The translations under genes and the position numbers were made by a program. From Halalkalicoccus sp. CG83 (GTDB lineage: Archaea; Halobacteriota; Halobacteria; Halobacteriales; Halalkalicoccaceae): 64,000 bases of DNA. The first letter of the stretch is position 1. Each line of letters starts with the position of its first letter. The notes under the pieces are model-generated. The model was not told the origin of the DNA. It made no database searches and was given only the letters and a program-made list of their open reading frames with translations. This document shows, one piece after another, positions 1 to 64,000 of this stretch. The stretch is from assembly GCF_037081715.1 (NCBI RefSeq), contig NZ_JAZDDH010000003.1, positions 124,001-188,000 on the forward strand, written 5' to 3'.

Positions 1-2
1 CG

Positions 3-104
3 GCGCTCCGTGAGGAGATGATCGAGGCGATCGAGCCCTTCTTCGACGCCAGTCAGAACGCGGTCCCCATGAAGTACCGGCTTACGACGGCCACGGTCAC
101 CTGA
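3..104 (+). CDS. C-terminal end of a methyltransferase-like protein (partial)
   Basis: The last 33 codons of a gene that enters from outside the window and ends in TGA. The tail (ALREEMIEAIEPFF, then VPMKYRLTTATV) resembles the final helix and strand of class I SAM-dependent methyltransferases in haloarchaea. No catalytic motif lies in the visible part, so the assignment is weak. Its reading frame and acidic composition do look coding. Confidence 0.4.
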   Translation, partial: ALREEMIEAIEPFFDASQNAVPMKYRLTTATVT

Positions 105-564
105 CCGAATCGACCAATACCGCTGCTGACGGAGGGTACAAGAGGATCCTGTTATCTCATCGGTTCTTCCGTCCTCGACGGGAGTATCAGCAAGTGAGTA
201 GTAAAAAACGCAAGCACTGGGCGGAGTTGTGGAATCAGGGGAATCGACGAATTTGCTGCGATGGTGCCGTAGCCATCAAGAAGATAGATACCACTTAGTA
301 AAGCGACGATTACACGAAGCGTGACGGATTTTTGAGCAAAGGTCTGCTTGCTCGTAGGTATCAGCGTCCTGGGGAACCAGTCTGAACACCGCTTTGCTTG
401 CGACGACGATGAGTTTGTACTGTATTCGCGACATAACAACCGTCAGCCGATTCGAATTCAGGATGAACTCATCTCTACTATTCATGTACGATAAACATCA
501 AAAAATCTTAAGATCCTTGTTCTAGCTCTTGCTATATGTGTCTATAGCTGATAAAACGCCGGGA
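105..564. other. Gap of about 460 nt without a convincing gene
   Basis: The stretch is lower in G+C than its neighbours. An open frame on the minus strand (152-439) has a hydrophobic middle (residues about 40-80) but a noise-like start and no promoter I can point to, so it is not called. AT-rich DNA just before 529 probably holds the promoter of the downstream nuclease gene. Confidence 0.4.
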
Positions 565-1938
565 ATGAAGTCCGGATCTACAGTAAGGAACCTCATTGTA
601 CTCTTCCTCTATATGGTTTTACTACCATTTATCGTTATTTTGCTCCCACTCATCATGGGCATTCTCGTTGCTCGCAATTACGGTGGCTGGGCAGATTCCC
701 TGTCGCGCCTTCCAGGGATCTCTACAGCGGGTGGCTGGAAATCAGGACTATTGGCAGCAGGGTATGTATTCGGGATTCTTCTGCTAGTTGGGACCGTTAC
801 GGATGGAAGTGATGCAAATAGCACTGATTCGGCCCTCGAGGACGATGCCTCCAATACGAGTGCTAATTCCGCTCCTTCTGATAGTAGCGAAGAAAACGAG
901 ACTGCTACTTCAGAGTCGGACGACCCTTCATCTGAAGACAACGGGAGTGAATCTGGAACAGAGACTGATGATCCACCAGCATCGAGCAGCTCCGGTGGGA
1001 CTGATGAACGCAAGACTGAGGAAGCTGAGTCAAACGAAGAGAGCACAGCTGACTCGACTGCTAGTGACGCAGAAACTGAAGCTGGGTCTTCTGGAGAAGA
1101 TGCCAGCGGTACGCAAGGGACAGATGAAGAATCGACATCGGAACCAACCTCTGATGCTACTGGGGCTGACGAATCAGAGACGGGAGAGGACTCTGACACC
1201 CAATCCACGGCATCAGTCCCGTCAGAGGTTTCCGGTGGTGAAGTCCAAGAGGCCACTGTCACGCGCGTTGTCGACGGTGATACGATGGAGGTTCGATTCG
1301 CTAACGGCGAGGAAGAGACCGTCCGTCTTATCGGCGTGGACACGCCTGAAACGACTCTTGGGGACGTCAATCCCAACGAGTATGAGGGTATTCCGGATAC
1401 CCCAGCAGCACGTGATCACCTCTACAACTGGGGGCAGCAAGCGAGTCAGCACGCAACCGAGGAACTCGAAGGCAAAGAGGTTCGAGTAGTCATCGATTCA
1501 GAGGGTGACCGTCGTGGAAGCTACGGTCATCTGCTTGCGTATCTCTATGTTGGCGACGAGAATTTCAATCGCACGTTGCTTGAGGGTGGGTACGCTCGCG
1601 TGTATGATTCCTCCTTCAGTCTGCGTGAGGAGTTCGATCGTACTGAAGCAGAAGCACGTTCGAACGACGTTGGTTTGTGGGACTTCGAGGACGACTCATC
1701 ATCGTCCGAAACTGATGTGAGTGATAGTAAGGACGACTCGTCATCGTCTGATACCGACGAGAGCGATAGTGACAGTAGCGAGGACATTGATCTCCCTCCG
1801 GTCCCTGCTGATGGCGATTATGACTGTAGCCATTTTGACACCCAGGAGCAAGCCCAGTACGTCCTGGAAGACACAGCTGGCGACCCTCATAGACTTGACG
1901 CGGATGACGACGGTGTCGCTTGCGAAACACTGTCGTAG
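565..1938 (+). CDS. Membrane-anchored thermonuclease (SNase) with C-terminal excalibur domain
   Basis: Predicted phosphodiesterase cutting DNA or RNA at the outer face of the membrane. The 457-residue product has two hydrophobic helices (about 10-34 and 58-78), then roughly 150 residues almost entirely of Ser, Asp, Glu, Thr and Gly. A staphylococcal-nuclease domain follows (VTRVVDGDTMEVRF, LIGVDTPE, GHLLAYLYV), then a second acidic linker. It ends in an excalibur-type calcium loop (DADDDGVACE with the paired Cys of DYDCSHF). The frame extends upstream to a TTG at 529, but the ATG at 565 gives a better N-terminus directly before the first helix. The acidic linker suits an extracellular stalk in high salt. 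A second, shorter SNase lies at 49514-49891. Confidence 0.85.
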   Translation: MKSGSTVRNLIVLFLYMVLLPFIVILLPLIMGILVARNYGGWADSLSRLPGISTAGGWKSGLLAAGYVFGILLLVGTVTDGSDANSTDSALEDDASNTSANSAPSDSSEENETATSESDDPSSEDNGSESGTETDDPPASSSSGGTDERKTEEAESNEESTADSTASDAETEAGSSGEDASGTQGTDEESTSEPTSDATGADESETGEDSDTQSTASVPSEVSGGEVQEATVTRVVDGDTMEVRFANGEEETVRLIGVDTPETTLGDVNPNEYEGIPDTPAARDHLYNWGQQASQHATEELEGKEVRVVIDSEGDRRGSYGHLLAYLYVGDENFNRTLLEGGYARVYDSSFSLREEFDRTEAEARSNDVGLWDFEDDSSSSETDVSDSKDDSSSSDTDESDSDSSEDIDLPPVPADGDYDCSHFDTQEQAQYVLEDTAGDPHRLDADDDGVACETLS

Positions 1939-2145
1939 CGTGAATCTAGAGTGGATTTACAGCGGTGAAGAGAAGCGTATCGAATAAGAGCGCCCGATCG
2001 CGTCGGTAGCTTCCCGATCAGGAGGAGGACTGACAGGACCAGCGTTCGGGCCTTTCAGAACCACGAGATCCACTTTTGCGTTCGTGAGTTAGCTGCTACT
2101 TTCCTTTGCCGAGAGTTTATAGCTGATCACGGAGCACCCAGCCCT

Positions 2146-2328
2146 ATGCTCCATGCAACTCCTGATGAGTGGTCGTTTGAGGACTGGACGCTGGTTGCGA
2201 CTGCACTTCGCGAAGCGAAACACGAGGAGTGTCTCTGCTACGAGTGTGATACGATCGATTCATTGCTCGCGGATATCGCGTGGTACTGGGATCTTGGTGA
2301 ACGCGAACTGCAGGAACGCTCTACATGA
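2146..2328 (+). CDS. Small hypothetical protein (60 aa)
   Basis: A short acidic protein with two close cysteines (CLCYEC). A CxxC-like pair could bind metal, but there is no second pair. The start ATG sits about 30 nt after a TTTATAG element, consistent with a leaderless transcript. No family recognised. An inverted-repeat transposon scar begins 6 nt after the stop and could also act as a hairpin. Confidence 0.5.
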   Translation: MLHATPDEWSFEDWTLVATALREAKHEECLCYECDTIDSLLADIAWYWDLGERELQERST

Positions 2329-2333
2329 GTAGG

Positions 2334-2384
2334 CACCTTGTGCAACATCGGCGCCTCGAATAACGAGAGTTGTTGCACAAGGTG
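2334..2384. repeat. 51-bp palindromic element, IS-end-like (copy A)
   Basis: A perfect 13-bp inverted repeat: CACCTTGTGCAAC at 2334-2346 and its complement GTTGCACAAGGTG at 2372-2384, with 25 nt between. The right arm and the 10 nt inside it recur at 3106-3126 with 20 of 21 bases identical. The same arms form another ~46-bp palindrome at 32103-32148. Recurrence at distant sites points to the terminal repeats of one insertion-sequence family with the transposase lost. TTGTTGCA resembles IS6-type ends, which I could not verify. Confidence 0.6.
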
Positions 2385-2425
2385 GGTTCGAGTGATGAGG
2401 GATCTAGGCAGATCGGGATGAGTCT

Positions 2426-2590
2426 CTACTGGGCGTCTTTGGCGGACACGAGGTCCTGATGGCGAACGGTCAGTGGGAGTTCGTCCTCGGTCTCGAGATC
2501 TCCGTTCGCGGCGTCCAAGTTCTGCACGTCGATCTCACGGCCCCTCTCGAGTGCGTTGCAGGGACGTTCGCTCGTCGTATTCAGAACTAG
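2426..2590 (-). pseudogene. Gene fragment, C-terminal end only, family unknown
   Basis: An open stretch of about 50 codons ending in TAG at 2426. It reads like real haloarchaeal protein (LERGREIDVQNLDAANGD, LTVRHQDLVSAKDAQ) but has no start codon and is closed upstream by a stop near 2590. It lies between two IS-end-like sequences, so it may be the tail of a gene cut by transposition. I do not recognise the family. Confidence 0.35.
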
Positions 2591-2659
2591 CTACTCATCA
2601 GTTACGAGTCCGTTTCGGCGGTGATCTCCCTATTTGAAATAGGATCAACTTCCAAGCAG

Positions 2660-2667
2660 TTATTTAA
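2660..2667 (+). promoter_or_regulatory. Probable TATA box of the PadR gene
   Basis: TTATTTAA lies 23-30 nt before the ATG at 2690, the spacing expected of a leaderless haloarchaeal mRNA. An AGGAGG stretch touches the ATG directly and is too close to act as a ribosome-binding site. Confidence 0.45.
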
Positions 2668-2689
2668 CACGACAGTCACTCTCAGGAGG

Positions 2690-3052
2690 ATGTCAGAGGC
2701 ACAATCGACAGTAGACGAAACAGAGCGGACTGCAAACGATCTGACCGCCTTCCAGCAGCACATCCTGACTGTCCTTGCGGAGGAACCGCGGTACGGCCTT
2801 GCGATCAAACGCGAACTCCAAGACTACTACGGAAATGAGGTCAACCACGGGCGGCTCTACCCGAATCTCGACGATCTCGTCGAGCACGACCTGATCGCGA
2901 AAAGCGAACGCGATAAACGCACGAATGAGTACGAACTCACTGATGAGGGCTATGACCTCCTGCTCGGCGAACTCAACTGGGAGTTCTCAAAGATTGTGAC
3001 CAGTGATAAACGTGCAACTGATATTGACCGACTGATTGACGACGCTGTGTAG
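2690..3052 (+). CDS. PadR-family winged-helix transcriptional regulator
   Basis: Predicted DNA-binding repressor of 120 residues. After a short polar leader the PadR fold is clear: FQQHILTVLAEEPRYGLAIKREL is helix 1-2, HGRLYPNLDDLVEHDLI the recognition helix, and KRTNEYELTDEGYDLL the wing. The frame is open upstream to 2621, but the ATG at 2690 follows a TATA element by about 25 nt and begins a typical N-terminus. No obvious target gene is adjacent, and IS-end-like sequences lie on both sides, so it may be cargo of a degraded mobile element. Confidence 0.8.
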   Translation: MSEAQSTVDETERTANDLTAFQQHILTVLAEEPRYGLAIKRELQDYYGNEVNHGRLYPNLDDLVEHDLIAKSERDKRTNEYELTDEGYDLLLGELNWEFSKIVTSDKRATDIDRLIDDAV

Positions 3053-3105
3053 ATGCCGGACTGCTGTATCATCAATTATCTTATATCGATATCAGTGACT
3101 CTCAG

Positions 3106-3126
3106 AACGAGAATTGTTGCACAAGG
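3106..3126. repeat. IS-end-like sequence (copy B, single arm)
   Basis: Twenty of 21 bases match the right arm and inner flank of the palindrome at 2362-2382, ending in GTTGCACAAGG. No partner arm is nearby. It reads as a solitary transposon end; with the left arm at 2334 it would bracket the gene fragment and the PadR gene. Confidence 0.5.
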
Positions 3127-3237
3127 GATCTTGGTGTGACGTGAGGGTCACAAGTTGAGAACCATCACGTCGAACTTCCCACACCAGCGGTATCACTGAT
3201 CGCCCCAAATGAACGTCTGACTGAGTGGCGGCGTATC

Positions 3238-3651
3238 TCATTTGTCAGCGGTAGCTATCGGCTCGAGGTCGTGACGTTCGGTCCACACGCCGAGATACCA
3301 GAACATCGGTGCGAGATCTCTGGCCTTCTCTGTGGCATTATACTCGACGCGAGGTGGAATCTCGTTGTACGCTTTCCGCGTCAATAGCCCGACCGCCGTG
3401 AGTTCTTCCAATCGATTCGAGAGCGTGTTCGGTGCGATATCGACTGCTCTCTCCAAGTCGCTGAATCGTAATGGTCCACCACCCGTTGCGAACTGGTGCA
3501 GAATTACGATGGTGTGTTTCTTTCCCAGCAAGTTGAGGAGCGTAGCCATCGTTTGATTGTCCTTCTCCGCTCGTTCAGACCCGGGTGGCCTTGCAGTTTC
3601 ATTGGAGAGAATCGCCTCGATGAGCTCTTCAGCATGCGGTGGTTCAACCAT
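3238..3651 (-). CDS. HxlR-type winged-helix transcriptional regulator
   Basis: A 137-residue DNA-binding protein of the HxlR/MarR-like class. The signature is LLGKKHTIVILHQFATGGG, then RFSDLERAVDIAPNTLSNRL (recognition helix) and RVEYNATEKARDLAP (wing). HxlR proteins often control a divergent redox gene. Here it diverges from the DUF6069 / FMN reductase operon across a 128-nt intergenic region, so that operon is the likely target. The ATG at 3651 begins directly after an AT-rich region. Confidence 0.85.
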   Translation of the reverse strand: MVEPPHAEELIEAILSNETARPPGSERAEKDNQTMATLLNLLGKKHTIVILHQFATGGGPLRFSDLERAVDIAPNTLSNRLEELTAVGLLTRKAYNEIPPRVEYNATEKARDLAPMFWYLGVWTERHDLEPIATADK

Positions 3652-3779
3652 AGCGTTACTATCGCTTTTGAAGTCATATAACTTGTTTCTTCAAGGGTTG
3701 TAAGTAGCTACGCATCAGGTGAGTTACTCCATAGCTTCTAACTTAATAGTATATTACTACACAAACTGTACTACTGAGT

Positions 3780-4238
3780 ATGGCAGCCACAACCGCCATG
3801 AACGAATCAGAATCGAACAGCTCCCGCGGTATGTTCAGACTGGTAAAATTCGGTCTCTTAGCGTTAGTCGTCGTGAGTATCGTGAACCTACTCGTCCTAT
3901 CCATCGGGCTTGCGCTGGTCGCATTCCCGGCTGAATTCGTCGGAGGACCGTTCGGGCCACTCGCGGTGGGGCCGGTCGTCGTTAATTCGGCTATTGCTGC
4001 AATCGGAGCGACCCTCGTCTACGGAGTGGTGAGCCGATTCTCAGGGCGACCGAATCGGGCGTTCACCATTATTGCAGGGGTGGTACTAGTGCTCTCGTTT
4101 GCGATGTTTCTCGCACCCGACATATCTGGCGCTCCACCGAGACTTTTCGCTATACTCGCGGTGATGCACGTGACCGCCGCAGTTACCATCGTCGCCATCT
4201 TGACCCGTGCGACGACCCAGGAGGGCGAGTCCCGATGA
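3780..4238 (+). CDS. DUF6069-like integral membrane protein
   Basis: A 152-residue protein with a short polar N-terminus and four hydrophobic helices (about 22-47, 58-82, 96-113 and 121-141). This topology and the Gly-rich loop between helices 1 and 2 fit DUF6069 proteins of unknown function. AGTATATTAC at 3748-3758 is a good TATA box for a leaderless start at 3780; an ATG six codons later is an alternative. The stop overlaps the next start by 4 nt, so the two genes are co-transcribed. Confidence 0.65.
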   Translation: MAATTAMNESESNSSRGMFRLVKFGLLALVVVSIVNLLVLSIGLALVAFPAEFVGGPFGPLAVGPVVVNSAIAAIGATLVYGVVSRFSGRPNRAFTIIAGVVLVLSFAMFLAPDISGAPPRLFAILAVMHVTAAVTIVAILTRATTQEGESR

Positions 4239-4837
4239 GGTCACTCAAACGAGCCGGTCGATCATCAGCGGAGGTACGGCCACACATCGTGGCAGTGAGC
4301 GGGAGTCGACGCGAAGGGAGTCACTCCCGACGAGTACTCCAAGAGGCCCTATCTGGCGCTGAAGCAGCTGGTGGAACAACCGAGTTGCTTGACCTCGCGG
4401 AAACACATCTCCCCCCGCTCGATCCTGACGTCAATACGGCAGGTGACGGCGACGCAGTGAGACGAACGCTCCGTGGGGCAGATGCAGTCATTCTCGGGAC
4501 GCCCATGTATCACGGCTCCTATTCAGGTGTATTGAAGAATGCACTCGATTACTGTGGATTCGATGAGTTCGAGAATACGACCGTCGGGCTTCTCGTCGTT
4601 TCAGGTGGTCCGTTTCCCATGCCAGCGCTCACTCACCTCCGTGATGTCTGCCGATCGCTGAACGCCTGGGTCCTTCCCTATCAGGCAGCGGTCCCCCAGG
4701 CACAGACCGTGTTCGATGAGAACGGGTTTACTGACGAGAACTTACGAGAGCGCGTTCGAACGCTCGGTACCCGTGCCGTCGAGTACGCAATAATTGAACC
4801 AAATCACGATCGAGCGGTCCAGTGTCAGGAGGTGTGA
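4235..4837 (+). CDS. NADPH-dependent FMN reductase
   Basis: Flavodoxin-fold oxidoreductase of 200 residues, expected to use NAD(P)H and bound FMN to reduce quinone-, azo- or metal-type acceptors in the cytoplasm. The phosphate-binding loop is VAVSGSRREGSHSRRVL (about residues 19-36). The second FMN loop is GTPMYHGSYSGVLKNALDY, and GLLVVSGGPFPMPAL follows. The start overlaps the upstream stop (ATGA). A divergent HxlR regulator is the usual companion of this family. Confidence 0.85.
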   Translation: MRSLKRAGRSSAEVRPHIVAVSGSRREGSHSRRVLQEALSGAEAAGGTTELLDLAETHLPPLDPDVNTAGDGDAVRRTLRGADAVILGTPMYHGSYSGVLKNALDYCGFDEFENTTVGLLVVSGGPFPMPALTHLRDVCRSLNAWVLPYQAAVPQAQTVFDENGFTDENLRERVRTLGTRAVEYAIIEPNHDRAVQCQEV

Positions 4838-4847
4838 ATTGAATCCC

Positions 4848-5813
4848 ATGACGTTGCTCATTGGCACACAGGATGGCGTGTACCGCTCGCAAAGCGGTGA
4901 TCTCGACGATATCGAACCGGCACTTGATTCGGGAGTAACGCTCGGCGTCCATACGTTCGAGGGACACGGAACGTTCGCTACATCGAAAACGGGCCTGTAC
5001 CGCTCAACGGATGCTGGGATCACGTGGGATCGACTCGACGTACCTCAGACCGAGGTGTACGCAGTTGCGGTCAGCCCCGATGGCACCCGTCTGTATGCGG
5101 GCACGCATCCTGCCCACCTCTATGTCTCAACGGACCGCGGAAAGACGTGGACCGAACTCGATGGATTCCAAGACCTCCCGTCTCGGGATCACTGGCACAC
5201 GCCACGGCATCGAGGACAGTCACACGTCCGAAGCCTTGGAGTACATCCTGATGCACCTAACCGCCTGATCGCCGGCGTGGAAGTCGGTGGCATTCACGTC
5301 AGCGACGACACTGGCAAGACGTGGACCGAACGGCGTCAAGGTCTCGAGACCGACCGTGAGGATAATCTTCAATACGATGTTCATCACGTCTTGGTTGTAA
5401 CCGCCGAAGAGTACATTGTCTCGTGTGGCGGTGGGCTCTATCGAACTCGTGATACGGGCCGCTCGTGGACCCGACTCGATACTGATTTGCCGGGATCGTA
5501 CTTCCAGGAGGCATTTTCCTCTCAGAATACCTTGTACGCCGCTGCTCAAACGCTCCCACCGACCCTTCCGATGGGTGCACAGTATGAGAAACGAGACGTG
5601 AACGCTTCATTATTCGAGTCCACGGACGGTGGAGATACGTTCGAGAGCAAGCCGTACCCCGGTGCACCAGACGAGTTCGTCTCTGCTTGGACGGTAGTTG
5701 ATGGGCGTGTTCTCGCTGGGATGACGGAAGGACGAGTGATTGTTCATAAGAATGACCGCTGGATCACGCTTGGACATGTACCGACATGGATCAGATCATT
5801 TGCGGGAGTATGA
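4848..5813 (+). CDS. Asp-box (BNR) beta-propeller, sialidase-like protein
   Basis: A 321-residue propeller built from repeats with the Asp-box signature S-x-D-x-G-x-T-W: STDAGITW, STDRGKTW, SDDTGKTW, TRDTGRSW and STDGGDTF. These stabilise blades in sialidases and photosystem-assembly-type propellers. No signal peptide or sialidase catalytic Arg triad is evident, so it is more likely a cytoplasmic scaffold or sensor than a glycosidase. Alternative TTG starts lie at 4839 and 4794. A GGAGGTG at 4828-4834 fits the 4839 TTG better, while 4848 is the first ATG. Third gene of the operon. Confidence 0.75.
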   Translation: MTLLIGTQDGVYRSQSGDLDDIEPALDSGVTLGVHTFEGHGTFATSKTGLYRSTDAGITWDRLDVPQTEVYAVAVSPDGTRLYAGTHPAHLYVSTDRGKTWTELDGFQDLPSRDHWHTPRHRGQSHVRSLGVHPDAPNRLIAGVEVGGIHVSDDTGKTWTERRQGLETDREDNLQYDVHHVLVVTAEEYIVSCGGGLYRTRDTGRSWTRLDTDLPGSYFQEAFSSQNTLYAAAQTLPPTLPMGAQYEKRDVNASLFESTDGGDTFESKPYPGAPDEFVSAWTVVDGRVLAGMTEGRVIVHKNDRWITLGHVPTWIRSFAGV

Positions 5814-5914
5814 ATCCCTCAATCCACTATCTGGCGAATGACGTCTGAAACACGTAACGGTAGAATTCAAAAGCCTCCGCCAACCGATACGGGCCGTGCT
5901 GGAGCTCTATCGTC

Positions 5915-6163
5915 GGAACTCGATTCTGTTCGGTGTTGCTGGACTTCACGTGAAGACAACAGGGACATCATTAAAGAGAAGTGCGTAGTCCGCTCGGGTG
6001 TTTCCACGGTCGATCTGGTGGGGTACTTGAGTTCGACTTCTGCGGAGTAGACGTTCCAGCCAAGGAGCTCAAGAAGGGATTGGATGAGTTTGGCTTTCGT
6101 ATTCTCTTTGTCCATCTGTGGGGACTCTTCAAGAAGGACCTGTGACCGTTCATATAGGTTTGC
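5915..6163 (-). pseudogene. Relic of a type I restriction-like nuclease N-terminus
   Basis: Reading inward from 6163, one frame gives ERSQVLLEESPQMDKENTK, LELLGWNVYSAEVEL and KYPT, the start of HsdR-N-type restriction subunits. The match then hops to a second frame (DRGNTRADYALLFNDVPVVF) and a third (VKSSNTE). Put together these form the D...ExK core of a PD-(D/E)XK nuclease, broken by two frameshifts. A stop at about 6166 cuts the N-terminus and everything after the nuclease core is missing. Confidence 0.65.
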
Positions 6164-6241
6164 TTAGAGACAGGGTTCTCGGCGTAGACTCTCATCGCCG
6201 ACCTATCACTTGGGGGCGCTTTGATCCATTTCTTCATGCAT

Positions 6242-6250
6242 GTTTTAATA
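6242..6250 (+). promoter_or_regulatory. Probable TATA box of the E2-like gene
   Basis: GTTTTAATA lies 24-32 nt before the ATG at 6274, the spacing of a leaderless haloarchaeal promoter. This also supports 6274 over the far upstream in-frame start at 6118. Confidence 0.45.
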
Positions 6251-6273
6251 GTCAGTGTACGTCAGCGCGTGGT

Positions 6274-7635
6274 ATGGGATACGTCATCAAGATGCCGAAA
6301 TTAGGATTAGAAATGGAACAGGGGACGCTGCTCGAATGGCATCTAAGAGAAGGAGATTCCATTGAGGAGGGGGAGACGATCGCAGAAGTGGAATCGGAGA
6401 AGAGCATCGGCGAAATCGACGCCCGCGAGAATGGTGTTCTACGGTTTATCGGGCTCGAAGAAGGCACGACCGTTCCGCCAGGAACGCCGATCGGCATCGT
6501 TGCGGATGCTGACGAGGATATTGCCGACCTCAAATCCGAGTTCGATATTACCGATGAGCAACCCGTAGAACCAACCGAATCAGAAGCTAACGCCGAGGAA
6601 CCGGCCGATGAGTCCTCTGCGTCGGCTACTAATGAGGCCGAGATCTCTGATTCCGCTTCGGCCTCAGTGGATCTGAAGGCCTCACCAAGAGCAAAGCGTC
6701 GCGCCGACGAACTCGGTGTTGATATTACCGGAGTAGAAGGATCGGGACCTCAAGGAGCAATCACCGTAGACGATGTTGAAGCCGTTGCAGATACGGAGAC
6801 TGAGAGAGAAGCAGCGACCGAGCAAATGAAGGCCTCTCCTCGGGCAGAACGCCGCGCAGAGGAGCTTGACATCGATCTCACGGAAATAGACGGTTCGGGA
6901 CCAGAGGGGGCGATCACAGCTGATGACGTCGAAGACGTCGTTGAAGCAGCCTCTCAGGAAGCTTCACCTAATGAGGAGACAGCCGACGAAGTCAAGGCTG
7001 AACGAGATGCAACGATTTCCGGAGAACGCTACCAAACTACCACCTATGTAGCTCGCGGTAAGGAAGCGGACACGCTCATCGAGACGACTAACATGGCGGC
7101 GAACGCGTTCGAGTTCGATGTCGATGTGAGTGACGTGCTCCTTCTTGCGCTCTCTTCGGCTCTCAATGATCATCCGAAATTCAATGCAACGTTTGAGGAT
7201 AACACGCATCATCTCCACGAACACCAGAACATCAAGATTGTAATCGATGATGTCGAACGGGAAAGGAATGAGTTTGTGCTCTCGAGCGTCGATGAGCGGA
7301 CGTTTACTGATATTGCCGAGACGTCTCACGATCGACAGGCACCGATGCACGACGATCGCTCCGGTAGCTATGTAACGTTCATACTCGCGAACGGAGCAGA
7401 CTGTAAAGACGTGCAAAGCATTGTTACAGCGCCAGCGGTCGCTGGGCTGGTTGTGAATCATTCGTATCGTCGTGCGAGCCCGACCGCAAACGGCGTCAGT
7501 TTCAGTCGGTACCTCCGGGTATCGCTCGCGTATGACTCACGTGCGATCGGGGACAGGGATGCCGATGCGTTCCTCGAAAGCCTGCTTGAGCATATTGAGG
7601 GAGCTCCTGAACTTGTACTCCAGTCGTATCGATGA
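6274..7635 (+). CDS. E2-like dihydrolipoamide acyltransferase with two subunit-binding domains and an altered active site
   Basis: A 453-residue 2-oxoacid-dehydrogenase E2-like protein. The lipoyl domain spans 1-80, with Lys43 in ESEKSIGEIDA as the lipoylation site. Two peripheral subunit-binding domains follow (about 134-170 and 186-221; KASPRAKRRADELGVD and KASPRAERRAEELDID). A C-terminal acyltransferase-like domain covers about 250-453. In active E2 enzymes this domain carries HxxxDG near the end. Here the region reads YDSRAIGDRDADAFL, so the His is Ser422 and the DG is inverted to GD. The first part of the domain is also shortened. It may be a structural core rather than a transferase. 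It converges on the acoX gene and shares its first half with the lipoyl-hydrolase at 10916-12427. Confidence 0.85.
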   Translation: MGYVIKMPKLGLEMEQGTLLEWHLREGDSIEEGETIAEVESEKSIGEIDARENGVLRFIGLEEGTTVPPGTPIGIVADADEDIADLKSEFDITDEQPVEPTESEANAEEPADESSASATNEAEISDSASASVDLKASPRAKRRADELGVDITGVEGSGPQGAITVDDVEAVADTETEREAATEQMKASPRAERRAEELDIDLTEIDGSGPEGAITADDVEDVVEAASQEASPNEETADEVKAERDATISGERYQTTTYVARGKEADTLIETTNMAANAFEFDVDVSDVLLLALSSALNDHPKFNATFEDNTHHLHEHQNIKIVIDDVERERNEFVLSSVDERTFTDIAETSHDRQAPMHDDRSGSYVTFILANGADCKDVQSIVTAPAVAGLVVNHSYRRASPTANGVSFSRYLRVSLAYDSRAIGDRDADAFLESLLEHIEGAPELVLQSYR

Positions 7636-7768
7636 CGATTCTCTAATGAGTTATCGCTATCTAGTCAGTGGATAATTCGTGTCTCGAAGATCACGCTCCA
7701 GGGATTCAATCAACTTGAGCATCATCTCGACGAGATCAGTAGATGCGAGCGTTAACCGGGAGTGATAG

Positions 7769-8773
7769 TCAACCATTGCTGAGGACGCCGGAACGCGCTG
7801 CACGCTCGAATACTGCCTCGAATGAGACGAGTCGTGGCCCATCGGGGACGGGGCGAAACTCGACGGTCTCGTCAGTGATCTCAAGCTCCCGCTCGCCATC
7901 GGCACCGATCACACCCTCACTTATCTCGATGGTCATCGACTCACCGTTGGAGAGTTGTCGGTACTCTTCGATGCCGACACTGGTCGTCACGCCAGGCGCA
8001 ACGATCGCTCTCACTGTGTGTTCCGACATCTCAGCGTCGGCGAGACACAGTCCGATCGCGTCCGGTGTACTCGGTTCAAGTGGTCCAAGTGCACCTGCAA
8101 TGCCGCTCAGACCGATTTCTGATGGACTCGCTCGGGAAACGATTCCGCCCAGCAGTTCATCGGGATCCAGCAACGCTCGAGTTCCGACGAACGACCGATC
8201 AGAGAGCTCTACTGCCGCCAATCCGGTCACGGAATCGCCGGATTCGGTTTGTGCTTCGACCATTCCGTGGTGATAAGTCACCGACTCATTGTCGACAGCA
8301 TCAGTTGCGACGAGTGCGGCCGCGGCTCCGGCAACGGTTCCGTCGATCGCCGAAGGAACGACATTGTTCGTGCCGGTCGAAACCGAGAGAAGAGGGACGT
8401 CCCCGCATTCGAGCGCCGCATCACGGCTCGTTCCATCGCCTCCCAGAACCACGAGCGAATCCGCTTCCGTGCGAAAGCGTTCGGCTGCTCGTCGAGTATC
8501 CGTCGCCGATCCCGTAATCGACATATCGAGTAATTCGACGGAAACATCCTTGGGAGCGTTCTTGACGATGTTTGCTGCGATTCCGGCGTTATCGGGCATT
8601 AGCGTTACAGTCGGTGGATCTGGAAGTAAGGTAAGGCCAGCCAGCACACATTCGGCGATGCGGCGCTTCGTGTGGTTATCAACGACGCTAGCTCCGCCGG
8701 TCAAGCGCCGGATGTCGCGTCCGGCGGCCGGGTTAACGATTATACCGATATGAGACACGAATCGCCGCCTCAA
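7769..8773 (-). CDS. acoX: AcoX-like protein of the ATP-NAD kinase superfamily
   Basis: Acetoin-catabolism protein X, 334 residues; its biochemical role is unsettled even in bacteria. The kinase-like fold shows in HIGIIVNPAAGRD at the N-terminus and LVVLGGDGTSRDA in the middle (the GGDGT motif shared with NAD and diacylglycerol kinases). VSTGTNNVVPSAIDGT follows. The frame opens with TTG at 8773, overlapping the E1 beta stop by 3 nt; a GTG at 8758 is an alternative start. Last gene of a minus-strand operon with acoA and acoB homologues, the classic setting of AcoX. Confidence 0.8.
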   Translation of the reverse strand: MRRRFVSHIGIIVNPAAGRDIRRLTGGASVVDNHTKRRIAECVLAGLTLLPDPPTVTLMPDNAGIAANIVKNAPKDVSVELLDMSITGSATDTRRAAERFRTEADSLVVLGGDGTSRDAALECGDVPLLSVSTGTNNVVPSAIDGTVAGAAAALVATDAVDNESVTYHHGMVEAQTESGDSVTGLAAVELSDRSFVGTRALLDPDELLGGIVSRASPSEIGLSGIAGALGPLEPSTPDAIGLCLADAEMSEHTVRAIVAPGVTTSVGIEEYRQLSNGESMTIEISEGVIGADGERELEITDETVEFRPVPDGPRLVSFEAVFERAARSGVLSNG

Positions 8774-9771
8774 GCGATCCGTTCGATGGCGTTGCGAACG
8801 TCGTCTCCGTCCGGAAGGACTTCCCCTTCGAGCGATGGGCTGAACGGGATATGCGTATCCGGTACTCCCACCCGCTGAATCGGCGCATCGAGGCTGTAAA
8901 AGGCATCTTCGACCGCCCGTGAAACTACCTCCGCCTGTGTGCCATAGGACAGTGGACTTTCATCTGCGACGACCAATCGCCCCGTCTTATCCAGGCTCTC
9001 TGCAATGGTATCGGTATCGAGCGGATAGAGTGACCGGAGATCGATCACTTCAACATCAGTATCACCCTCGAGTTCGTCAGCGACTGAGAGTGATTCGCCG
9101 ACCAGCCGTTGGGTTGCTACAACGGTGACATCCTCCCCCTCACGCTCGACACTCGCCTCGCCAAGTGGGATGGTGAAGTCCTCGTCCGTCGGTACTTCGC
9201 CCGACTGTTCGTAGATCATCTTGTTCTCGAAGAAGAACACGGGATCATCGGAGCGAATGGCCGATCTAAGGAGGCCCTTTGCAGCTTCTGGGGTACCAGG
9301 GGTCACAGCCATGAGACCGGGGAAATGGGCGATCCACGTATGGACGGTCCCGGAGTGTTGGCTCGCCGCGCCCATTCCTCCACCCTCGGTTGCGCGTACA
9401 GTTACTGGCATTTCGATTTTGCCCCCAAACATGTAGCGCATTTTCGCCATCTGATTCATGATCTGCTCCATCGAGACGCCGATGAAGTCCGAGAACATGA
9501 GTTCGGGTACCGGACGTAAACCGGTCGCCGCTGCTCCCGTCGCAGCACCCATGTATCCTGCCTCTGAGATCGGGGTATCACGGACGCGGTCGGGGCCGAA
9601 CTCGTTGTAGAGGTCGCCAGTCACGTCAAGGACGCCCTGCATTACACCGATGTCCTCGCCCAACAGGATGACGTCCTCGTCACGACGCATCTCCTCACGG
9701 AGCGTCTCTCTGATGGCTTCTCGGACCGTCATTGTCTGGGTCTCTTGTCCCTCGAGTTCTGCGCTCGCCAT
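8770..9771 (-). CDS. acoB: Acetoin / 2-oxoacid dehydrogenase E1 component, beta subunit
   Basis: TPP-dependent E1 beta, 333 residues. It pairs with E1 alpha to cleave acetoin (or decarboxylate a 2-oxoacid) and pass the acyl group to lipoyl-Lys. Diagnostic stretches are VILLGEDIGVMQGVLDVT, DTPISEAGYMGAATGAA, FSDFIGVSMEQIMNQ and VTVRATEGGGMGAASQHS, which form the TPP pyrimidine site and the alpha-beta interface. The ATG shares one base with the TGA of E1 alpha, so translation is probably coupled. The adjacent AcoX and the butanediol dehydrogenase favour acetoin as substrate, but sequence alone cannot exclude a branched-chain 2-oxoacid. Confidence 0.85.
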   Translation of the reverse strand: MASAELEGQETQTMTVREAIRETLREEMRRDEDVILLGEDIGVMQGVLDVTGDLYNEFGPDRVRDTPISEAGYMGAATGAAATGLRPVPELMFSDFIGVSMEQIMNQMAKMRYMFGGKIEMPVTVRATEGGGMGAASQHSGTVHTWIAHFPGLMAVTPGTPEAAKGLLRSAIRSDDPVFFFENKMIYEQSGEVPTDEDFTIPLGEASVEREGEDVTVVATQRLVGESLSVADELEGDTDVEVIDLRSLYPLDTDTIAESLDKTGRLVVADESPLSYGTQAEVVSRAVEDAFYSLDAPIQRVGVPDTHIPFSPSLEGEVLPDGDDVRNAIERIA

Positions 9772-10820
9772 CAGAATTCACCTCCATGAGTACCACCATC
9801 GGTTCGTGCATTCGCTTGCTGTACGAATCGTTCGATATCTGGAACGTTGGCGCTGAACATATCGTCGTAGGCCTCTTCCGGTACGGGTTCGTCCGCGTCC
9901 TTCGCATACGCAATTGCGTCTTCGATCTCCGATTCGATTTCCGCCTGCATCTCCTCGAATTTCTCTTCGGTGAGTTCATCGCGATCGATGAGGCGCTCCG
10001 AAAAGTCAGTAATGGGATCTCGTTTTCGCCATTCCTCTACCTCGTCTTCATCGCGGTATAGTTCCTCGTCGCCCTCGAAATGCCCATGGAATCGATAGGT
10101 GTCGGCCTCGATGAACGTCGGTCCCTTGCCGTTACGCGCGTGTTCGCGTGCTTCCGCAACGGCCTCGTTTACCGCTGTAATGTCCATCCCGTCGACGTGG
10201 ATTCCGGGTATATCGTATGCCCCGGCTGTATCGCTAAGCTTCTCGAGGTTGTGCTGATCGCTGACTGGTGTTCCCTCACCATACTGGTTGTTCTCAACGA
10301 GAAGAATAAGTGGAAGATCCCACGCTGAAGCGAGGTTTACCGCTTCATGGACCTGGCCCTGTGCGACGGCACCATCGCCGAGAAACGAGAGTGCGACCCG
10401 ATCTTCACCTTTCTGGTTGATTGTAAGCGCTGCACCCGCTCCGAGCGGCGGGCCTGCGCCGACGATGCCGTTCGCACCGAGCATGTTAGCATCCATGTCG
10501 GCGATATGCATCGAACCGCCCTTGCCATTGCAGTAGCCCTCTCGTTTTCCGAAGACCTCGGCCATCATCAAATTTGGATCGAGGCCCTTTGCGATACAGT
10601 GGCCGTGTCCGCGGTGGGTACTGGTAATGTAGTCGTCCTCCTCGAGGGCAGCACACGCACCTACACCGACGGCCTCCTCGCCGACGTAGAGATGGACGAA
10701 TCCCGGAATCTCACCGTCGGCGAAGTGCTCCCCTACTTTCGTATCGAACTTACGAATCGTGAGCATTCGACGCAACGCTTCTTCTCGCCCTTGCTCGCTC
10801 TCGAGATCAATCGATGGCAT
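9771..10820 (-). CDS. acoA: Acetoin / 2-oxoacid dehydrogenase E1 component, alpha subunit
   Basis: TPP-binding E1 alpha, 349 residues. The TPP motif is intact: LGDGAVAQGQVHEAVNLAS ending in LILLVENNQYG. THRGHGHCIAKG and GKGGSMHIADM form the active-site channel, and TYRFHGHFEGD is the conserved loop near the C-terminus. An upstream in-frame start at 10871 exists, but the ATG at 10820 (MPSIDLESE) is where family similarity begins. It lies 95 nt after the lipoyl-hydrolase stop on the same strand, with a TTATTATC element between that could be an internal promoter. Confidence 0.85.
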   Translation of the reverse strand: MPSIDLESEQGREEALRRMLTIRKFDTKVGEHFADGEIPGFVHLYVGEEAVGVGACAALEEDDYITSTHRGHGHCIAKGLDPNLMMAEVFGKREGYCNGKGGSMHIADMDANMLGANGIVGAGPPLGAGAALTINQKGEDRVALSFLGDGAVAQGQVHEAVNLASAWDLPLILLVENNQYGEGTPVSDQHNLEKLSDTAGAYDIPGIHVDGMDITAVNEAVAEAREHARNGKGPTFIEADTYRFHGHFEGDEELYRDEDEVEEWRKRDPITDFSERLIDRDELTEEKFEEMQAEIESEIEDAIAYAKDADEPVPEEAYDDMFSANVPDIERFVQQANARTDGGTHGGEF

Positions 10821-10915
10821 ACGCACGGAGGGATGCAATGATTGATAATAACTGTTGGGGAACGATACCAAATGCCACAGACTGATTGGAAACTAGTGGC
10901 TGGTGGCTTACGATT

Positions 10916-12427
10916 TTATTGGTTGAACGCAGCCCGAAGTTCACCAGCCAGATCATCAATAGCCTCGCGAGCACGGTCCCAATTGGGGTCGTCGAGCATC
11001 ATAAGGAAGCCATGAATCATATCCTCGTATTCAAATCGTGTCACGGGAACGCCAGCCGCTTCGAGTCGGTCCGCATACGCCTGACCTTCATCACGAAGTG
11101 GGTCGAATCCCGCTGTAAGTACGGTCGCTGGCGGAAGATCAGCGAGGGTGGTTGTCCGTAGTGGTGAGGCATACGGATGACGACCATCGCTCGGTGTTTC
11201 GAGGTAGTCGTTCCAGAAGCGCTTCATGTCATTGCGCGTGATGAAATAGCCCTTTGCGTTCTCGGCGTATGACTCCGTGTCGAACTGATGGTTCGTCGCT
11301 GGGTAGATCAAGAGTTGATGAGTGAGAGGAGGCCCTCCTCGATCACGCGCCATAAGCGCAACCCCCGCTGCAAGCGTTCCACCCGATGAATCACCACCAA
11401 TAGCGAGTCGGTTGGGATCGATCGCTATCTCATCGAGATCCGGACTTTCGGCGAGCCACTTGGTCGCCGCATAGCAGTCTTCGAGGCCCGCTGGGAACGG
11501 GTTTTCCGGAGCACGACGATACGCGACTGAAGCAACGATACAATCGGCAGCGTTCGCCAGTACGCGACACGTGAGGTCGTACGTCGCTAGATCACCCGCT
11601 ATCCAGCCACCGCCATGGAAGAAGGCAAGCGTTGGCTGCGAATCGGTAGTGTCGTCCGTTCCGTTGGTGGGGACGTAGATACGGATCGGTATCGATCCGT
11701 TCGGTCCGTCGATCTCCGTCTCGATCACCCGGCTAACCGGTTCTGGCTTCCCTTCCGGAACCGCGAGCTCGCGGTAGGTCTCGCGCGCATCTTCGATCGG
11801 CAATCGATACAATGGTGGCACACCGGCCTCAGAGAGCTCATGCAACAGGTCTTCTACTTGTGGGTGAAGTTCCGCTGCTGCGGTATCATCAGCTGTTGTG
11901 GTTGTGGTGTCGACAGCAGCCTCGACATCATCCACAGTAATCGCGTTTTGAGGACCGGTCCCGTCGATAGTCGTAATATCTACACCGAGTTCGTCGGCGC
12001 GACGCTTTGCTCTCGGTGAGGCTTTCACGTCCGACGATTCCGTTCTCGATTCGGTTTCCTCTATGTCGGCTTGTCCGTCCGCTGATGTAGCTGGTTCGCC
12101 ACTCGTCTCATCACCAGCCGTTTCAGTCTCGGTTGTCGCTGTGGCCTCTTCGTTCTCGAACTCGGCTTTCAGATCGGTGATATCCTCCTCGGCGTCCGCA
12201 ACGATGGCAAGCGGGGTTCCCGGTGGAACGGTCGCCCCTTCTTTAAGGTCAATGAACCGTAGAACGCCGTCCTCGCGGGCGTCGATTTCGCCGATGCTCT
12301 TCTCCGATTCCACCTCTGCAATCGTCTGTCCCTCTTCGACGGTCTCGCCCTCTTCAACGTACCACTCGAGTAACGTCCCCTGTTCCATCTCCAAGCCTAG
12401 CTTTGGCATCTTGACGATATATCCCAT
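10916..12427 (-). CDS. Lipoyl domain / subunit-binding domain / HSL-type alpha-beta hydrolase fusion
   Basis: A 503-residue fusion. The lipoyl domain (1-80) has Lys43 in ESEKSIGEIDA, and one subunit-binding domain lies at about 134-170 (KASPRAKRRADELGVD). After a Thr/Asp linker comes a full hydrolase of the hormone-sensitive-lipase (Abhydrolase_3) type: oxyanion motif HGGGW at 271-275, nucleophile Ser347 in GGDSSGG, Asp442 in DPLRDEG and His472 in IHGF. In Pseudomonas-type aco operons AcoC is a lipoyl domain fused to a different alpha/beta hydrolase, so this may be the haloarchaeal counterpart. An upstream ATG at 12529 exists, but MGYIVKMPKLG at 12427 is the clear domain start. It lies directly upstream of E1 alpha. 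Confidence 0.9.
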   Translation of the reverse strand: MGYIVKMPKLGLEMEQGTLLEWYVEEGETVEEGQTIAEVESEKSIGEIDAREDGVLRFIDLKEGATVPPGTPLAIVADAEEDITDLKAEFENEEATATTETETAGDETSGEPATSADGQADIEETESRTESSDVKASPRAKRRADELGVDITTIDGTGPQNAITVDDVEAAVDTTTTTADDTAAAELHPQVEDLLHELSEAGVPPLYRLPIEDARETYRELAVPEGKPEPVSRVIETEIDGPNGSIPIRIYVPTNGTDDTTDSQPTLAFFHGGGWIAGDLATYDLTCRVLANAADCIVASVAYRRAPENPFPAGLEDCYAATKWLAESPDLDEIAIDPNRLAIGGDSSGGTLAAGVALMARDRGGPPLTHQLLIYPATNHQFDTESYAENAKGYFITRNDMKRFWNDYLETPSDGRHPYASPLRTTTLADLPPATVLTAGFDPLRDEGQAYADRLEAAGVPVTRFEYEDMIHGFLMMLDDPNWDRAREAIDDLAGELRAAFNQ

Positions 12428-12780
12428 GACAAGTGATGGCGTAGCCTGGTTACTAATATGTTCGTTACCCCACTGCATAGCCGTTGAGAAATCCCAGGAG
12501 GTAGCTAGTAGTGATACTACGGACCCCACGACCGACGACTACCGTTATTTGTACTGTTCATGTTGGTAGACGCTTATGATGGCGCTTGTAGTGTGGCGTC
12601 ACTCGCCGGCATTTTCATGTGTGAAATAGCCGCCGCCCTCGATACGTTTAGCGTGAGTCAGTCATACCAAGCGGCATTTCAGTCGATTCACCGAGTTGCT
12701 TCCGAGAATCCAAATCTGTCGACATTCACGGGAGTGGATTTCTCCTCGTTTTCGCATTAGATGAATGTAGAATATTTGAA

Positions 12781-13179
12781 CTAATCCTCTGCAAGCGATA
12801 CCGGTTCTGCTGGCGTTATACCCTGCTCTTGATGATATCTTTCAGACAATGCTTGTTGATGTTGACGGCGGCGCTCCTTTGCTTTCTCACTCATCATCTC
12901 CTCGCGCCACGAGAGTCCTGCGTCAGTCTCTAAACTCACCCTCTCCACTCCCGGGAGGTTCCCGACACGATCCTCGATTTGCTCGATGAAATACCCAACC
13001 ATCATACACGATGGGGAGGTGATGCGTAATTCAATGTGGACTGTCTCCCCGTCGATCTCAATCGACTTGAGCAGCCCCATCTCGACGATACTGATATCGG
13101 TACCACGCGCCTCGCTACAGGGATCGACGATCTGATCAAGTTGCTCGCGAACCGTGAGCGGTGATGGATCGGTTCCCAT
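12781..13179 (-). CDS. MIP18 / DUF59-family metal-sulfur cluster assembly protein
   Basis: A 132-residue protein of the SufT/MIP18/PaaD-like group that helps build or deliver Fe-S or other metal centres. The domain (about 10-95) shows LDQIVDPCSEARGTDISIVEMGLL and the conserved loop ITSPSCMMVGYF, with the key Cys at the usual position. LPGVERVSLETDAGLSW is the second conserved strand. The final ~35 residues are a charged tail. It begins 3 nt after the amidohydrolase stop, so the two are translated together. Its client protein is not obvious. Confidence 0.8.
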   Translation of the reverse strand: MGTDPSPLTVREQLDQIVDPCSEARGTDISIVEMGLLKSIEIDGETVHIELRITSPSCMMVGYFIEQIEDRVGNLPGVERVSLETDAGLSWREEMMSEKAKERRRQHQQALSERYHQEQGITPAEPVSLAED

Positions 13180-13182
13180 CTT

Positions 13183-14280
13183 TTAGTACACCTCTGCGGC
13201 GGCATTCGTTGTTGAAAACGGATCCGCAAGTCCTTCGTCTCCAGTCTGTCGACTGAAGTCGTCATCTGCTAATCGGTTACGGGCAGCCTCGATGTCCAGT
13301 CCAACGAGATCAGCGTAGTTACGTCCGAGGAGATCTCGTTTGTGTTCGTCGGTGATCTCAGGCATATCGCCGAAAGCAATCCCACGTTGAGCGACGTCCT
13401 CCGGCCACTCGAAATCACGAAGCGCCTCTAGCTCTGGCTGCGGGTGGTAGGCCATCGCCGCCGATCCCCAGTACATACGATCGAGGACAGCCTCGCCCCC
13501 AATCGAGATGATCTTCGCCAGGGTCTCGGCGAACGCTCGTTCGTTTGCGGTTAGCTGGATGCCAAGTGTCTCCATGTTAATGTGGAGATTGGGGAACCTG
13601 GCCATCTGCCAGGCAGTCTCCTCGGTAAAGGCGAGTCCGCCATGGACCAGTCCAAAATCGAGTTCAGGGAAGTTCGCACAGGCTTCGTCAACGTCGCCAG
13701 GGTGGTACGGATCCCGAGGGACCGGTCCGAAGGGGATTGATTTGTGGACCTCGATCATATCGATTCCGAGCGATTTTGCCTTCTCAAACACGGGATACGC
13801 GACCGACTCGTCATCCATGCGCCATCCCGTATGATAATCCTCGCCCCAGTGTGAGGGATAGAGCTTCAGTCCAGTTGGATCAAGGGCATCAACTTGCTCC
13901 TCGAGTTCCTCTTCCCAGCCATCGCGTAAAGGATCGATATTGGCAAACGTGAGAAACCGCTCCGGGTACTTCTCGATGGCCTCCTCCGCGTTTTCATTGG
14001 CGGTTAACCCGTCATGGTAGGCGTACAACGGGAGTGCCTGGAACGTCGCCATGTCCGTATCGCTCTCGAGAAAGAGCATATTGGCCGTCTCCTCAACCGA
14101 CCAATTGCGGATGAAGCCTTCACGTGTGACCCGATAGCCCGGTGGTGAAGCTTGCTCAACCGCACCGTAGATCATTTCGGTGATCCCCTGTGCGTGTTGT
14201 TCGTTCCGGTAGTTCGATGGTGCGAGGTTATACGCATGCACGACTGCATCGAAGATGAACGTCTCTTCTAGGTCGATCAT
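13183..14280 (-). CDS. Amidohydrolase-family (TIM-barrel) protein
   Basis: A 365-residue member of the amidohydrolase-2 group (ACMSD/uracil-DNA-type barrels), which bind one divalent metal and hydrolyse or decarboxylate small acids. Visible elements are FDAVVHAYNLAP in place of the usual DxHxH strand, FANIDPLRDGWEEEL, PTGLKLYPSHW, IDMIEVHKSIP, DFGLVHGGLAF and RMYWGSAAMAY. The first motif keeps one His only, so metal binding may be unusual. It leads the minus-strand operon DUF59 - lipoyl-hydrolase - acoA - acoB - acoX and diverges from the SDR gene. From memory, amidohydrolase plus DUF59 pairs also accompany binuclear-iron propane monooxygenases in actinobacteria; no monooxygenase is in this window. 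Confidence 0.75.
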   Translation of the reverse strand: MIDLEETFIFDAVVHAYNLAPSNYRNEQHAQGITEMIYGAVEQASPPGYRVTREGFIRNWSVEETANMLFLESDTDMATFQALPLYAYHDGLTANENAEEAIEKYPERFLTFANIDPLRDGWEEELEEQVDALDPTGLKLYPSHWGEDYHTGWRMDDESVAYPVFEKAKSLGIDMIEVHKSIPFGPVPRDPYHPGDVDEACANFPELDFGLVHGGLAFTEETAWQMARFPNLHINMETLGIQLTANERAFAETLAKIISIGGEAVLDRMYWGSAAMAYHPQPELEALRDFEWPEDVAQRGIAFGDMPEITDEHKRDLLGRNYADLVGLDIEAARNRLADDDFSRQTGDEGLADPFSTTNAAAEVY

Positions 14281-14372
14281 TGGATCTTATCTCCGTTTTC
14301 GCGCTTCTGTGTGCTAGCTCTACTCATGATAGCGCCCACCACAATACTCCATGTTTAACGATAAAAATCTTG

Positions 14373-14386
14373 GTGCATGAGAGCAC
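14373..14386. promoter_or_regulatory. Short inverted repeat in a divergent promoter
   Basis: GTGC-N6-GCAC lies 13-26 nt before the SDR start and about 95 nt from the amidohydrolase start. A shared operator for both directions is possible; the arms are only 4 bp, so this is weak. Confidence 0.25.
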
Positions 14387-14398
14387 ACTACTATCAAT

Positions 14399-15208
14399 AT
14401 GGAGTTAATCAATGATACCGCGATCGTTACTGGAGGCGCACAGGGGATTGGTCGAGGAATCACTGAAGAGCTACTGAGCCAAGATACCTCCGTCGCTATT
14501 GCTGACATCGATGAAGAGAAGGCACAGAAAACGGCCACAGAGCTCAATAGTGAATTCGAAGCTGAAGCCGTCGCAATCCACTGTGATGTGACTGAGGCAG
14601 AAAGCGTCGAATCAATGGTCGAACGTACTGTAGATCACTTCAGCGAGGTTGGGGTTCTCGTAAACAACGCAGGAGCAGCTCAGATCGCCCGAACATGGGA
14701 AATGCCTGAAGAAGAATGGCGACGAACGATCGACGTCTGCCTGAACGGCCCTTTTCTATGTACGAAGGCGGTTCTCAGTCACATGCTTGACGAAGAAATT
14801 GAGGGCAGTATCGTCAATATCAGCTCGCTTAACTATACAGCCGCAACTGACGGCCTTTCTCACTACTCCGCGGCGAAAGCGGGAGTTAGTCAGTTCACAA
14901 AAGCCGTCGCAGCCGAAGCTGGGCGATATAATATCCGCATCAACGCCGTAGCACCTGGATCTACGCGAACACCACTGACCGAGAACAATGGACTCTTAGA
15001 GGGGAAGATCGGCGAGGAGTTCCTGAATCGAACACCATTAGGCCGGATTGGCGAACCAGAAGACATCGCGAAGGTCGTCGCATTCCTCCTCTCGGACTAT
15101 GGACAGTGGGTCACTGGAGAGACAATCTGCGTCGATGGAGGACAACATATTCGTGGTCTCCACAGCTACTGGGACGTTCTGGATGAGATGGGTGCATTCG
15201 ACGAATAG
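14399..15208 (+). CDS. Short-chain dehydrogenase/reductase (SDR)
   Basis: Classical SDR oxidoreductase, 269 residues, NAD(P)-dependent. The cofactor loop is TGGAQGIGRGI (about 11-21), followed by LVNNAGA. The catalytic set is the Ser of NISSLNY with the YSAAKAG Tyr and Lys, and the family C-terminal motif is VTGETICVDGG. An acidic residue after the second strand (AIADID) favours NAD. Its position, divergent from the aco operon and next to a butanediol dehydrogenase, suggests an acetoin/diacetyl reductase or secondary alcohol dehydrogenase. SDR substrates cannot be read from sequence alone. Confidence 0.85.
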   Translation: MELINDTAIVTGGAQGIGRGITEELLSQDTSVAIADIDEEKAQKTATELNSEFEAEAVAIHCDVTEAESVESMVERTVDHFSEVGVLVNNAGAAQIARTWEMPEEEWRRTIDVCLNGPFLCTKAVLSHMLDEEIEGSIVNISSLNYTAATDGLSHYSAAKAGVSQFTKAVAAEAGRYNIRINAVAPGSTRTPLTENNGLLEGKIGEEFLNRTPLGRIGEPEDIAKVVAFLLSDYGQWVTGETICVDGGQHIRGLHSYWDVLDEMGAFDE

Positions 15209-15243
15209 AACGTAATCAATGGCTTTCGCAGACAGTAACGTCA

Positions 15244-16314
15244 CTAGGGCTGAACCATAATCTTCACTTGGTCACTATCAGCGTTTAAGAGGCGTTCGAA
15301 CCCGTTCTCAACGATGCCCTCGAGCTGGATACGATCGGTGATCAGGGGTTCGGGATCGAGTCGGCCGTCCGCGAGCATGTCGATCACCATTCCGTACTCT
15401 TCGCCTGAGCGTGGACCACCGAGATACGCAAGCGTTCCAGTCAGGGTCCGCTCACCGAGTACAAGCTCGTTCGGATGTGTCCTCACATCTTCCTCCCAAA
15501 TGCTGACGATCGTAACGGTTCCACTCGGTCGGGTACTTCCAATCGCGTCATTGAACGTGGTTTCGATCCCTGCAACCTCGAATGCGATGTCGGCCCCACC
15601 GCCGGTCTCGGAGTTGATGTGATCCACTGCGTTCGTGTCCGTCGGATCGATCACGTCATCAGCGCCACATGCGTCTGCACGCGACCGTCGGGCGGCGCGA
15701 GGTTCAGAGACGAAGAGCCGTCCAGCGCCGGCTGCCTTCGCACACTGGATGACCGACAATCCGATGGGGCCGCTTCCGAACACTGCAACTGTGTCGCCAG
15801 CTTGGAGTCCAGACCGGCGGACAGCGTGAAGGCCAACAGCCAGTGGTTCGACCAATGCACCCGCTTCAAGTGATACGCCGTCCGCGAGCGGCACGGCTTT
15901 CTCGGCGTCAACGACGATGCTTTCGGCGAAGCCACCTCCACCGCCAGAAAGACCGATGAACCCACCCACATCACAAAGATGGTAGTTCCCCTCTACGCAC
16001 TGGCGACACTCTCCACAGTAGAGGATCGGATTAACAGCGACTTGGTTGCCTTCCTCAAGATCAGTTACTGACTCACCGATTTCGGTAATAGTACCACTAA
16101 ACTCGTGTCCCATCGTGATAGGGGCGGATTCGTTTGACACTGGATGTGGTTCTTCGGCTGGAATGAAAATAGGACCCGCCGCGTACTCATGCAGGTCGGA
16201 GCCACAGATACCGCACGAATCGATCGCAATTCGGACCTCTGTAGGTCCAACGGTCCTTGTTTCGGTTTCTTCGATTCGAATCTCTTCTTGCCCGTGATAC
16301 GTTGCAGCACGCAT
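15244..16314 (-). CDS. Zinc-dependent (R,R)-2,3-butanediol dehydrogenase-like enzyme
   Basis: Medium-chain dehydrogenase, 356 residues, expected to oxidise 2,3-butanediol to acetoin with NAD. Catalytic zinc ligands appear in CGICGSDLHEY (Cys34) and GHEFSG (His70, Glu71). The structural zinc site is the CGECRQCVEGNYHLC cluster. The insert GPIFIPAEEPHPVS between the first Cys and GHE is typical of butanediol dehydrogenases and absent from most MDR alcohol dehydrogenases. The Rossmann loop is VFGSGPIGLSVIQ. It converges on the SDR gene with 35 nt between stops. Product acetoin would feed the adjacent acetoin dehydrogenase. Confidence 0.8.
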   Translation of the reverse strand: MRAATYHGQEEIRIEETETRTVGPTEVRIAIDSCGICGSDLHEYAAGPIFIPAEEPHPVSNESAPITMGHEFSGTITEIGESVTDLEEGNQVAVNPILYCGECRQCVEGNYHLCDVGGFIGLSGGGGGFAESIVVDAEKAVPLADGVSLEAGALVEPLAVGLHAVRRSGLQAGDTVAVFGSGPIGLSVIQCAKAAGAGRLFVSEPRAARRSRADACGADDVIDPTDTNAVDHINSETGGGADIAFEVAGIETTFNDAIGSTRPSGTVTIVSIWEEDVRTHPNELVLGERTLTGTLAYLGGPRSGEEYGMVIDMLADGRLDPEPLITDRIQLEGIVENGFERLLNADSDQVKIMVQP

Positions 16315-16681
16315 GGTGTGTCATCTCATACCGAATAAAGATAATAGTTCTGCATGGAAAGCCCGAGAGGGGATTAGACGTCGAGCGGGCAAGACTAACA
16401 AAAAAAGGCAACTCATCCCGCATTCTTCGGGAAGCTGATTACGTTGAATGCAGTGGCACTGAACCCCTCACGCGGCAGTCCCTCGTTGAGCGGCTTTTTG
16501 ACGCACTGAACTATCTGATACTCTCGCTTGAACAGGAGACCTCTCCGATCAGCGCGGCCAGCAGGTCGACGATGCGGCCTCTCTGAAGGAGTACGCTGAT
16601 ATCGATTCCAACCGACTGTTGATCGAAGCTGAGCCGATCAACAAACGCCTCGATCAATCGAAACACGGTCTCGGTCGTTTT
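16315..16681. other. Gap of 367 nt with an unrecognised coding relic
   Basis: On the plus strand two overlapping frames carry protein-like sequence: SLVERLFDALNYLILSLEQE near 16480-16545, then EYADIDSNRLLIEAEPINKR around 16589-16650 after a frame change. This looks like a short frameshifted gene relic. No family is recognised. The butanediol dehydrogenase promoter must lie near 16320-16360, which is AT-rich. Confidence 0.3.
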
Positions 16682-16924
16682 CTACGTGTTGTTACGGTAG
16701 GAGCTGCTACGCCGTCTCGTCCTTGGTTGACCGTCATAGTACTTCGTTGCGACGAGTTCCTGAAACGTGTCGCTGTCGGCGGTCTCTTCGATGTATTCGC
16801 GAATGGCCTCAACGAGCAGATCCGTCCGGTCCTTGTCGAACAGATCAGCAATCGCATCGAGACGGTTGATAAGGTATTCGGGCGACTGAAAGTGGACCCG
16901 TCGCGGGTCATCGCTCGCGCCCAT
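16682..16924 (-). CDS. Ribbon-helix-helix (CopG-like) protein
   Basis: An 80-residue protein with the RHH pattern: a short strand (RRVHFQSPEYLI), helix A (NRLDAIADLFD), then DRTDLLVEAIREYIEE, which matches RHH antitoxins and small regulators in haloarchaea. The ATG at 16924 begins the domain; an upstream in-frame start at 16987 adds residues unlike the family. The C-terminus is Arg/Ser-rich. No toxin gene adjoins it, so it is an orphan antitoxin or a plain regulator. Confidence 0.65.
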   Translation of the reverse strand: MGASDDPRRVHFQSPEYLINRLDAIADLFDKDRTDLLVEAIREYIEETADSDTFQELVATKYYDGQPRTRRRSSSYRNNT

Positions 16925-17104
16925 CCTATGTGCATATCTTGCAGATAGAGTGGCAACAGTTTCGGCGATCGCCCAGCGTTTGCACATCGGAACTCTCCCT
17001 GCTTGGTTGGCTGAAGCTGGCCTTCTGTAAGATATCGATCTGTATGATCTACTCCACGAGCAATACCTACAGGATCGAGATCATCGGAAGGGCGGGAATT
17101 GTCC

Positions 17105-18289
17105 CTATGGGAGCGCTGATCGGAGGTCCTCACAGAGATCGTCGACGTCTTCGATGCCGACCGACAGCCGGACCAAGGTCTCGGGAATGTCCGTGGTGGC
17201 CGATTCGTGACTGCCCTGGTCAGGACGCATTAGCGACGGCACCTCGACGAGACTCTCAACGCCACCCAGACTGGTCCCTGGGGTAAATATCGTGAGCCCG
17301 TTGAGGAATGCCTCGAGTTCGGTGAGCGAGCCGTCGAACTCGAAGGACAGCATTCCGCTGTACCCCGACATCTGTTCGCCCGCGAGGTCGTGCTGTGGGT
17401 GACTCTCGAGGCCCGGATAATGAACGTGGGTGACCCGGTCGTGGCCCTCGAGAAGGCGAGCAACCGCCATCGCGTTCTCCTGGTGGTGTTTCATCCGTGC
17501 CGGCAGCGTCTTGATACCGCGCGCGACGAGATAGCAGTCGAACGGCGAGAGCATGTTTCCAAGCCCGATCCGCTGGGCAAACGCTAGGTTCTCGAAGACC
17601 GCATCGTCGTCGGTGATGACGGCCCCACCGATCGAATCGGAGTGGCCGTTGAGGTACTTGGTGGTACTGTGGACGACGATATCGGCGCCCAGTTCCAGTG
17701 GCGCTTGGAAATACGGGCTCGCGAAGGTGTTGTCGACCCCGAACGGAATGCCATGGTCGTTGGCGATGTCGGCTATCGAGCGGATATCAGACAGCCGCAT
17801 CAGCGGGTTCGTCGGTGTCTCCGCCCAGATCAAGTCGGTGTCCGAATCGACTGCTGAGGCGATGTTTTCGGGCTCGCGAGCGTCGACGAACTCGACATCG
17901 ACGCCGAGGTGACCGGCGACCAGCTTCGTGAGAAGTTTCTCAGTTCCGCCATAGATGGAGTCCGACGAAACGAGGTGGCCTCCCGGCGGGACCAGCGATA
18001 ACATCGTCGTCGAGATAGCGGCCATCCCCGAGGAAAACGCCAGTCCGTGCTCGCCGCCTTCGAGGCGGGCTAACTGCTCTTCGAGGGCTGCCCGTGTCGG
18101 ATTGCTCTCACGCGAGTATTCGTGTTCGTTGGCATCGTCCCCGCCGGCCCACTCGAAGGTGCTTGAGAGGTGGATGGGCGCGACGACGTCATTCGTGCCA
18201 CCGTGGTGGGGGCGTGCCTCGGTCTCAGCTGTGCCGACGGCGATGGTCGAGAATCGGTTCTCGTTGGCTTTGTCATTGTGTCGTGTCAT
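17105..18289 (-). CDS. Cystathionine gamma-synthase / gamma-lyase family PLP enzyme
   Basis: Transsulfuration enzyme, 394 residues, that makes or breaks C-S bonds in sulfur amino acids. Typical stretches are YSRESNPTRAALEEQLARLEG, AFSSGMAAISTTML, IYGGTEKLL, the Asp of FGVDNTFASPYFQ that contacts the PLP ring, and the Schiff-base lysine in VHSTTKYLNGHSD. The C-terminus carries SLGGVESLVEVPSLM and VRLSVGIED. Synthase, lyase and O-acetylhomoserine sulfhydrylase cannot be separated by eye. A MetX-like hydrolase lies at 62843 but is not linked. Confidence 0.9.
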   Translation of the reverse strand: MTRHNDKANENRFSTIAVGTAETEARPHHGGTNDVVAPIHLSSTFEWAGGDDANEHEYSRESNPTRAALEEQLARLEGGEHGLAFSSGMAAISTTMLSLVPPGGHLVSSDSIYGGTEKLLTKLVAGHLGVDVEFVDAREPENIASAVDSDTDLIWAETPTNPLMRLSDIRSIADIANDHGIPFGVDNTFASPYFQAPLELGADIVVHSTTKYLNGHSDSIGGAVITDDDAVFENLAFAQRIGLGNMLSPFDCYLVARGIKTLPARMKHHQENAMAVARLLEGHDRVTHVHYPGLESHPQHDLAGEQMSGYSGMLSFEFDGSLTELEAFLNGLTIFTPGTSLGGVESLVEVPSLMRPDQGSHESATTDIPETLVRLSVGIEDVDDLCEDLRSALP

Positions 18290-18344
18290 AGGTGACGTCT
18301 CGAGGGGACTGTATTCAGTACCGCGTCTCCGATAACTACCAGGG

Positions 18345-18586
18345 ATGGAGACTCGTCGTTTGGTACCACTTCAAGTCGAAGCGTTCTATGTGCTCAACGG
18401 GACGCTGCACGTTGAGACGCCGGATGAAGAGAACGTTGTGGAAGCTGACCAAGCGCTGTTTGTCGATCCCGGCAATTCACAGCGGCATTCAATCCCGAGT
18501 CTGCAGACGGGCCCGTTCGTGTGCTCGCCATTGGCGTACCATCTGTCGATGACGCGCAGGAATATGATCCAGCGACTGACGCATGA
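18345..18586 (+). pseudogene. Cupin-domain pseudogene (truncated and frameshifted)
   Basis: The cupin core is plain: EAFYVLNGTLHVETPDEEN, then EADQALFVDPGNSQRHSIPS. After that the frame shifts; the next frame continues the family ending (VLAIGVPSVDDAQEYDP) to a TGA at 18586. The first half of the domain, with the metal-binding HxH strand, is missing. A complete cupin of related type lies at 55911-56405. Confidence 0.65.
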
Positions 18587-18677
18587 GACACTTAGATATT
18601 CTTCGGCCACAGTGTTCTACTGAACTAGTTGATAATACGTTAGCGCCTTCCTCCTCGAATACATATCACCTCAAAAT

Positions 18678-18990
18678 ATGGGTGATACACTTGAATATAC
18701 TGCAGAGGAAGCTCAACAGGAAGAATCCATATTCAAGACCCCAGCAGCGATAGCACGTCGCCGGCTCGTTCGAGAGCAACTCGATTTCCAACTGAACGAA
18801 AATGTGCCCTCAATCGGCTGTGGGCCAGGCTTTGAGCCGGTTGAAATTGCGGACGTTATCGGTCCAAATGGACACGTATCTGCTATTGATCAGAACGAAG
18901 CGATGCTCACATTGGCAGAGCGACGATGCTCCGATACGTCGAATATAACGCGGACAAGAGCGGAGGCTGTTGCCCTTCCGTTCGATTTTC
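18678..18990 (+). pseudogene. Truncated SAM-dependent methyltransferase
   Basis: The N-terminal third of a class I methyltransferase: a leader helix, motif I as SIGCGPGFEPVEIADVIGP, motif II as VSAIDQNEAMLTLAERR, and the start of motif III (TRAEAVALPFDFP). Similarity stops near 18990 and the frame runs on into unrelated DNA that becomes the MazG gene. Insertion of the MazG-DUF2075 module probably cut the gene here. Confidence 0.7.
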
Positions 18991-19016
18991 CTCTTCGTAA
19001 TTTGTGCTACCGTACT

Positions 19017-19023
19017 TCTTTAA
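19017..19023 (+). promoter_or_regulatory. Probable TATA box of the MazG-nuclease operon
   Basis: CTTTAAG lies about 25 nt before the ATG at 19046, again the leaderless arrangement. Confidence 0.35.
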
Positions 19024-19045
19024 GAACGTCTGGGAAAGTTAGCGT

Positions 19046-19393
19046 ATGCCGTTTGACGAGCTCAATGTGGCTGTGCGAGAGTTCTGTGAGAGCAGAGACT
19101 GGGGACAGTATCATACGCCCAAAGACCTCGCTATCGGGCTGGTAACGGAATCTAGTGAACTCTTGGAACTGTTCCGGTTCAAAGATCGGACTGAGCAATC
19201 GGAACTCCTTGCAGAGTCTGGAAAGCGCGAAGAAGTTGAGGACGAACTCGCAGATATCTTGTTCTTTCTGCTGCGTTACGCTGATCTGTACGATATCGAT
19301 CTGGAGGCAGCTTTAGAGCGGAAACTTGAGAAGAACGGAGAGCGGTATCCGGAGAACGAATATAAAGGAAGCAATGAAAAGTACGATGAATAA
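19046..19393 (+). CDS. MazG-like nucleotide pyrophosphohydrolase
   Basis: A 115-residue all-alpha NTP pyrophosphohydrolase of the MazG / RS21-C6 (dCTPase) type. It should bind Mg ions through the ESSELLEL helix (Glu35, Glu38) and the EEVEDELADILFFLL helix (Glu67, Asp70). Such enzymes clear dNTPs or damaged nucleotides. The next gene starts 5 nt after its stop, so the two form an operon. The pairing with a nuclease-helicase suggests a nucleotide-handling part of a defence module. Confidence 0.85.
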   Translation: MPFDELNVAVREFCESRDWGQYHTPKDLAIGLVTESSELLELFRFKDRTEQSELLAESGKREEVEDELADILFFLLRYADLYDIDLEAALERKLEKNGERYPENEYKGSNEKYDE

Positions 19394-19398
19394 AGAGG

Positions 19399-21288
19399 AT
19401 GCTCATCTACGAAAGTACCAAATCGGGATTCTTGGACGATAACCTGACTGATCAGTTAGTCCCGAAAATCAAGCAAGGGTACGAATCGAAAGGGCTTGGG
19501 ATCGGAAGCGAGAGTGAGGTTCAGTCATGGGAGAACTCCTTCCAATACATGCACAAGGTACTGAGTGGAAGCGATCTCCCCGACAATGCGGGCGTAGCAA
19601 TCGAGTTCAAGATTCCGCTCACGTCTCGTCGCATCGATTTTCTGATTTCAGGGTACGACGAGGACGGAAATGCGAACGTGGCAATCGTTGAGTTGAAGCA
19701 ATGGGATGGGAAAAGCACGGAGACGGTTGCGGATAAGGATGGGATCGTCAAGACCTTCCTCGGGGGTGGAATCCGTGAGACAACCCACCCGAGCTACCAA
19801 GCGCTATCATACGCTGAGTTGCTGAAGGATTTCAATGTCTCTGTTCAAGAGAAGCCGATTCATCTCTCTCCTGCAGCGTATCTCCACAATTTCGGGCAAC
19901 AGTACTGCGAGACGATCGATAATCCTGTCTACCAACGGTATACGGAGCAAGCACCGCTCTACGTTCGCGGTGATGCGAAGAAACTGCGGTCGTTCCTTGA
20001 AACACAGATAGACGTTGGCGACAACCGGGAGACTCTCTACGAGTTAAGCGAAGGAGAACTCAGACCGTCGAAGACGCTCCAAGATTCGCTCTTGGCGATG
20101 CTCGAAGACCAAGACGAGTTCACGTTGATTGACTCCCAGAAGGTCGTCTTTGAGAAGGCCATCGAACTGGCGAAGCGGTCTCATCGTGATGGTCACAAAC
20201 GTGTGTTGATCGTTGAGGGTGGGCCTGGAACTGGCAAGACGGTTGTGGCGATCAATATCTTAGCCGAACTGATTCAAAACGACCTCGTCGCTCAATACGT
20301 CTCGAAGAACCGCGCCCCGAGAGAGGTGTACAAGGAAAAGCTTCGAGACGACAAGCTGGTCAAAGAGATCGACCATCTGTTCACAGGAGCTGGGAGTTAC
20401 GTGGAGACGGAGGCAAACACACTGCCCGCATTGGTCGCTGACGAAGCCCATCGACTGAACGCGGAATCGACGTTCTTCGGTCGTGGTGAGAACCAGATCA
20501 TGGAGATCATTAACGCCGCGAAATTCAGCGTGTTCTTCATCGATGAAAGTCAGCGCGTTCACATTGACGATATCGGATCGAAAGACGAGATTCGACGGCA
20601 TGCCCGTGACTTGGGTGCTGACATCGAAGAGTTGACATTGAAATCGCAGTTCCGCTGCAACGGCTCTGAAGGGTACCTCGCCTGGCTTGACGATGTCCTC
20701 GAGATCCGGGAAACGGCGAATGCTGACGGGTTCGATCTCGACTACGACCTGCGGATGTTCGATGATCCCCAGACGCTTCACGAGGCGATTGCGCGTCGGA
20801 ATGAGGAGACTCGATTGTCGCGGGTGGTCGCGGGTTACTGCTGGGAGTGGGACAAGGAGGGACGTTCTGATCGTGAGACGTACGACATCAAGATCGGTGA
20901 TTACGAGCGAAGCTGGAATCTCGATACAAGCGAACCGTGGGCGATCGCCGAGGGATCGATCGACGAAGTCGGATGTATACATACCTGCCAGGGACTCGAA
21001 TTCGATTATGTTGGCGTGATCATCGGTGAGGATCTGAAATATCGTGATGGCGAGATTGTCGTCGATCACGAAGCACGCGCGAATACGGACCGTTCGTTGT
21101 TCGGGATCAAGAAGATGTTCAGGGAGCAGCCGGAGAAGGCGGCTGCGAAAGCTGAGGAGTTGATCAAGAACACGTATCGAACGCTGATGAGTCGCGGAAT
21201 GAAGGGCTGTTACATCTACTGCTGTGACGATCAACTCCAAGAGTACCTCACAACACGGGTCGCGAACGTCAGTACCGGATCTCGATAA
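19399..21288 (+). CDS. DUF2075 helicase-like ATPase with N-terminal PD-(D/E)XK nuclease
   Basis: A 629-residue protein. Residues about 65-140 hold a nuclease-like core: Asp80 in RRIDFLISGYDED and the ExK of AIVELKQWDGK (Glu98, Lys100). An SF1-like ATPase follows: Walker A GGPGTGKT at 274-281, Walker B in LPALVADEAHRLN, the FFIDESQRVHI strand, then LTLKSQFRCNGSEGYL. Near the C-terminus are IHTCQGLEFDYVGVIIGEDL (helicase motif V) and LMSRGMKGCYIYCCD (motif VI). This is the DUF2075/Schlafen-like group, linked to phage defence or DNA repair. The stop is followed by a 150-nt gap. Confidence 0.85.
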   Translation: MLIYESTKSGFLDDNLTDQLVPKIKQGYESKGLGIGSESEVQSWENSFQYMHKVLSGSDLPDNAGVAIEFKIPLTSRRIDFLISGYDEDGNANVAIVELKQWDGKSTETVADKDGIVKTFLGGGIRETTHPSYQALSYAELLKDFNVSVQEKPIHLSPAAYLHNFGQQYCETIDNPVYQRYTEQAPLYVRGDAKKLRSFLETQIDVGDNRETLYELSEGELRPSKTLQDSLLAMLEDQDEFTLIDSQKVVFEKAIELAKRSHRDGHKRVLIVEGGPGTGKTVVAINILAELIQNDLVAQYVSKNRAPREVYKEKLRDDKLVKEIDHLFTGAGSYVETEANTLPALVADEAHRLNAESTFFGRGENQIMEIINAAKFSVFFIDESQRVHIDDIGSKDEIRRHARDLGADIEELTLKSQFRCNGSEGYLAWLDDVLEIRETANADGFDLDYDLRMFDDPQTLHEAIARRNEETRLSRVVAGYCWEWDKEGRSDRETYDIKIGDYERSWNLDTSEPWAIAEGSIDEVGCIHTCQGLEFDYVGVIIGEDLKYRDGEIVVDHEARANTDRSLFGIKKMFREQPEKAAAKAEELIKNTYRTLMSRGMKGCYIYCCDDQLQEYLTTRVANVSTGSR

Positions 21289-21440
21289 TTTCAGCTGGCT
21301 CAAAGTCTGGCCCACAGCCGATGGAGAGTACGTCTTCGCCCAGCCGTAACTCGAGCTTCTCTAATAAGCTGGCGCCGGCTGGATCCCTCTTCTTTCAGTG
21401 GACGGACGCCGGATAGCAAGTGTCTCTGGGCGCGTATCCC

Positions 21441-22358
21441 CTAAGTTGCAATGGAGTGTACGAGTTCCCACTCATCCTTCAGGACCTTTTCTTTCGTATC
21501 AGTTCCACCGTCTGTGAGGAGTCCGATATGGGAGAGCTGGAATTTGAATTGGAAGTGGATCCCTGATTTGTACACGGTTGGGTCAGCCAGCGTTGATTCG
21601 TTGATATCTCCATCAGCGGTGAGAACATCGTCGCGTCGATCTTGCGTAACGAAGACTTCGACGGCGAGTGGCTGATTGATTCGACACGTTTCCATGAAGA
21701 CGTCGTCGATAGTTGCGGGCCGAATACCGCGTTGGTGGAGGCGCTCAAGTGATTCGACGATGAATTGGGTTGGATCGTACTGGATGGCGACTGAGCGTGC
21801 GAGTTGTGCCCAGCGTGGTGTGAGCTCAGTAAACGGAGTGGACCGTCCTTTCCAGGATGCAAACTCCTCGAGTGCACCGCCAATGGTGCCATAGTGATCG
21901 TAGGCGAAGCGGACGACCTCCGCGCCGAGATGCGTGAGCGTCTCGCCGTTAGGACGATTATCGACGAGCCCGAGCAGAAGCGCGCTACGGCGGCCGCCTG
22001 ATACGCTGTTGTGGAACCCACCAGCGAGGAAAGCGGGGCTGTCTTCGTCGGCCAGCAGCGCCGCTTGTTCGGCTGTGAGGCTGTAGTGCCCCGTCTCGGG
22101 ATCGTAAGTGACGTATCCGCCAGCCGCTCCCGCGGCGAGCCATTCGGCGACGTACGGTTCCACGGTATCGGTTCGCTCGGCCAACTCGGCGGGCAGGAGT
22201 GGTCCACCATCGGCTAATGCCCCGTAAAGGCCGAGTCTATCACCGATGACAATCAGTGGCGCGTAATAGGCCGCTCCGAGCTCGTTGACGGCCATTCCGA
22301 CAAGTTCGTCTAATTGTTCTTCGTCGATCGGTTCATCCGCGGTAGTCGGTGGTACCAT
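21441..22358 (-). CDS. Chimeric protein: methyltransferase N-terminus joined to an unrelated domain
   Basis: A 305-residue protein. Residues 1-115 match the winged-helix dimerisation part of Rv2258c-like methyltransferases (LIVIGDRLGLYGALADGG, PYVAEWLAAGAAGGYV, LADEDSPAFLAGGF). The SAM-binding part does not follow. From about residue 125 the sequence changes to a family I associate with haloarchaeal accessory replicons: LTHLGAEVVRFAYDHYG, FTELTPRWAQLARSVA, INQPLAVEVFVTQD. The junction looks like illegitimate recombination giving an in-frame fusion. The ATG at 22358 is the domain start; the frame stays open upstream to 22658 through the divergent gene. It may be expressed, but methyl transfer is not expected. 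Confidence 0.65.
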   Translation of the reverse strand: MVPPTTADEPIDEEQLDELVGMAVNELGAAYYAPLIVIGDRLGLYGALADGGPLLPAELAERTDTVEPYVAEWLAAGAAGGYVTYDPETGHYSLTAEQAALLADEDSPAFLAGGFHNSVSGGRRSALLLGLVDNRPNGETLTHLGAEVVRFAYDHYGTIGGALEEFASWKGRSTPFTELTPRWAQLARSVAIQYDPTQFIVESLERLHQRGIRPATIDDVFMETCRINQPLAVEVFVTQDRRDDVLTADGDINESTLADPTVYKSGIHFQFKFQLSHIGLLTDGGTDTKEKVLKDEWELVHSIAT

Positions 22359-22506
22359 GTCTGGAGTGTGGGCGGCAGACCTATTGGCCTCATTCACGGA
22401 AACGACGTTCGACGGCGTGAACGCCGTTTCAGGCCGTGAGAGGAATTCCGTCGTGTACGGGATAGAGTTACTATCCGTGCCATCGAATATCGTGCTAGTA
22501 GACACC

Positions 22507-23403
22507 ATGGACTCTCCCGAAAACGACCAACTCACATTCAATCCACCGGCGTCGCCGATCGTGGAGGCCGTCATGCAGAATGCGCGGAACCAGCGATATC
22601 TCAGCAAGCGCCTTGACGCAGCAGGCGACCGCGCCGACCCAGACCATCTCGGCGACATCGTTCGTCACGGTCCGGTTCTCGAAGCGCTCCGGGCAGAGCC
22701 ACTGGACCGCCGCGAGATCGAGGACCGTCTCGACGTCTCGCGGGCGACGAGCCACCGTTTAACGAAGTGGCTCGACGAACAGGGGTTCGTCGAGAAGGTC
22801 GATAGTCGGTTCCAGTTGACAGGCCGTGGTGAGGCAGTCACCGACGAAGTGCTTCGGTTCGAAGCAAATGTGAGCACCGTCCACCGAATGGGACCGCTGT
22901 TGGACGAGATCTGTCCGCATCACGCTGAGTTTGCCATCGAACCGATGATCGATTCGACCGTGACGATCGCGGAACCGACCGTTCCGGATCGACCGGTCGA
23001 GCGATTCATCTCGCTCGTCAGCGAGTCAGAGACGTTCCGAGGGTTCAATGCGACGCATCTGGCGCCATTGATGATCGGTGAGTTCTACCAACGAGTATTC
23101 GATGGTACCGAGGCCGAACTCATTTACACGCCACCCGTCGCCGAGACACTGCGTGAAACGTATCCGACCCGCGTGACCGAGGCGGTCGATCGCGGACAGT
23201 TAACTATTCGAACCCGCGAAAAGCTCCCATACGGACTCGCACTCTTCGATGAACGCGTCGGACTTGGAGGATACGACGATGACACGGGGTTGATGCAGGT
23301 GTTCGTCGATACGGACTCACCCATGGCTCGTGAGTGGGCCGAACGCGTCTACGTGTCGATCAAGGCGGATTCTATGCTACTCGAAAGCCAAGTAGAGCAG
23401 TAA
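22507..23403 (+). CDS. Winged-helix transcriptional regulator, DUF1724-like
   Basis: A 298-residue haloarchaeal regulator. An ArsR-like HTH occupies about 50-115 (IVRHGPVLEALRAEPLDRR, LDVSRATSHRLTKWLDEQG, FQLTGRGEAV). A C-terminal sensor domain of the DUF1724 kind follows (MIGEFYQRVFDGTEAELIYT, LTIRTREKLPYGLALFDERV, VFVDTDSPMAREWAERVY). The ATG at 22507 is chosen because the family begins there, although the frame is open from 22285. It diverges from the chimeric gene with 148 nt between, so autoregulation or control of that gene is likely. Confidence 0.8.
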   Translation: MDSPENDQLTFNPPASPIVEAVMQNARNQRYLSKRLDAAGDRADPDHLGDIVRHGPVLEALRAEPLDRREIEDRLDVSRATSHRLTKWLDEQGFVEKVDSRFQLTGRGEAVTDEVLRFEANVSTVHRMGPLLDEICPHHAEFAIEPMIDSTVTIAEPTVPDRPVERFISLVSESETFRGFNATHLAPLMIGEFYQRVFDGTEAELIYTPPVAETLRETYPTRVTEAVDRGQLTIRTREKLPYGLALFDERVGLGGYDDDTGLMQVFVDTDSPMAREWAERVYVSIKADSMLLESQVEQ

Positions 23404-23570
23404 ACGTCGAAGCCATCGAAAGAGAGCCACTCGAATTCAGCAGACTTGGGGGTGACTCCAACGGTCTCTGTAGCGATGAGGTCCTCGGGTGAGAGACCGA
23501 CACAGACCGCTCGTGGGTAATATCCCTGATTTGGGGAATATACTTAGTGCTACCCATCATAGAGCAGTAT

Positions 23571-23801
23571 ATGGCGGACACAACACTCGATGACCGTGGC
23601 CGCCTCACACTTCCAAAGGAGCTCCGAGAGCGATACGGGGAGCGGTACCATATCGTCGAACTGCACGACGGAATCAAGCTCGTTCCCCTCGCGGACGATC
23701 CGCTTGCAACGCTTCGAGACGAGTTCGCGAATGTCGAAAAATCAGCCGACGAGCTCCGAGATGAGGCGCGAGACGTAGCACTCGACGAGGCCGGACGCTG
23801 A
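23571..23801 (+). CDS. vapB: AbrB/SpoVT-type antitoxin (VapB)
   Basis: A 76-residue antitoxin. The swapped-hairpin DNA-binding domain lies at the N-terminus (TTLDDRGRLTLPKELRERYG, KLVPLADDP). A charged helical tail follows that would thread into the toxin. The ATG at 23571 begins the domain. The stop is directly followed by the toxin ATG (TGAATG). Such pairs are autoregulated through VapB binding to their own promoter. Confidence 0.85.
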   Translation: MADTTLDDRGRLTLPKELRERYGERYHIVELHDGIKLVPLADDPLATLRDEFANVEKSADELRDEARDVALDEAGR

Positions 23802-24176
23802 ATGTACGCTGAAGTGGATTTTCTCCTCGCACTCATCAAAGACGACGATTGGCTTGGTGAGGCCGCTGAGGTGGTTTATCAGAAGCATCGAGACGATCTG
23901 TGGACCTCACAGTTCACGCTCATCGAACTACTCTTGGTCGCGTATCGCGAAGATCGGGATACTGAGCGAGTCATCGCGAACGCTGCAGCTCTCCTTGACG
24001 TACGTGGTGACGTGGACACCGTCGTCGCGGCAGCAACGTACGTTGAGGACCATGGATTCACACCCTTTGATGCGCTGCATCTCGTGGAGTCTGCAGGCGA
24101 CACTATTGTTTCCAGTGACCGCGCCTATGAGGGGTTCGCACTGCGACGTGATCTTAGAGATGGCAGAGAAGAATGA
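23802..24176 (+). CDS. vapC: PIN-domain ribonuclease toxin (VapC)
   Basis: A 124-residue PIN-domain toxin expected to cleave RNA when its antitoxin is lost. The acidic site is visible: Asp6 in MYAEVDFLLAL, the Glu of FTLIELLLVAY, the Asp of GFTPFDALHLV, and the Asp of TIVSSDRAYEGF. Typical VapC length. It starts with no gap after vapB, so synthesis is coupled. Confidence 0.85.
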   Translation: MYAEVDFLLALIKDDDWLGEAAEVVYQKHRDDLWTSQFTLIELLLVAYREDRDTERVIANAAALLDVRGDVDTVVAAATYVEDHGFTPFDALHLVESAGDTIVSSDRAYEGFALRRDLRDGREE

Positions 24177-24262
24177 TACCGATGACGATATCGAGCATTC
24201 TAGCCAAATCGCCTGCACTAGGTAGGGTACTGGGGCGTTGAGATCCAACTATTGACTCACCA

Positions 24263-25249
24263 ATGATAACAAATCGACTGAAAAGTATCGTCCCAATGTT
24301 CGGTGGTGGGACACACTACGTGACGACGCTGAACTCGTTGTTGAATTTCATCGACACCCATCGACCAACCACCGACGAGCTCATTGAGTGGCATCGGGAG
24401 ACCTTCACGAACGTCTCGAGTCGCAGTTCGATCATGCGTCGTGTTACGTATCTCCGGAAGGTCGGATTTATCCACCAACCCAACGACCACTGGGAACTCG
24501 ATACAGTAGGTACGGAGTACACACAAGACTACAACAGTGAGACGCTGCTTCGAATCATGTGCGACCGGAACGTTGGTCTCCGAAGTCTTCTCTATGCACT
24601 TTCGACTGGACCACTAACGATCGAAGAGATCAGTCTCCAACAATTAGAGACCCATCCTGAATTAGGATGGGAACCCACCGAGACTGACATGGCCCACCAA
24701 CGAACAAACTGGCTCCGGAGTATGGGCTTGGTAGAGAAAAACGGGAAGCATTACCAGCTGACATCGGAAGGGAGCCGGTTCGTTGATCAAGCAGTTACTG
24801 CCTGGACGCCAACAGAAGAGACATCGGTTGATACCGATCCTGAACTAACAGCAGACGTCTATGAGACACGAACTTATACACGAACACTGGATCCGGAATT
24901 TCGCGCAACGGTGCTCTCCCGGTACGACAGGACGTGCCCAGTATCTGGTGTTGATCACCCGGGGCTATTAGACATAGCACACGTACTCTCCTGGAGCGAG
25001 TATCCCAACCATAGAGCGGATCTCTCGAACGTGCTTCCACTGAGCAAAACACATCACGCTGCGTTCGATCGTGGACTCTTTACCATCGATCAGGACTATC
25101 GACTCCGAGTGAACCCTTCCTTCGAGACACAGAGCACGCTATTACAGCAGACACTCCTCAATCAAACTGGCGAGCAGATTACTGTTCCTGACCAGAGTGT
25201 TGATCCCAACTATCTACGCCAACACAACGCAGCACTTGACTGGATCTAA
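24263..25249 (+). CDS. HNH endonuclease with N-terminal winged-helix segments
   Basis: A 328-residue protein. The first ~180 residues contain two winged-helix-like units (LIEWHRETFTNVSSRSSIMR with WELDTVGTEYTQD, and MAHQRTNWLRSMGLVEK with YQLTSEGSRFVDQ), suited to DNA recognition. The HNH fold occupies about 218-275: Cys225 in RTCPVSGV, His240 in LLDIAHVLSW, Asn256 in DLSNVLPLS and the His pair 264-265 in KTHHAAFDRGLF. This architecture is shared by type II/IV restriction enzymes of the HNH_2 kind. No methylase sits beside it. Confidence 0.85.
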   Translation: MITNRLKSIVPMFGGGTHYVTTLNSLLNFIDTHRPTTDELIEWHRETFTNVSSRSSIMRRVTYLRKVGFIHQPNDHWELDTVGTEYTQDYNSETLLRIMCDRNVGLRSLLYALSTGPLTIEEISLQQLETHPELGWEPTETDMAHQRTNWLRSMGLVEKNGKHYQLTSEGSRFVDQAVTAWTPTEETSVDTDPELTADVYETRTYTRTLDPEFRATVLSRYDRTCPVSGVDHPGLLDIAHVLSWSEYPNHRADLSNVLPLSKTHHAAFDRGLFTIDQDYRLRVNPSFETQSTLLQQTLLNQTGEQITVPDQSVDPNYLRQHNAALDWI

Positions 25250-25269
25250 CTGTCGATTTCCTGATAGAG

Positions 25270-26661
25270 TCACTGATACCGTTCGATTGATGCATCAAAC
25301 GTCTGAGTGAGCTCCTGTATCAAGTCTGGATTTTCAACAACGAAGTCAACGAAAGCCTCGGTGAGTGCTGCAGTGTATGCGTCAAAAAATCCCTCGTGCC
25401 TGTTGACTCGAATATCGTATGTTCCTTCGATCAGAGTCCGCTTGTGACCAGTCAACTCGCCGTTGGTATGAGCGAGACACTGTTCGATCTCATCTGTCCT
25501 CTCGTCAAAAACCTCGTTGTAGAGGTCTCGGAACGCAATCGGATTGGACCCCATACAGCGGAAATTGAATGTCAATTCCCGATCGCCAACAGCAGTCCCC
25601 CTATTGCTATTCTCCCCCATCCGATGATAGAATCCGATACGAAGATCATTGGTATCGTCAGCTCTCATTTCCAGGTCTACCAAGTCGACCTCGCGCTTCC
25701 ACCATCCATATTTGAATACGTGTTGCCAGTCGCCACCGGTGGCACGGAGAATCCAGCGTTCCGTGTCTTCCGCCCGAGGAATCGTGACCAGAGTATCATC
25801 TGGCCTGAACTCCGCGTTGCTACGTGTCCCTTCGAGGGTGGTCGCCACCTCTTCACCCCATCGTTGGCTATACGATTCCCACGCTGTATCGAACGTTGTT
25901 CTCACATCCTCAATTGCGTCGTAGTTATCGAGATACAGCGTGATTTTCTGCTGATCAACGTCGTCGCGGTTGCTCATATTGGAGATGTTCTGAAGGTCGT
26001 CTTTGAGGTCGTGCAGCTGGGCAACTGTACGCTGGGGATACCGAGAGGAGTTTGCTATAATAAACTCGGTCAGGACATCCTCAACGAACGCCTGCCACGT
26101 CCAGTTTGTAAAACAAGCGCCTTGGGCTTGTGGTCTGGTACTCTGATGGAGATACAGATAATATTGACCGGATTCATACTCTGCTACTGACCGATCTCCG
26201 ATCTGTGATCCGGCACAGTAGAACTCCGTTCCTGTCTCTGGTGCGGAGAACTTCAATTCGATCATCAGAAACCACTCGTTTGGAACGTCAATGACGAGAT
26301 CGACGTATCCCGGTGTCGAGTTCGTGTTAGCTCCGTCAGTATCCCTTTTCGTGACCGAGACCTGTTGATTCACACGGACATCTGTGAGATCATATGTGTC
26401 CTCCTCGAACGCACAAGCAGGAGGGAGGCCATGGAGAACAGCTTCGAGAAAGTCAGGTCCCATCCCATGTGGCTCGTCGGGATCAAGGAGGTAGCAGAGT
26501 AATCGGTTAATGTAGACTTCAGCTCGCCGATGTTCCCCTAACCCATATTCGATCACACTCATTAGAGAGCGGGGTTCTTCAGGTCTGTCCGTGACGGCGT
26601 TCCACTGCTGCTCGAGAGCCAGAAGCGTCGTTTCCAGTTCTGATTGTGGGTCTGGGGTCAC
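25270..26661 (-). CDS. PD-(D/E)XK nuclease-superfamily protein
   Basis: A 463-residue protein with a clear nuclease core: Asp121 in GYVDLVIDVPNEW, and Glu135 and Lys137 in FLMIELKFSAP. An upstream helix (RAEVYINRLLCYLLDP) could give the fourth acidic residue. This matches the PDDEXK_4 group often found in defence islands. The C-terminal half (TERWILRATGGDWQHVFKYG, FNFRCMGSNPIAFRDLYNE) is unassigned and may bind a partner or DNA end. It converges with the HNH nuclease (20 nt between stops), so the two are separate units. Confidence 0.75.
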   Translation of the reverse strand: MTPDPQSELETTLLALEQQWNAVTDRPEEPRSLMSVIEYGLGEHRRAEVYINRLLCYLLDPDEPHGMGPDFLEAVLHGLPPACAFEEDTYDLTDVRVNQQVSVTKRDTDGANTNSTPGYVDLVIDVPNEWFLMIELKFSAPETGTEFYCAGSQIGDRSVAEYESGQYYLYLHQSTRPQAQGACFTNWTWQAFVEDVLTEFIIANSSRYPQRTVAQLHDLKDDLQNISNMSNRDDVDQQKITLYLDNYDAIEDVRTTFDTAWESYSQRWGEEVATTLEGTRSNAEFRPDDTLVTIPRAEDTERWILRATGGDWQHVFKYGWWKREVDLVDLEMRADDTNDLRIGFYHRMGENSNRGTAVGDRELTFNFRCMGSNPIAFRDLYNEVFDERTDEIEQCLAHTNGELTGHKRTLIEGTYDIRVNRHEGFFDAYTAALTEAFVDFVVENPDLIQELTQTFDASIERYQ

Positions 26662-26865
26662 ATCTCCTTCGAACGATTCGACAAATCATAATAAAAGTAT
26701 TTCTTAGCCGTCCTCGACTGGAGAATAGATCGTGAGAGCGAACTACGCAAGCAAGACTGTAATAGTAACAAGTATAGACAAATCCTGGCCTAATTAGTAA
26801 TAGTGTAGCTGTCGAATACGATTATAGATTGGATGGCTTCGCGGACTAATCACGCCCCAGGACGA

Positions 26866-28425
26866 TCAGATCGCTTCGCGGTTACCTAGTACGTAGCCAA
26901 AGAGCACGACTAACAGCGTGCCCAGGAACGCTTCAGCCATCGTGATTCCCATAATGATATCATTATTAGGGGTGCCTGGAGGAGTGGTTGTGAACGTGAC
27001 AATACTGTAATAGAGTACCTGAACCCATGTCTGGAACTCACCTCCTATACTTCCTTCTGCACCGAATAGAGTGAATAGTAGATAGATAGCGGTAGGTATC
27101 CCAAAGACGATCCCCATATTGCGGAGAACTCGCTGAATACTAATTCCATAGCCAGTAGCTTGCCAGGCAATCCCTGATGCAGCCCATTTCATCCAATTAC
27201 CATCAGCTTTAGCTTCTTTCCGACGAGCCCGCCGTTCCCATATTGTTAGTTTTCGTGCTTCGCTAGTTAATCCACGATTACTACATTCTGTAGCGAGATA
27301 ATGGCAAGTTCGAGCCATTTGATTACAAATAAAGGACGAATTATCATTAGGTTCGTGTCGCCTTATTATCTGATCGAATAGTGTTGGTATGTTCATTTTG
27401 ACATCTCCTAATTTTTCGAAGGTTACACCACGCAAATCAGCTTCTGAAAGGTCGGCATCACGCAGGTCTGCCTTTGAGAAGTCAGCATCACGTAGGTCAG
27501 CTCCTGAGAGGTTGGCATCACGTAAGTTCGCTTCTGAAAGGTTGGCATCACGTAAGTTCGCTTCTGAAAGGTCAGCATCACGTAAGTTCGCTTCTGAAAG
27601 GTCGGTATTAGGCAGATCGGCTTCCGAGAAGTTGGCATCAACTAGGGTTGTTTTTGAAAGATTAGCGTGCTCCAGATCAGCTTCTGAGAGATTAGCATGC
27701 TTTAGGTTACTTTCTCGGAGGTCGGCATGTTGTAGGTCAGCTCCTGAAAGGTCTATACTTTCCAAACTAGCCATAGTATCACGCAGATTAGCCTCCAAGA
27801 AGTTGGCGTGTTTCAGGTTAGCTCCTGAGAGATTAGTGTGTCGCAGGTTAGCTTTTGAGAGATCAGCGTATCGGAGATCTGTACTTGAAAGATTGGCATC
27901 ACGTAGGTTAGCTCCCGAGAGGTTAGAGCGTTGCAGGTTAGCTCCTGATAGGTTAGCGCGTTCTAGGTCTGCCTCTGAGAAGTTAATAAAAAATAGATTT
28001 GCCTTCGAAAAGTCAGCATCCCTTAGTGAACAATGCTTGAATGAGAGTACATAATCAAATTCATTATCCAATAGTTGTGCATTTTCAAGCAATTCCAAAA
28101 GATGGTTGTCATCGGAGACTTCTGAGAGGGGTTCGTAATCAAGCAATCGCGAGAGTTGTACGTTAGCAAGTAACCCTGAAAGCTGTGCTCCATCAAGTAA
28201 CTCAGAACATCTATCCTCCCTCCCTGGCTGATTATATAAACCATCACAATTATTTAGGATTTCTTCAATAGGTTTGTCAGATCCATCGTTGGTCTCACTG
28301 TGCCAGATACATCGAGGATGATCTCCCCACACTTTCCGATAACAACAGCTTGCCTGCACCTCGGAATGGTCCTGTGAATAAAGTCCCATCCACGTATATT
28401 GACACCGTTCTTGGCTGTCTTCCAT
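26866..28425 (-). CDS. Pentapeptide-repeat protein with C-terminal two-helix channel-like domain
   Basis: A 519-residue three-part protein. The N-terminus has a Cys/His cluster (ERCQYTWMG, ASCCYRKVWGDHPRCIWH) that may bind zinc. The middle is a long run of A(N/D)Lxx pentapeptide repeats (about residues 130-345), which fold as a square beta-helix. After a charged linker come two hydrophobic helices around SIVTFTTTPPGTPNND, in the position of a K-channel pore loop but without a TVGYG filter. Family members with channel domains are suspected membrane effectors. The ATG at 28425 is preferred; an ATG at 28464 would add 13 residues. Lower G+C than the left half of the window suggests transfer. Confidence 0.8.
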   Translation of the reverse strand: MEDSQERCQYTWMGLYSQDHSEVQASCCYRKVWGDHPRCIWHSETNDGSDKPIEEILNNCDGLYNQPGREDRCSELLDGAQLSGLLANVQLSRLLDYEPLSEVSDDNHLLELLENAQLLDNEFDYVLSFKHCSLRDADFSKANLFFINFSEADLERANLSGANLQRSNLSGANLRDANLSSTDLRYADLSKANLRHTNLSGANLKHANFLEANLRDTMASLESIDLSGADLQHADLRESNLKHANLSEADLEHANLSKTTLVDANFSEADLPNTDLSEANLRDADLSEANLRDANLSEANLRDANLSGADLRDADFSKADLRDADLSEADLRGVTFEKLGDVKMNIPTLFDQIIRRHEPNDNSSFICNQMARTCHYLATECSNRGLTSEARKLTIWERRARRKEAKADGNWMKWAASGIAWQATGYGISIQRVLRNMGIVFGIPTAIYLLFTLFGAEGSIGGEFQTWVQVLYYSIVTFTTTPPGTPNNDIIMGITMAEAFLGTLLVVLFGYVLGNREAI

Positions 28426-28651
28426 GGTAATAGTTAGTCTGTGAGGTAAGTTAACTATTATCATGGAAGCTAAAGGATCTATAAAACCTTCATGTTACCG
28501 AAAGGACCACACGCCCATAACGAAGAGATCGACGCTCTTCCGCTGAATATTGACTCGGCTAGAAGAGGCAGTCTACATAACCATACTTGCTATTGGCTAT
28601 CTCTCAGAAAAGGGAGACGAAGCTCGTTCAGAAAACACGATCTAGAGAAGC

Positions 28652-28842
28652 TTACGCAGCAACAGTGAACGTCTCGTTGTTGCGCTCAATCAGGCCTTCT
28701 CCCTCGAGCGTGTTCAGAACCGGAACAGAGTAAGCTGCTTCATATCAAGCGTCGACCGCAGATCGGTGATGCTCGCTTCCTCCACCATCTCGAGATATAA
28801 GTAGACAAGTTTCGAGTTGCTTGAGTCGAACTCAGCGGGCAT
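28652..28842 (-). pseudogene. Small haloarchaeal winged-helix protein, frameshifted
   Basis: The first frame gives MPAEFDSSNSKLVYLYLEM and ITDLRSTLDMKQ; the next frame continues as PVLNTLEGEGLIERNNETFT and ends VAA. Joined, these make a typical ~63-residue TrmB/MarR-like HTH protein common in haloarchaea. The length of 191 nt is one base short of a multiple of three, so a single 1-nt deletion explains the break. Confidence 0.65.
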
Positions 28843-29154
28843 CTGGTCGGAATCTAAATATTCTATATTTATTATGGGTAGAAAAAACAGGTTCCAAATA
28901 GAGAAATAATGGAAAGTAAGTAACAGGTTCTAGGTGTGGGTCCCTATTTCACATCAAAGGATGGGAAGAATATGCAGAATGTTACAGGTGTGGCGATGTG
29001 TTTGAAGCCAAAAAAGAATCGTCTTTGGAAGCTAAATCAATCTTTCAGAGCTAGTAAAAGCCTACCGTTGTAAACGAGTGGATCGCGAACTATAGCTGCT
29101 CTTGTAAACCAGAGGTCGGACAACTACGGACGTCGATGACGTCATGTAGCGGAG

Positions 29155-29331
29155 TGCCACGCCGACCTGAAGGAAAGCTGTCGAGATCTCCTAAAATTCT
29201 CGGCGTATTCTACACAGGAGTATGGCCTCATAGCTGTCGAAGACCTGAATGTGAAGGGTCCCCCTCAAGTCGTACGTCTCAGCCGAGACAACAGCGTCAA
29301 TCGCGTCTCAGCCCATATGAGTATGAAATAT
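29155..29331 (+). mobile_element. Relic of an IS200/IS605-type TnpB gene
   Basis: One open frame reads LKESCRDLLKFSAYSTQEY, then GLIAVEDLNVKG and LSRDNSVNRVSAHMSMKYR. The VEDLNVKGM-x-SRNTA block is the RuvC-like core of TnpB proteins; here it is short, degraded and without start or zinc finger. The DNA on both sides (28843-29154 and 29332-29473) is AT-rich and has no gene. Confidence 0.55.
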
Positions 29332-29473
29332 AGACGGACGATATAGGTATAGATTATAGTTACGTAGTCTAGCTATACTTAATAGCTATGTATTATAGAT
29401 GAATCGGTAAAATACCGTCAGGAGCGGCTCTCGTGAGTCCTCAAACACAAGCGGGACCATTTAGTTGGCCAGC

Positions 29474-29924
29474 TCAGGGGGGCGATTTCAAAGACTCAGA
29501 GGAACTCAAACAGGGGAGTGGTCTCAACGCCATTTTAGAGTTCTGCCCCTCAGCATTCTCATTGTCGGCATTTGAGCGATCGGTTTTCGACAGCGTACCA
29601 GAACCCTGAGATTCAACGACTGGGGGATTGCTATGTGATGTTCGACTTCCACCGTGACTGGCCTTGATACCGAGGCCGATCTCGTCTTCGAGTGGCTCCC
29701 GTCCGGAAGCCTGCTCGACACGTCGCATATCAGTCCCATTTGGAAAGGCTAGTCCATACTGCGCAGTAGTCTCGAACGAAGCGATCGCTGTGCGAATCTC
29801 GATGCCGAGAAGCTCCGTATTACCGATCGAAATCGCGATGTCTGCATTGATCACAATGCCCTGTCCAGTACCCCAAAACATCGGCGAGATCACTCTGATC
29901 GCGCGTCGGCCGAGCGCTACTCAT
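29474..29924 (-). pseudogene. gvpJ: Gas-vesicle protein GvpJ, two 1-nt frameshifts
   Basis: The start (MSSARPTRDQSDLADVL) is in one frame, GVLDR in a second, and GIVINADIAISIG with NTELLGIEIRTAIASFE in a third. Together they match GvpJ, a minor gas-vesicle shell protein related to GvpA. Restoring one G in the GGGG run and one in the GGG run near 29870-29890 gives an intact 150-residue protein (451+2 nt). Both breaks sit in G runs, so they are either fresh mutations or base-calling errors. The ATG overlaps the gvpH stop. The C-terminus is a polar tail. Confidence 0.75.
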
Positions 29925-30330
29925 TGCTGCCTCTGTCGATCCGAATGAGCCTCACGTCAAGAACGCCGTTGTTGAACCGCGTCGTCTCGATCTCGGCCGA
30001 CCACGGGAGGGGGATTCGTTCGATCATCTCCTCGCCGGTTGTGATCTCGAGGAACCGGTGGCCCTCGGTGAGCTGTGCCGTCAGTTCGCTATCATCGGCG
30101 CTGGGAAGATCAGCAACGACCTGCATACGGTTGTCCTCTTGGCGCTTGTCAATGAGAGACTCGTCTCCCGTCTGGGATACCGGGCCGTCTTCGATTGGAG
30201 GTTCGATCGCGTCCAGTTCCCAGCCGATGGCAAACTCATAATCCGTACTAAACGGACTACTAAACGGACGATTGAAGATCTGGCCGATGATATCATCGAT
30301 CGATGTGTTCTTCCGGTCAAATGGTGTCAT
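29917..30330 (-). CDS. gvpH: Gas-vesicle protein GvpH (Hsp20-like)
   Basis: A 137-residue protein with an Hsp20/alpha-crystallin-like core (NRMQVVADLPSADDSEL, HRFLEITTGEEMIERIPLP, TTRFNNGVLDVRL), as in GvpH, which assists gas-vesicle assembly. The ATG at 30330 (MTPFDRKN) is preferred over a GTG at 30345. It overlaps the gvpJ start by 8 nt. In known haloarchaeal clusters gvpI lies between gvpH and gvpJ; here it is absent. A gvpA relic lies divergently, as in intact clusters. Confidence 0.7.
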   Translation of the reverse strand: MTPFDRKNTSIDDIIGQIFNRPFSSPFSTDYEFAIGWELDAIEPPIEDGPVSQTGDESLIDKRQEDNRMQVVADLPSADDSELTAQLTEGHRFLEITTGEEMIERIPLPWSAEIETTRFNNGVLDVRLIRIDRGSNE

Positions 30331-30429
30331 GATCTGGTTCCTCACTCTTCATAGGGTGTACGCGACCAACCACCGTTCGCTTGCCCAGGCCGGAACTTGC
30401 CAGCACGTGGCAACTGATAACAAATATAG

Positions 30430-30679
30430 ATGTCTTCTGTAACTCTGAGTACCACTGAGTCAAGCAAGACCAAGCACATCCAGCCTCGCGGAAGTCCTCG
30501 ATCGTATTCTCGATAAGGCCGTCGTCATCGATCTCTGGGTTCGAGTCTCACTTGTCGGGAGTGAAATTCTCACGAGTTAGCCATGAGTCGTCATTGCATC
30601 GGTGGACACGTTCCTCCACTACGTCAGAGAGATCTCGAAGAGCGAGGCCGCCAAAGAGAAAGGCAACCTTAACGAATAA
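30430..30679 (+). pseudogene. gvpA: Gas-vesicle shell protein GvpA pseudogene
   Basis: From 30482 one frame reads [31 protein letters not shown], two stops (TAG and TGA around TS-P), then VVIASVDTFLHYVREI and a stop at 30677-30679. This is the GvpA core with its central VEAR segment mutated. The ATG at 30430 is out of frame with it. Divergence from gvpH/gvpJ copies the layout of real gvp loci. The rest of 30331-30429 and 30680-30769 has no gene; a TTTATATA at 30688-30695 may serve the next gene. Confidence 0.75.
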
Positions 30680-30769
30680 TAGGACTATTTATATATGTAG
30701 GTCGCGTATATACATCTGTCGTTTCGGGTAGCAATACTGAACCATTGGGTAGCGGCAGGTGACGGATAT

Positions 30770-31894
30770 ATGAAAATAGGACTTGAGCTAGAATACTGGG
30801 TCGTAGATAAAAACGGAGTTCTCACATCGGCAGCTGAGCTTATTGACGCTCACAAATATGCCGTTCCCGAATGTGTCGACTCACTTCTCGAGCTTGTACT
30901 CCCACCTGTAGCCAGTCAAACGGAACTTGAGTCAGAAATCATAGACTCTCTTACAGAGCTACTAGCAATCGCAGCGGCCAATGATCTCTTCGTCGTTCCA
31001 CTCGGAACAACGCTCATTGAGGCACGCCCACCTGCAACGTCAGCCCGTGGAATGATTTTGGAGCGAGTGTACGGAGAGGAGTTACGTTTCGCAAAGAATG
31101 TAGCCGGCACCCATATCCACTTCGATCAGACGGATGCTATCGCACAAGCAAATCTTCTTACGGCGCTTGATCCAGCATTAGCACTCGTCGCTTCAACCCC
31201 ATACTACGACGGTCAGCAAACTGCTGCATCGGCACGTGCAGCGGCCTACCGACGAAGCATGTCTGCCCGCTTTGCACCGTTTCGTCGTCTTCAGCCGTAC
31301 GTATGGACAGAGGCAGAGTGCAACAACCGACTGCATCAGACGTTCGAGTTATTCATCGAACGTGCCCGTGTAGCGGGAATTGATCGTGAGACCGTCACTG
31401 AGCACTTCAGCCCGGATGATGTCATTCATGGACCTGTGCGTATCCGGAACGATATTGGTACTGTTGAATGGCGTGCACCTGATACGGCGTTGCCACGTCA
31501 AGTGATCCGCCTTGCGTACGATATCGAGGGTGTACTTGAGCAGTTGGCAACAAAACCGCTCATTGTTGGTCCTAGGCCAGGGGTCCACTCCGATCGAATC
31601 GTGATCCCCCCATTCGACCGGCTTGAACAGCTCACTACTGAGGCAATCTACAATGGCCTGACGACCCCTGTTCAATCATATCTCAGGGCGTTCGGCATAG
31701 ACGTTACAGCGTACGCCCCTCTTACCGAGGGATTTCCGAAGGGGGAGGCATTATCCGTAGCCGAAGCACGAGACCTTCGCCGTTTGTACGCTGCTGTGCT
31801 CTCCGATGACGTCTCGATGCTTCGACGAGAGCAGGAGGGATCACAGTGGTTAAGCGTACCACTGCAAAGGGTTCCTCGGTACGCCTTGGAATAA
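30770..31894 (+). CDS. Glutamate-cysteine ligase family (GCS2-type) carboxylate-amine ligase
   Basis: A 374-residue ATP-dependent ligase. Family marks are the N-terminal IGLELEYWVVDKNG, LELVLPPVASQTELES (metal and glutamate site), PLGTTLIEARPP and GTHIHFDQTDAIAQANLL (the THIH motif). RIRNDIGTVEWRAPDTALP lies in the second half. Haloarchaea use such enzymes to make gamma-glutamylcysteine, their main thiol, though many GCS2 paralogues join other acids and amines. It stands alone, so its substrate is open. Confidence 0.8.
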   Translation: MKIGLELEYWVVDKNGVLTSAAELIDAHKYAVPECVDSLLELVLPPVASQTELESEIIDSLTELLAIAAANDLFVVPLGTTLIEARPPATSARGMILERVYGEELRFAKNVAGTHIHFDQTDAIAQANLLTALDPALALVASTPYYDGQQTAASARAAAYRRSMSARFAPFRRLQPYVWTEAECNNRLHQTFELFIERARVAGIDRETVTEHFSPDDVIHGPVRIRNDIGTVEWRAPDTALPRQVIRLAYDIEGVLEQLATKPLIVGPRPGVHSDRIVIPPFDRLEQLTTEAIYNGLTTPVQSYLRAFGIDVTAYAPLTEGFPKGEALSVAEARDLRRLYAAVLSDDVSMLRREQEGSQWLSVPLQRVPRYALE

Positions 31895-32071
31895 ACGAGC
31901 ACGCCCCACAGGAAGCGTAATTTCCTAACAACAAAATAACACGAACAGGAATAGGCCGCACTACTCACCCGACACAAGCCGGGCCATCCTAGTCCCAACA
32001 CGCACAGCTTTCCTCCCATTCAGTAGTAGCGTGGGTAGAAACGATTTCGTCAGTTCTAGTTTTGTGAGCGT

Positions 32072-32089
32072 ATCACACCACGGTGTGAT
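32072..32089. repeat. 18-bp inverted repeat
   Basis: ATCACACC-AC-GGTGTGAT: 8-bp perfect arms around two bases. It lies 13 nt from an IS-end-like palindrome. It could be an operator, part of a mobile element or a hairpin; nothing nearby decides this. Confidence 0.4.
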
Positions 32090-32102
32090 CAGTTGGATAC
32101 TC

Positions 32103-32148
32103 CCTTGTGCAACGTTTTCCCCTCCTGCAAGCGTCTCGTTGCACAAGG
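32103..32148. repeat. 46-bp palindromic element, IS-end-like (copy C)
   Basis: CCTTGTGCAAC at 32103-32113 and GTTGCACAAGG at 32138-32148 are perfect complements with 24 nt between. The right arm continues as TGGG exactly as in copy A at 2372-2386. The loop sequences differ, so only the ends are shared. Confidence 0.55.
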
Positions 32149-32246
32149 TGGGCCAGAAAGGACGGACGTTGCATCGATGAGACTGAATCCTAGTAGCAAT
32201 CTCGCCGTACTCATTGGTACGCAGTGTTGTGACCGTATTGAACCCC

Positions 32247-32567
32247 TCAAGCGATGAGAGGTTTCAACGAGCGTGCTGAATCCAGGGAATCCATCGAACG
32301 CGAAGAGCGACTCTCTATCACTGAGATCACGACGAGAGTACTCCCCGCTGTGCCAGCGAAAATCCCGACTGCATGGGTCAGCTGTTCACCTCACGCAACA
32401 GTTCGTTCAAGCGAGAGCACGACCGCAATGAGCGCCATCCTGATGATGTTCATCGAGCCCACAATCACCATGAACGCAAACATCACCCAACGTAGTTCGT
32501 TCGATCGGTGCTGAACAGGAGGTGCATATCGTTCACTAACGGACCGACGTCTAGCACACGTTTCCAT
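32247..32567 (-). pseudogene. Small membrane protein split by an in-frame TGA
   Basis: From ATG at 32567 the frame gives a charged N-terminus (METCARRRSVSERY), then a hydrophobic helix (WVMFAFMVIVGSMNIIRMA, LIAVVLSLERTVA) and TGA at 32391-32393. The same frame continues as GEQLTHAVGIFAGTAGSTL, VVISVIE to a TGA at 32247. The part after the stop is again helix-like. One nonsense mutation in a ~106-residue membrane protein is the simplest reading. Family unknown. Confidence 0.4.
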
Positions 32568-32736
32568 GGTCAAAGAACGCATCCTGTTCAACCTCTACAG
32601 TCGTTTCACGGGGTGACGTTATGTGATTAGTTCTCATAGTAGAGCAGGATCAACCAACTCATGGCAGCCAAAACATCGCCAAACCTGCAGGTGCTCTCAC
32701 CACAATCGATGTCTGGTAACACATCGAGGAATCACC

Positions 32737-34038
32737 ATGCCTGACACCACACAATCCCTTCCCGAACTGTTCGAGTATCCACTGTTTCAGGCCATTTTTG
32801 GGCGACGATCTCGTCGATTCGGTCGTGGCTTGTCGATTCCGTCAGGACCGCTGGCGTTCGAATCGGACGCTGACCCGCTACCATTATCCGACCTCGAGCA
32901 ATCGGTCCTCGTCGCTGCCGGGACCGGGGTGAGTGGGTGGCACTACGGAATTCCGTTCGGCCCGCACCGGCCGGACGAGCACACCGACTTCTCGGTCCGG
33001 TTGACCGGTCGAACGGCACCGACGGCGGCCGGGATCGGCACGCCGGTCCTGTTCTATACCGACGACGACGGCACGTACCTGACGAACACCCGGAGCGTCG
33101 AACCGAGCCGGCTCCGCGAGGCAATGGACCTCAAAGACGACGCCGAACGCATTCTGGCAGTGGCCAGAGCACACACTGAGAAACTCGCCGACGAGCGGGT
33201 GGACATCCCCGCCGAATCCGGCCACATCCTCGAACCGAACCACTGGTGGACCAACACGCCAGGGTCGACGCTGTTCATGCCCGTCGGCGACGCCAGCGAA
33301 GAGATGCTGGCGCTTCTCTGTCTGTTCGTCGAGAACGGCTACGTGATCATGGATGACGAGATCGGTGAACCGGCCGGCGACCTCAAGCCACACATCGAAT
33401 CGGGGTTATTGGACGCCGATAAGGCGTTCCCACTGTCCTTCCTCGAACGTGCCACCTTGGAACAGAACTGTGCCGAGTTGGCCTTCATGGCACACAACAT
33501 GGTGCTTACGATGCAGGCGATGGGGTTGGGCGGGTTGTACTTCGCCGGGATCAACGAGTTGAGCCTGTTTGGCGCTCCAACGCGCGACGACCTCGATGGG
33601 CTCGGGTTCCGGTTCGTCGACGATGAGAACTGGACCGCACCAAACCCAGTGGGCCTCGACGACCAGTACGAGGGCCTCTGTCCGCCGTACTACCCGGACA
33701 TGCACGCAGCAGTCGACGCACTCGTCGAGCGGAAGTTTGGCCCGGGCGGCACCTACGACCCGGCGACGCCTGGTCCGTGGGAGGACAGCGAGGCGGTGAA
33801 GCGCTCGATCGAGCCATACGACGACGAGACAGTCGAGTGCCTCGGTGAGATCGCCCAGTACGTCTACGACAAACACGGGAAGTTCCCGGGGACGGTACCG
33901 ACGATGGTGCTGCCCGGCTGCGTCCAGGTACACCATATTGACACGGACTACTACGACGCACAGTTCAAAGCCGGTGCGTACCTCGATACCCACGCCGAGC
34001 ATATGCAGCGGTGGCACACAGAGGAACCCCCGTCTTGA
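32737..34038 (+). CDS. Nitroreductase-like protein, uncharacterised (433 aa)
   Basis: A 433-residue protein with features recalling the FMN-binding nitroreductase fold: GRRSRRFGRGLSIP at the N-terminus, LPLSDLEQSVLVAAGTGVSG and HYGIPFGPHR early on, and NCAELAFMAHNMVLTMQAMG with LGGLYFAG later. The middle and the C-terminal 120 residues match nothing I know. CGAGGA 6 nt before the ATG at 32737 may act as a ribosome-binding site. The gene is visibly more G+C-rich than its surroundings, a sign of a different origin. A TATTCAGCA motif follows the stop by 2 nt. Confidence 0.6.
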   Translation: MPDTTQSLPELFEYPLFQAIFGRRSRRFGRGLSIPSGPLAFESDADPLPLSDLEQSVLVAAGTGVSGWHYGIPFGPHRPDEHTDFSVRLTGRTAPTAAGIGTPVLFYTDDDGTYLTNTRSVEPSRLREAMDLKDDAERILAVARAHTEKLADERVDIPAESGHILEPNHWWTNTPGSTLFMPVGDASEEMLALLCLFVENGYVIMDDEIGEPAGDLKPHIESGLLDADKAFPLSFLERATLEQNCAELAFMAHNMVLTMQAMGLGGLYFAGINELSLFGAPTRDDLDGLGFRFVDDENWTAPNPVGLDDQYEGLCPPYYPDMHAAVDALVERKFGPGGTYDPATPGPWEDSEAVKRSIEPYDDETVECLGEIAQYVYDKHGKFPGTVPTMVLPGCVQVHHIDTDYYDAQFKAGAYLDTHAEHMQRWHTEEPPS

Positions 34039-34040
34039 TG

Positions 34041-34049
34041 TATTCAGCA
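34041..34049 (+). repeat. TATTCAGCA motif, copy 1
   Basis: First of five intergenic plus-strand copies between 34 and 42 kb (others at 35855, 38588, 40855 and a 7-base form at 41713). See the corresponding finding. Confidence 0.35.
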
Positions 34050-34166
34050 GACTATGAGTATTGCAAACAGCTATCATGACCTGCGTCGTAGGAGAGCTAA
34101 CGCTCTCTCTATGCTCTGGGTGGGGAAAAGGAGGGGTTGGGATGAGCGCGAGAAACAGAGGACGTC

Positions 34167-35555
34167 ATGTCAACAACAGTCGACGCTGATGAAACAGCCA
34201 TCGGAGACTTCGGAGAAACGCTACGCGGCGAACTGATTCGACCTGAAGACCCGGAATTCCACGAAGCGCGCGCGATATACAATGCGATGATCGACAAGCA
34301 CCCGGCATTGATCGCCAGGTGCGCCAATGTCGCGGACGTGATCACAGCTGTGAACTTCGGCCGTGACCACGATCTTGAGACCGCCATCCGCAGCGGTGGC
34401 CACAATGGACCCGGACTATCGCTGGTGGACGACGGACTGGTTATCGATCTGCTCAACATGAAGGGCATTTACGTCGATCCGGATGCGAAAACCGTGCGCG
34501 TCGAACCCGGTTGCGTCTGGGGTGATGTCGATCACGCCACCCACGCCTTCGGACTGGCGACAGTCAGTGGGGTCATCTCCACGACCGGTGTCGGAGGTCT
34601 AACTCTCGGCGGCGGGCACGGATATCTGACCCGTAAGTACGGTCTGACCATCGACAATCTGCTGAGCGCGGATGTCGTGCTGGCTGACGGGCGACTGGTC
34701 CACGCGAGCGAGGACGAGAATTCGGACCTGTTCTGGGCGCTGCGCGGCGGTGGCGGCAACTTCGGCGTGGTCACGTCGTTCGAGTTCCAGGTCCATCCAG
34801 TCGAGACAGTGATCGCCGGACCGATGTTTTGGCCGATCGAGGAGATGGAATCTATCATGCGGTGGTATCGCGAATGGCTGCCTCAAGCGCCTGAGGACGT
34901 CTATGCTTTCTATCTGACCGCACAGGTGCCCGGCGATCCTTTCCCGGAAGCGATCCACGGTGAGAACGTCTGTGGACTGATGTGGTGCTATCTGGGGCCG
35001 AAAGACTAGATTGATGATGTACTCGAACCAGCCCGCGACGTCGCCGAGCCGCTGTTCGAGCACATCGAGGAGATGCCCTATCCGGCAGTCCAGGGAATGT
35101 TCGATCCGTTATACCCATCAGGTGATCACTGGTACTGGAAGGGTGACTTCGTGCGCGACCTGACTGACGATGCCATCGCAGAACATCAGCACTTTGGGGA
35201 GGTACCGACGCCACAGTCAACCATGCACCTCTATCCCATTAACGGGGCCGTTCACCGCGTCGACGCGGATGAAACCGCTTGGCGGTATCGCGACGCCAAC
35301 TGGTCGATGGTCATCGTAGGCGTCGATCCGGATCCGGCCAAGAGCGAGGAGATCACTACCTGGGCCCGGGAATACTGGGAAGCGCTGCATCCATATTCGG
35401 CCGATGGCTCGTACATCAACTTCATGATGGAAGAGGGCGAGGACCGAATTCGCGCGACGTATGGCGATAACTACGAGCGGTTACAGGAAGTCAAGGCTCG
35501 GTACGATCCCGATAACTTCTTCCACGTGAATCAGAACATTCAGCCGGCGGACTGA
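34167..35555 (+). pseudogene. FAD-linked (BBE-type) oxidase split by one amber codon
   Basis: A berberine-bridge-type oxidase of about 462 residues. The FAD domain is intact: TAIRSGGHNGPGLS, VWGDVDHATHAFGLATV, TGVGGLTLGGGHGYLTRKYG and LFWALRGGGGNFGVVTSFEF. A TAG at 35007-35009 follows LGPKD, and the same frame continues without change (IDDVLEPARDVAEPLFEH) to the substrate domain and the C-terminal YDPDNFFHVNQNI. Only one base separates it from an intact gene. The N-terminal 280 residues could be made alone but would lack the substrate domain. Confidence 0.85.
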
Positions 35556-35837
35556 GGCTGGCGCACCCATTTCAGTCATCGTTTCTCGTACGGTCAATAC
35601 AGACCTACAAGATACACGCGCTGTATTTAGCACCATACTATCGTTTATTTCGGATGTGGCATGCTGAGTTCGCCGTTCGATAGAAGTTGCACGTACCTGT
35701 TGCAGATCCGGGCGCTGGTTGAGGGGAATACGTATCTAAAGAACAGGGTTTGATTCCCCCTCCCCTACCCCCGCTGAGTTCTCCGTTGAGGGATATAATC
35801 CACGTTATGGCGCATGATTTATTCGTTTCTATGCGTC

Positions 35838-35863
35838 GCTGAATACGCGCTCTCTATTCAGCA
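35838..35863. repeat. Inverted repeat containing TATTCAGCAC (motif copy 2)
   Basis: GCTGAATA at 35838-35845 and TATTCAGC at 35855-35862 are complementary, with 9 nt between. This palindromic form of the recurring motif looks like joined ends of a small mobile element or a dimeric operator. The rest of 35556-35895 has no gene. Confidence 0.4.
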
Positions 35864-35895
35864 CGATTCGTGAAGCCTGTCACAGTTTGAGTATT

Positions 35896-36399
35896 TTAAC
35901 AGGGTCCCTTCTGTGACCGATCTTCGCGACTGTGAGTCCGGCCGCTTGCACCGATAGACGCAGCTCCTGCATCGGCTGTCAGATCAAGCTTGATCAGGCC
36001 GTCCTCGACCCAGACGGCGTACGTTTTCAGGGCCTGTTTCGCGGGAAACACTGGCGTCCCCTCCGCGAGATCGAACTCCCACCCATGCAGTGGACAGCTG
36101 ATCGTGGGTGGCGCGTTCTCATCTGCTACCGATGCTGGTTTTTGGATGACTCCTGTGTTCGGCGTGAATTCCCTGAAGGAGGAGACGAACGGTTCGGCTT
36201 TGGATGGCTTGCGGAGTATTTTCCCCTCCCCCAGAGGCCCGCCCATATGCGGACACGAATTCCGGATCGCGTACAGTTTCTCGTTGATGTTGAGGATCGC
36301 GATATTCTCTCCATCTATCGTATAGAATGCTCTACTGTTGTTCGGTATCTCGGATGCGTCGCCAATCGTTATCGACATAGAATGGTTCTGTACGGTCAT
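35896..36399 (-). CDS. Rieske [2Fe-2S] protein
   Basis: A 167-residue Rieske ferredoxin-like protein carrying one 2Fe-2S cluster, bound by CPHMGG (Cys and His) and CPLHGWEFD (Cys and His). About 45 residues separate the two loops, more than in ordinary Rieske ferredoxins, as in some haloarchaeal forms. AIRNSCPHMGGPLGEG and TPVFPAKQALKTYAVWVEDG are typical. An inner ATG at 36378 would remove 7 residues. No oxygenase partner is adjacent. The last 25 residues are a polar tail. Confidence 0.8.
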   Translation of the reverse strand: MTVQNHSMSITIGDASEIPNNSRAFYTIDGENIAILNINEKLYAIRNSCPHMGGPLGEGKILRKPSKAEPFVSSFREFTPNTGVIQKPASVADENAPPTISCPLHGWEFDLAEGTPVFPAKQALKTYAVWVEDGLIKLDLTADAGAASIGASGRTHSREDRSQKGPC

Positions 36400-36889
36400 A
36401 TTGGTGGGGCGGGTTCGATTGGTGTCTTCCTCGTGGTCGGTTTGGTCGCTCTCTCCGTAGAGAAGAATTGTTGATAGCGGGGTTTCAGGCGGTAATGGTA
36501 CTGTTACGATGCTCGGCGTGCGAATGCAGCTGCTCGGGTCTCATCAGCTGCACGTCGCATTTCAATCCGGTGTTCATCCCATGTCGCAAATCTCGGCACG
36601 GGGGTGTCTCCCACTCGAACTTTCAGTTGGCGTCGCTTCGAGGTGTACGGGATGGTGCGAATACGTGATCGTCCCATACCACGTATAGTACACATTTGAT
36701 GATGAAGTCACCTAGGGAGATGGTTTCATTACGTGAAACGGACCCCACTGGTCACACCCCTACGATCTCCACTCCGTCCCGATGAGCATGCTCTCGAGGT
36801 CCGTGACCTCCCGCCGGCAGCGGCCCTGTCAAAACGGATCATCCGTCGTGCGGTAGCGGAAAGTCCCTCCCCATCCACAGTCATCGAGA
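36400..36889. other. Gap of 490 nt, no certain gene
   Basis: A minus-strand frame at 36504-36695 has protein-like composition (GDTPVPRFATWDEHRIEMRR) and may be a gene fragment, but it has no recognisable family and a poor start. Nothing else seen. Confidence 0.3.
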
Positions 36890-37354
36890 TCAGGCGGTGA
36901 GATCGTTGAACCTGCTGACGCCAGCCTTCGCGACGTCCATGTCCTGATCGACAGCCCCACCGCTGACGCCGATCGCACCGACGACCTCGCCGTTCTGCGT
37001 CAGCGGATATCCGCCGCCGAAAACGACCATTCGACCCTCGTTGGTGTTCTGGAGACCGTACAGCGATTCACCGGGCTGGGACGGCTCGGCAAGATCATGC
37101 GTCGGCATGTCCAGCGCAGCAGCCGTGTAGGCTTTGTTCCGCGAGATGTCTACCGACGCGAGCCACGCGTCATCCATCCGGTGTTGCGCAATGAGGTTGC
37201 CCTCCGAGTTTGCGACCGTGATTACCATCGGAGTGTTGATCGCATCCGCTCGCCGTTCAGCGGCGTCGATAACGTCCTTGGCCACGTCGAGAGATACCGT
37301 TCCAATCGTGGGTGCTTCCGTACTGGGTACCTGTGGCTGATTTTTGATTCCCAT
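36890..37354 (-). CDS. GlcG/HbpS-like heme-binding family protein (DUF336)
   Basis: A 154-residue protein of the GlcG/HbpS group, known as a heme- or corrinoid-binding sensor or accessory protein. Marks are SLDVAKDVIDAAERRADAIN, MVITVANSEGNLIAQHRMD, ISRNKAYTAAALDMPTHDL, and GGGYPLTQNGEVVGAIGVSG near the end. The ATG at 37354 begins the fold; the frame opens at 37414. It diverges from a regulator at 37586. Confidence 0.8.
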   Translation of the reverse strand: MGIKNQPQVPSTEAPTIGTVSLDVAKDVIDAAERRADAINTPMVITVANSEGNLIAQHRMDDAWLASVDISRNKAYTAAALDMPTHDLAEPSQPGESLYGLQNTNEGRMVVFGGGYPLTQNGEVVGAIGVSGGAVDQDMDVAKAGVSRFNDLTA

Positions 37355-37585
37355 GTGAGGTACTACGCGCCATGTAGAGATAATCTCATTTGATGAAACG
37401 GTTCCACGCCGCAAATTCGAAGCGAGATCGCCCGAGTGACGGTTGGACTCGCTCAGTCGTCCCGAACTGCTGGGCTCCGCTTGACACCATCGTCCGTCGA
37501 CTCGGAGCCGGTAGATGGCGAATCGAAACCGGAGGACCGATCGGACGGTACGAAGGTATATATCGACTGCATGTGAACCAATACC

Positions 37586-38440
37586 ATGGCCGAGCCCTTA
37601 GAAGAGGTCAACTTTCTCGCAGACTCGGCCCACCGAAGCGTCATCCTCGCCGCGTTACACGAAGGACCCTACAGTCGAGCCGAGTTGGGCACGATCACGG
37701 GTGCCTCGTCGGCGACACTCAGTCGCATTCTGCGTGCGTTCGAGAGACGGGAATGGATCGTTCGAACCGACCACCGATACGAGCTGACGCCTATCGGAAC
37801 GTTCGTCGCAATCGGATTCGACGACCTGCTGCATCGAATGGAAATCGAATGGCAGCTGCGAGGCATCTGGGGGAGGATCCCGACCGAACTGCTGGAGTTC
37901 GATCTCGAGTGGGTCATGGACGCCACCGTCACGCCATCGAGCCGAGACGATCCGCTCGCACCGATGGATCGAGCGGCCGAGATAGAGCGCGACGCCGCTC
38001 GCTCGCGGATTCTCACGCATGCACTACCCGATCCGTGTCTCAGCGCTCATCGTCACGGAACCACGACTGGCACACACCGGTTGGAAGCCGTGGTCACTCA
38101 GGACGTTGTCCGGACGGTAGCCGGGACTCCACACGCCTCGTGGGTTGGTAGCGTCCTTCCGTGCGATCAACTCGAGATGTTCGTCACCGATGCCGACGTT
38201 CCGCACGTGATCGGGATCAACGACGACACCGTCTACTTCGGAGTCGACGACGAAAAAGGGGCCCCGCTTGCACTAATCGAAACGAGCGACGAAACGGTCT
38301 TCACGTGGGCAGAGTGGACCTTTGAAACGTATCGGCGCGAAGCGGTAGCCCTCACACCGGAGATGTTCTCGCGTCTGTATGAGGCGGACGATTCGGACGA
38401 TCAGTCGTCCTTGAGTTCCAAGCTGGTAGTCAAGAAATGA
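37586..38440 (+). CDS. Haloarchaeal winged-helix regulator (DUF1724-like sensor)
   Basis: A 284-residue regulator. The HTH occupies residues 10-75 (LADSAHRSVILAALHEGPYS, TGASSATLSRILRAFERREW, YELTPIGTFVA). The C-terminal sensor part (LEAVVTQDVVRTVAGTPHAS, LEMFVTDADVPHVIGINDDT, FTWAEWTFETYRREA) resembles the other regulator at 22507. It probably senses a small molecule and may control the divergent HbpS-like gene. Confidence 0.75.
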   Translation: MAEPLEEVNFLADSAHRSVILAALHEGPYSRAELGTITGASSATLSRILRAFERREWIVRTDHRYELTPIGTFVAIGFDDLLHRMEIEWQLRGIWGRIPTELLEFDLEWVMDATVTPSSRDDPLAPMDRAAEIERDAARSRILTHALPDPCLSAHRHGTTTGTHRLEAVVTQDVVRTVAGTPHASWVGSVLPCDQLEMFVTDADVPHVIGINDDTVYFGVDDEKGAPLALIETSDETVFTWAEWTFETYRREAVALTPEMFSRLYEADDSDDQSSLSSKLVVKK

Positions 38441-38688
38441 TAGGATGCAGTCATTCGAATCTTTTTGTAGAGATATTTCAGGATAACATAGCGGGGGCCA
38501 TAGAAGAGTTCTCACACCGTGATCACCGTACTTCCTAGATTATCTCCTCGTTCGTAGTTGGTGATTGCGACGATGAGGCGAAGAGAGTATTCAGCAGAAC
38601 GTGATATACTGGTAGTCTCTTGTCCGAGTTGGTACGTATCTCGCCATCTATATCATCTCTGAGAATGTAATGGTAGTACGTTATAATT
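38441..38688. other. Intergenic region with TATTCAGCA copy 3
   Basis: No gene. TATTCAGCAG lies at 38588-38597. The AT-rich stretch just before 38689 is probably the promoter of the next gene. Confidence 0.35.
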
Positions 38689-39096
38689 ATGTCGGTCACG
38701 ACACCTACAGAAAATAGGGAAACCGTCAAGGGACTCTACGAGTCGTTCGCCGAGGGCGATATCGAGGCCATACGAGACATCATGGATCCCGATGTAGAGT
38801 TACACGAACCAAAGGGGATTGCTGGCGGAGGAACGCACCATGGATTCGACGAGATCGTTGAGAACGTCTTTTCCAGGTTAGGAACTGAGTGGGTGGATGT
38901 TTCGGTCATCCCAGAGCGATACGTCGCAGACGGTGATACCGTCGTTGTACTCCACACTTGGAGTGGTACGTATAACAAGACAGGAAAGTCAGTGGAATAC
39001 CCGAACGCACACAGCTTCGAGTTCGAGGACGGGAAGATCGTTCAGTGGACGTCATACGCTGACACTGCGTTGTTCAACGCTGCGCTCGAAGAGTAG
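38689..39096 (+). CDS. SnoaL-like / NTF2-family protein
   Basis: A 135-residue cone-shaped NTF2 fold. Marks are ETVKGLYESFAEGDIEAIRD, PDVELHEPKGIAGGG, HGFDEIVENVF and YVADGDTVVVLHTWSGTYN. Members include ketosteroid-isomerase-like enzymes and binding proteins; no catalytic pair can be assigned here. It is followed at once by an alpha/beta-hydrolase relic that may once have shared its operon. Confidence 0.8.
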   Translation: MSVTTPTENRETVKGLYESFAEGDIEAIRDIMDPDVELHEPKGIAGGGTHHGFDEIVENVFSRLGTEWVDVSVIPERYVADGDTVVVLHTWSGTYNKTGKSVEYPNAHSFEFEDGKIVQWTSYADTALFNAALEE

Positions 39097-39117
39097 CCTC
39101 TGTACGAGACTCCTGAC

Positions 39118-39904
39118 TGCAATGGAGCCTCCCTTTATTATGAGAACTACGGAAAGGGACAACCGCTCTGTTTCTCCACGGGGCGTGAGTGGGGCTCAGA
39201 TTCCTCGAGCCGCAGCTGACGGGTCTCTCTGATGAGTATCGGGCAGTGGCTTTTGATTACAGAAGCCACGGTCGGTCGGAGAAAACAGAGCACGGTCACA
39301 CTGTCCGTCAATATGCCCGTGGTATACACGAATTTCTCGACCACCGTGATCTGGACGATGTTGCCCTGTCAGGGTGGTCGAGAATGCGGCTGTCACGTGG
39401 GAACACGTCGATCAGTTCGGCAGGGAACGGGTACATGCACTAGGAAATGTAGACAGTGAACCACCGCCGTTCCAGCAGGAGGACTACGAATTCGGACGAA
39501 CGGAAGAAACTCAGCAGTACCTTCGTCGATATCCAGACTGACCATCTGGGTCTTATCGAACGGGAGAACGAATTACTACTCAAAGACTCGCCGACACGGG
39601 AACTCAAAACGATGATGTTCGACGAGCCATCGCACACTCCGCCCCCGATCAAGAGCGCGATCTACGCCGATATCTTGCGTGAGCCGCCAGAGGTTTGCCC
39701 GACATTGATGTCCCGATGTTAGTGTGCGCCGGGGCGGACGAAAAATAGCGGAGCGTCGAATCCGTCGAGCGGATAGTGGAACTCGTCCCAGACAGCAGAT
39801 TCGAACTGTTCGAAGAAAGCGGCTACTGTCTCACCATCGAGGAACCCGAGTGATTCAATCAGGTCCTCTTCGATATCGTGGATTGTTTAGAGCGCGGTCC
39901 GTAA
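39118..39904 (+). pseudogene. Alpha/beta hydrolase pseudogene, several frameshifts and stops
   Basis: Pieces of one hydrolase appear in order across all three frames: SLYYENYGKGQPLCF, EYRAVAFDYRSHGRSEKTEH, YARGIHEFLDHRDLDDVALS, EDYEFGRTEETQQYLRRYPD, IDVPMLVCAGADEK and VESVERIVELVPDSRFELFE, ending IVDCLERGP. The nucleophile elbow is ruined (SGWSRM) and at least two nonsense codons lie near the end. An old, non-functional copy. Confidence 0.75.
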
Positions 39905-40012
39905 TCAGCGGGAGTAGGTACCTCTCCGTGATCTCCTCAGATGCTCTCTCTTCAAGTATGATCATGGTTATCAAGGATCATTACTATCTCCTACGGGCGC
40001 GTAGCTACTAGG

Positions 40013-40840
40013 ATGACCACTCAGCAACAACAAACACAGGACGCCTGGGATACGATCGCGGCGGGTTATGACGAGTTCGTTACCCCGACACACAGACCCG
40101 TTTCGAAAGCGGCCCTGGACACCGCGGGTCTTCACCAGGGAATGCGGTTTTTGGACGTCGCGGCAGGCACCGGCGCCCTTAGCCTTCCTGCGGCGCGGCT
40201 CGGCGCAGACGTGGTTGCGACTGATATCTCTCCCGCTATGGTCGAGCGCCTTGAAGCACGCGCAAAAGAGGAGGGAGTCTCCACCATCGAAGCACGGGTT
40301 ATGGACGGTCATGCGCTCGATCTCGAGGACGACACCTTCGATGTCTCCGGCTCGCAATATGGAGTTATGCTGTTTCCAGACCTTCCCCGGGCGCTGGGGG
40401 AGATGGTACGCGTCACGAAGCCTGGAGGCCGCATCTTCATTGTCGTGTTTGGTAACCCGAAAGAAGTGGAGTTCCTCGGCTTCTTCATGCGAGCCATGTA
40501 TGCGGTCAGCCCCGATTTCGAAGGACTTCCATTGGATCCCACGCCGCTCCCATTTCAGGTGTCTGATCCCCGAAAGCTCCGCCAGCGGCTCCAGGAGGCT
40601 GGACTTGAGGAGATACACGTAGAGACGGTCACTGAGGAGCTGGAGTTCGACTCTGGGGACCAACTCTGGGACTGGGTGATGAACAGCAACCCCATTGCTG
40701 GGGCGCTGGTAGTCGACACCACCGAGGAGCAACGGATCGCTGCCCGGAAGGTGTTGGACAGGATGCTCAATGAACGCGCTGGGGGGAGTGGTTCAGCCGT
40801 CCTTACCCAGCCGGTGCACATCGGTATCGGAACGAAGTAG
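40013..40840 (+). CDS. Class I SAM-dependent methyltransferase (UbiE-like)
   Basis: A 275-residue methyltransferase of the Methyltransf_11/UbiE kind. The SAM site is FLDVAAGTGALSLPAARLGA (motif I) with VVATDISPAMVERLEARAK (motif II), then ARVMDGHALDLEDDTFDVSG (motif III). VRVTKPGGRIFIVVFG follows. The usual Cys or Ala after DVSG is Ser. The substrate is unknown. It lies alone, followed by TATTCAGCA copy 4 at 40855. Confidence 0.85.
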   Translation: MTTQQQQTQDAWDTIAAGYDEFVTPTHRPVSKAALDTAGLHQGMRFLDVAAGTGALSLPAARLGADVVATDISPAMVERLEARAKEEGVSTIEARVMDGHALDLEDDTFDVSGSQYGVMLFPDLPRALGEMVRVTKPGGRIFIVVFGNPKEVEFLGFFMRAMYAVSPDFEGLPLDPTPLPFQVSDPRKLRQRLQEAGLEEIHVETVTEELEFDSGDQLWDWVMNSNPIAGALVVDTTEEQRIAARKVLDRMLNERAGGSGSAVLTQPVHIGIGTK

Positions 40841-41129
40841 AGGGATACTCGCCCTATTCAGCACACCGATCTCAAGAGAAGACTGGAATTAGTATTGAGG
40901 GGGAACTGCCAGCAGTTCGTCGTCGTTCTGCTCGTTTGGTGTGACTCAACGTCTTCAGGTCCACCTATCGATTCGAATGCTTGAATCCCGTCATTGCTCT
41001 AAGTGGGTTACTTGTCAACGTGACTGTCTTCCATTGTGTCTCGACGCCTCGCAAACATGGACGGCTGGTCACCCACGCTATTCGATATCTACACACAGGA
41101 AATAAATTCGGACGCGTGATGCGGTGTAG
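40841..41129. other. Intergenic region with TATTCAGCA copy 4
   Basis: TATTCAGCAC at 40855-40864. No gene seen in the remaining ~260 nt. Confidence 0.35.
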
Positions 41130-41621
41130 CTACCACTGCTCCTGTGCGCGATCCGGACGCTGGCGCTGGTAGAGGTCCTCCCGGACATCTTGGAACGTGT
41201 TGATGAGTTCGGCAACGGCGTGCGTGATCGTATCGAAGTAGTCTTCGCCGAGCTCCGCGGTTGCGTCACTCGGATCACCCCAGACCCCCGTCTCACTGAC
41301 CCGGTAGTACGCACCTTTTCCAATGAGGAGATGATCGAGTAGCGCTGCAGAGTTCTCGATATCCATTGGCATATCGGGATCGTCAAAGGACGTGCTTTCG
41401 AGGTCGACAAGGCCCTCGTCAATGGCCATCACTGCAGCGGTTTCTCCAATGTTCGCGTGCCAGCCAGCATCAAAGGAGAGGTACTCCTCTATGTCCTCAC
41501 CGCTCAGCGCATCCCAGTACGGGAATGCATAGACGTAATTCTCATCGGGCAGGTCGTGGGTAGCCTGGTTGGCACCGACTTTCGCTGCCCAGTCATTGGT
41601 GAGATGGCCGGAAATGAACAC
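41130..41621 (-). pseudogene. Creatininase-family protein, N-terminally truncated
   Basis: About 163 codons resembling the second half of creatinine amidohydrolases: FISGHLTNDWAAKVGANQA, YAFPYWDALSGEDIEEYL, and FDAGWHANIGETAAVMAIDE (the metal-ligand HAG/ETS region, here HANIGET). Upstream the frame meets stops within 15 codons and the first half of the enzyme, with further metal ligands, is absent. Probably a non-functional remnant. Confidence 0.6.
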
Positions 41622-41838
41622 GATAGCGATGAGCGTCCATATCCGGTAAATGTATTATCAAACATAGAAACCTCGGCCGATGAAAGAAGTAACGTACCGA
41701 AGACAACGTGTGTATTCAGTATTATCCCATTCTGAGGTACTATAGTAGGATTATAAGAGAGGTACATATTAGGTTCTATAGTTATGCTACTCGATGGCGT
41801 ATAGAGTAACGTGGCTTTAATGAAGTCATGTGAATATA

Positions 41839-42453
41839 ATGTCGCTTCAACAAGTCTCTAGGGCTTCAGAACCTACTAGGGTGAAAACGGCAACGAGAGT
41901 TGATGAGCAACGCGGTATTGATACCATTGTTTTAGCATTTAGTTCGGATCCAGTTATCCGATGGATCTACTCCACCCCACACGACTATCTGCACCACTTT
42001 CCTGAGTTCGTCAGGATCTATGCGGGCAAGGCGTTTGACCATGGTACCGCCGATTATACGGAGGATTTCGCAGCAGCGGCGCTCTGGCTTCCGCCAGGAG
42101 TGCAGCCGGACGAAGACGAGTTGATCGAGCTGATCCAGAACACCGTCCCAGAAGAGCGCCAAGAGCACCTGTTCTCAGTAGTCGAACAGATCGAGAGCTA
42201 TCATCCTACCGAACCATACTGGTACTTACCGTTCATTGGCGCAGATCCCACCCACCAGCGGAAGGGCTCTGGATCAGCATTGATGAGACATGCACTCGCC
42301 AGATGTGATCAAGAGGGGGCCCTCGCGTATCTTGAATCAAGCAACCCGGAGAACATCTCACTCTATGCACGGCATGGATTTGAGATCCTTGGCATGATAC
42401 AGGTAGGCACGATGCCACCGATCATCCCGATGCTGCGGAAACCCCAGATGTAA
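41839..42453 (+). CDS. GNAT-family N-acetyltransferase
   Basis: A 204-residue acetyl-CoA-dependent transferase. The acetyl-CoA loop is YLPFIGADPTHQRKGSGSAL with R-x-x-G-x-G as QRKGSG, followed by LARCDQEGALAYLESSNPEN and LYARHGFEILGMIQV. This is the class with a long N-terminal helical part (TIVLAFSSDPVIRWIYS). The ATG at 41839 is used; a GTG three codons earlier is possible. Confidence 0.85.
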   Translation: MSLQQVSRASEPTRVKTATRVDEQRGIDTIVLAFSSDPVIRWIYSTPHDYLHHFPEFVRIYAGKAFDHGTADYTEDFAAAALWLPPGVQPDEDELIELIQNTVPEERQEHLFSVVEQIESYHPTEPYWYLPFIGADPTHQRKGSGSALMRHALARCDQEGALAYLESSNPENISLYARHGFEILGMIQVGTMPPIIPMLRKPQM

Positions 42454-42832
42454 ATATCTCACGGGTATCCTGTCGAGACTTCCTTCTCTTCCGATGATTG
42501 CTACCCCTGTTGGCGTCTAAACCCTCAATGAGATACAATATGTCGCACTGAAAGCGGTCGGGTCTTCCATAGCAGACACCCACTCTATGGGTCCGTTCGG
42601 GTGATGAAATCCACCTGTTCCAACCGCCGACTCGGCTGATGACTCCTACACCGATCTCACCATGGCCCGGACGCCCTACTTGAATCGTTCTCTACTCCTA
42701 TGAACGATATGGGAACGGCGTTCTACTACTTCCTTACAGCTCTTCGTCGTGTAATCAATTGTAATCGCTCCGCTGCCGTCGTTCTCAGAAATCAGCTCAA
42801 CTCTTATTTGGACATAGTACTAAGAGTGGTAT
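42454..42832. other. Gap of 379 nt, nothing seen
   Basis: No open frame with coding character. An AT-rich stretch at 42810-42830 is the probable promoter of the zinc-finger gene. Confidence 0.4.
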
Positions 42833-43018
42833 ATGGTAACACCTTTCGAGCGGATCAAACGACGCTACGAAACCACTGAGAAGAAATGTCCGACGTGTGG
42901 GTACGTCGATGAGGATAGCAACTGGACAAGTCAGACAAACGGTCGACAGATCGTCTATCATCACACCTGCCCGAGTTGTGATACCAGCCGTGAACACACC
43001 TTCAACTTCACCAAATAA
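42833..43018 (+). CDS. HVO_0649-type small zinc-finger protein
   Basis: A 61-residue protein with two CPxC knuckles (KKCPTCGYVDEDSNW and HTCPSCDTSREH) that should bind one zinc ion. Small zinc-ribbon proteins of this kind are widespread in haloarchaea and some affect motility, biofilm or stress in Haloferax. The specific role is unknown. Leaderless arrangement after an AT-rich segment. Confidence 0.8.
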   Translation: MVTPFERIKRRYETTEKKCPTCGYVDEDSNWTSQTNGRQIVYHHTCPSCDTSREHTFNFTK

Positions 43019-43184
43019 CTGTCTCATCGACGGAGTAAGGTCTTGTACATCCAGACGTAGTGAAACAGACAGTGAATCCGGCCAGTCAGAAAATCGGTTC
43101 GTAATCGAGGCAATCAAACCACGCGCTAGACTGAAGCAGTTCATGGGAACTTAGATGAAGACAACGAACGAGTCGGCCGTTCCC

Positions 43185-43320
43185 TTATAGGGCAGAGAGT
43201 ACGGCCGGCAGATCGTAGAGATGGACATCGTTTCGGGACTCGACTACCTGTTTGAGATCATCGGTGTCCCCAGAGCGGCTAAAGAAGACGTACTGGGTTG
43301 GGCGTTCGCTGGTTCATCCA
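43185..43320 (-). pseudogene. C-terminal relic of an ATPase/nuclease-like protein
   Basis: One frame reads TQYVFFSRSGDTDDLKQVVE, then DVHLYDLPAVLSAL and a stop at 43185. This resembles the final strand-helix of archaeal DUF234-type ATPases, where a restriction-like domain sits. A TGA shortly upstream and the absence of the ATPase show it is a fragment. Nothing else is seen in 43019-43476. Confidence 0.4.
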
Positions 43321-43476
43321 CTCCGGGTATCAGAGAGACGACTTAGAGTGCCCAGAAGTCGTCTGCGTTCTTGGGAGATAGCACAACATAGCTCACGGAA
43401 TCTTTAATAGTTTACAATCCATATTTTATCGTACTCTACCCTACTTGCTGTCGAGGTATAGAGTTGGAAAACCATC

Positions 43477-43800
43477 ATGCGGGATATTATCATGGAACAA
43501 GAGAAGAGTCGCTCGGAGCTTGCTGCGTTCCTGCACGACTTCGCGAACGAATTAGAGTACGGAGATCGAGTCACATTACTCGTTGGCAATGAGAGTATGA
43601 CGCTAAATCCGCCCGAGACGATCCACTTCAAATTGGATAGCGGTATGGATACGTCATGGATCGGGACCGGAGAAGGCCAGAGTCTCCGGTTTGAGTTCGG
43701 CTGGCAGTTAGTCGACGAACCCGAAAACGACGAACTCAGTGTCGTCAAATCGGATCATCTCGAACCAAAGCAGCGACTCGAATCGGACCCAACAGCTTGA
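43477..43800 (+). CDS. amphi-Trp domain-containing protein
   Basis: A 107-residue protein of the amphi-Trp family of unknown function. The pattern EQEKSRSELAAFLHDFANEL, then VTLLVGNESMTLNPPETI, HFKLDS and a closing strand with Trp (LRFEFGWQL) fits. In-frame ATGs at 43477 and 43492 are both possible starts. Confidence 0.65.
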   Translation: MRDIIMEQEKSRSELAAFLHDFANELEYGDRVTLLVGNESMTLNPPETIHFKLDSGMDTSWIGTGEGQSLRFEFGWQLVDEPENDELSVVKSDHLEPKQRLESDPTA

Positions 43801-43952
43801 ATCGTCATCGATAGTCAGCTGATCAGATACTCTCTGCTGCAGAAGGACAACACTGTCAGAGTCCTCCTCTAGTATCATAGGATTGTTAGTGCTGAGTACC
43901 GACGGGACCGCGGGGCAACCGACGACGGGAACAAGACCCAGGAGGCCAAACA

Positions 43953-44354
43953 GTGAACGGCATGCAGTCCAAATCTCCATACTTCGACCCCGGCGATCTC
44001 GTCACCGATCGCGAGAACGATACCGAGGACGAGAACGATGACCCCCGGATGCTCGTCGTTGATGTGACCGACGACCACGCTGACGACGTTGAAGTCTCCC
44101 AAACAGGGTCAACGGTCGCCGACTATAATCCGACGTACCCAGCGGACGATCCGGTCATCAGTATCGTGTTCGTCGAGAACGAGCACGAACTCGGCCTCTG
44201 GCAAAAGGACGCGGACCTGAAGGCTGGTAGAAACCCGGATACGCCGTTCGGCGAGCTGATCGCCGACGCCGTCCCCGATGACCGGAGACGCTACTCCTAC
44301 CCCCAATCACGACTGAGAGAAGCGGAATATCACGCGAAGGATGACGAGGAGTGA
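43953..44354 (+). CDS. Haloarchaeal hypothetical protein (133 aa)
   Basis: A very acidic, unrecognised protein. Marks are FDPGDLVTDRENDTEDEN, MLVVDVTDDHADDVEVSQTG, ISIVFVENEHELGLWQKD and YSYPQSRLREAEY. It reads as a soluble alpha/beta protein. An ATG at 43962 is an alternative start. The following pseudogene starts inside its last codons. Confidence 0.6.
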   Translation: MNGMQSKSPYFDPGDLVTDRENDTEDENDDPRMLVVDVTDDHADDVEVSQTGSTVADYNPTYPADDPVISIVFVENEHELGLWQKDADLKAGRNPDTPFGELIADAVPDDRRRYSYPQSRLREAEYHAKDDEE

Positions 44355-44610
44355 GCGTCGTCTCTACGTCAATCCCAACCACGGGTATCAGACCGAGGTC
44401 CTCGCCCGACCATCAGAGTGTCCGAACCCGGCAGCGAGGACATCGAGGTAATCGAACTCTCCCAGGCTGATAGTGAGCGCGCCCGCACGGATGAAGTCGG
44501 CCCCCCACGAAACGTTGGTGTCTGTCTTCCGGGAAGGAACCGACGTCGGCGAACGATACGACGGCTTCCAGGGCGTTCGGTCCGACGACGACGGCGATAC
44601 ATACGACTAG
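44341..44610 (+). pseudogene. Hypothetical protein, frameshifted twice
   Basis: Three consecutive frames give protein-like text: RRLYVNPNHGYQTEVLAR, then IRVSEPGSEDIEVIELSQAD, then SAPHETLVSVFREGTDVGER, YDGFQGVRSDDDGDTYD and a TAG at 44608. The second jump lies at a run of six C. Family unknown. It begins 14 nt inside the previous gene, so the two were once an operon. Confidence 0.45.
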
Positions 44611-44721
44611 CTTGCCCACGGCACGCCTATCTCAAATCTCAACGAGCGCGGAGAATTGAGACTCTCAGGAGAGACCGATGGAAGCGGCGATGCGTGACTA
44701 CTCCGCTCGGTCGGGACGTGT

Positions 44722-44952
44722 TTAGGGGTCCCAGAGCTTCGCGATCGCCTCCCGATCGGGCACGAGATCGCGAAACTCGGAGAGCGGTTCCCGCGATCAC
44801 GGCAGTGGCGATTCATTCTCGATCCAAGGCTCGTACAGCGCCTCGAGGTCGATCACGCCCTTACTCGCGAGCCGGGAGAGCACGATCTCGCGCTCGAAAT
44901 CGGAGAGTGATGAGGAACCACCTCGCTCGAGCTTCTCGAGCACGTCCTCCAT
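44722..44952 (-). pseudogene. Small helical protein with an in-frame TGA
   Basis: From ATG at 44952 the frame reads MEDVLEKLERGGSSSLSDFE, REIVLSRLASKGVIDLEALY, EPWIENESPLP, then TGA at 44797-44799. It continues in the same frame as SREPLSEFRDLVPDREAIAK to TAA at 44722. The second part reads as protein too, so CGA to TGA is the simplest history. The first 51 residues may still be made. Function unknown. Confidence 0.45.
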
Positions 44953-45547
44953 GGTAACGGTGGCATGCGTTTAGTGGATGAGCATCCTCCAGCCCAGTGC
45001 CAGAGAGGGTGGAAAGGTGGGGGAGCAAATCGGATCCCTAGCAATGAGCAGTAAAACTCATTTGATTGTCATACTTTGCGGTTCATATTTGAATCGTGTT
45101 ATACGATCCGATACCCGCTATGCGCTAAGCGATCGTGGGCGTCTGCTCTCTGACCTCGTCAACCATGCTGGGGGATTTTGCTAGTTGATCCCTTCAGCCC
45201 GAAAAGGAGCTATTTCAGAGGTGCTCCTACGCCGTCCATCTGGGCACTACACGTCCTTGGGGCAATCGGCCGGGGGGGAGGGGGGAAGCCAATTCCCTTA
45301 GCCCAGATAACGGCGTGTCTATAGACACCTCTGCACTTTAATTAAGCAGATTGCATGGAGAAGCTTGGTGTTTATTACTCTTTATAGAGAGTTTCGGTCT
45401 AGGGTCAGTAACTTCGGTACCGGTTCGCAAGTTCGGTGATCATCAGCTCCTGGTGAGAGAGATATTTATACTGTTATAGCCGTCTCTGGCAGCAATATCG
45501 TACTTCTGTGACAGAGGCCAGCGCACGCCGTGATACGTCTCCGCAGC
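44953..45547. other. Gap of about 595 nt, nothing certain
   Basis: No convincing gene. A G-rich tract of about 20 nt lies near 45265-45290. The segment 45310-45480 is AT-rich with several TATA-like strings. It reads as non-coding spacer. Confidence 0.35.
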
Positions 45548-45910
45548 TCACAGCGAAGACGTGTCTTCTGCGGTGTCGGTGGGTTCGTGAGGCAAGGTAA
45601 CCTCGCCACTCACCACTAACTGTTCAACCAGAGCTTCGACTTCTGGGAGCGGCACTAAAGGAGTCACGTTCCGAATTTGATCGTGATCGGAATCCGGCAT
45701 AGTCGTAGCTGTTGATCGCAACGACTCTATCCACCCATTGGCCATCTCAGACCAACTCTCATAGCGATACGCAACTGGATCAATCGCGAGGTTGATCTCA
45801 ACTGTCGCTGGAACGACATCTAGACTCCTCTCATCAGTATCGGCGCGGGGGCTGTCATCCCGGTCAGACGGTGCGACTCGCGAGTGTGGCGGTTCCTGTT
45901 CTATCAACAC
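45548..45910 (-). CDS. Haloarchaeal hypothetical protein (120 aa)
   Basis: An unrecognised acidic protein. The middle reads VVPATVEINLAIDPVAYRYE, SWSEMANGWIESLRSTA and TPLVPLPEVEALVEQLVVSG, so it has ordinary coding character. Polar tails at both ends. No signal peptide or cysteines. The 275-nt stretch downstream (45911-46185, to the propeller gene) holds nothing seen. Confidence 0.5.
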   Translation of the reverse strand: MLIEQEPPHSRVAPSDRDDSPRADTDERSLDVVPATVEINLAIDPVAYRYESWSEMANGWIESLRSTATTMPDSDHDQIRNVTPLVPLPEVEALVEQLVVSGEVTLPHEPTDTAEDTSSL

Positions 45911-46185
45911 AGCTTGCCATACCTCATTATAATATATTAACTTTTCCTACGGTCTGGATATTCATCGCTGGTGAAATTCGCCTAGTGAAGTAGCCTCGGC
46001 GTTGATCGACACTGTACCAGATGACTAGCTAACACTGCCAAAATCAGCTATAGGCTAACACAAAAAACACGATACTTGCCTTTACTCTGTCCGTTGGGTG
46101 CAGACTGTTCTGGTTAGAGGATGAACATTCCGTTAGCCTCGTTCGACCTTGGTGCCATTCCGATTGGGTACAGTGCACGGACGGG

Positions 46186-47568
46186 TCAGCTGTACCGTTC
46201 GAGGATCTCCTCTAAGTCGTAGTGTGAACCTGGGCCGCCCGCGTTCTTGCCGCGGGCGGGCCGCGCATCGACTGAGAACGTGTACGCGCCGGTGATGGTG
46301 TCGCTCGAGAAAGCGAACTCCCGCTCCTCGTTCCACACCGTCGACCAGTTGTAGGGGGCAGTCCCTGGTGAGTGTCGCGTGTCGCCCCGCTCCAGCTCGA
46401 GGTCGGTTGCGAAGCGTTCGGTCGGCACAGGGTTCTCTGGGTCAGTAATGTTCGCAACCCAGGTTCCCTGCGAGTAGCCGCCGTCGATCATTAGCGTCTC
46501 GCTTCCGTCCTGGAGGACGTCGTGGAAGTGCGTCGTCCAGACACCCGGGAATTGCTCCCTGGCGTCAGGCGAGAAGAACGAGCTGATCGGCTGTGGGTCC
46601 TCGAGAGAGCCCTCGTCCCATCCGATGTCGAAGATGTGCTTGGCACCCGGCAGGGAGCCAAACAGCTCGTCGCCGACGACCGCTAAGTCCCGATCGGGGT
46701 CGTGGATCGCGTGATGGCAGTCCTCGAAGCCCGCCTCGAGGAGTCCGTAGTTGGGCGCGTCGTTGTAGTCGAACCGGCCGAGCTCGGTGGGGTTCAGCGG
46801 ATCGTCCGAGATGTCGAGGATGGCATATCCCTCGAACTCCCCGGCGATGTACGCACAGTGGAGGACTTGGCGTTCGGCGTCGACCTCGACAGCGTGGACG
46901 TAGCCGTTGGGGCCAGCCAAGTCGTGGCGCACGGGGTTATGGGGATCGCTGACGTCAATGGGGATGACGCCCGGCTCGTCGCCCTCTTCGTCGATGATAT
47001 AAACGATCGGTTTCTCGGGGTGTTCGCCCAGCGCGTGGACGCCCGAGTTCGGCGTCTCGACCGTGGCAAGTACCTCGGGATCCTCCGGGGTTCCCTCCTC
47101 CCAACCGAAGTCGACGACCGAGATGCCCAGGGTCTCGGCGTCCTCTGTGTCCGGTTCGTGGCTGATGTAGTACAGCCCGTCCCGAATACCGTCGAACCGC
47201 ATATGGTTCGACCGCTGGTTCTCCACGGGCCACTCGAGCTCGTGGGCGACTTCGGGGTTCTCGAGATCCGACAGGTCGTAGATCGTCGCGACGACGTTGC
47301 TGTCGCTCCCGCTCGTGCCGGTGCTGCTGGGGAAGCTGCTCACGCCGCCCCACATGCCGTCAGGACTGGTGGTACCGAACGTGTAGCGGGGCTTCTCGCC
47401 CTCGGGCAGCCTATGCCCGATTAGGTCGATGCGGCCGCGTGTCCGCGCGTTTGCCTGGTCCGACGTATTCGGACCACGTCCAGCCGCCGTCGTAGTTCCG
47501 ACCGCAACGGTTGTCAGTCCGGCAAGTCCGATCCGTTTCATGAACGTCCGGCGTCGTGTGTTATTCAT
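46186..47568 (-). CDS. Secreted LVIVD-type beta-propeller protein (Tat substrate)
   Basis: A 460-residue exported protein. The N-terminus has a twin-arginine signal (NNTRRRTFMKRIGLAG, then TTVAVGTTTAAG). The rest is a propeller with LVIVD-like repeats in which a strand such as VATIYDLSDLENPEVAHEL recurs (VIPIDVSDPHNPVRHDL, YAILDISDDPLNPTELG, WVANITDPENPVP). His-rich turns (EDCHHAIHDPD, WTTHFHDVLQDG) could hold a metal as in selenium-binding-protein-like propellers. Function unknown. A long AT-rich region (47620-47690) precedes the start. Confidence 0.8.
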   Translation of the reverse strand: MNNTRRRTFMKRIGLAGLTTVAVGTTTAAGRGPNTSDQANARTRGRIDLIGHRLPEGEKPRYTFGTTSPDGMWGGVSSFPSSTGTSGSDSNVVATIYDLSDLENPEVAHELEWPVENQRSNHMRFDGIRDGLYYISHEPDTEDAETLGISVVDFGWEEGTPEDPEVLATVETPNSGVHALGEHPEKPIVYIIDEEGDEPGVIPIDVSDPHNPVRHDLAGPNGYVHAVEVDAERQVLHCAYIAGEFEGYAILDISDDPLNPTELGRFDYNDAPNYGLLEAGFEDCHHAIHDPDRDLAVVGDELFGSLPGAKHIFDIGWDEGSLEDPQPISSFFSPDAREQFPGVWTTHFHDVLQDGSETLMIDGGYSQGTWVANITDPENPVPTERFATDLELERGDTRHSPGTAPYNWSTVWNEEREFAFSSDTITGAYTFSVDARPARGKNAGGPGSHYDLEEILERYS

Positions 47569-48065
47569 GTTGTCTCACTCGGTCTCGTGTTGATTGAGAC
47601 CGATCATCTCTATTATAATGTTAAATAGCACGTAATACTATCGCCAAATTTCGATGATATGATTAATGATACTATGAGTATATAATTGATGGCAAGCGAC
47701 ACCGACGCGGAGCTTAGAGATTACGAACGTCGATGGCCAAATAGACGTGGCAATGGAAGTGAAGGAAACGGGATCCCAGTACGAACTCTCAGATCCATCA
47801 CGTGAGAAATTGGGGGTGGGGCAGTGTTTACTAAGGATCGAATCGATCTCGCCAGCACCCACCCCACACCCTCTGGGGCCTCTCTGTCGCTTCCGTTCAG
47901 CGTCCGCAGCTGTTCTGTTGTCGCGCTCGCCCCTCCGGATCGAGAAACGAACGCTCATCGAGTAGGTAACCGCCGAGGATGGGGTTCACGTAGTCGACGA
48001 GCCCCGCACCTGAGTCCGTCGCGCCCGCCGTCGTCAATGGACTGTGTACGAGGGCGGGTCGTTGC
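47569..48065. other. Gap of about 500 nt, no gene
   Basis: It includes an AT-rich promoter-like stretch (47620-47690). Open frames are short and of poor composition. Confidence 0.35.
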
Positions 48066-48263
48066 TCATAGGTCGATTACACCCGTAGACTCGCCACCAC
48101 TGAAGTCGGCTGGCTCACTCCGCGCGGGCATCTCATCGATCTCGTCGTCCTCGACGGCCGGATTCGCGGCTTCGTGTCCGCCGGGGTAGCATGGCCAGCA
48201 ACCGAGGCCATCGTCGTCGAGCGCTGACGAGCGATCACAGCCCCAAAGAGCCGTCTTTCTCAT
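48066..48263 (-). CDS. Small CWPCY-motif protein
   Basis: A 65-residue acidic protein with CDRSSALDDDGLGCWPCYPG, then GHEAANPAVEDDE. The CWPCYxxG...NP block recurs in the protein at 50118-50300, so both are probably real and related. Three cysteines could bind zinc or an Fe-S cluster. Function unknown. Confidence 0.5.
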   Translation of the reverse strand: MRKTALWGCDRSSALDDDGLGCWPCYPGGHEAANPAVEDDEIDEMPARSEPADFSGGESTGVIDL

Positions 48264-48381
48264 TCGTTCCTTAGAAGGCAGTAACTATAAACATGCCGAT
48301 TAGGCCACTATACGGTGCTTCATCGGGGTTCCTGCCGTAAAAGGCAGTAGACATTTACCTCCGTCTCCCATCATAGATCGT

Positions 48382-48759
48382 ATGAGCGGACACTCAACAC
48401 CCGGCCGGAAACCACGTGTCACTGACGAGGAGCTACTCGCCGTGTTTCAGCGAACCGATGATCCAGTGCTTTCGACCGCAGAGATCGCCGACGAACTGCC
48501 GATCAAACGTCGTGCGACCCTTACGCGCCTCCAGCGGCTCGCCGATAACGGCGTCCTCAGTCGTAAACAGACCGGTGGACGGAATACGGTATGGTGGCCC
48601 ACTACCGGGTCCGAGAAGATTACAGGGGGCTCGGCAGAGCCACTACTCGAGCTGGTCGGGCTCGTCTCTGACGAGAGTGCGCAGCGGGTCAAAGAGCGCT
48701 CGCGGGAGTTCCGCGACGAGTTCGACGATCGGATGGACCGGCGACGAAAGGAAGAGTAG
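48382..48759 (+). CDS. Winged-helix antitoxin paired with a PIN toxin
   Basis: A 125-residue DNA-binding protein. The HTH is plain (VTDEELLAVFQRTDDPVLST, ELPIKRRATLTRLQRLADNG, GGRNTVWWPT). The C-terminal helix (SAQRVKERSREFRDEFDDRM) is charged, suited to wrap a toxin. Its TAG is followed at once by the PIN-protein ATG. HTH plus PIN is a recurrent haloarchaeal variant of vapBC. Confidence 0.8.
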   Translation: MSGHSTPGRKPRVTDEELLAVFQRTDDPVLSTAEIADELPIKRRATLTRLQRLADNGVLSRKQTGGRNTVWWPTTGSEKITGGSAEPLLELVGLVSDESAQRVKERSREFRDEFDDRMDRRRKEE

Positions 48760-49140
48760 ATGCTCCTCGATTCTACGTTCCTAATCGATCTACTCGACCG
48801 CAGTGACGCCGCCGAGAGCCAGCTCCGCAATTTGATCGTAACTGAGATACCTGTCTCAGTATCACCGCTCTCAGTTCATGAGGCGGGGCTTGGCCTTCAA
48901 GAGGGGGAGCGCGAGCGTTTTGAAGAGATTCTCATGTCGATGATTATCCTTCCGCTCGGCCTTGCCGAGTCTCGACGAGCGCTTTCCATTCAGCGCACGC
49001 TCTACGATCAAGGCGAACCGATCGGCGCAGTCGATGCGTTGATCGCGGCGACGGCTGCCGAAAGTGCGGACCCTCGAGTGCTCACGCGCAACGTTAGCGA
49101 ATTCAGCCGTGTTGTCGGAATCGATATTATTTCTTATTGA
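48760..49140 (+). CDS. PIN-domain ribonuclease toxin (VapC-like)
   Basis: A 126-residue PIN domain: Asp4 in MLLDSTFLIDLLD, the Glu of PLSVHEAGLGL, the Asp of PIGAVDALIAATA, and LTRNVSEFSRV in the fourth position, where Asn replaces the more usual Asp, as in many active VapCs. It follows its HTH antitoxin with no gap. Second toxin-antitoxin pair of the window. Confidence 0.85.
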   Translation: MLLDSTFLIDLLDRSDAAESQLRNLIVTEIPVSVSPLSVHEAGLGLQEGERERFEEILMSMIILPLGLAESRRALSIQRTLYDQGEPIGAVDALIAATAAESADPRVLTRNVSEFSRVVGIDIISY

Positions 49141-49223
49141 GGCGAATCAACCGCTGGAGTAACGAGGCCTATCTAGGAAAGAAGGGACGGGGCCAACCTT
49201 CACGATGTGGGGCGTAGGAGTAA

Positions 49224-49442
49224 TCAGTGGCTCTCGAACCACTCCATTCTTCCAAGCGAGATCTCGTACACGTGGGATATCGTAAGTTGCAATTCCAACG
49301 AAAGTGAGCCGGGTGCCGTAATCGCATCCACGTCCGCCTCATCTACGAACTAGTAGTGGTGATCGAAGTGTGGCATTGACCAGATACCGACTGGCGAGTG
49401 CCCCTCTGGATTCCAGTTGATGCCAGCGAACGTGTAGTTCAG
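49224..49442 (-). pseudogene. Relic of a DUF5602-like protein
   Basis: One frame reads LNYTFAGINWNPEGHSPVGI and WSMPHFDHHY, a TAG, then FVDEADVDAITAPGS, before the similarity is lost. The INWNPEGHEP-x-PHFDFH stretch is typical of DUF5602 proteins in haloarchaea. One in-frame nonsense codon and missing ends show it is dead. The remaining DNA of 49141-49513 has no gene. Confidence 0.5.
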
Positions 49443-49513
49443 TCCTGAAAGAAGCAACAATGCTACCGAATTAGCAAAGTGGAGGAGTTAATTGCTCTGT
49501 GTAGAAATCGAGT

Positions 49514-49891
49514 TTACGAGCGAACCGTATCACCGAATTCTTCGACGAGATCCTCATTGAGACTCGCTCCATCAGTGCGACGGTTGATGTCAGCAAGCCA
49601 CCGTCCGTACTTCCCTCGTTCGTCGTCTTTCTGTGTTTCGACGAAAAATGGCCACTCTTCATCTGCCCCTTGAGCAACCCACTCCTCAACAAATTCTTTG
49701 TGCTGCTGTCCAGCAGCGTACTCTTCACTCTCCTTGCTTGTTCCAAAGATTTCTGCAGTATCGATATTTCGTAGTCGAACCCGGGCTTCATCGCCTGTGA
49801 GTATCACACCGAACCCAAGATCAATACTGAGATCGAGGGTATCGCCATCAACAACCCGTTCGACATCAGCGCGATATTGCCACAGTTCCAT
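49514..49891 (-). CDS. Thermonuclease (SNase) family protein, cytoplasmic form
   Basis: A 125-residue nuclease of the staphylococcal type. Marks are ADVERVVDGDTLDLSIDLGF, ARVRLRNIDTAEIFG, and DERGKYGRWLADI for the third strand. The Arg and Glu of RLRNIDTAEIFG match the catalytic set. No signal peptide or anchor, unlike the first SNase at 565-1938; the linker between the two motifs is long. A CTTATATG element lies just before the ATG. Confidence 0.8.
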   Translation of the reverse strand: MELWQYRADVERVVDGDTLDLSIDLGFGVILTGDEARVRLRNIDTAEIFGTSKESEEYAAGQQHKEFVEEWVAQGADEEWPFFVETQKDDERGKYGRWLADINRRTDGASLNEDLVEEFGDTVRS

Positions 49892-50117
49892 ACTTATATG
49901 TGTAGATGTGAATGAATAATATTACCGAAATAGATACTGATTGCCAAGAGGGTTCTTGAGATCAGTAGACACTCTAAAGAATGAAGTACGCCCACGATTC
50001 TGATGGAATCGCCGTCGAAGGTCTCGACCTCTCGGAGAACGTGAGCGGTTAAAGCGAGAGCAACGCAAGCTCTCATGGAAGCAACATCGTTCGACGAATT
50101 ACCACAGCATACTGCTC

Positions 50118-50300
50118 TTATTCATCCGATGTGGCGTCAGGATTCGGCGTCCTGAAGCCACTTCGGTAGCAGGGCCAACAGGGGAGATCATCAAACGACG
50201 GAAGACAATCACAATCCGTTGGGCGACGATCTGTTTGCTGTTCATATCGTAGTACCTGCTCAAGCGGCGTTCGCTCGGACGGTAGCTCGTTCGAGCTCAT
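50118..50300 (-). CDS. Small CWPCY-motif protein
   Basis: A 60-residue protein: PTDCDCLPSFDDLPCWPCYR, then SGFRTPNPDATSDE. Four cysteines as CxC and CxxC suggest one zinc or Fe-S site. It shares the CWPCYxxG...NP block with the 48066-48263 protein. The N-terminus is a polar helix. Function unknown. Confidence 0.6.
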   Translation of the reverse strand: MSSNELPSERTPLEQVLRYEQQTDRRPTDCDCLPSFDDLPCWPCYRSGFRTPNPDATSDE

Positions 50301-51297
50301 GAACTCACTCCTAAATAGAACCGTCGGCAGGAGCGACAGAGTGGGGATGATTCACCAAACGCCCGAACAAACTGCACATCCTTACGACTAAAGCAGTTGG
50401 GAGTACGACAGATCCTGTGGTCGTGATCGCGTGTCTGTTCTCTGGATGATGTTGATTTTGCGTTCGTGCTCATCTCTGATTAGTGGCAAACCGCTCGTGT
50501 CGCCCAGCGACAGCAACCAACGTCCGTTCGTCTCCCGTTGTGTGCTAGACAGCGGAGCACCGTTCGCTCGCTCTTTCGCGCATGTCACGTCTGGCCCTGC
50601 GTGAACAGTGAATTTCTCTACTTCCTCTTCGAATCTCTGTCCACAGACTGACCCGTTCAGTTGCTCTGAGGGGTGATCTGGCGCTGGTAGTGAAGGACAT
50701 GGAGCGTGTGACAGGCTCCACCTGACTAACGGTCCCCTATCGACAAAAGCACGCGCCAACCGTGGTGAAAGTGGAGCACAAATGGACTACCAGACGATCT
50801 CGCAGAACGGCTCTGGAAGCGACTGCTATCGCCGTTTCGGCCGTAACGAGGTAGAGATCAGACCCCGTGACAGCAGGAATCAGCAAGCAGTGAGCGTGTC
50901 CACTGAACGTAGCTGTTCACGTTCCAACTCCGGGCGTCATCGATCGTATCGAGAAGCGTACGTGCATCCAGAGACGATAGCTGACCAGTACGAACGAATA
51001 CGCAGAGGAGCGTCAGCGTCGTTACAAGACGTGTATCAGCGAGTGAGGCGTGAATAAGACCGAGCCGATTGAACTCATCACATAAAAAGAGTGCAGCCCC
51101 AGTATCGCGAAGGGAATCTAATCTCTTTCATTCGTGAGTGTTCCAGCAGCGTTCTCACCGTCATCAAGGGGGAAAATCCACCACAAGCTCGACCGACTGG
51201 ACCGTCAGTTACATCACAGTCAGCCTGAGCACGACCAGTAGTACCCGATCTGGCGACCGAGCGAACCCTTTTCGCAGCGACCCCCTAAACGTAGGAT
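50301..51297. other. Gap of about 1 kb without a certain gene
   Basis: Two open frames were weighed. 50388-50759 (minus) has DVTCAKERANGAPLSSTQRE and GDTSGLPLIRDEHERKINII, possibly a gene tail. 50782-51057 (plus) ends in YVHPETIADQYERIRRGASA. Neither has a recognisable family or good start context, so they are left as doubtful. Confidence 0.3.
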
Positions 51298-52416
51298 ATG
51301 ATCCCCCTCGTACCGCTGCAGGCGGCACTCTCGTTCACGGTCGTCGCGCTGTTGCTGTTGGTCCTCGCGATCGTCACCGTCTGGCAGATGGTGGAAATCG
51401 TCGACGCGACCGAGAAGCGCGCGCTGACGGTCTTTGGCGAGTACCGCAAACTGCTCGAGCCGGGGATCCACTTCATCCCCCCATTCGTTTCGGCGACCCA
51501 CCGCTTCGACATGCGGACCCAGACCCTCGACGTGCCGAGCCAGGAGGCAATTACGATCGACAACTCGCCGGTGACCGCAGACGCCGTCGTTTACATCCGG
51601 GTGATGGACGCGAAGAAGGCGTTTCTGGAGGTCGACGACTACAAGCGGGCCGTCTCGAACCTCGCCCAGACCACACTACGGGCCGTCATTGGAGGGATGG
51701 AACTCGACGACACGCTTAGTCGACGCGAACAGATCAACGCACGAATTCGCGAGGAACTCGACGAACCTACCGACGAGTGGGGCATCCGCGTTGAGTCCGT
51801 CGAGGTCCGCGAGGTCACACCATCCCGGGGTGTAAAGGGTGCCATGGAGCAACAGACCTCCGCGGAGCGCAGGCGGCGGGCGATGATCCTCGAGGCGCAG
51901 GGTGAACGCCGGTCGGCCGTCGAGAAGGCAGAGGGCGATAAGCAGTCGAACATCATCCGTGCTCAGGGTGAAAAGCAGAGCCAGATCCTCGAAGCGCAGG
52001 GAGATGCAGTCTCGACCGTATTGAGAGCGAAATCCGCCGAGTCAATGGGCGAGCGGGCAATCATCGAGAAAGGCATGGAGACCCTCGAATCGATCGGCCA
52101 GGGCGAGTCGACCACGTTCGTTCTGCCCCAGGAGCTCACATCGCTGGTCGGGCGCTACGGCACGCACCTTACCGGTAGTGACACCAAACTCACCGAGGAC
52201 CAGCTCGACAGCCGCGACTTCGACGAGGAAACCCGCGAACTGCTTGGACTCGACGACATCGCCGAAATGATCGCTGGGATCGAGGAGGAGGCACAACCGG
52301 ATCTCGAGGCAATGGAACGGGAGGCAGACGCGATCAAGCAGGGCAGAGATGGCGACTCCGAATCCGATGACGACATCGAGGTGTCGAAAGCCGAAGCCGA
52401 ATACGAGACGGAGTAG
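51298..52416 (+). CDS. Band-7 / SPFH-domain membrane protein (stomatin-like)
   Basis: A 372-residue stomatin/prohibitin-type protein, expected to form oligomeric rings on the inner face of the membrane. One N-terminal helix (ALSFTVVALLLLVLAIVTVW) is followed by the SPFH domain (VDATEKRALTVFGEYRKLLE, THRFDMRTQTLDVPSQEAIT, VTADAVVYIRVMDAKKAF, YKRAVSNLAQTTLRAVIGGM). A long charged coiled coil with AQGE/AEGDKQS repeats comes next. The C-terminus is very acidic. A signal-peptide-peptidase/NfeD partner is often adjacent; none is seen here. Confidence 0.9.
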   Translation: MIPLVPLQAALSFTVVALLLLVLAIVTVWQMVEIVDATEKRALTVFGEYRKLLEPGIHFIPPFVSATHRFDMRTQTLDVPSQEAITIDNSPVTADAVVYIRVMDAKKAFLEVDDYKRAVSNLAQTTLRAVIGGMELDDTLSRREQINARIREELDEPTDEWGIRVESVEVREVTPSRGVKGAMEQQTSAERRRRAMILEAQGERRSAVEKAEGDKQSNIIRAQGEKQSQILEAQGDAVSTVLRAKSAESMGERAIIEKGMETLESIGQGESTTFVLPQELTSLVGRYGTHLTGSDTKLTEDQLDSRDFDEETRELLGLDDIAEMIAGIEEEAQPDLEAMEREADAIKQGRDGDSESDDDIEVSKAEAEYETE

Positions 52417-52856
52417 TGTTGAGCGAGCACCAGCGAGCGGTGTGTGCAAAATCTGTTGTGCCCTCTATTCGGTAGGGTCTGACCACGCTACCGAGTTGTT
52501 GCCAGAAACGGCGTACATGATACAGGACGCGTATGCAGCGCTCTCCGAAAGGCAACTGACGAAGGAGAACAATTGGTCAGGATAGGGCACGCAGGTAACA
52601 GCCCGAACCCGATTTCCCGATAGGTGTCCGAAGACCTCCGCATGAAAAACGAGAAGGCCGGCCCGAGAACTGCCGACTGGTTCCGTGAATGGCTTCATAG
52701 AGATCGCTATTGCACAGATTAGCGCGATCCTCGGTAGTGATTTGGCCTTGCTGATCGGGTCAAACTTCTCCTGAGAAGTTGTCGTTAATCTTACAACCAA
52801 CATACTTAGGCAGAAGGGGGATGGTTGCACATGATCTATCATAGAATGAGAATCCA
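52417..52856. other. Gap of 440 nt, no certain gene
   Basis: Open frames on both strands (52465-52866 minus; 52450-52585 plus) have partly protein-like text but no recognisable domain. An AT-rich zone lies at 52785-52850 before the next gene. Confidence 0.3.
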
Positions 52857-53264
52857 ATGGCCTCACTCCTCCAACTGCGAGCGCAAGAGCCAGATCCGAT
52901 CGCTACCGCCCTCCATCGCGTCGAACCGAACGATCTCATTGAACTCGGAACCAGTGTCGAACCGTTCACCCGTCCGGAGACGTTCATCGTTCAGGATGTC
53001 GCCACGAGCGAGCGGTCACAGACCGCCGCTAGCGACGATTCGGAGTCGGTTTCGACCCCCGCGAGCGTAACCTACCGAGCCAAGCAAATCTCGCTGTCCG
53101 GACCTCACGATGACCAGTACATCATTGATCTCAGCGATAATGCGCCACTAACGCCCCAGTACCCCCCCGAACTCGTCGCTCAGCCCGACACATCGTCGAA
53201 CGGACGTACCGCGCGGCCAGCGACGAACTACGGTCCGATCGAGTTTCTCGTTCTCGACACCTGA
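52857..53264 (+). CDS. Haloarchaeal hypothetical protein (135 aa)
   Basis: An unrecognised acidic protein with strand-like segments (NDLIELGTSVEPFTRPETFI, VTYRAKQISLSGPHDDQYI, NYGPIEFLVLD). No cysteines and no membrane helix. The ATG at 52857 follows an AT-rich segment by about 10 nt. Confidence 0.5.
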   Translation: MASLLQLRAQEPDPIATALHRVEPNDLIELGTSVEPFTRPETFIVQDVATSERSQTAASDDSESVSTPASVTYRAKQISLSGPHDDQYIIDLSDNAPLTPQYPPELVAQPDTSSNGRTARPATNYGPIEFLVLDT

Positions 53265-53310
53265 GGCGTTATCTCGGACGCGAGCTATTGCATTGGTTAC
53301 CCATCCAGCA

Positions 53311-53700
53311 TTACGACGTTCCGCGTTCGTGCAGGACGGCGACTTCAGCCGCCGGGAGTGGCGTTCGATAGATCCGCACGTCGTCAATATTGCCGTTCCA
53401 GTAGTTCTTCGTCTCGTGGAAATGGTCCCCGAGTCACCGCCGATCCGAGATCGCTACTGGTGAACGTGTGGACTGGTGTTCCGCCCTACCGTATAGAACG
53501 TCCAGTTCGTGACCGACCGTGATCGGGCGGATCTCGATTCCAGTGGCCGTCTGGGACATCTGCAGCCGGAATTTAGTATCGCCGACTGCGGGCGGAACGA
53601 GCGTGAGAACGGAGGTTCCGAGGACGGCCGCCAGAATGACCGAGTAGGAGACGATTAGTAATATTACGTCAGAGAGCGTCCCGCTGCCGGCGGACGAGCC
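53311..53700 (-). pseudogene. LamG/concanavalin-like surface protein, frameshifted
   Basis: One frame gives a pilin-like or membrane N-terminal stretch (LLIVSYSVILAAVLGTSVLT) and TKFRLQMSQTATGIEIRPIT. Another ends with NYWNGNIDDVRIYRTPLPAA and EVAVLHERGTS, the closing strands of a LamG domain (W-x-G-x-I-D-D-V-R-I-Y). At least one stop lies between. Remnant of a secreted or surface protein. Confidence 0.5.
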
Positions 53701-54401
53701 GTCGACGTAGCTCGGCGGACAGTGACGATGAGCGTGTAACTTGAAGCACGACAGGAGGAACCTTATTTAATAGATCCCCAGTCGATCGGGTGGGTGCTGT
53801 TACAGAAGGTGCGGAATCACTACGACTCGCTGGCGTAGATTCTATACACGTTCGTGCAAGGTGTCGAGATCTGCCCCGAGGCTTCGTTTCGTTGGTATGC
53901 ACGGACGTGTATAGATCAGTTATTCTCGCGGTAAGGTACCGTGTAGTCAGGGTGGCTCTACAGGTGTAGGACTCGTGCGGACTGGTTGACGGGTTAACCC
54001 TCCTGATGGGTGTGCCCGACCCGCCTCTGTTGTCACCGTCAGTGCCGGGCAGGGTCCCTTGCCCGTCTGGGCAGTATTATTATGCAATAGTATTGTTAGC
54101 AAATATGAATTTGCCTGATGAGTCTTTATGAAATATCAGTATGAATGCCAACCCCGATGTCTGTCCAGGATGTGAAACAGCGCTAGGTCGTTATAAACGG
54201 GCCAAAGAAGGTGCTATAGTCCAGTTTTTCCGGTAACGTTACCACCACTACTACCGATTAGCCTTTCAGAGGTCCCCTCCCCTTCTTCAGGGAAATCACC
54301 TGCACTCATGGCCGGCGTCCATATCGTTACACGAGCAATAGAAGCAAGGATAGAGCGGACATATGCGGATCCAAGTGATCTGTAGTTAGAGAACGACTAT
54401 C
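53701..54401. other. Gap of about 700 nt
   Basis: No convincing gene. A 31-codon frame at about 54141-54236 with one CPGC pair (MNANPDVCPGCETALGRYKR) may be a truncated zinc-finger gene. A run of GC-rich inverted-repeat fragments lies at 54020-54080 (TGCCCGA / GGGCA). Otherwise nothing is seen. Confidence 0.3.
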
Positions 54402-55130
54402 TCAGCGTGAGAGTTCGAACTCCTCTCCGTGTTTTTTGAGCGGGACGACCGCCGCGATGTCGGTCGGGCGGTCGGGTCCGGGCGGGGCGAACAAGCCGTC
54501 AGTCGGCTCGCCGACCCCGGGACCGTAGGCGGGGTCCTCGTTCTCTTCGTCGAAGAAGTCCCAATCCTCGTTCTCGTTGCTGTCGATGTGGGGCAACGAG
54601 ACCAACACGGCCGGCTCCGGCAGCCGATCCACGTCATCCGGGACCGCATTGAGCTCCTCGTCCTGGAAGATCGGGACCTTGAGGTTCTGGTGAAGGCCCG
54701 GTTCGAGGTACTCCGAGTAGCCGATGATCGTATCGGCGGCGTTCTGCGGACTTCCGTCCTCCGGATTAATGAAGCCCACGTCCGCGATCCCCTCCTCAGG
54801 GCGCGCGAGGTGAATCGACATGAATCCGCCCTCCTCGGTGGTGATGTTGACCTCGTCAACGACGACGTATGTGCCGTCGGTGACCTGATCCGAGAATCGG
54901 CTGAATGAATGGTCGGAGACAGATCTCCTCCCGTGGTCGTGCTTCTTCTTTGTGTCCTCTGGGTGAGCGCTGGCGTTGCCGGTTATCGCGAGCGCTGCAC
55001 CGACGCCGCCGATTGCCTGTAGGATGCGTCGACGGGACGGAACAGCGTTCGATACAAGGGTTGTCTTGTCTGACGATTCGTCTTCAGTTCCATCTGAGTT
55101 GTCTGCGATTTCTATCATCGCAGTTACCAT
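54402..55130 (-). CDS. Tat-exported DUF7282-like protein
   Basis: A 242-residue secreted protein. An unusually long polar leader precedes the twin-arginine motif and hydrophobic core (PSRRRILQAIGGVGAALAIT). The single globular domain (TYVVVDEVNITTEEGGFMSI, TIIGYSEYLEPGLHQNLKVP) fits DUF7282-like proteins common outside haloarchaeal cells. The C-terminus is rich in acidic and Pro-Gly turns. Start ATG at 55130 or, four codons on, 55118. The role is unknown. Confidence 0.75.
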   Translation of the reverse strand: MVTAMIEIADNSDGTEDESSDKTTLVSNAVPSRRRILQAIGGVGAALAITGNASAHPEDTKKKHDHGRRSVSDHSFSRFSDQVTDGTYVVVDEVNITTEEGGFMSIHLARPEEGIADVGFINPEDGSPQNAADTIIGYSEYLEPGLHQNLKVPIFQDEELNAVPDDVDRLPEPAVLVSLPHIDSNENEDWDFFDEENEDPAYGPGVGEPTDGLFAPPGPDRPTDIAAVVPLKKHGEEFELSR

Positions 55131-55578
55131 ATCATACGGAGGTGTTATGATACTAACTCATTTTTGTCAGTTGTATTATCATCATCTAAATAACAATTAT
55201 TCTATAATTAAGATCCTTAGCTGTAGTTAGAGGCTCCATTCACCCTCAATGACGTACTCAGAGCGCTTATTCTCCCGTTGGGCCATCTGAAACGCGATTG
55301 AGTGGCGAAACATGTGCGATAAGATATCGTCCGAATTGCCACATCCAGCACCGGCGATGCAGGGGTGGACATCCGCGGTTTCGGTGGCTTTTTGGCCAAT
55401 CGTCGCACGGAAGTCCTGAGAGTGTCAGTTTCCTGAATCCAAAACACAGATAGTAACCACGAATGAAGTGAGACGATAGGGGAGGAGCGAAACGGCAGCA
55501 TTGCTGACGCCTTGTGCTGCATTGAGTTACCGATATCCTTCCGAATTGGGAGACCCCTCCACGCTATCCATCAGCAGA
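55131..55578. other. Gap of 448 nt, no gene
   Basis: AT-rich from 55140 to 55215 (promoter of the DUF7282-like gene). The remainder has only short low-quality frames on the minus strand. Confidence 0.35.
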
Positions 55579-55830
55579 ATGCCTGCTTTCCGCGCGACGG
55601 CAGGGCGGTGGGCAAGAGACGATGATGAATTCGTAATCAATCTAGCTGACATGATCGACGACATATGTCGGAATCATGAAATTGAGAAGGGAATATGCCG
55701 CGTTCGATGGGTGGAACGGCTCGAAACCGACGGTGACTCCTGCGAACTGATCGGACTTGAGGTGAACCCCTGGATCCCGGAGGATCGGCCGAAAAAGATC
55801 ACCGAATGCCTGGTAGAAGTCCTGACATAA
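55579..55830 (+). CDS. Small hypothetical protein (83 aa)
   Basis: An acidic protein: RWARDDDEFVINLADMIDDI, RWVERLETDGDSCELIGLEV, NPWIPEDRPKKITECLVEVL. No family recognised. The frame is open from 55501, but the ATG at 55579 gives a cleaner start. It lies 80 nt upstream of the cupin gene on the same strand. Confidence 0.45.
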   Translation: MPAFRATAGRWARDDDEFVINLADMIDDICRNHEIEKGICRVRWVERLETDGDSCELIGLEVNPWIPEDRPKKITECLVEVLT

Positions 55831-55910
55831 GTGATACCGTCACCGGCACCTCTGCGGGCCGATCCCGTATTCTCGTCTTACTTTATGTGTCGGACTCCGT
55901 TAGGGAGCGT

Positions 55911-56405
55911 ATGGAGAAGGTTCGTATCGACGATGTTGACAACAGCCTGCAGCCGGCGGCCGTAATGCGGCACCTCACGGAACCGCTCGGTCTCACGGAC
56001 TTCGCGATCAATTATTACGAACTCGAACCAGGGGACAGCTTCGCGTTCGCCTATCACAGCCACGACGTGCAGGAAGAAGTGTTCTACGTCCAGTCGGGGA
56101 CGGCGACGTTCGAGACCGAGGACGGTCCGGTGACGGTCGAAGCGGGCGAGGTGATCCGCTTCGACCGCGGCGAGTTTCAGCGTGGCTGGAACCGAAGCGA
56201 CGAACTAATCCAGGCCGTAGCATTCGGTGCACCGCTGGAGTACGGGGAACAACGCAAACTGCGACACTGTCCGAACTGCGAAACCGAGACCGACACGTGG
56301 CTGGAACGAACCGACGACGAGACAGCGGTCGTCGCCTACTGCAAGCGGTGTGGCGCGGAGACCGGGAGATGGTTCGAGGGGTCGATGGAGGGGGAGGTCC
56401 CGTAG
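55911..56405 (+). CDS. Cupin-domain protein with C-terminal zinc ribbon
   Basis: A 164-residue protein. Residues 15-115 form a cupin: INYYELEPGDSFAFAYHSHD, VQEEVFYVQSGTATFETEDG, VEAGEVIRFDRGEFQRGWNR. The metal set is H-x-H with the later Glu. The C-terminus adds a zinc ribbon (HCPNCETETDTW, YCKRCGAET). The ATG at 55911 begins the family-like part; an upstream frame to 55806 looks non-coding. A dead cupin with the same core lies at 18345-18586. Confidence 0.8.
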   Translation: MEKVRIDDVDNSLQPAAVMRHLTEPLGLTDFAINYYELEPGDSFAFAYHSHDVQEEVFYVQSGTATFETEDGPVTVEAGEVIRFDRGEFQRGWNRSDELIQAVAFGAPLEYGEQRKLRHCPNCETETDTWLERTDDETAVVAYCKRCGAETGRWFEGSMEGEVP

Positions 56406-56433
56406 GGACGGTCGGGTCCCCGGCCGGCGACAG

Positions 56434-56662
56434 CTACGGTCTGATGACCGCCCGTCCGTCGACTTCACCGTGTTCGAGTTTTTCAGCGACCGTGTTGACG
56501 TCTCGAGTTCGTACTAGGACGTGTACAGGTCGACGTCACCCTGCTCAACCAGCGCGATGAGTTCCTGGAGTTCCGCGAAGCGGCCGACGATATTCCCACG
56601 AAGGAGAACTCACCGTTGACCAGGGCCTGTGCGGGTTCGTGGACGTGTCCGCCATAGCCGAG
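56434..56662 (-). pseudogene. Zinc-dependent alcohol dehydrogenase, C-terminal relic
   Basis: Reading minus from 56662: GYGGHVHEPAQALVNGE, a frame change, FVGNIVGRFAELQELIALVE and QGDVDLYTS, a further change, then DVNTVAEKLEHGEVDGRAVI and a stop at 56434. These are the closing elements of MDR alcohol dehydrogenases. A further piece (DEAAFIEHLQRTVSDGGLLM, 56690-56760) is of unknown kin. The main body is missing. Confidence 0.6.
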
Positions 56663-56841
56663 GGTGTGGTGATCACCTCGTCACCTGGAGATACTCCATG
56701 AGGAGTCCGCCGTCACTGACGGTTCGCTGGAGGTGCTCGATGAATGCAGCCTCGTCGATATCATCTCGTTCTCGTTTCGTCTCGGACCGGGGTGCCGGAG
56801 CGGGATCGTGCCTCTCCCAGGGGTCAATCGAAAACCCCTGT

Positions 56842-58752
56842 TCAGGCCGACTCGAGTTCGAGCGACCAGTTGCCGTCGGCTTCGACGGTGAGCCAGACGA
56901 CGCCGCCGGCGCTGTACGATCGCGAGCTGTCGAACGCGCCGTCCGTCACAATGAGTGATTCTCTGTGGCCGTCAGCACCGTGGCCGTCGACGCGGAACTC
57001 CTCGTTGCCGTCGTGAGTCGCGGTGAGTCTGACGTCACTCTCGGTCCACAGAGGCCCGACGAACGAGGTGCCGTTACCACTGGCTTCGACCGGGAGGTCC
57101 TCGAGATCGTCGCTATGGACTTCCGGCTGGCTGAGATCGATCGACCAGTCGTCGGCGTCGATGCTGAGCCGATAGGTTCCCTCGTCGACGATGACAATCG
57201 ATTCGCCGCTCCCGTTGGCGCTGGTATCGACCAGCACGTCGTGGCTCACGTCGCCGTCGACCGGCTCCACCTCGACCACGAACTCCCCGTCGCCATCGTG
57301 TGAGAACTCGGCGACGAGCACCCCTTCGAGCAGTTCGAACTCGTCGGACTCGCCGCTTTGGGACCCTTCGAGCGTGTACGACTCACCTTCCTCGAAGATG
57401 GTGCCGTCCGGTCGCTCGGCCGGTTCGTTGCCGGTAGCCGATCCGTCGCCCAGCCCGTCGACAAGATCGGAGGGCGTGATCACGTCGAGTCCCCGGTGCT
57501 CGATGTGATCGAGCAGGTGCTCGAAGTCCTCGAGGGACATCTCACTGTTCTCCGGATCCGTCTCGACGATCGGTGGGATGCGCAGGACGGTGAGCTGGCT
57601 GTACTGATCGGCGAGATTAATATGTCGCCGCACGCCCGAGTGAAGGGCGGGTCCCCAGACGACCGGGATAGTGTGCAGACCGGTTGGCGGCGCCCCGACC
57701 GGACCGCTGCCGAACATGAACCCGGTCTCGTGGATGTCGCGGACGATCTCGACGGTCGCCTGGTCCATCCGCCGCCACTCGGGAGCGAAGAAGTGCCGCG
57801 CGCCGTCCTCGAAGCCCTGATCAACGAGGGACTTGCGGACGACATCGATGACCTGCCGGCGCTTTCCTTCGTCGATCTCGAGGAGGTCTCTATTTCCACC
57901 CGGCGAGGAACAGACGTCCCAGCCGCGATCGCTGAGTTCGCGCAGTTCCTCCATGTCCATTCGGCCGGTAGTGCCGACGTGTTCGGGAACGACCGGAACC
58001 GTGCCGGCCCAGCCGCGTTCCTCGAGCATCGGCGCGGCGATCTCGTAATGGGAGTCATAGCCCTCGTAAAACGCGAGGATCGCCTTCCCGTTGTCGGCGG
58101 TTTCGGTCCTTCGTAGGTCGTCGACGACCATCCGGATGGGCTCGTCGTCTGGATCGTCGGCGATAATGTTTATCTGCGTCACTTCGGAGATGTCCGGTTC
58201 GTCTCTGGGCTTGTCGTTGTATCCACAATCGAGGCGGAACCAGCCATCGTACGTATCAAGAACTGGCCGAACAGTGTGAAGGCGTCTGTCGTTGTTTGGG
58301 GCGATGAACTCGATGACGATCCGGGGGACCGCCTCGGCTTTGACCGCCATCGAAGCCTGCCAGCCGTCGAGATCGAGCGGCTCGGAAAACTGTCGGCCGA
58401 TCGCAGCCTGACCGTCCTCGCTTTCGAGGACCGCCGCCTGCGAGCCGGTTCGTGCCTCCTCCGAGGAGCCCTCGACCGACCCGTTGATCGTCTCCCAGCT
58501 ATCGAGGTCGTCGAAGTCGTCGATAACCTCACCTGAATCGATCGCGGGCCACAGCACCTCATCTCCGTTCTCGTCCGGTTCCTCGTCTGATTCCTCGTCT
58601 TCGTTCTCGTCCGACCCCCCGTCGCTGTCTGTGTCGCCGTTTCCGGTACTCGAGTTGCTTCCCTCGTCGTCCTCCTCGAGACAACCCGCGATAATTGCTG
58701 ACGCCGCCCCAACTGTCGCTAGCATTCGCCGGCGGGTCGTGTAACGATCCAT
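56842..58752 (-). CDS. Polysaccharide deacetylase-like Tat lipoprotein
   Basis: A 636-residue surface lipoprotein. The Tat signal (DRYTTRRRMLATVG) ends in a lipobox (SAIIAGC), then an Asp/Glu/Ser spacer. A carbohydrate-binding-like beta domain follows (DSWETINGSVEGSSEEARTG, VPRIVIEFIAPNNDRRLHT). A NodB-type barrel comes next (AILAFYEGYDSHYEIAAPML, RELSDRGWDVCSSPGGNRDL, LHSGVRRHINLADQYS). The usual TFDDG is FYEGYDS, so catalytic metal binding may be changed. The end is a beta-rich repeat region. The ATG at 58752 fits the signal; 58782 is an alternative. Confidence 0.75.
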   Translation of the reverse strand: MDRYTTRRRMLATVGAASAIIAGCLEEDDEGSNSSTGNGDTDSDGGSDENEDEESDEEPDENGDEVLWPAIDSGEVIDDFDDLDSWETINGSVEGSSEEARTGSQAAVLESEDGQAAIGRQFSEPLDLDGWQASMAVKAEAVPRIVIEFIAPNNDRRLHTVRPVLDTYDGWFRLDCGYNDKPRDEPDISEVTQINIIADDPDDEPIRMVVDDLRRTETADNGKAILAFYEGYDSHYEIAAPMLEERGWAGTVPVVPEHVGTTGRMDMEELRELSDRGWDVCSSPGGNRDLLEIDEGKRRQVIDVVRKSLVDQGFEDGARHFFAPEWRRMDQATVEIVRDIHETGFMFGSGPVGAPPTGLHTIPVVWGPALHSGVRRHINLADQYSQLTVLRIPPIVETDPENSEMSLEDFEHLLDHIEHRGLDVITPSDLVDGLGDGSATGNEPAERPDGTIFEEGESYTLEGSQSGESDEFELLEGVLVAEFSHDGDGEFVVEVEPVDGDVSHDVLVDTSANGSGESIVIVDEGTYRLSIDADDWSIDLSQPEVHSDDLEDLPVEASGNGTSFVGPLWTESDVRLTATHDGNEEFRVDGHGADGHRESLIVTDGAFDSSRSYSAGGVVWLTVEADGNWSLELESA

Positions 58753-58840
58753 CACCGATCTCTTGTCGATAGGGTCCTTCATAACGGAGTCCGTATGCGC
58801 TTTAGGTATGGTCGTCGTTCGTATTCTAACCTTATCGTTT

Positions 58841-59248
58841 TTATTCCGAAGGAAAAAGGAGAGCTGGCATATTGAGTTTCTGTTCGATCTCTCGACAGAA
58901 GTGAGGACTGAGATGATGTTCGAGGATGCCGGCTTCGGTGTCACCCTCACTGATCGTGTGATCAAACCACGCAGAGAGCATCGTCTCGACCAGCCGGTGT
59001 CTGCGGAATACCCCTAGCGCGAGTTCCTTTCCTTCGGTCGTGAGTCGAACTGGGCGATACCGTTCTCGTTCGATTAGTCGACGGTCTGAGAGCGTTTCGA
59101 GCATACTCGAAACCGTTGCTCGAGTGACTCCGAGACGTCTGGCGATGGCCGAGTTAGATACCCGGCCATCGGTTTCCTGTTCGAGTCGGTAGAGATGGCG
59201 GAGATAATCCTCCATTTTCGGCGTCAACGCTGCTGTGGGCTTCATCAT
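58841..59248 (-). CDS. DtxR/MntR-type metal-dependent regulator
   Basis: A 135-residue repressor of the DtxR family, expected to bind Mn, Fe or Zn and shut off metal uptake. The HTH is SNSAIARRLGVTRATVSSML (about 32-51). The dimer and metal domain shows HRLVETMLSAWFDHTISEGD and EAGILEHHLSPHFCREIEQK, with the His and Glu ligands in place. No SH3-like C-terminal domain, as in short MntR proteins. It is the last gene of the ABC-importer operon (95 nt after the permease). The 16-bp palindrome at 62266 is its likely operator. Confidence 0.85.
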   Translation of the reverse strand: MMKPTAALTPKMEDYLRHLYRLEQETDGRVSNSAIARRLGVTRATVSSMLETLSDRRLIERERYRPVRLTTEGKELALGVFRRHRLVETMLSAWFDHTISEGDTEAGILEHHLSPHFCREIEQKLNMPALLFPSE

Positions 59249-59343
59249 ATTCGAGTATTCAGGATCAGGTGAGGTCGTCTCGATGTATCGCTCGGCGACA
59301 TTTCAAATTAGTATCTCTGCGCTTGCCGTCGTGTGGCCATCTC

Positions 59344-60354
59344 TTAGTCTCCCTTCGAGTCGGTCTGTTCGACGTCGATACTGCCCATTTCGAGGGTTGA
59401 CTCTGCGCCTATGGCAGTCTGGAGCTTTCCGAGTATGACCGCGATGATGTATATCGCGACTGCAATGAGAACGATCACACCTCCAGCAGTCGCTTCACCG
59501 TAGTACGAGACTCCCGTCCCCAAGATGACGGCCAGTTCCGCGAGGACGACCGACACGAGTAGCGATTCGTTGAAGCTCCGGGAGACTTGTGTTGCACCGG
59601 CAACGGGCACGACGAGCATGGCTGCGACGAGGATAACGCCCATGATTTGCATCGCGCCGACGACGACCATTGCCGTCATCATCACCATAATGCGGTTGTA
59701 CCAGCTCACTGAAAGGCCAGAGACCGCCGCTGCGGTCTCGTCGAAAGTGACGTACAGCAACTGGTTGCGGGTGAGTCCGACGACTCCGATGACGACGGCG
59801 AACAACACCAGTAGTATCGCGGCACTCTCGGCGGAGACCGTCGAGAGGTTGCCAAAGAGGAACTGATTGACGCCAACCGCGAGCCCGCCTGCATTGATGC
59901 TGATCAGGGTCGTCCCCAATGCGAACCCAGTCGAGAGGACGATCGCCATCGAGACGTCATTGTAAGCGTCCGTTGCCTCCGAGATGAGTTCAATGAACAG
60001 GGCAGCGATCATCGCAACGACGACCGCCGTCAGGTAGGGGGAGACGCCGAGATCGAGGACGGCGTTGAGGAACAACCCAACGGCTACGCCGGCGAACCCG
60101 GTGTGGGCCAGTGCATCCCCGATGAGCGCCAGTTGGCGGTGGACGAGGAAGGTGCCAATGAGCGGGGCCATCACGCCGATGCACAGCCCTACCAGGATCG
60201 CTCGGTGCATGAACCCGTACTGGAGCAGTTCCAAACCGGTCATACCCGCGAGCCAGGACATGAAGCCCGACCAGAGTTGCAGAAACCAATACAACGGGGC
60301 GAGAACAGCGTCTAGTGGCCCCGCTTGGAGCGGAAGGAGGACTGCTCCACTCAT
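59344..60354 (-). CDS. Zinc/manganese-type ABC transporter permease
   Basis: A 336-residue membrane permease of the ABC-3 (ZnuB/MntB) family with eight or nine hydrophobic helices. Marks are LIGTFLVHRQLALIGDALAH, TGFAGVAVGLFLNA (the EAA-like coupling region after GDALAH), and VGAMQIMGVILVAAMLVVPV with AGATQVSRSFNESLL. The C-terminus is a short acidic tail. The ATG overlaps the ATPase stop by 4 nt. Confidence 0.9.
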   Translation of the reverse strand: MSGAVLLPLQAGPLDAVLAPLYWFLQLWSGFMSWLAGMTGLELLQYGFMHRAILVGLCIGVMAPLIGTFLVHRQLALIGDALAHTGFAGVAVGLFLNAVLDLGVSPYLTAVVVAMIAALFIELISEATDAYNDVSMAIVLSTGFALGTTLISINAGGLAVGVNQFLFGNLSTVSAESAAILLVLFAVVIGVVGLTRNQLLYVTFDETAAAVSGLSVSWYNRIMVMMTAMVVVGAMQIMGVILVAAMLVVPVAGATQVSRSFNESLLVSVVLAELAVILGTGVSYYGEATAGGVIVLIAVAIYIIAVILGKLQTAIGAESTLEMGSIDVEQTDSKGD

Positions 60355-61139
60355 GAGCCATCTCCTAAGAAATTCGCTGCGGTGCCGAATGCGCGAGCCA
60401 AGGCGTCGCTCTCGACGAATTCCGAAGTCGGTCCGTCGAAGTATATCTCACGGTTGAGACAGATGACGCGTTCAGCGTGTTCAGTGACGGCGCTCAGGTC
60501 GTGTTCGATGAGGAGGATCGTGATTCCATCCTCGTTCAACGAATCCAGCAGACCGTAGAATGCCTCGACGGATTCGATATCGACACCGACGGTCGGTTCG
60601 TCGAGCACGAGCAGGTCGGCCTCGCTGGCGAGCGCGCGGGCGATGAACGCCCGCTGGCGCTGGCCGCCCGACAACTGTGTGACGCGACGATCGGCGAACG
60701 CCCCCATGCCGACCGTATGGAGCGCCCGGTCGACGATGTCCCAATCCTCGCTGGAGAGACGACCGAACCCGACGTGCGGGAATCGGCCCATCTTGACGAC
60801 TTCGCGGACGGTGATCGGCATTTCCTTGGACGCACTCGCGTGCTGGGCGACGTACCCGATGCGCGAGCCATCGTCGAACTGATGAGACGGTTCGCCGAAC
60901 AGTTCGGCGACCCCATCGTCCGGTCGGAGCAACCCTAACATCAGCATCATCAGCGTCGATTTCCCTGACCCGTTCGGCCCCACGACCGCAGCGTACTCGC
61001 CCGGGTCGATCCGAAGCGAGACATCCTCGACGACCGGTGTCGTCGTGTATCCGAAGTCAACGCCCGTCAGATTGATGATCGAATCGTCGCTGATCGCTGA
61101 TTCGGCAGTCTCAGAGGTACTGGTATGCTGAGAGCTCAT
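60351..61139 (-). CDS. Zinc/manganese-type ABC transporter ATPase
   Basis: A 262-residue ATPase of the ZnuC/MntA kind. Walker A is VGPNGSGKSTLMMLML, the Q-loop is IGYVAQHASAS, the signature is VTQLSGGQRQRAFIARALA, Walker B is LLVLDEPTVGVD and the switch His is in LLIEHDLSAV. The ATG at 61139 overlaps the binding-protein stop (ATGA); an upstream in-frame start at 61274 lies inside that gene and is rejected. It powers uptake through the permease encoded next. Confidence 0.95.
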   Translation of the reverse strand: MSSQHTSTSETAESAISDDSIINLTGVDFGYTTTPVVEDVSLRIDPGEYAAVVGPNGSGKSTLMMLMLGLLRPDDGVAELFGEPSHQFDDGSRIGYVAQHASASKEMPITVREVVKMGRFPHVGFGRLSSEDWDIVDRALHTVGMGAFADRRVTQLSGGQRQRAFIARALASEADLLVLDEPTVGVDIESVEAFYGLLDSLNEDGITILLIEHDLSAVTEHAERVICLNREIYFDGPTSEFVESDALARAFGTAANFLGDGS

Positions 61140-62212
61140 TCGAAGTTGCTCCATTCTTCGGCCCAGCCGTCGGGGCCGGCTTCTTCGGGCTGTTTGTTGC
61201 CGAGGACGACCTCGAACGTGGGCATGTTGATGTTGTAGGCTATCTCTTCGTAGCCCCAGTTGTTCTCGACCCAATCATCGCGGACGCCCGCATACGGGGT
61301 TACCGGGAAGTACGCCTCCACTTGAGTTTCGGCAAGCAGTTGCTTTGCTGGTTTCCGCGCCTCGAAGACGCCGTTAGCGATGTAGTTGATGTCGTTCTCC
61401 TCGATAACCTCCTTCGCCTCCTTGATGTCCGACGGTTTGACGTCGCCACTCGCTGCAAGATTCGTGACGAGGGGACGCATCGTGGCGTCGTAGCGAACGC
61501 CGATGTACTGGAAGGCGTTGTGGGCCGCGAGTTGGACGACGTCACGTTCTGCTGCGTCGAAGATGGCCTGATAGTCCTGGCCGATTCGTTCGAGCGTTTC
61601 GGTCTTGTAGGTCTCGGCGTTGTCTCGTAGCGTACTCTCCTGATCGGGCGCGAGTTCGACGAGTCCCTCGGTGATGTTGTCGACTGACGTCTTCGCACGC
61701 TGTGGGTCGAGCCAGAAGTGTGGGTCTTTCCCCTGTTGCTCGCCAACACCCTCCTCTTCTGGATCGAGAGTCGCCGCAAGATCGACCAACTCGACGCCTT
61801 CACGGGCGTTGATCAGCTGGGTGTCGACGTTGTCGTCTTTAAGGGTCTGAATCGCGCGGTCAGCCCACGGCTGAAAGCCTGGGCCGACGTGGACGAACGC
61901 ATCGGCCTCGATGATATCTTTCGAGACGCTGGCATTAGGCTCCCAACCGTGACCATGCAACCCGGTGGGGACGAGGTTCTTCACCTGAACGGGTGTCCCA
62001 TCGACGATATTGCGTGCGAAGTCATAGAAGCTGAAAAAGGACGCGACTGCGACGGTCTCGCCGTCACCAGATGCACCGTCGTTGCTTTCGGCTTCCCTGC
62101 TGCTACTGTTCATGCAACCGGCGAGCCCCGTGGCAAGAGCCCCTGCACCGGCAGTAATGGCTTTCCTCCGCGAAAAACGTTGCTGCAACCAAGACTGGTT
62201 CGTATCGTCCAT
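61136..62212 (-). CDS. Zinc/manganese-type ABC transporter substrate-binding lipoprotein (Tat)
   Basis: A 358-residue ZnuA/TroA-type binding protein anchored outside the membrane. The Tat signal is FSRRKAITAGAGALATG with lipobox LAGC. Metal ligands are expected in GLHGHGWEPNAS, KDPHFWLDPQRAK and VQLAAHNAFQYIG; the fourth lies in the ASGDVKPSDIK region. No His-rich loop is present, unlike ZnuA of Gram-negative bacteria, so Mn or Zn cannot be told apart. First gene of the importer operon, behind the palindromic operator. Confidence 0.9.
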   Translation of the reverse strand: MDDTNQSWLQQRFSRRKAITAGAGALATGLAGCMNSSSREAESNDGASGDGETVAVASFFSFYDFARNIVDGTPVQVKNLVPTGLHGHGWEPNASVSKDIIEADAFVHVGPGFQPWADRAIQTLKDDNVDTQLINAREGVELVDLAATLDPEEEGVGEQQGKDPHFWLDPQRAKTSVDNITEGLVELAPDQESTLRDNAETYKTETLERIGQDYQAIFDAAERDVVQLAAHNAFQYIGVRYDATMRPLVTNLAASGDVKPSDIKEAKEVIEENDINYIANGVFEARKPAKQLLAETQVEAYFPVTPYAGVRDDWVENNWGYEEIAYNINMPTFEVVLGNKQPEEAGPDGWAEEWSNFE

Positions 62213-62258
62213 CTCGACTAGCGAGTATGGGACTAAGAAGATAATGGTTTCGACCTAA

Positions 62259-62266
62259 CTTTATAA
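62259..62266 (-). promoter_or_regulatory. Probable TATA box of the metal-importer operon
   Basis: TTATAAAG on the minus strand, 46 nt before the ATG at 62212. The 16-bp palindrome abuts its upstream side, so a bound repressor would cover the BRE/TATA region. Confidence 0.5.
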
Positions 62267-62281
62267 TTAGACTAGTCTAAT
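62266..62281. promoter_or_regulatory. Perfect 16-bp palindrome, likely DtxR/MntR operator
   Basis: ATTAGACTAGTCTAAT is exactly self-complementary. The TTAG...CTAA ends match the general shape of DtxR-family operators. It lies next to the TATA box of an operon that ends in a DtxR-type gene. Confidence 0.7.
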
Positions 62282-62509
62282 ACGCGAGATAGTGTTCGTG
62301 GTAGTGAATGAAGAGATGGGCCCGTTCACAGCGATGCCAGTACTACGGAAATCGATCACAGTAGCGTCATCAACATCATATCATCCGAGTGCAGGAGGTG
62401 GACTATCGAATATCTGGCCGACCAGCCACCGGACAGTACAGGTACTGTATTAGACCTGGCCGAGTTTGTCGCCGCTCGCGAAAAGGACTGTACAGTCGGG
62501 GAACTCGAC

Positions 62510-62812
62510 TCAAAACCGTGTGAGCGGGTATATCTCTGACCGATTGTTTCTCCAGAGAGCAAGCAGCCGATCACGAATCTCGGCATCGTACAGGCCTGCC
62601 TTTTTCCCCACGACGATATACTGCCGTGTGATCGACGTATTCCTCTGGCGCTAGAAAATCACGATGGAGCAGGTAGAACTGGATTGAACGCTCGACCACT
62701 GAGACTGGTGTGAACTCTCTCCGCTCGTATGCCAGGCGACGACGACACTGATCCCCAAAACGAGCGAGTACACGATGCCAGCTAGGAGGACCATCAGAGT
62801 TGCCCAAAACAT
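62510..62812 (-). pseudogene. Small membrane protein with an in-frame amber codon
   Basis: From ATG at 62812: MFWATLMVLLAGIVYSLVLG and ISVVVAWHTSG form one helix, then a Ser/Gln stretch and TAG at 62651-62653. The same frame continues RQRNTSITRQYIVVGKKAGL, YDAEIRDRLLALWRNN to TGA at 62510. The latter half reads as protein, so a ~100-residue gene broken by one base is likely. Family unknown. The rest of 62282-62509 has nothing. Confidence 0.4.
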
Positions 62813-62842
62813 AATGGTAGATAAGGATAATAATTAGCTATC

Positions 62843-63964
62843 ATGTCCAATGACGACGCTAGAGACCACGAACCCGCAGACGCCCCGTCCCCAGGTGCAA
62901 GCCAGACAATCAGCGGTATTGGTAGCGACTATTACACCGAGGAGATCCACGGTCCGCTTGAGTACTTCACCATCGATGCGTTCGAGCTGGCGGAGGGCGA
63001 GACGATCCGGGAGTTGGAGATCGCGTACGCGACTTTCGGTGAACTGAACGACGCGAAGGACAACGCCATCCTCTTTCCGCACATGTACTCGGGGACAAGC
63101 AAGGATATGGAGATGTATGTGGGCGAGGGGCTGGCGCTTGACCCTTCGGAGTACTTCATCATTCTGCCGAACCAGATCGGCAACGGACTCTCCACCTCGC
63201 CGCATAACGTCGGCGGGCCGATGGGACAGGGTGACTTTCCGGACATCCGCATCAGCGACGATATCCGGGCTCAGCATCGACTCGTCACCGAGAAATTCCG
63301 TATCGAGGAACTTCAGCTCGTACTCGGCTGGTCGATGGGCGCCCAGCAGACCTACGAATGGGCCGTTCGCTACCCGGAGATGGTCAGACGGGCCGCACCT
63401 ATCGGCGGCACGGCGAGGAACCCGGTTCTCAGTGGTCTCCTCGTCGACGCGTTGATCATGGCCCTCGAGACCGATCCCAACTGGGACGACGGTTACTACG
63501 AGAACCAGCGCGACCTGCGGCGGGGGCTTAGACACCATGCCCGAATCTGGGCGCTAATGGGGACAAGCGCAGAGCTGTGGCGCGAGGAGAGCTGGCGCGA
63601 TGCGGGATTTTCGTCGTTGGATGACTTCCTGTTTAACCTGTGGGACAACTGGTTTCTCCCGATGGATCCTAACGACCTCCGGTGTATGGCGTGGAAATGG
63701 AAGCACGCCGACGTGGGGCGGATCACCGACGGCGACCTCGCGGCTGCACTCGACCGTATCGAGGCGAAAACGTACGTAATGCCGTTCGAGAAGGACTATG
63801 TGTTCCCAGTCGCGGATTGCCAGCGGGAGGCCGAGATGATCTCCGATAGCGAGTTCCATCCCATTCCTTCGCCGTGGGGCCACTTCGGGATGTTTGGGTT
63901 CGACCCCTCGGACTTCGAGTTCATCGACGAACGACTTGGCGAACTGCTCGCGGAACCGGTCTGA
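62843..63964 (+). CDS. MetX-like alpha/beta-fold hydrolase/acyltransferase
   Basis: A 373-residue protein of the homoserine O-acetyltransferase-like group. Marks are LEYFTIDAFELAEGETIREL, IAYATFGELNDAKDNAILFP, IILPNQIGNGLSTSPHNVGG, and the nucleophile elbow LVLGWSMGAQQTYEWAVRYP. The Asp appears in VMPFEKDYVFPV and the His in SPWGHFGMFGF. True MetX has GGSMGGMQ at the elbow; here it is GWSMGAQQ, so another acyl acceptor or a hydrolase role is likely. The ATG at 62843 has AT-rich DNA before it. Confidence 0.85.
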   Translation: MSNDDARDHEPADAPSPGASQTISGIGSDYYTEEIHGPLEYFTIDAFELAEGETIRELEIAYATFGELNDAKDNAILFPHMYSGTSKDMEMYVGEGLALDPSEYFIILPNQIGNGLSTSPHNVGGPMGQGDFPDIRISDDIRAQHRLVTEKFRIEELQLVLGWSMGAQQTYEWAVRYPEMVRRAAPIGGTARNPVLSGLLVDALIMALETDPNWDDGYYENQRDLRRGLRHHARIWALMGTSAELWREESWRDAGFSSLDDFLFNLWDNWFLPMDPNDLRCMAWKWKHADVGRITDGDLAAALDRIEAKTYVMPFEKDYVFPVADCQREAEMISDSEFHPIPSPWGHFGMFGFDPSDFEFIDERLGELLAEPV

Positions 63965-64000
63965 TGTTCCTCTCGTCGGCTGTCTCGGCTATGGGACGGT

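Follow-up and report, generated by a model that had tools for sequence, protein, structure and literature searches.

A hormone-sensitive-lipase-type hydrolase (HSL) of an esterase family has probably taken over the acyl-removal step in an acetoin-dehydrogenase-like complex of haloarchaea, as judged by sequence comparison. It was found in a window of 64,000 nucleotides from Halalkalicoccus sp. CG83 (contig NZ_JAZDDH010000003.1, positions 124,001 to 188,000), which is the whole stretch of DNA that we analysed. In complexes of this type, the acyltransferase active site of E2 is generally regarded as the part that never changes. In 25 distinct loci it is missing while the complex itself has been retained, and its loss goes along with the presence of the esterase-family enzyme.

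The fused protein and its operon

The earlier note had described a single protein with a lipoyl domain, a subunit-binding domain (PSBD) and a complete HSL, and this was borne out by the intact 503-aa frame, Pfam and NCBIfam (Table 1). Translation from the ATG at 12427 to the stop that ends at 10916 on the minus strand met no internal stop or shift, in line with that note, which saw no shift in the linker. Both modules by which an E2 is recognised, the lipoyl domain (with its lipoyl lysine at K43, VESEKS) and the PSBD, were found by Pfam, and the acyltransferase (CAT) domain PF00198 gave no Pfam match in the fused protein. Abhydrolase_3 (PF07859) spans residues 268-475 (2.8e-74, 249.8 bits). 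The hydrolase half scored 417.7 bits against the model of LipP1-family HSLs (NF058653, cut-off 350), which places it in that family, and its closest solved structure is Est8 (PDB 4ypv, 7e-82). The HGGGW motif and the catalytic triad Ser347, Asp442 and His472 are present as claimed, and the triad is kept in all 34 aligned haloarchaeal homologues. The modelled structure of the fused protein had a mean pLDDT of 65.7, with the lipoyl domain and the lid too poor for use.

Table 1. Positions of the fused protein, its domains and the neighbouring features in the window.
Feature	Positions	Strand	Evidence and remarks
Fused lipoyl-PSBD-HSL protein, 503 aa	10916..12427 (stop included)	-	Translation; Pfam; NCBIfam LipP1 above cut-off
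Lipoyl domain, aa 5-75	12203..12415	-	PF00364 Biotin_lipoyl, 1.5e-16
E1/E3 subunit-binding domain (PSBD), aa 134-169	11921..12028	-	PF02817 E3_binding, 2.5e-12
HSL-type alpha/beta hydrolase, aa 186-503	10919..11872	-	PF07859; 4ypv match; triad
E1 alpha (AcoA-like), 349 aa	9771..10820	-	PF00676, 7.3e-94
E1 beta (AcoB-like), 333 aa	8770..9771	-	Transket_pyr / Transketolase_C (Pfam)
AcoX-like NAD-kinase-fold protein, about 334 aa	7769..8773	-	PF01513, 2.4e-10
E2 with lipoyl domain, two PSBDs and degenerate 2-oxoacid acyltransferase core, 453 aa	6274..7635	+	Pfam
Lost active-site motif DSRAIGD, aa 421-427 (active E2s: DHRxxDG)	7534..7554	+	Alignments
Zn alcohol dehydrogenase	15244..16314	-	Recurs near dead-core/HSL loci

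An artefact that joined two genes was rejected as unlikely, given the unshifted frame, two more fusions and the position of the joint, which coincides with the start of the free-standing HSLs (MATELHPQ...). The two additional lipoyl-HSL fusions, each in another archaeal MAG (L107 and L098, contigs that also appear as L040 and L041), occupy the same operon position. In L098, as in the window genome, a lipoyl domain and a PSBD are fused to the HSL; L107 has a lipoyl fusion in which runs of N hide part of the PSBD region. In the 392 genomes of the order, most of the closest relatives of the hydrolase are unfused, about 320 aa long and encoded beside the same E1/E2 genes. The fusion, found in 3 loci, is a secondary feature, and we rejected it as an essential one since the HSL beside the E2 is free-standing in most loci.

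The N-terminal modules of the fused protein and of the operon E2 are 68% identical over 177 residues (80% for the lipoyl domains), as if the fused module had been duplicated from the front end of the operon E2. The lipoyl domain of the window protein is closest to that of its own operon E2, on a lipoyl tree that is poorly resolved. The HSL tree requires 2 changes for the fusion, and a single origin gave an AU p=0.144. Read as a Rosetta-stone link, the fusion to the lipoyl domain and PSBD suggests that the HSL is physically tied to the complex.

The E1 alpha, E1 beta and AcoX-like genes lie downstream of the fused gene on the same strand, and the E2 gene faces them. The E1 proteins belong to AcoA/AcoB-like families and scored below the PDH E1 cut-offs in NCBIfam, where no acetoin-specific E1 model matched the window E1. 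Almost every complete locus has the NAD-kinase-fold gene at this position; it is a putative AcoX by fold and position. The Zn alcohol dehydrogenase, possibly a butanediol dehydrogenase, belongs to a family found in 6 loci with a degenerate E2 and 1 with an intact E2, with 568-588 bits between distant genera. Directly upstream of the fused gene lies a tight gene pair (12781-14280, minus strand) that encodes FeS_assembly_P/DUF59 and Amidohydro_2 proteins and brings monooxygenase operons to mind.

The degenerate E2 core and the operon HSL

The position of the catalytic HxxxDG motif of active E2s reads SRAIGD in the operon E2. Its match to PF00198 reached 44 bits (cut-off 23) and began only at profile position 47, whereas its intact relatives are matched from position 5 on, at 204-235 bits. 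The catalytic histidine is absent in all 25 distinct cluster E2s accompanied by the HSL. By Foldseek, the modelled E2 (mean pLDDT 75) still resembles CAT domains, with a probability of 1.00 and a target-normalised TM of about 0.6-0.7. With the CAT-like fold, the motif loss and the weak PF00198 match taken together, the core is best read as folded yet catalytically dead.

The unit HSL-E2-AcoX-E1b-E1a is conserved in many genera. We scanned Halobacteriales by E2 lipoyl motifs, with the HSL disregarded, which gave 56 loci, and the counts were taken from those with a readable core. The HSL was found in all 13 loci with a dead core and in the flanks of none of the 40 loci with an intact core (DHR[IV]VDG), these flanks being mostly 5-10 kb per side and a few shorter. 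Wherever a locus allowed both features to be read, a dead core came with an operon HSL and an operon HSL with a dead core (Fisher p 2e-12, calculated with 38 intact loci and ignoring relatedness). Of the 392 genomes, 21 have a match of at least 227 bits to the dead-core model, and the next match falls to 161 bits; since this model was trained partly on the same genomes, the evidence lies in the score gap and not in the scores. An HSL of at least 386 bits was found only in the same 21 genomes and in G132, a MAG whose contig ends inside E1a. Three whole genomes with a dead E2 have one HSL each of 385-397 bits, and the HSL paralogues of six other whole genomes, whose E2 loci are intact, reached at most 329 bits. 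The link may have arisen once and then spread by block inheritance or transfer, so the genome counts overstate the independent evidence.

Dead cores form one clade (support 100*), and so do the operon HSLs (support 100/99*). Their E1 partners do not, as forced monophyly costs 188 log-likelihood units (AU p=5e-35). On the E1 tree the core state changes at least 3 times and the HSL switches along in 3/3. The dead E2 and the HSL therefore behave as a cassette that is exchanged for an active E2. The independent contrasts amount to 3 pairs on starred branches, all in agreement (sign test p=0.25), and with so few of them the argument rests on consistency rather than on a corrected probability. The fully supported sister of the window E1, 85% identical to it, comes from Halococcus thailandensis, a species that has an intact E2 and lacks the operon HSL. 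Such similarity suggests that the E1 reaction is probably the same in both loci.

About 23 of the 38 intact E2s of the locus end in an OsmC-like domain, which was never seen with the HSL here. PF02566 was confirmed in L062:9854-11830, L063:9977-11815 and L079:9926-11968, and the others were recognised by a C-terminal motif. Dihydrolipoamide is the reductant of OsmC/Ohr peroxidases, so such an intact E2 may have a built-in peroxidase.

By neighbour clustering, 7 dead-core loci have a member of an E3-like dihydrolipoyl (lipoamide) dehydrogenase family (522 bits against TIGR01350 for the tested member), 8 have an IclR regulator, 3 a lipoyl-synthase-like protein and 3 an LplA-like one. None of these families appeared in the sampled intact loci, and as ORF picking was crude in these GC-rich loci, the absences are weak evidence. 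By the same crude ORF picking, no working CAT was seen in the dead-core loci that hold E3 or lipoylation genes. Near two dead-core loci (L043:11657-14075 and L047:7172-9608) a dihydrolipoyl dehydrogenase adjoins a lipoyl-synthase-like radical SAM protein, and this pair is seemingly a dedicated lipoyl gene set. In the window genome, intact CAT proteins occur only at two distant loci, as a canonical E2 (C1:48690) and as a separate CAT (C1:1647605). One of these proteins is encoded next to its own E1 genes and an E3; the other (L124:6585-7328, C1:1647605), an open frame of 248 aa whose acyltransferase domain is intact, has E1-like genes beside it, as read by eye.

Role of the HSL in the complex

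The probable explanation, which we favour, is that acyl release in an acetoin-dehydrogenase-like complex with a catalytically dead E2 core is performed by the HSL. E1 alpha/beta (TPP) would cleave acetoin or a similar substrate and hand the acyl group to the lipoyl arm, which would deliver it to the HSL. The active-site serine would form an acyl-enzyme and pass the acyl group most likely to CoA or possibly to water, after which E3 would reoxidise the lipoyl group. The degenerate E2, which retains its lipoyl and docking domains, would be left with the roles of carrier and scaffold. The HSL is a separate protein in most species, while in the window genome the duplicated lipoyl-PSBD module would give it an arm and a docking domain of its own.

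Among the conserved proteins, the HSL alone is a candidate for releasing the acyl group. Its action on acyl-lipoyl, with CoA as the acceptor and acetoin as the substrate, is what we infer. A role as acyl transferase or acyl-lipoyl hydrolase inside a dehydrogenase complex had been proposed in the earlier note for the fusion. The role gained strong genomic support, from the neighbouring dead E2 core and the exceptionless pairing with the HSL, and the fusion, found in three loci, is not its essential feature. The two intact CAT proteins at distant loci count against our explanation, as they could in principle serve the complex.

Transfer from the acyl-serine to CoA would leave the overall reaction as it is in the intact loci, and the close similarity of the E1s speaks for this. 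HSL enzymes are typically esterases, and we saw no sequence feature that marks the operon HSL clade as a transferase. Should the HSL act as an acyl-lipoyl thioesterase, free acid would be released and the substrate oxidised without acyl-CoA. The pairing of dead core and HSL also speaks for this, and the LipP1 HSLs are a family of hydrolases with a water-activating triad. However, near-identical E1s pair with CoA-type E2s in relatives, so a hydrolytic swap would lose the energy-rich thioester, and no acetate-activating enzyme was among the annotated recurrent neighbours in a partial survey. Simple hydrolysis is the main rival, and we regard it as less likely than transfer.

It is more doubtful still that the HSL acts upstream, freeing the E1 substrate from an ester or trimming a by-product, with the fusion merely co-localising it. 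HSLs commonly act on small esters, and the neighbouring alcohol dehydrogenase, SDR and amidohydrolase genes give the locus a catabolic look, but neither the restriction of the HSL to loci with a lost E2 active site nor the lipoyl arm with an intact lysine on the HSL would be explained. Least probable is that the degenerate E2 is an E3BP-like structural partner, assembling with an active E2 or CAT from another locus, and that the HSL is an accessory: the core of human E3BP also lacks the catalytic histidine and the window genome does hold an intact canonical E2 and a separate CAT, but these two are distant in sequence and adjoin their own E1 or E1-like genes, and the consistent pairing of HSL and dead core would be left unexplained.

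If the esterase transfers the acyl group to CoA, as we favour, central metabolism would have recruited a hydrolase independently here. The function of the haloarchaeal E1 system would then be open to direct tests, as nature provides relatives with either state of the locus.

Comparison with known systems

The fused protein shares its hydrolase domain with LipP1-family HSL esterases such as Est8 but differs from them in being joined to a lipoyl domain and PSBD, and the operon HSLs form a separate clade tied to a dehydrogenase operon. With canonical 2-oxoacid dehydrogenase E2s (PF00198) the system has in common the lipoyl and PSBD modules, an operon with E1 alpha/beta and a CAT-like core fold. 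In contrast to them, the core here lacks HxxxDG and a match to the first ~45 profile positions, and the lipoyl-PSBD-HSL protein has no CAT domain at all.

A PSBD joined to an alpha/beta hydrolase is also found in enzyme 202 (PDB 7QJM), of which only the PSBD matched the fused protein. It is a peptidase-like hydrolase that was tested on PET, and the parts of that article that we consulted consider no dehydrogenase complex for it (Erickson et al. 2022, PMC9772341). In Haloferax volcanii, the oadhAB3 genes (HVO_0669/0668) encode proteins with 54%/47% to Bacillus AcoA/AcoB, and their substrate is listed as unidentified (PMC8305020). They probably represent the intact-E2 version of the locus; unlike the window locus, the Haloferax loci of our survey have an intact DHRIVDG core and no HSL. 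In the literature that we searched on haloarchaeal acetoin dehydrogenase or lipoyl-hydrolase E2s, which covered few subscription papers, the system was not described.

The nearest functional analogue may be AcoC of the Pseudomonas/Cupriavidus acetoin dehydrogenase, in which a lipoyl domain is joined to an alpha/beta hydrolase that replaces CAT, in an acoXABC-type gene neighbourhood. Both of these traits recur here. The NCBIfam model of AcoC, NF011457 (PRK14875), gave 79.9 bits against the fused protein (cut-off 307), with the match confined to residues 4-168, that is, to the lipoyl-PSBD part. The hydrolase half, an Abhydrolase_3/LipP1 enzyme, was not matched, in agreement with the earlier view that AcoC has a hydrolase of another subfamily. 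The further claim that AcoC lacks a PSBD is doubtful, because the model aligns through the PSBD (residues 4-168 to profile 5-122). The archaeal system also differs from AcoC in that it has retained a separate E2 with a dead core and usually encodes the hydrolase as a protein of its own. We tentatively suggest that a clade of archaeal lipoyl-dependent complexes may have dropped the E2 acyltransferase chemistry, kept the fold as a scaffold and recruited the HSL as a cassette-borne acyl-serine transacylase, which would make it a second, independent non-CAT solution beside AcoC.
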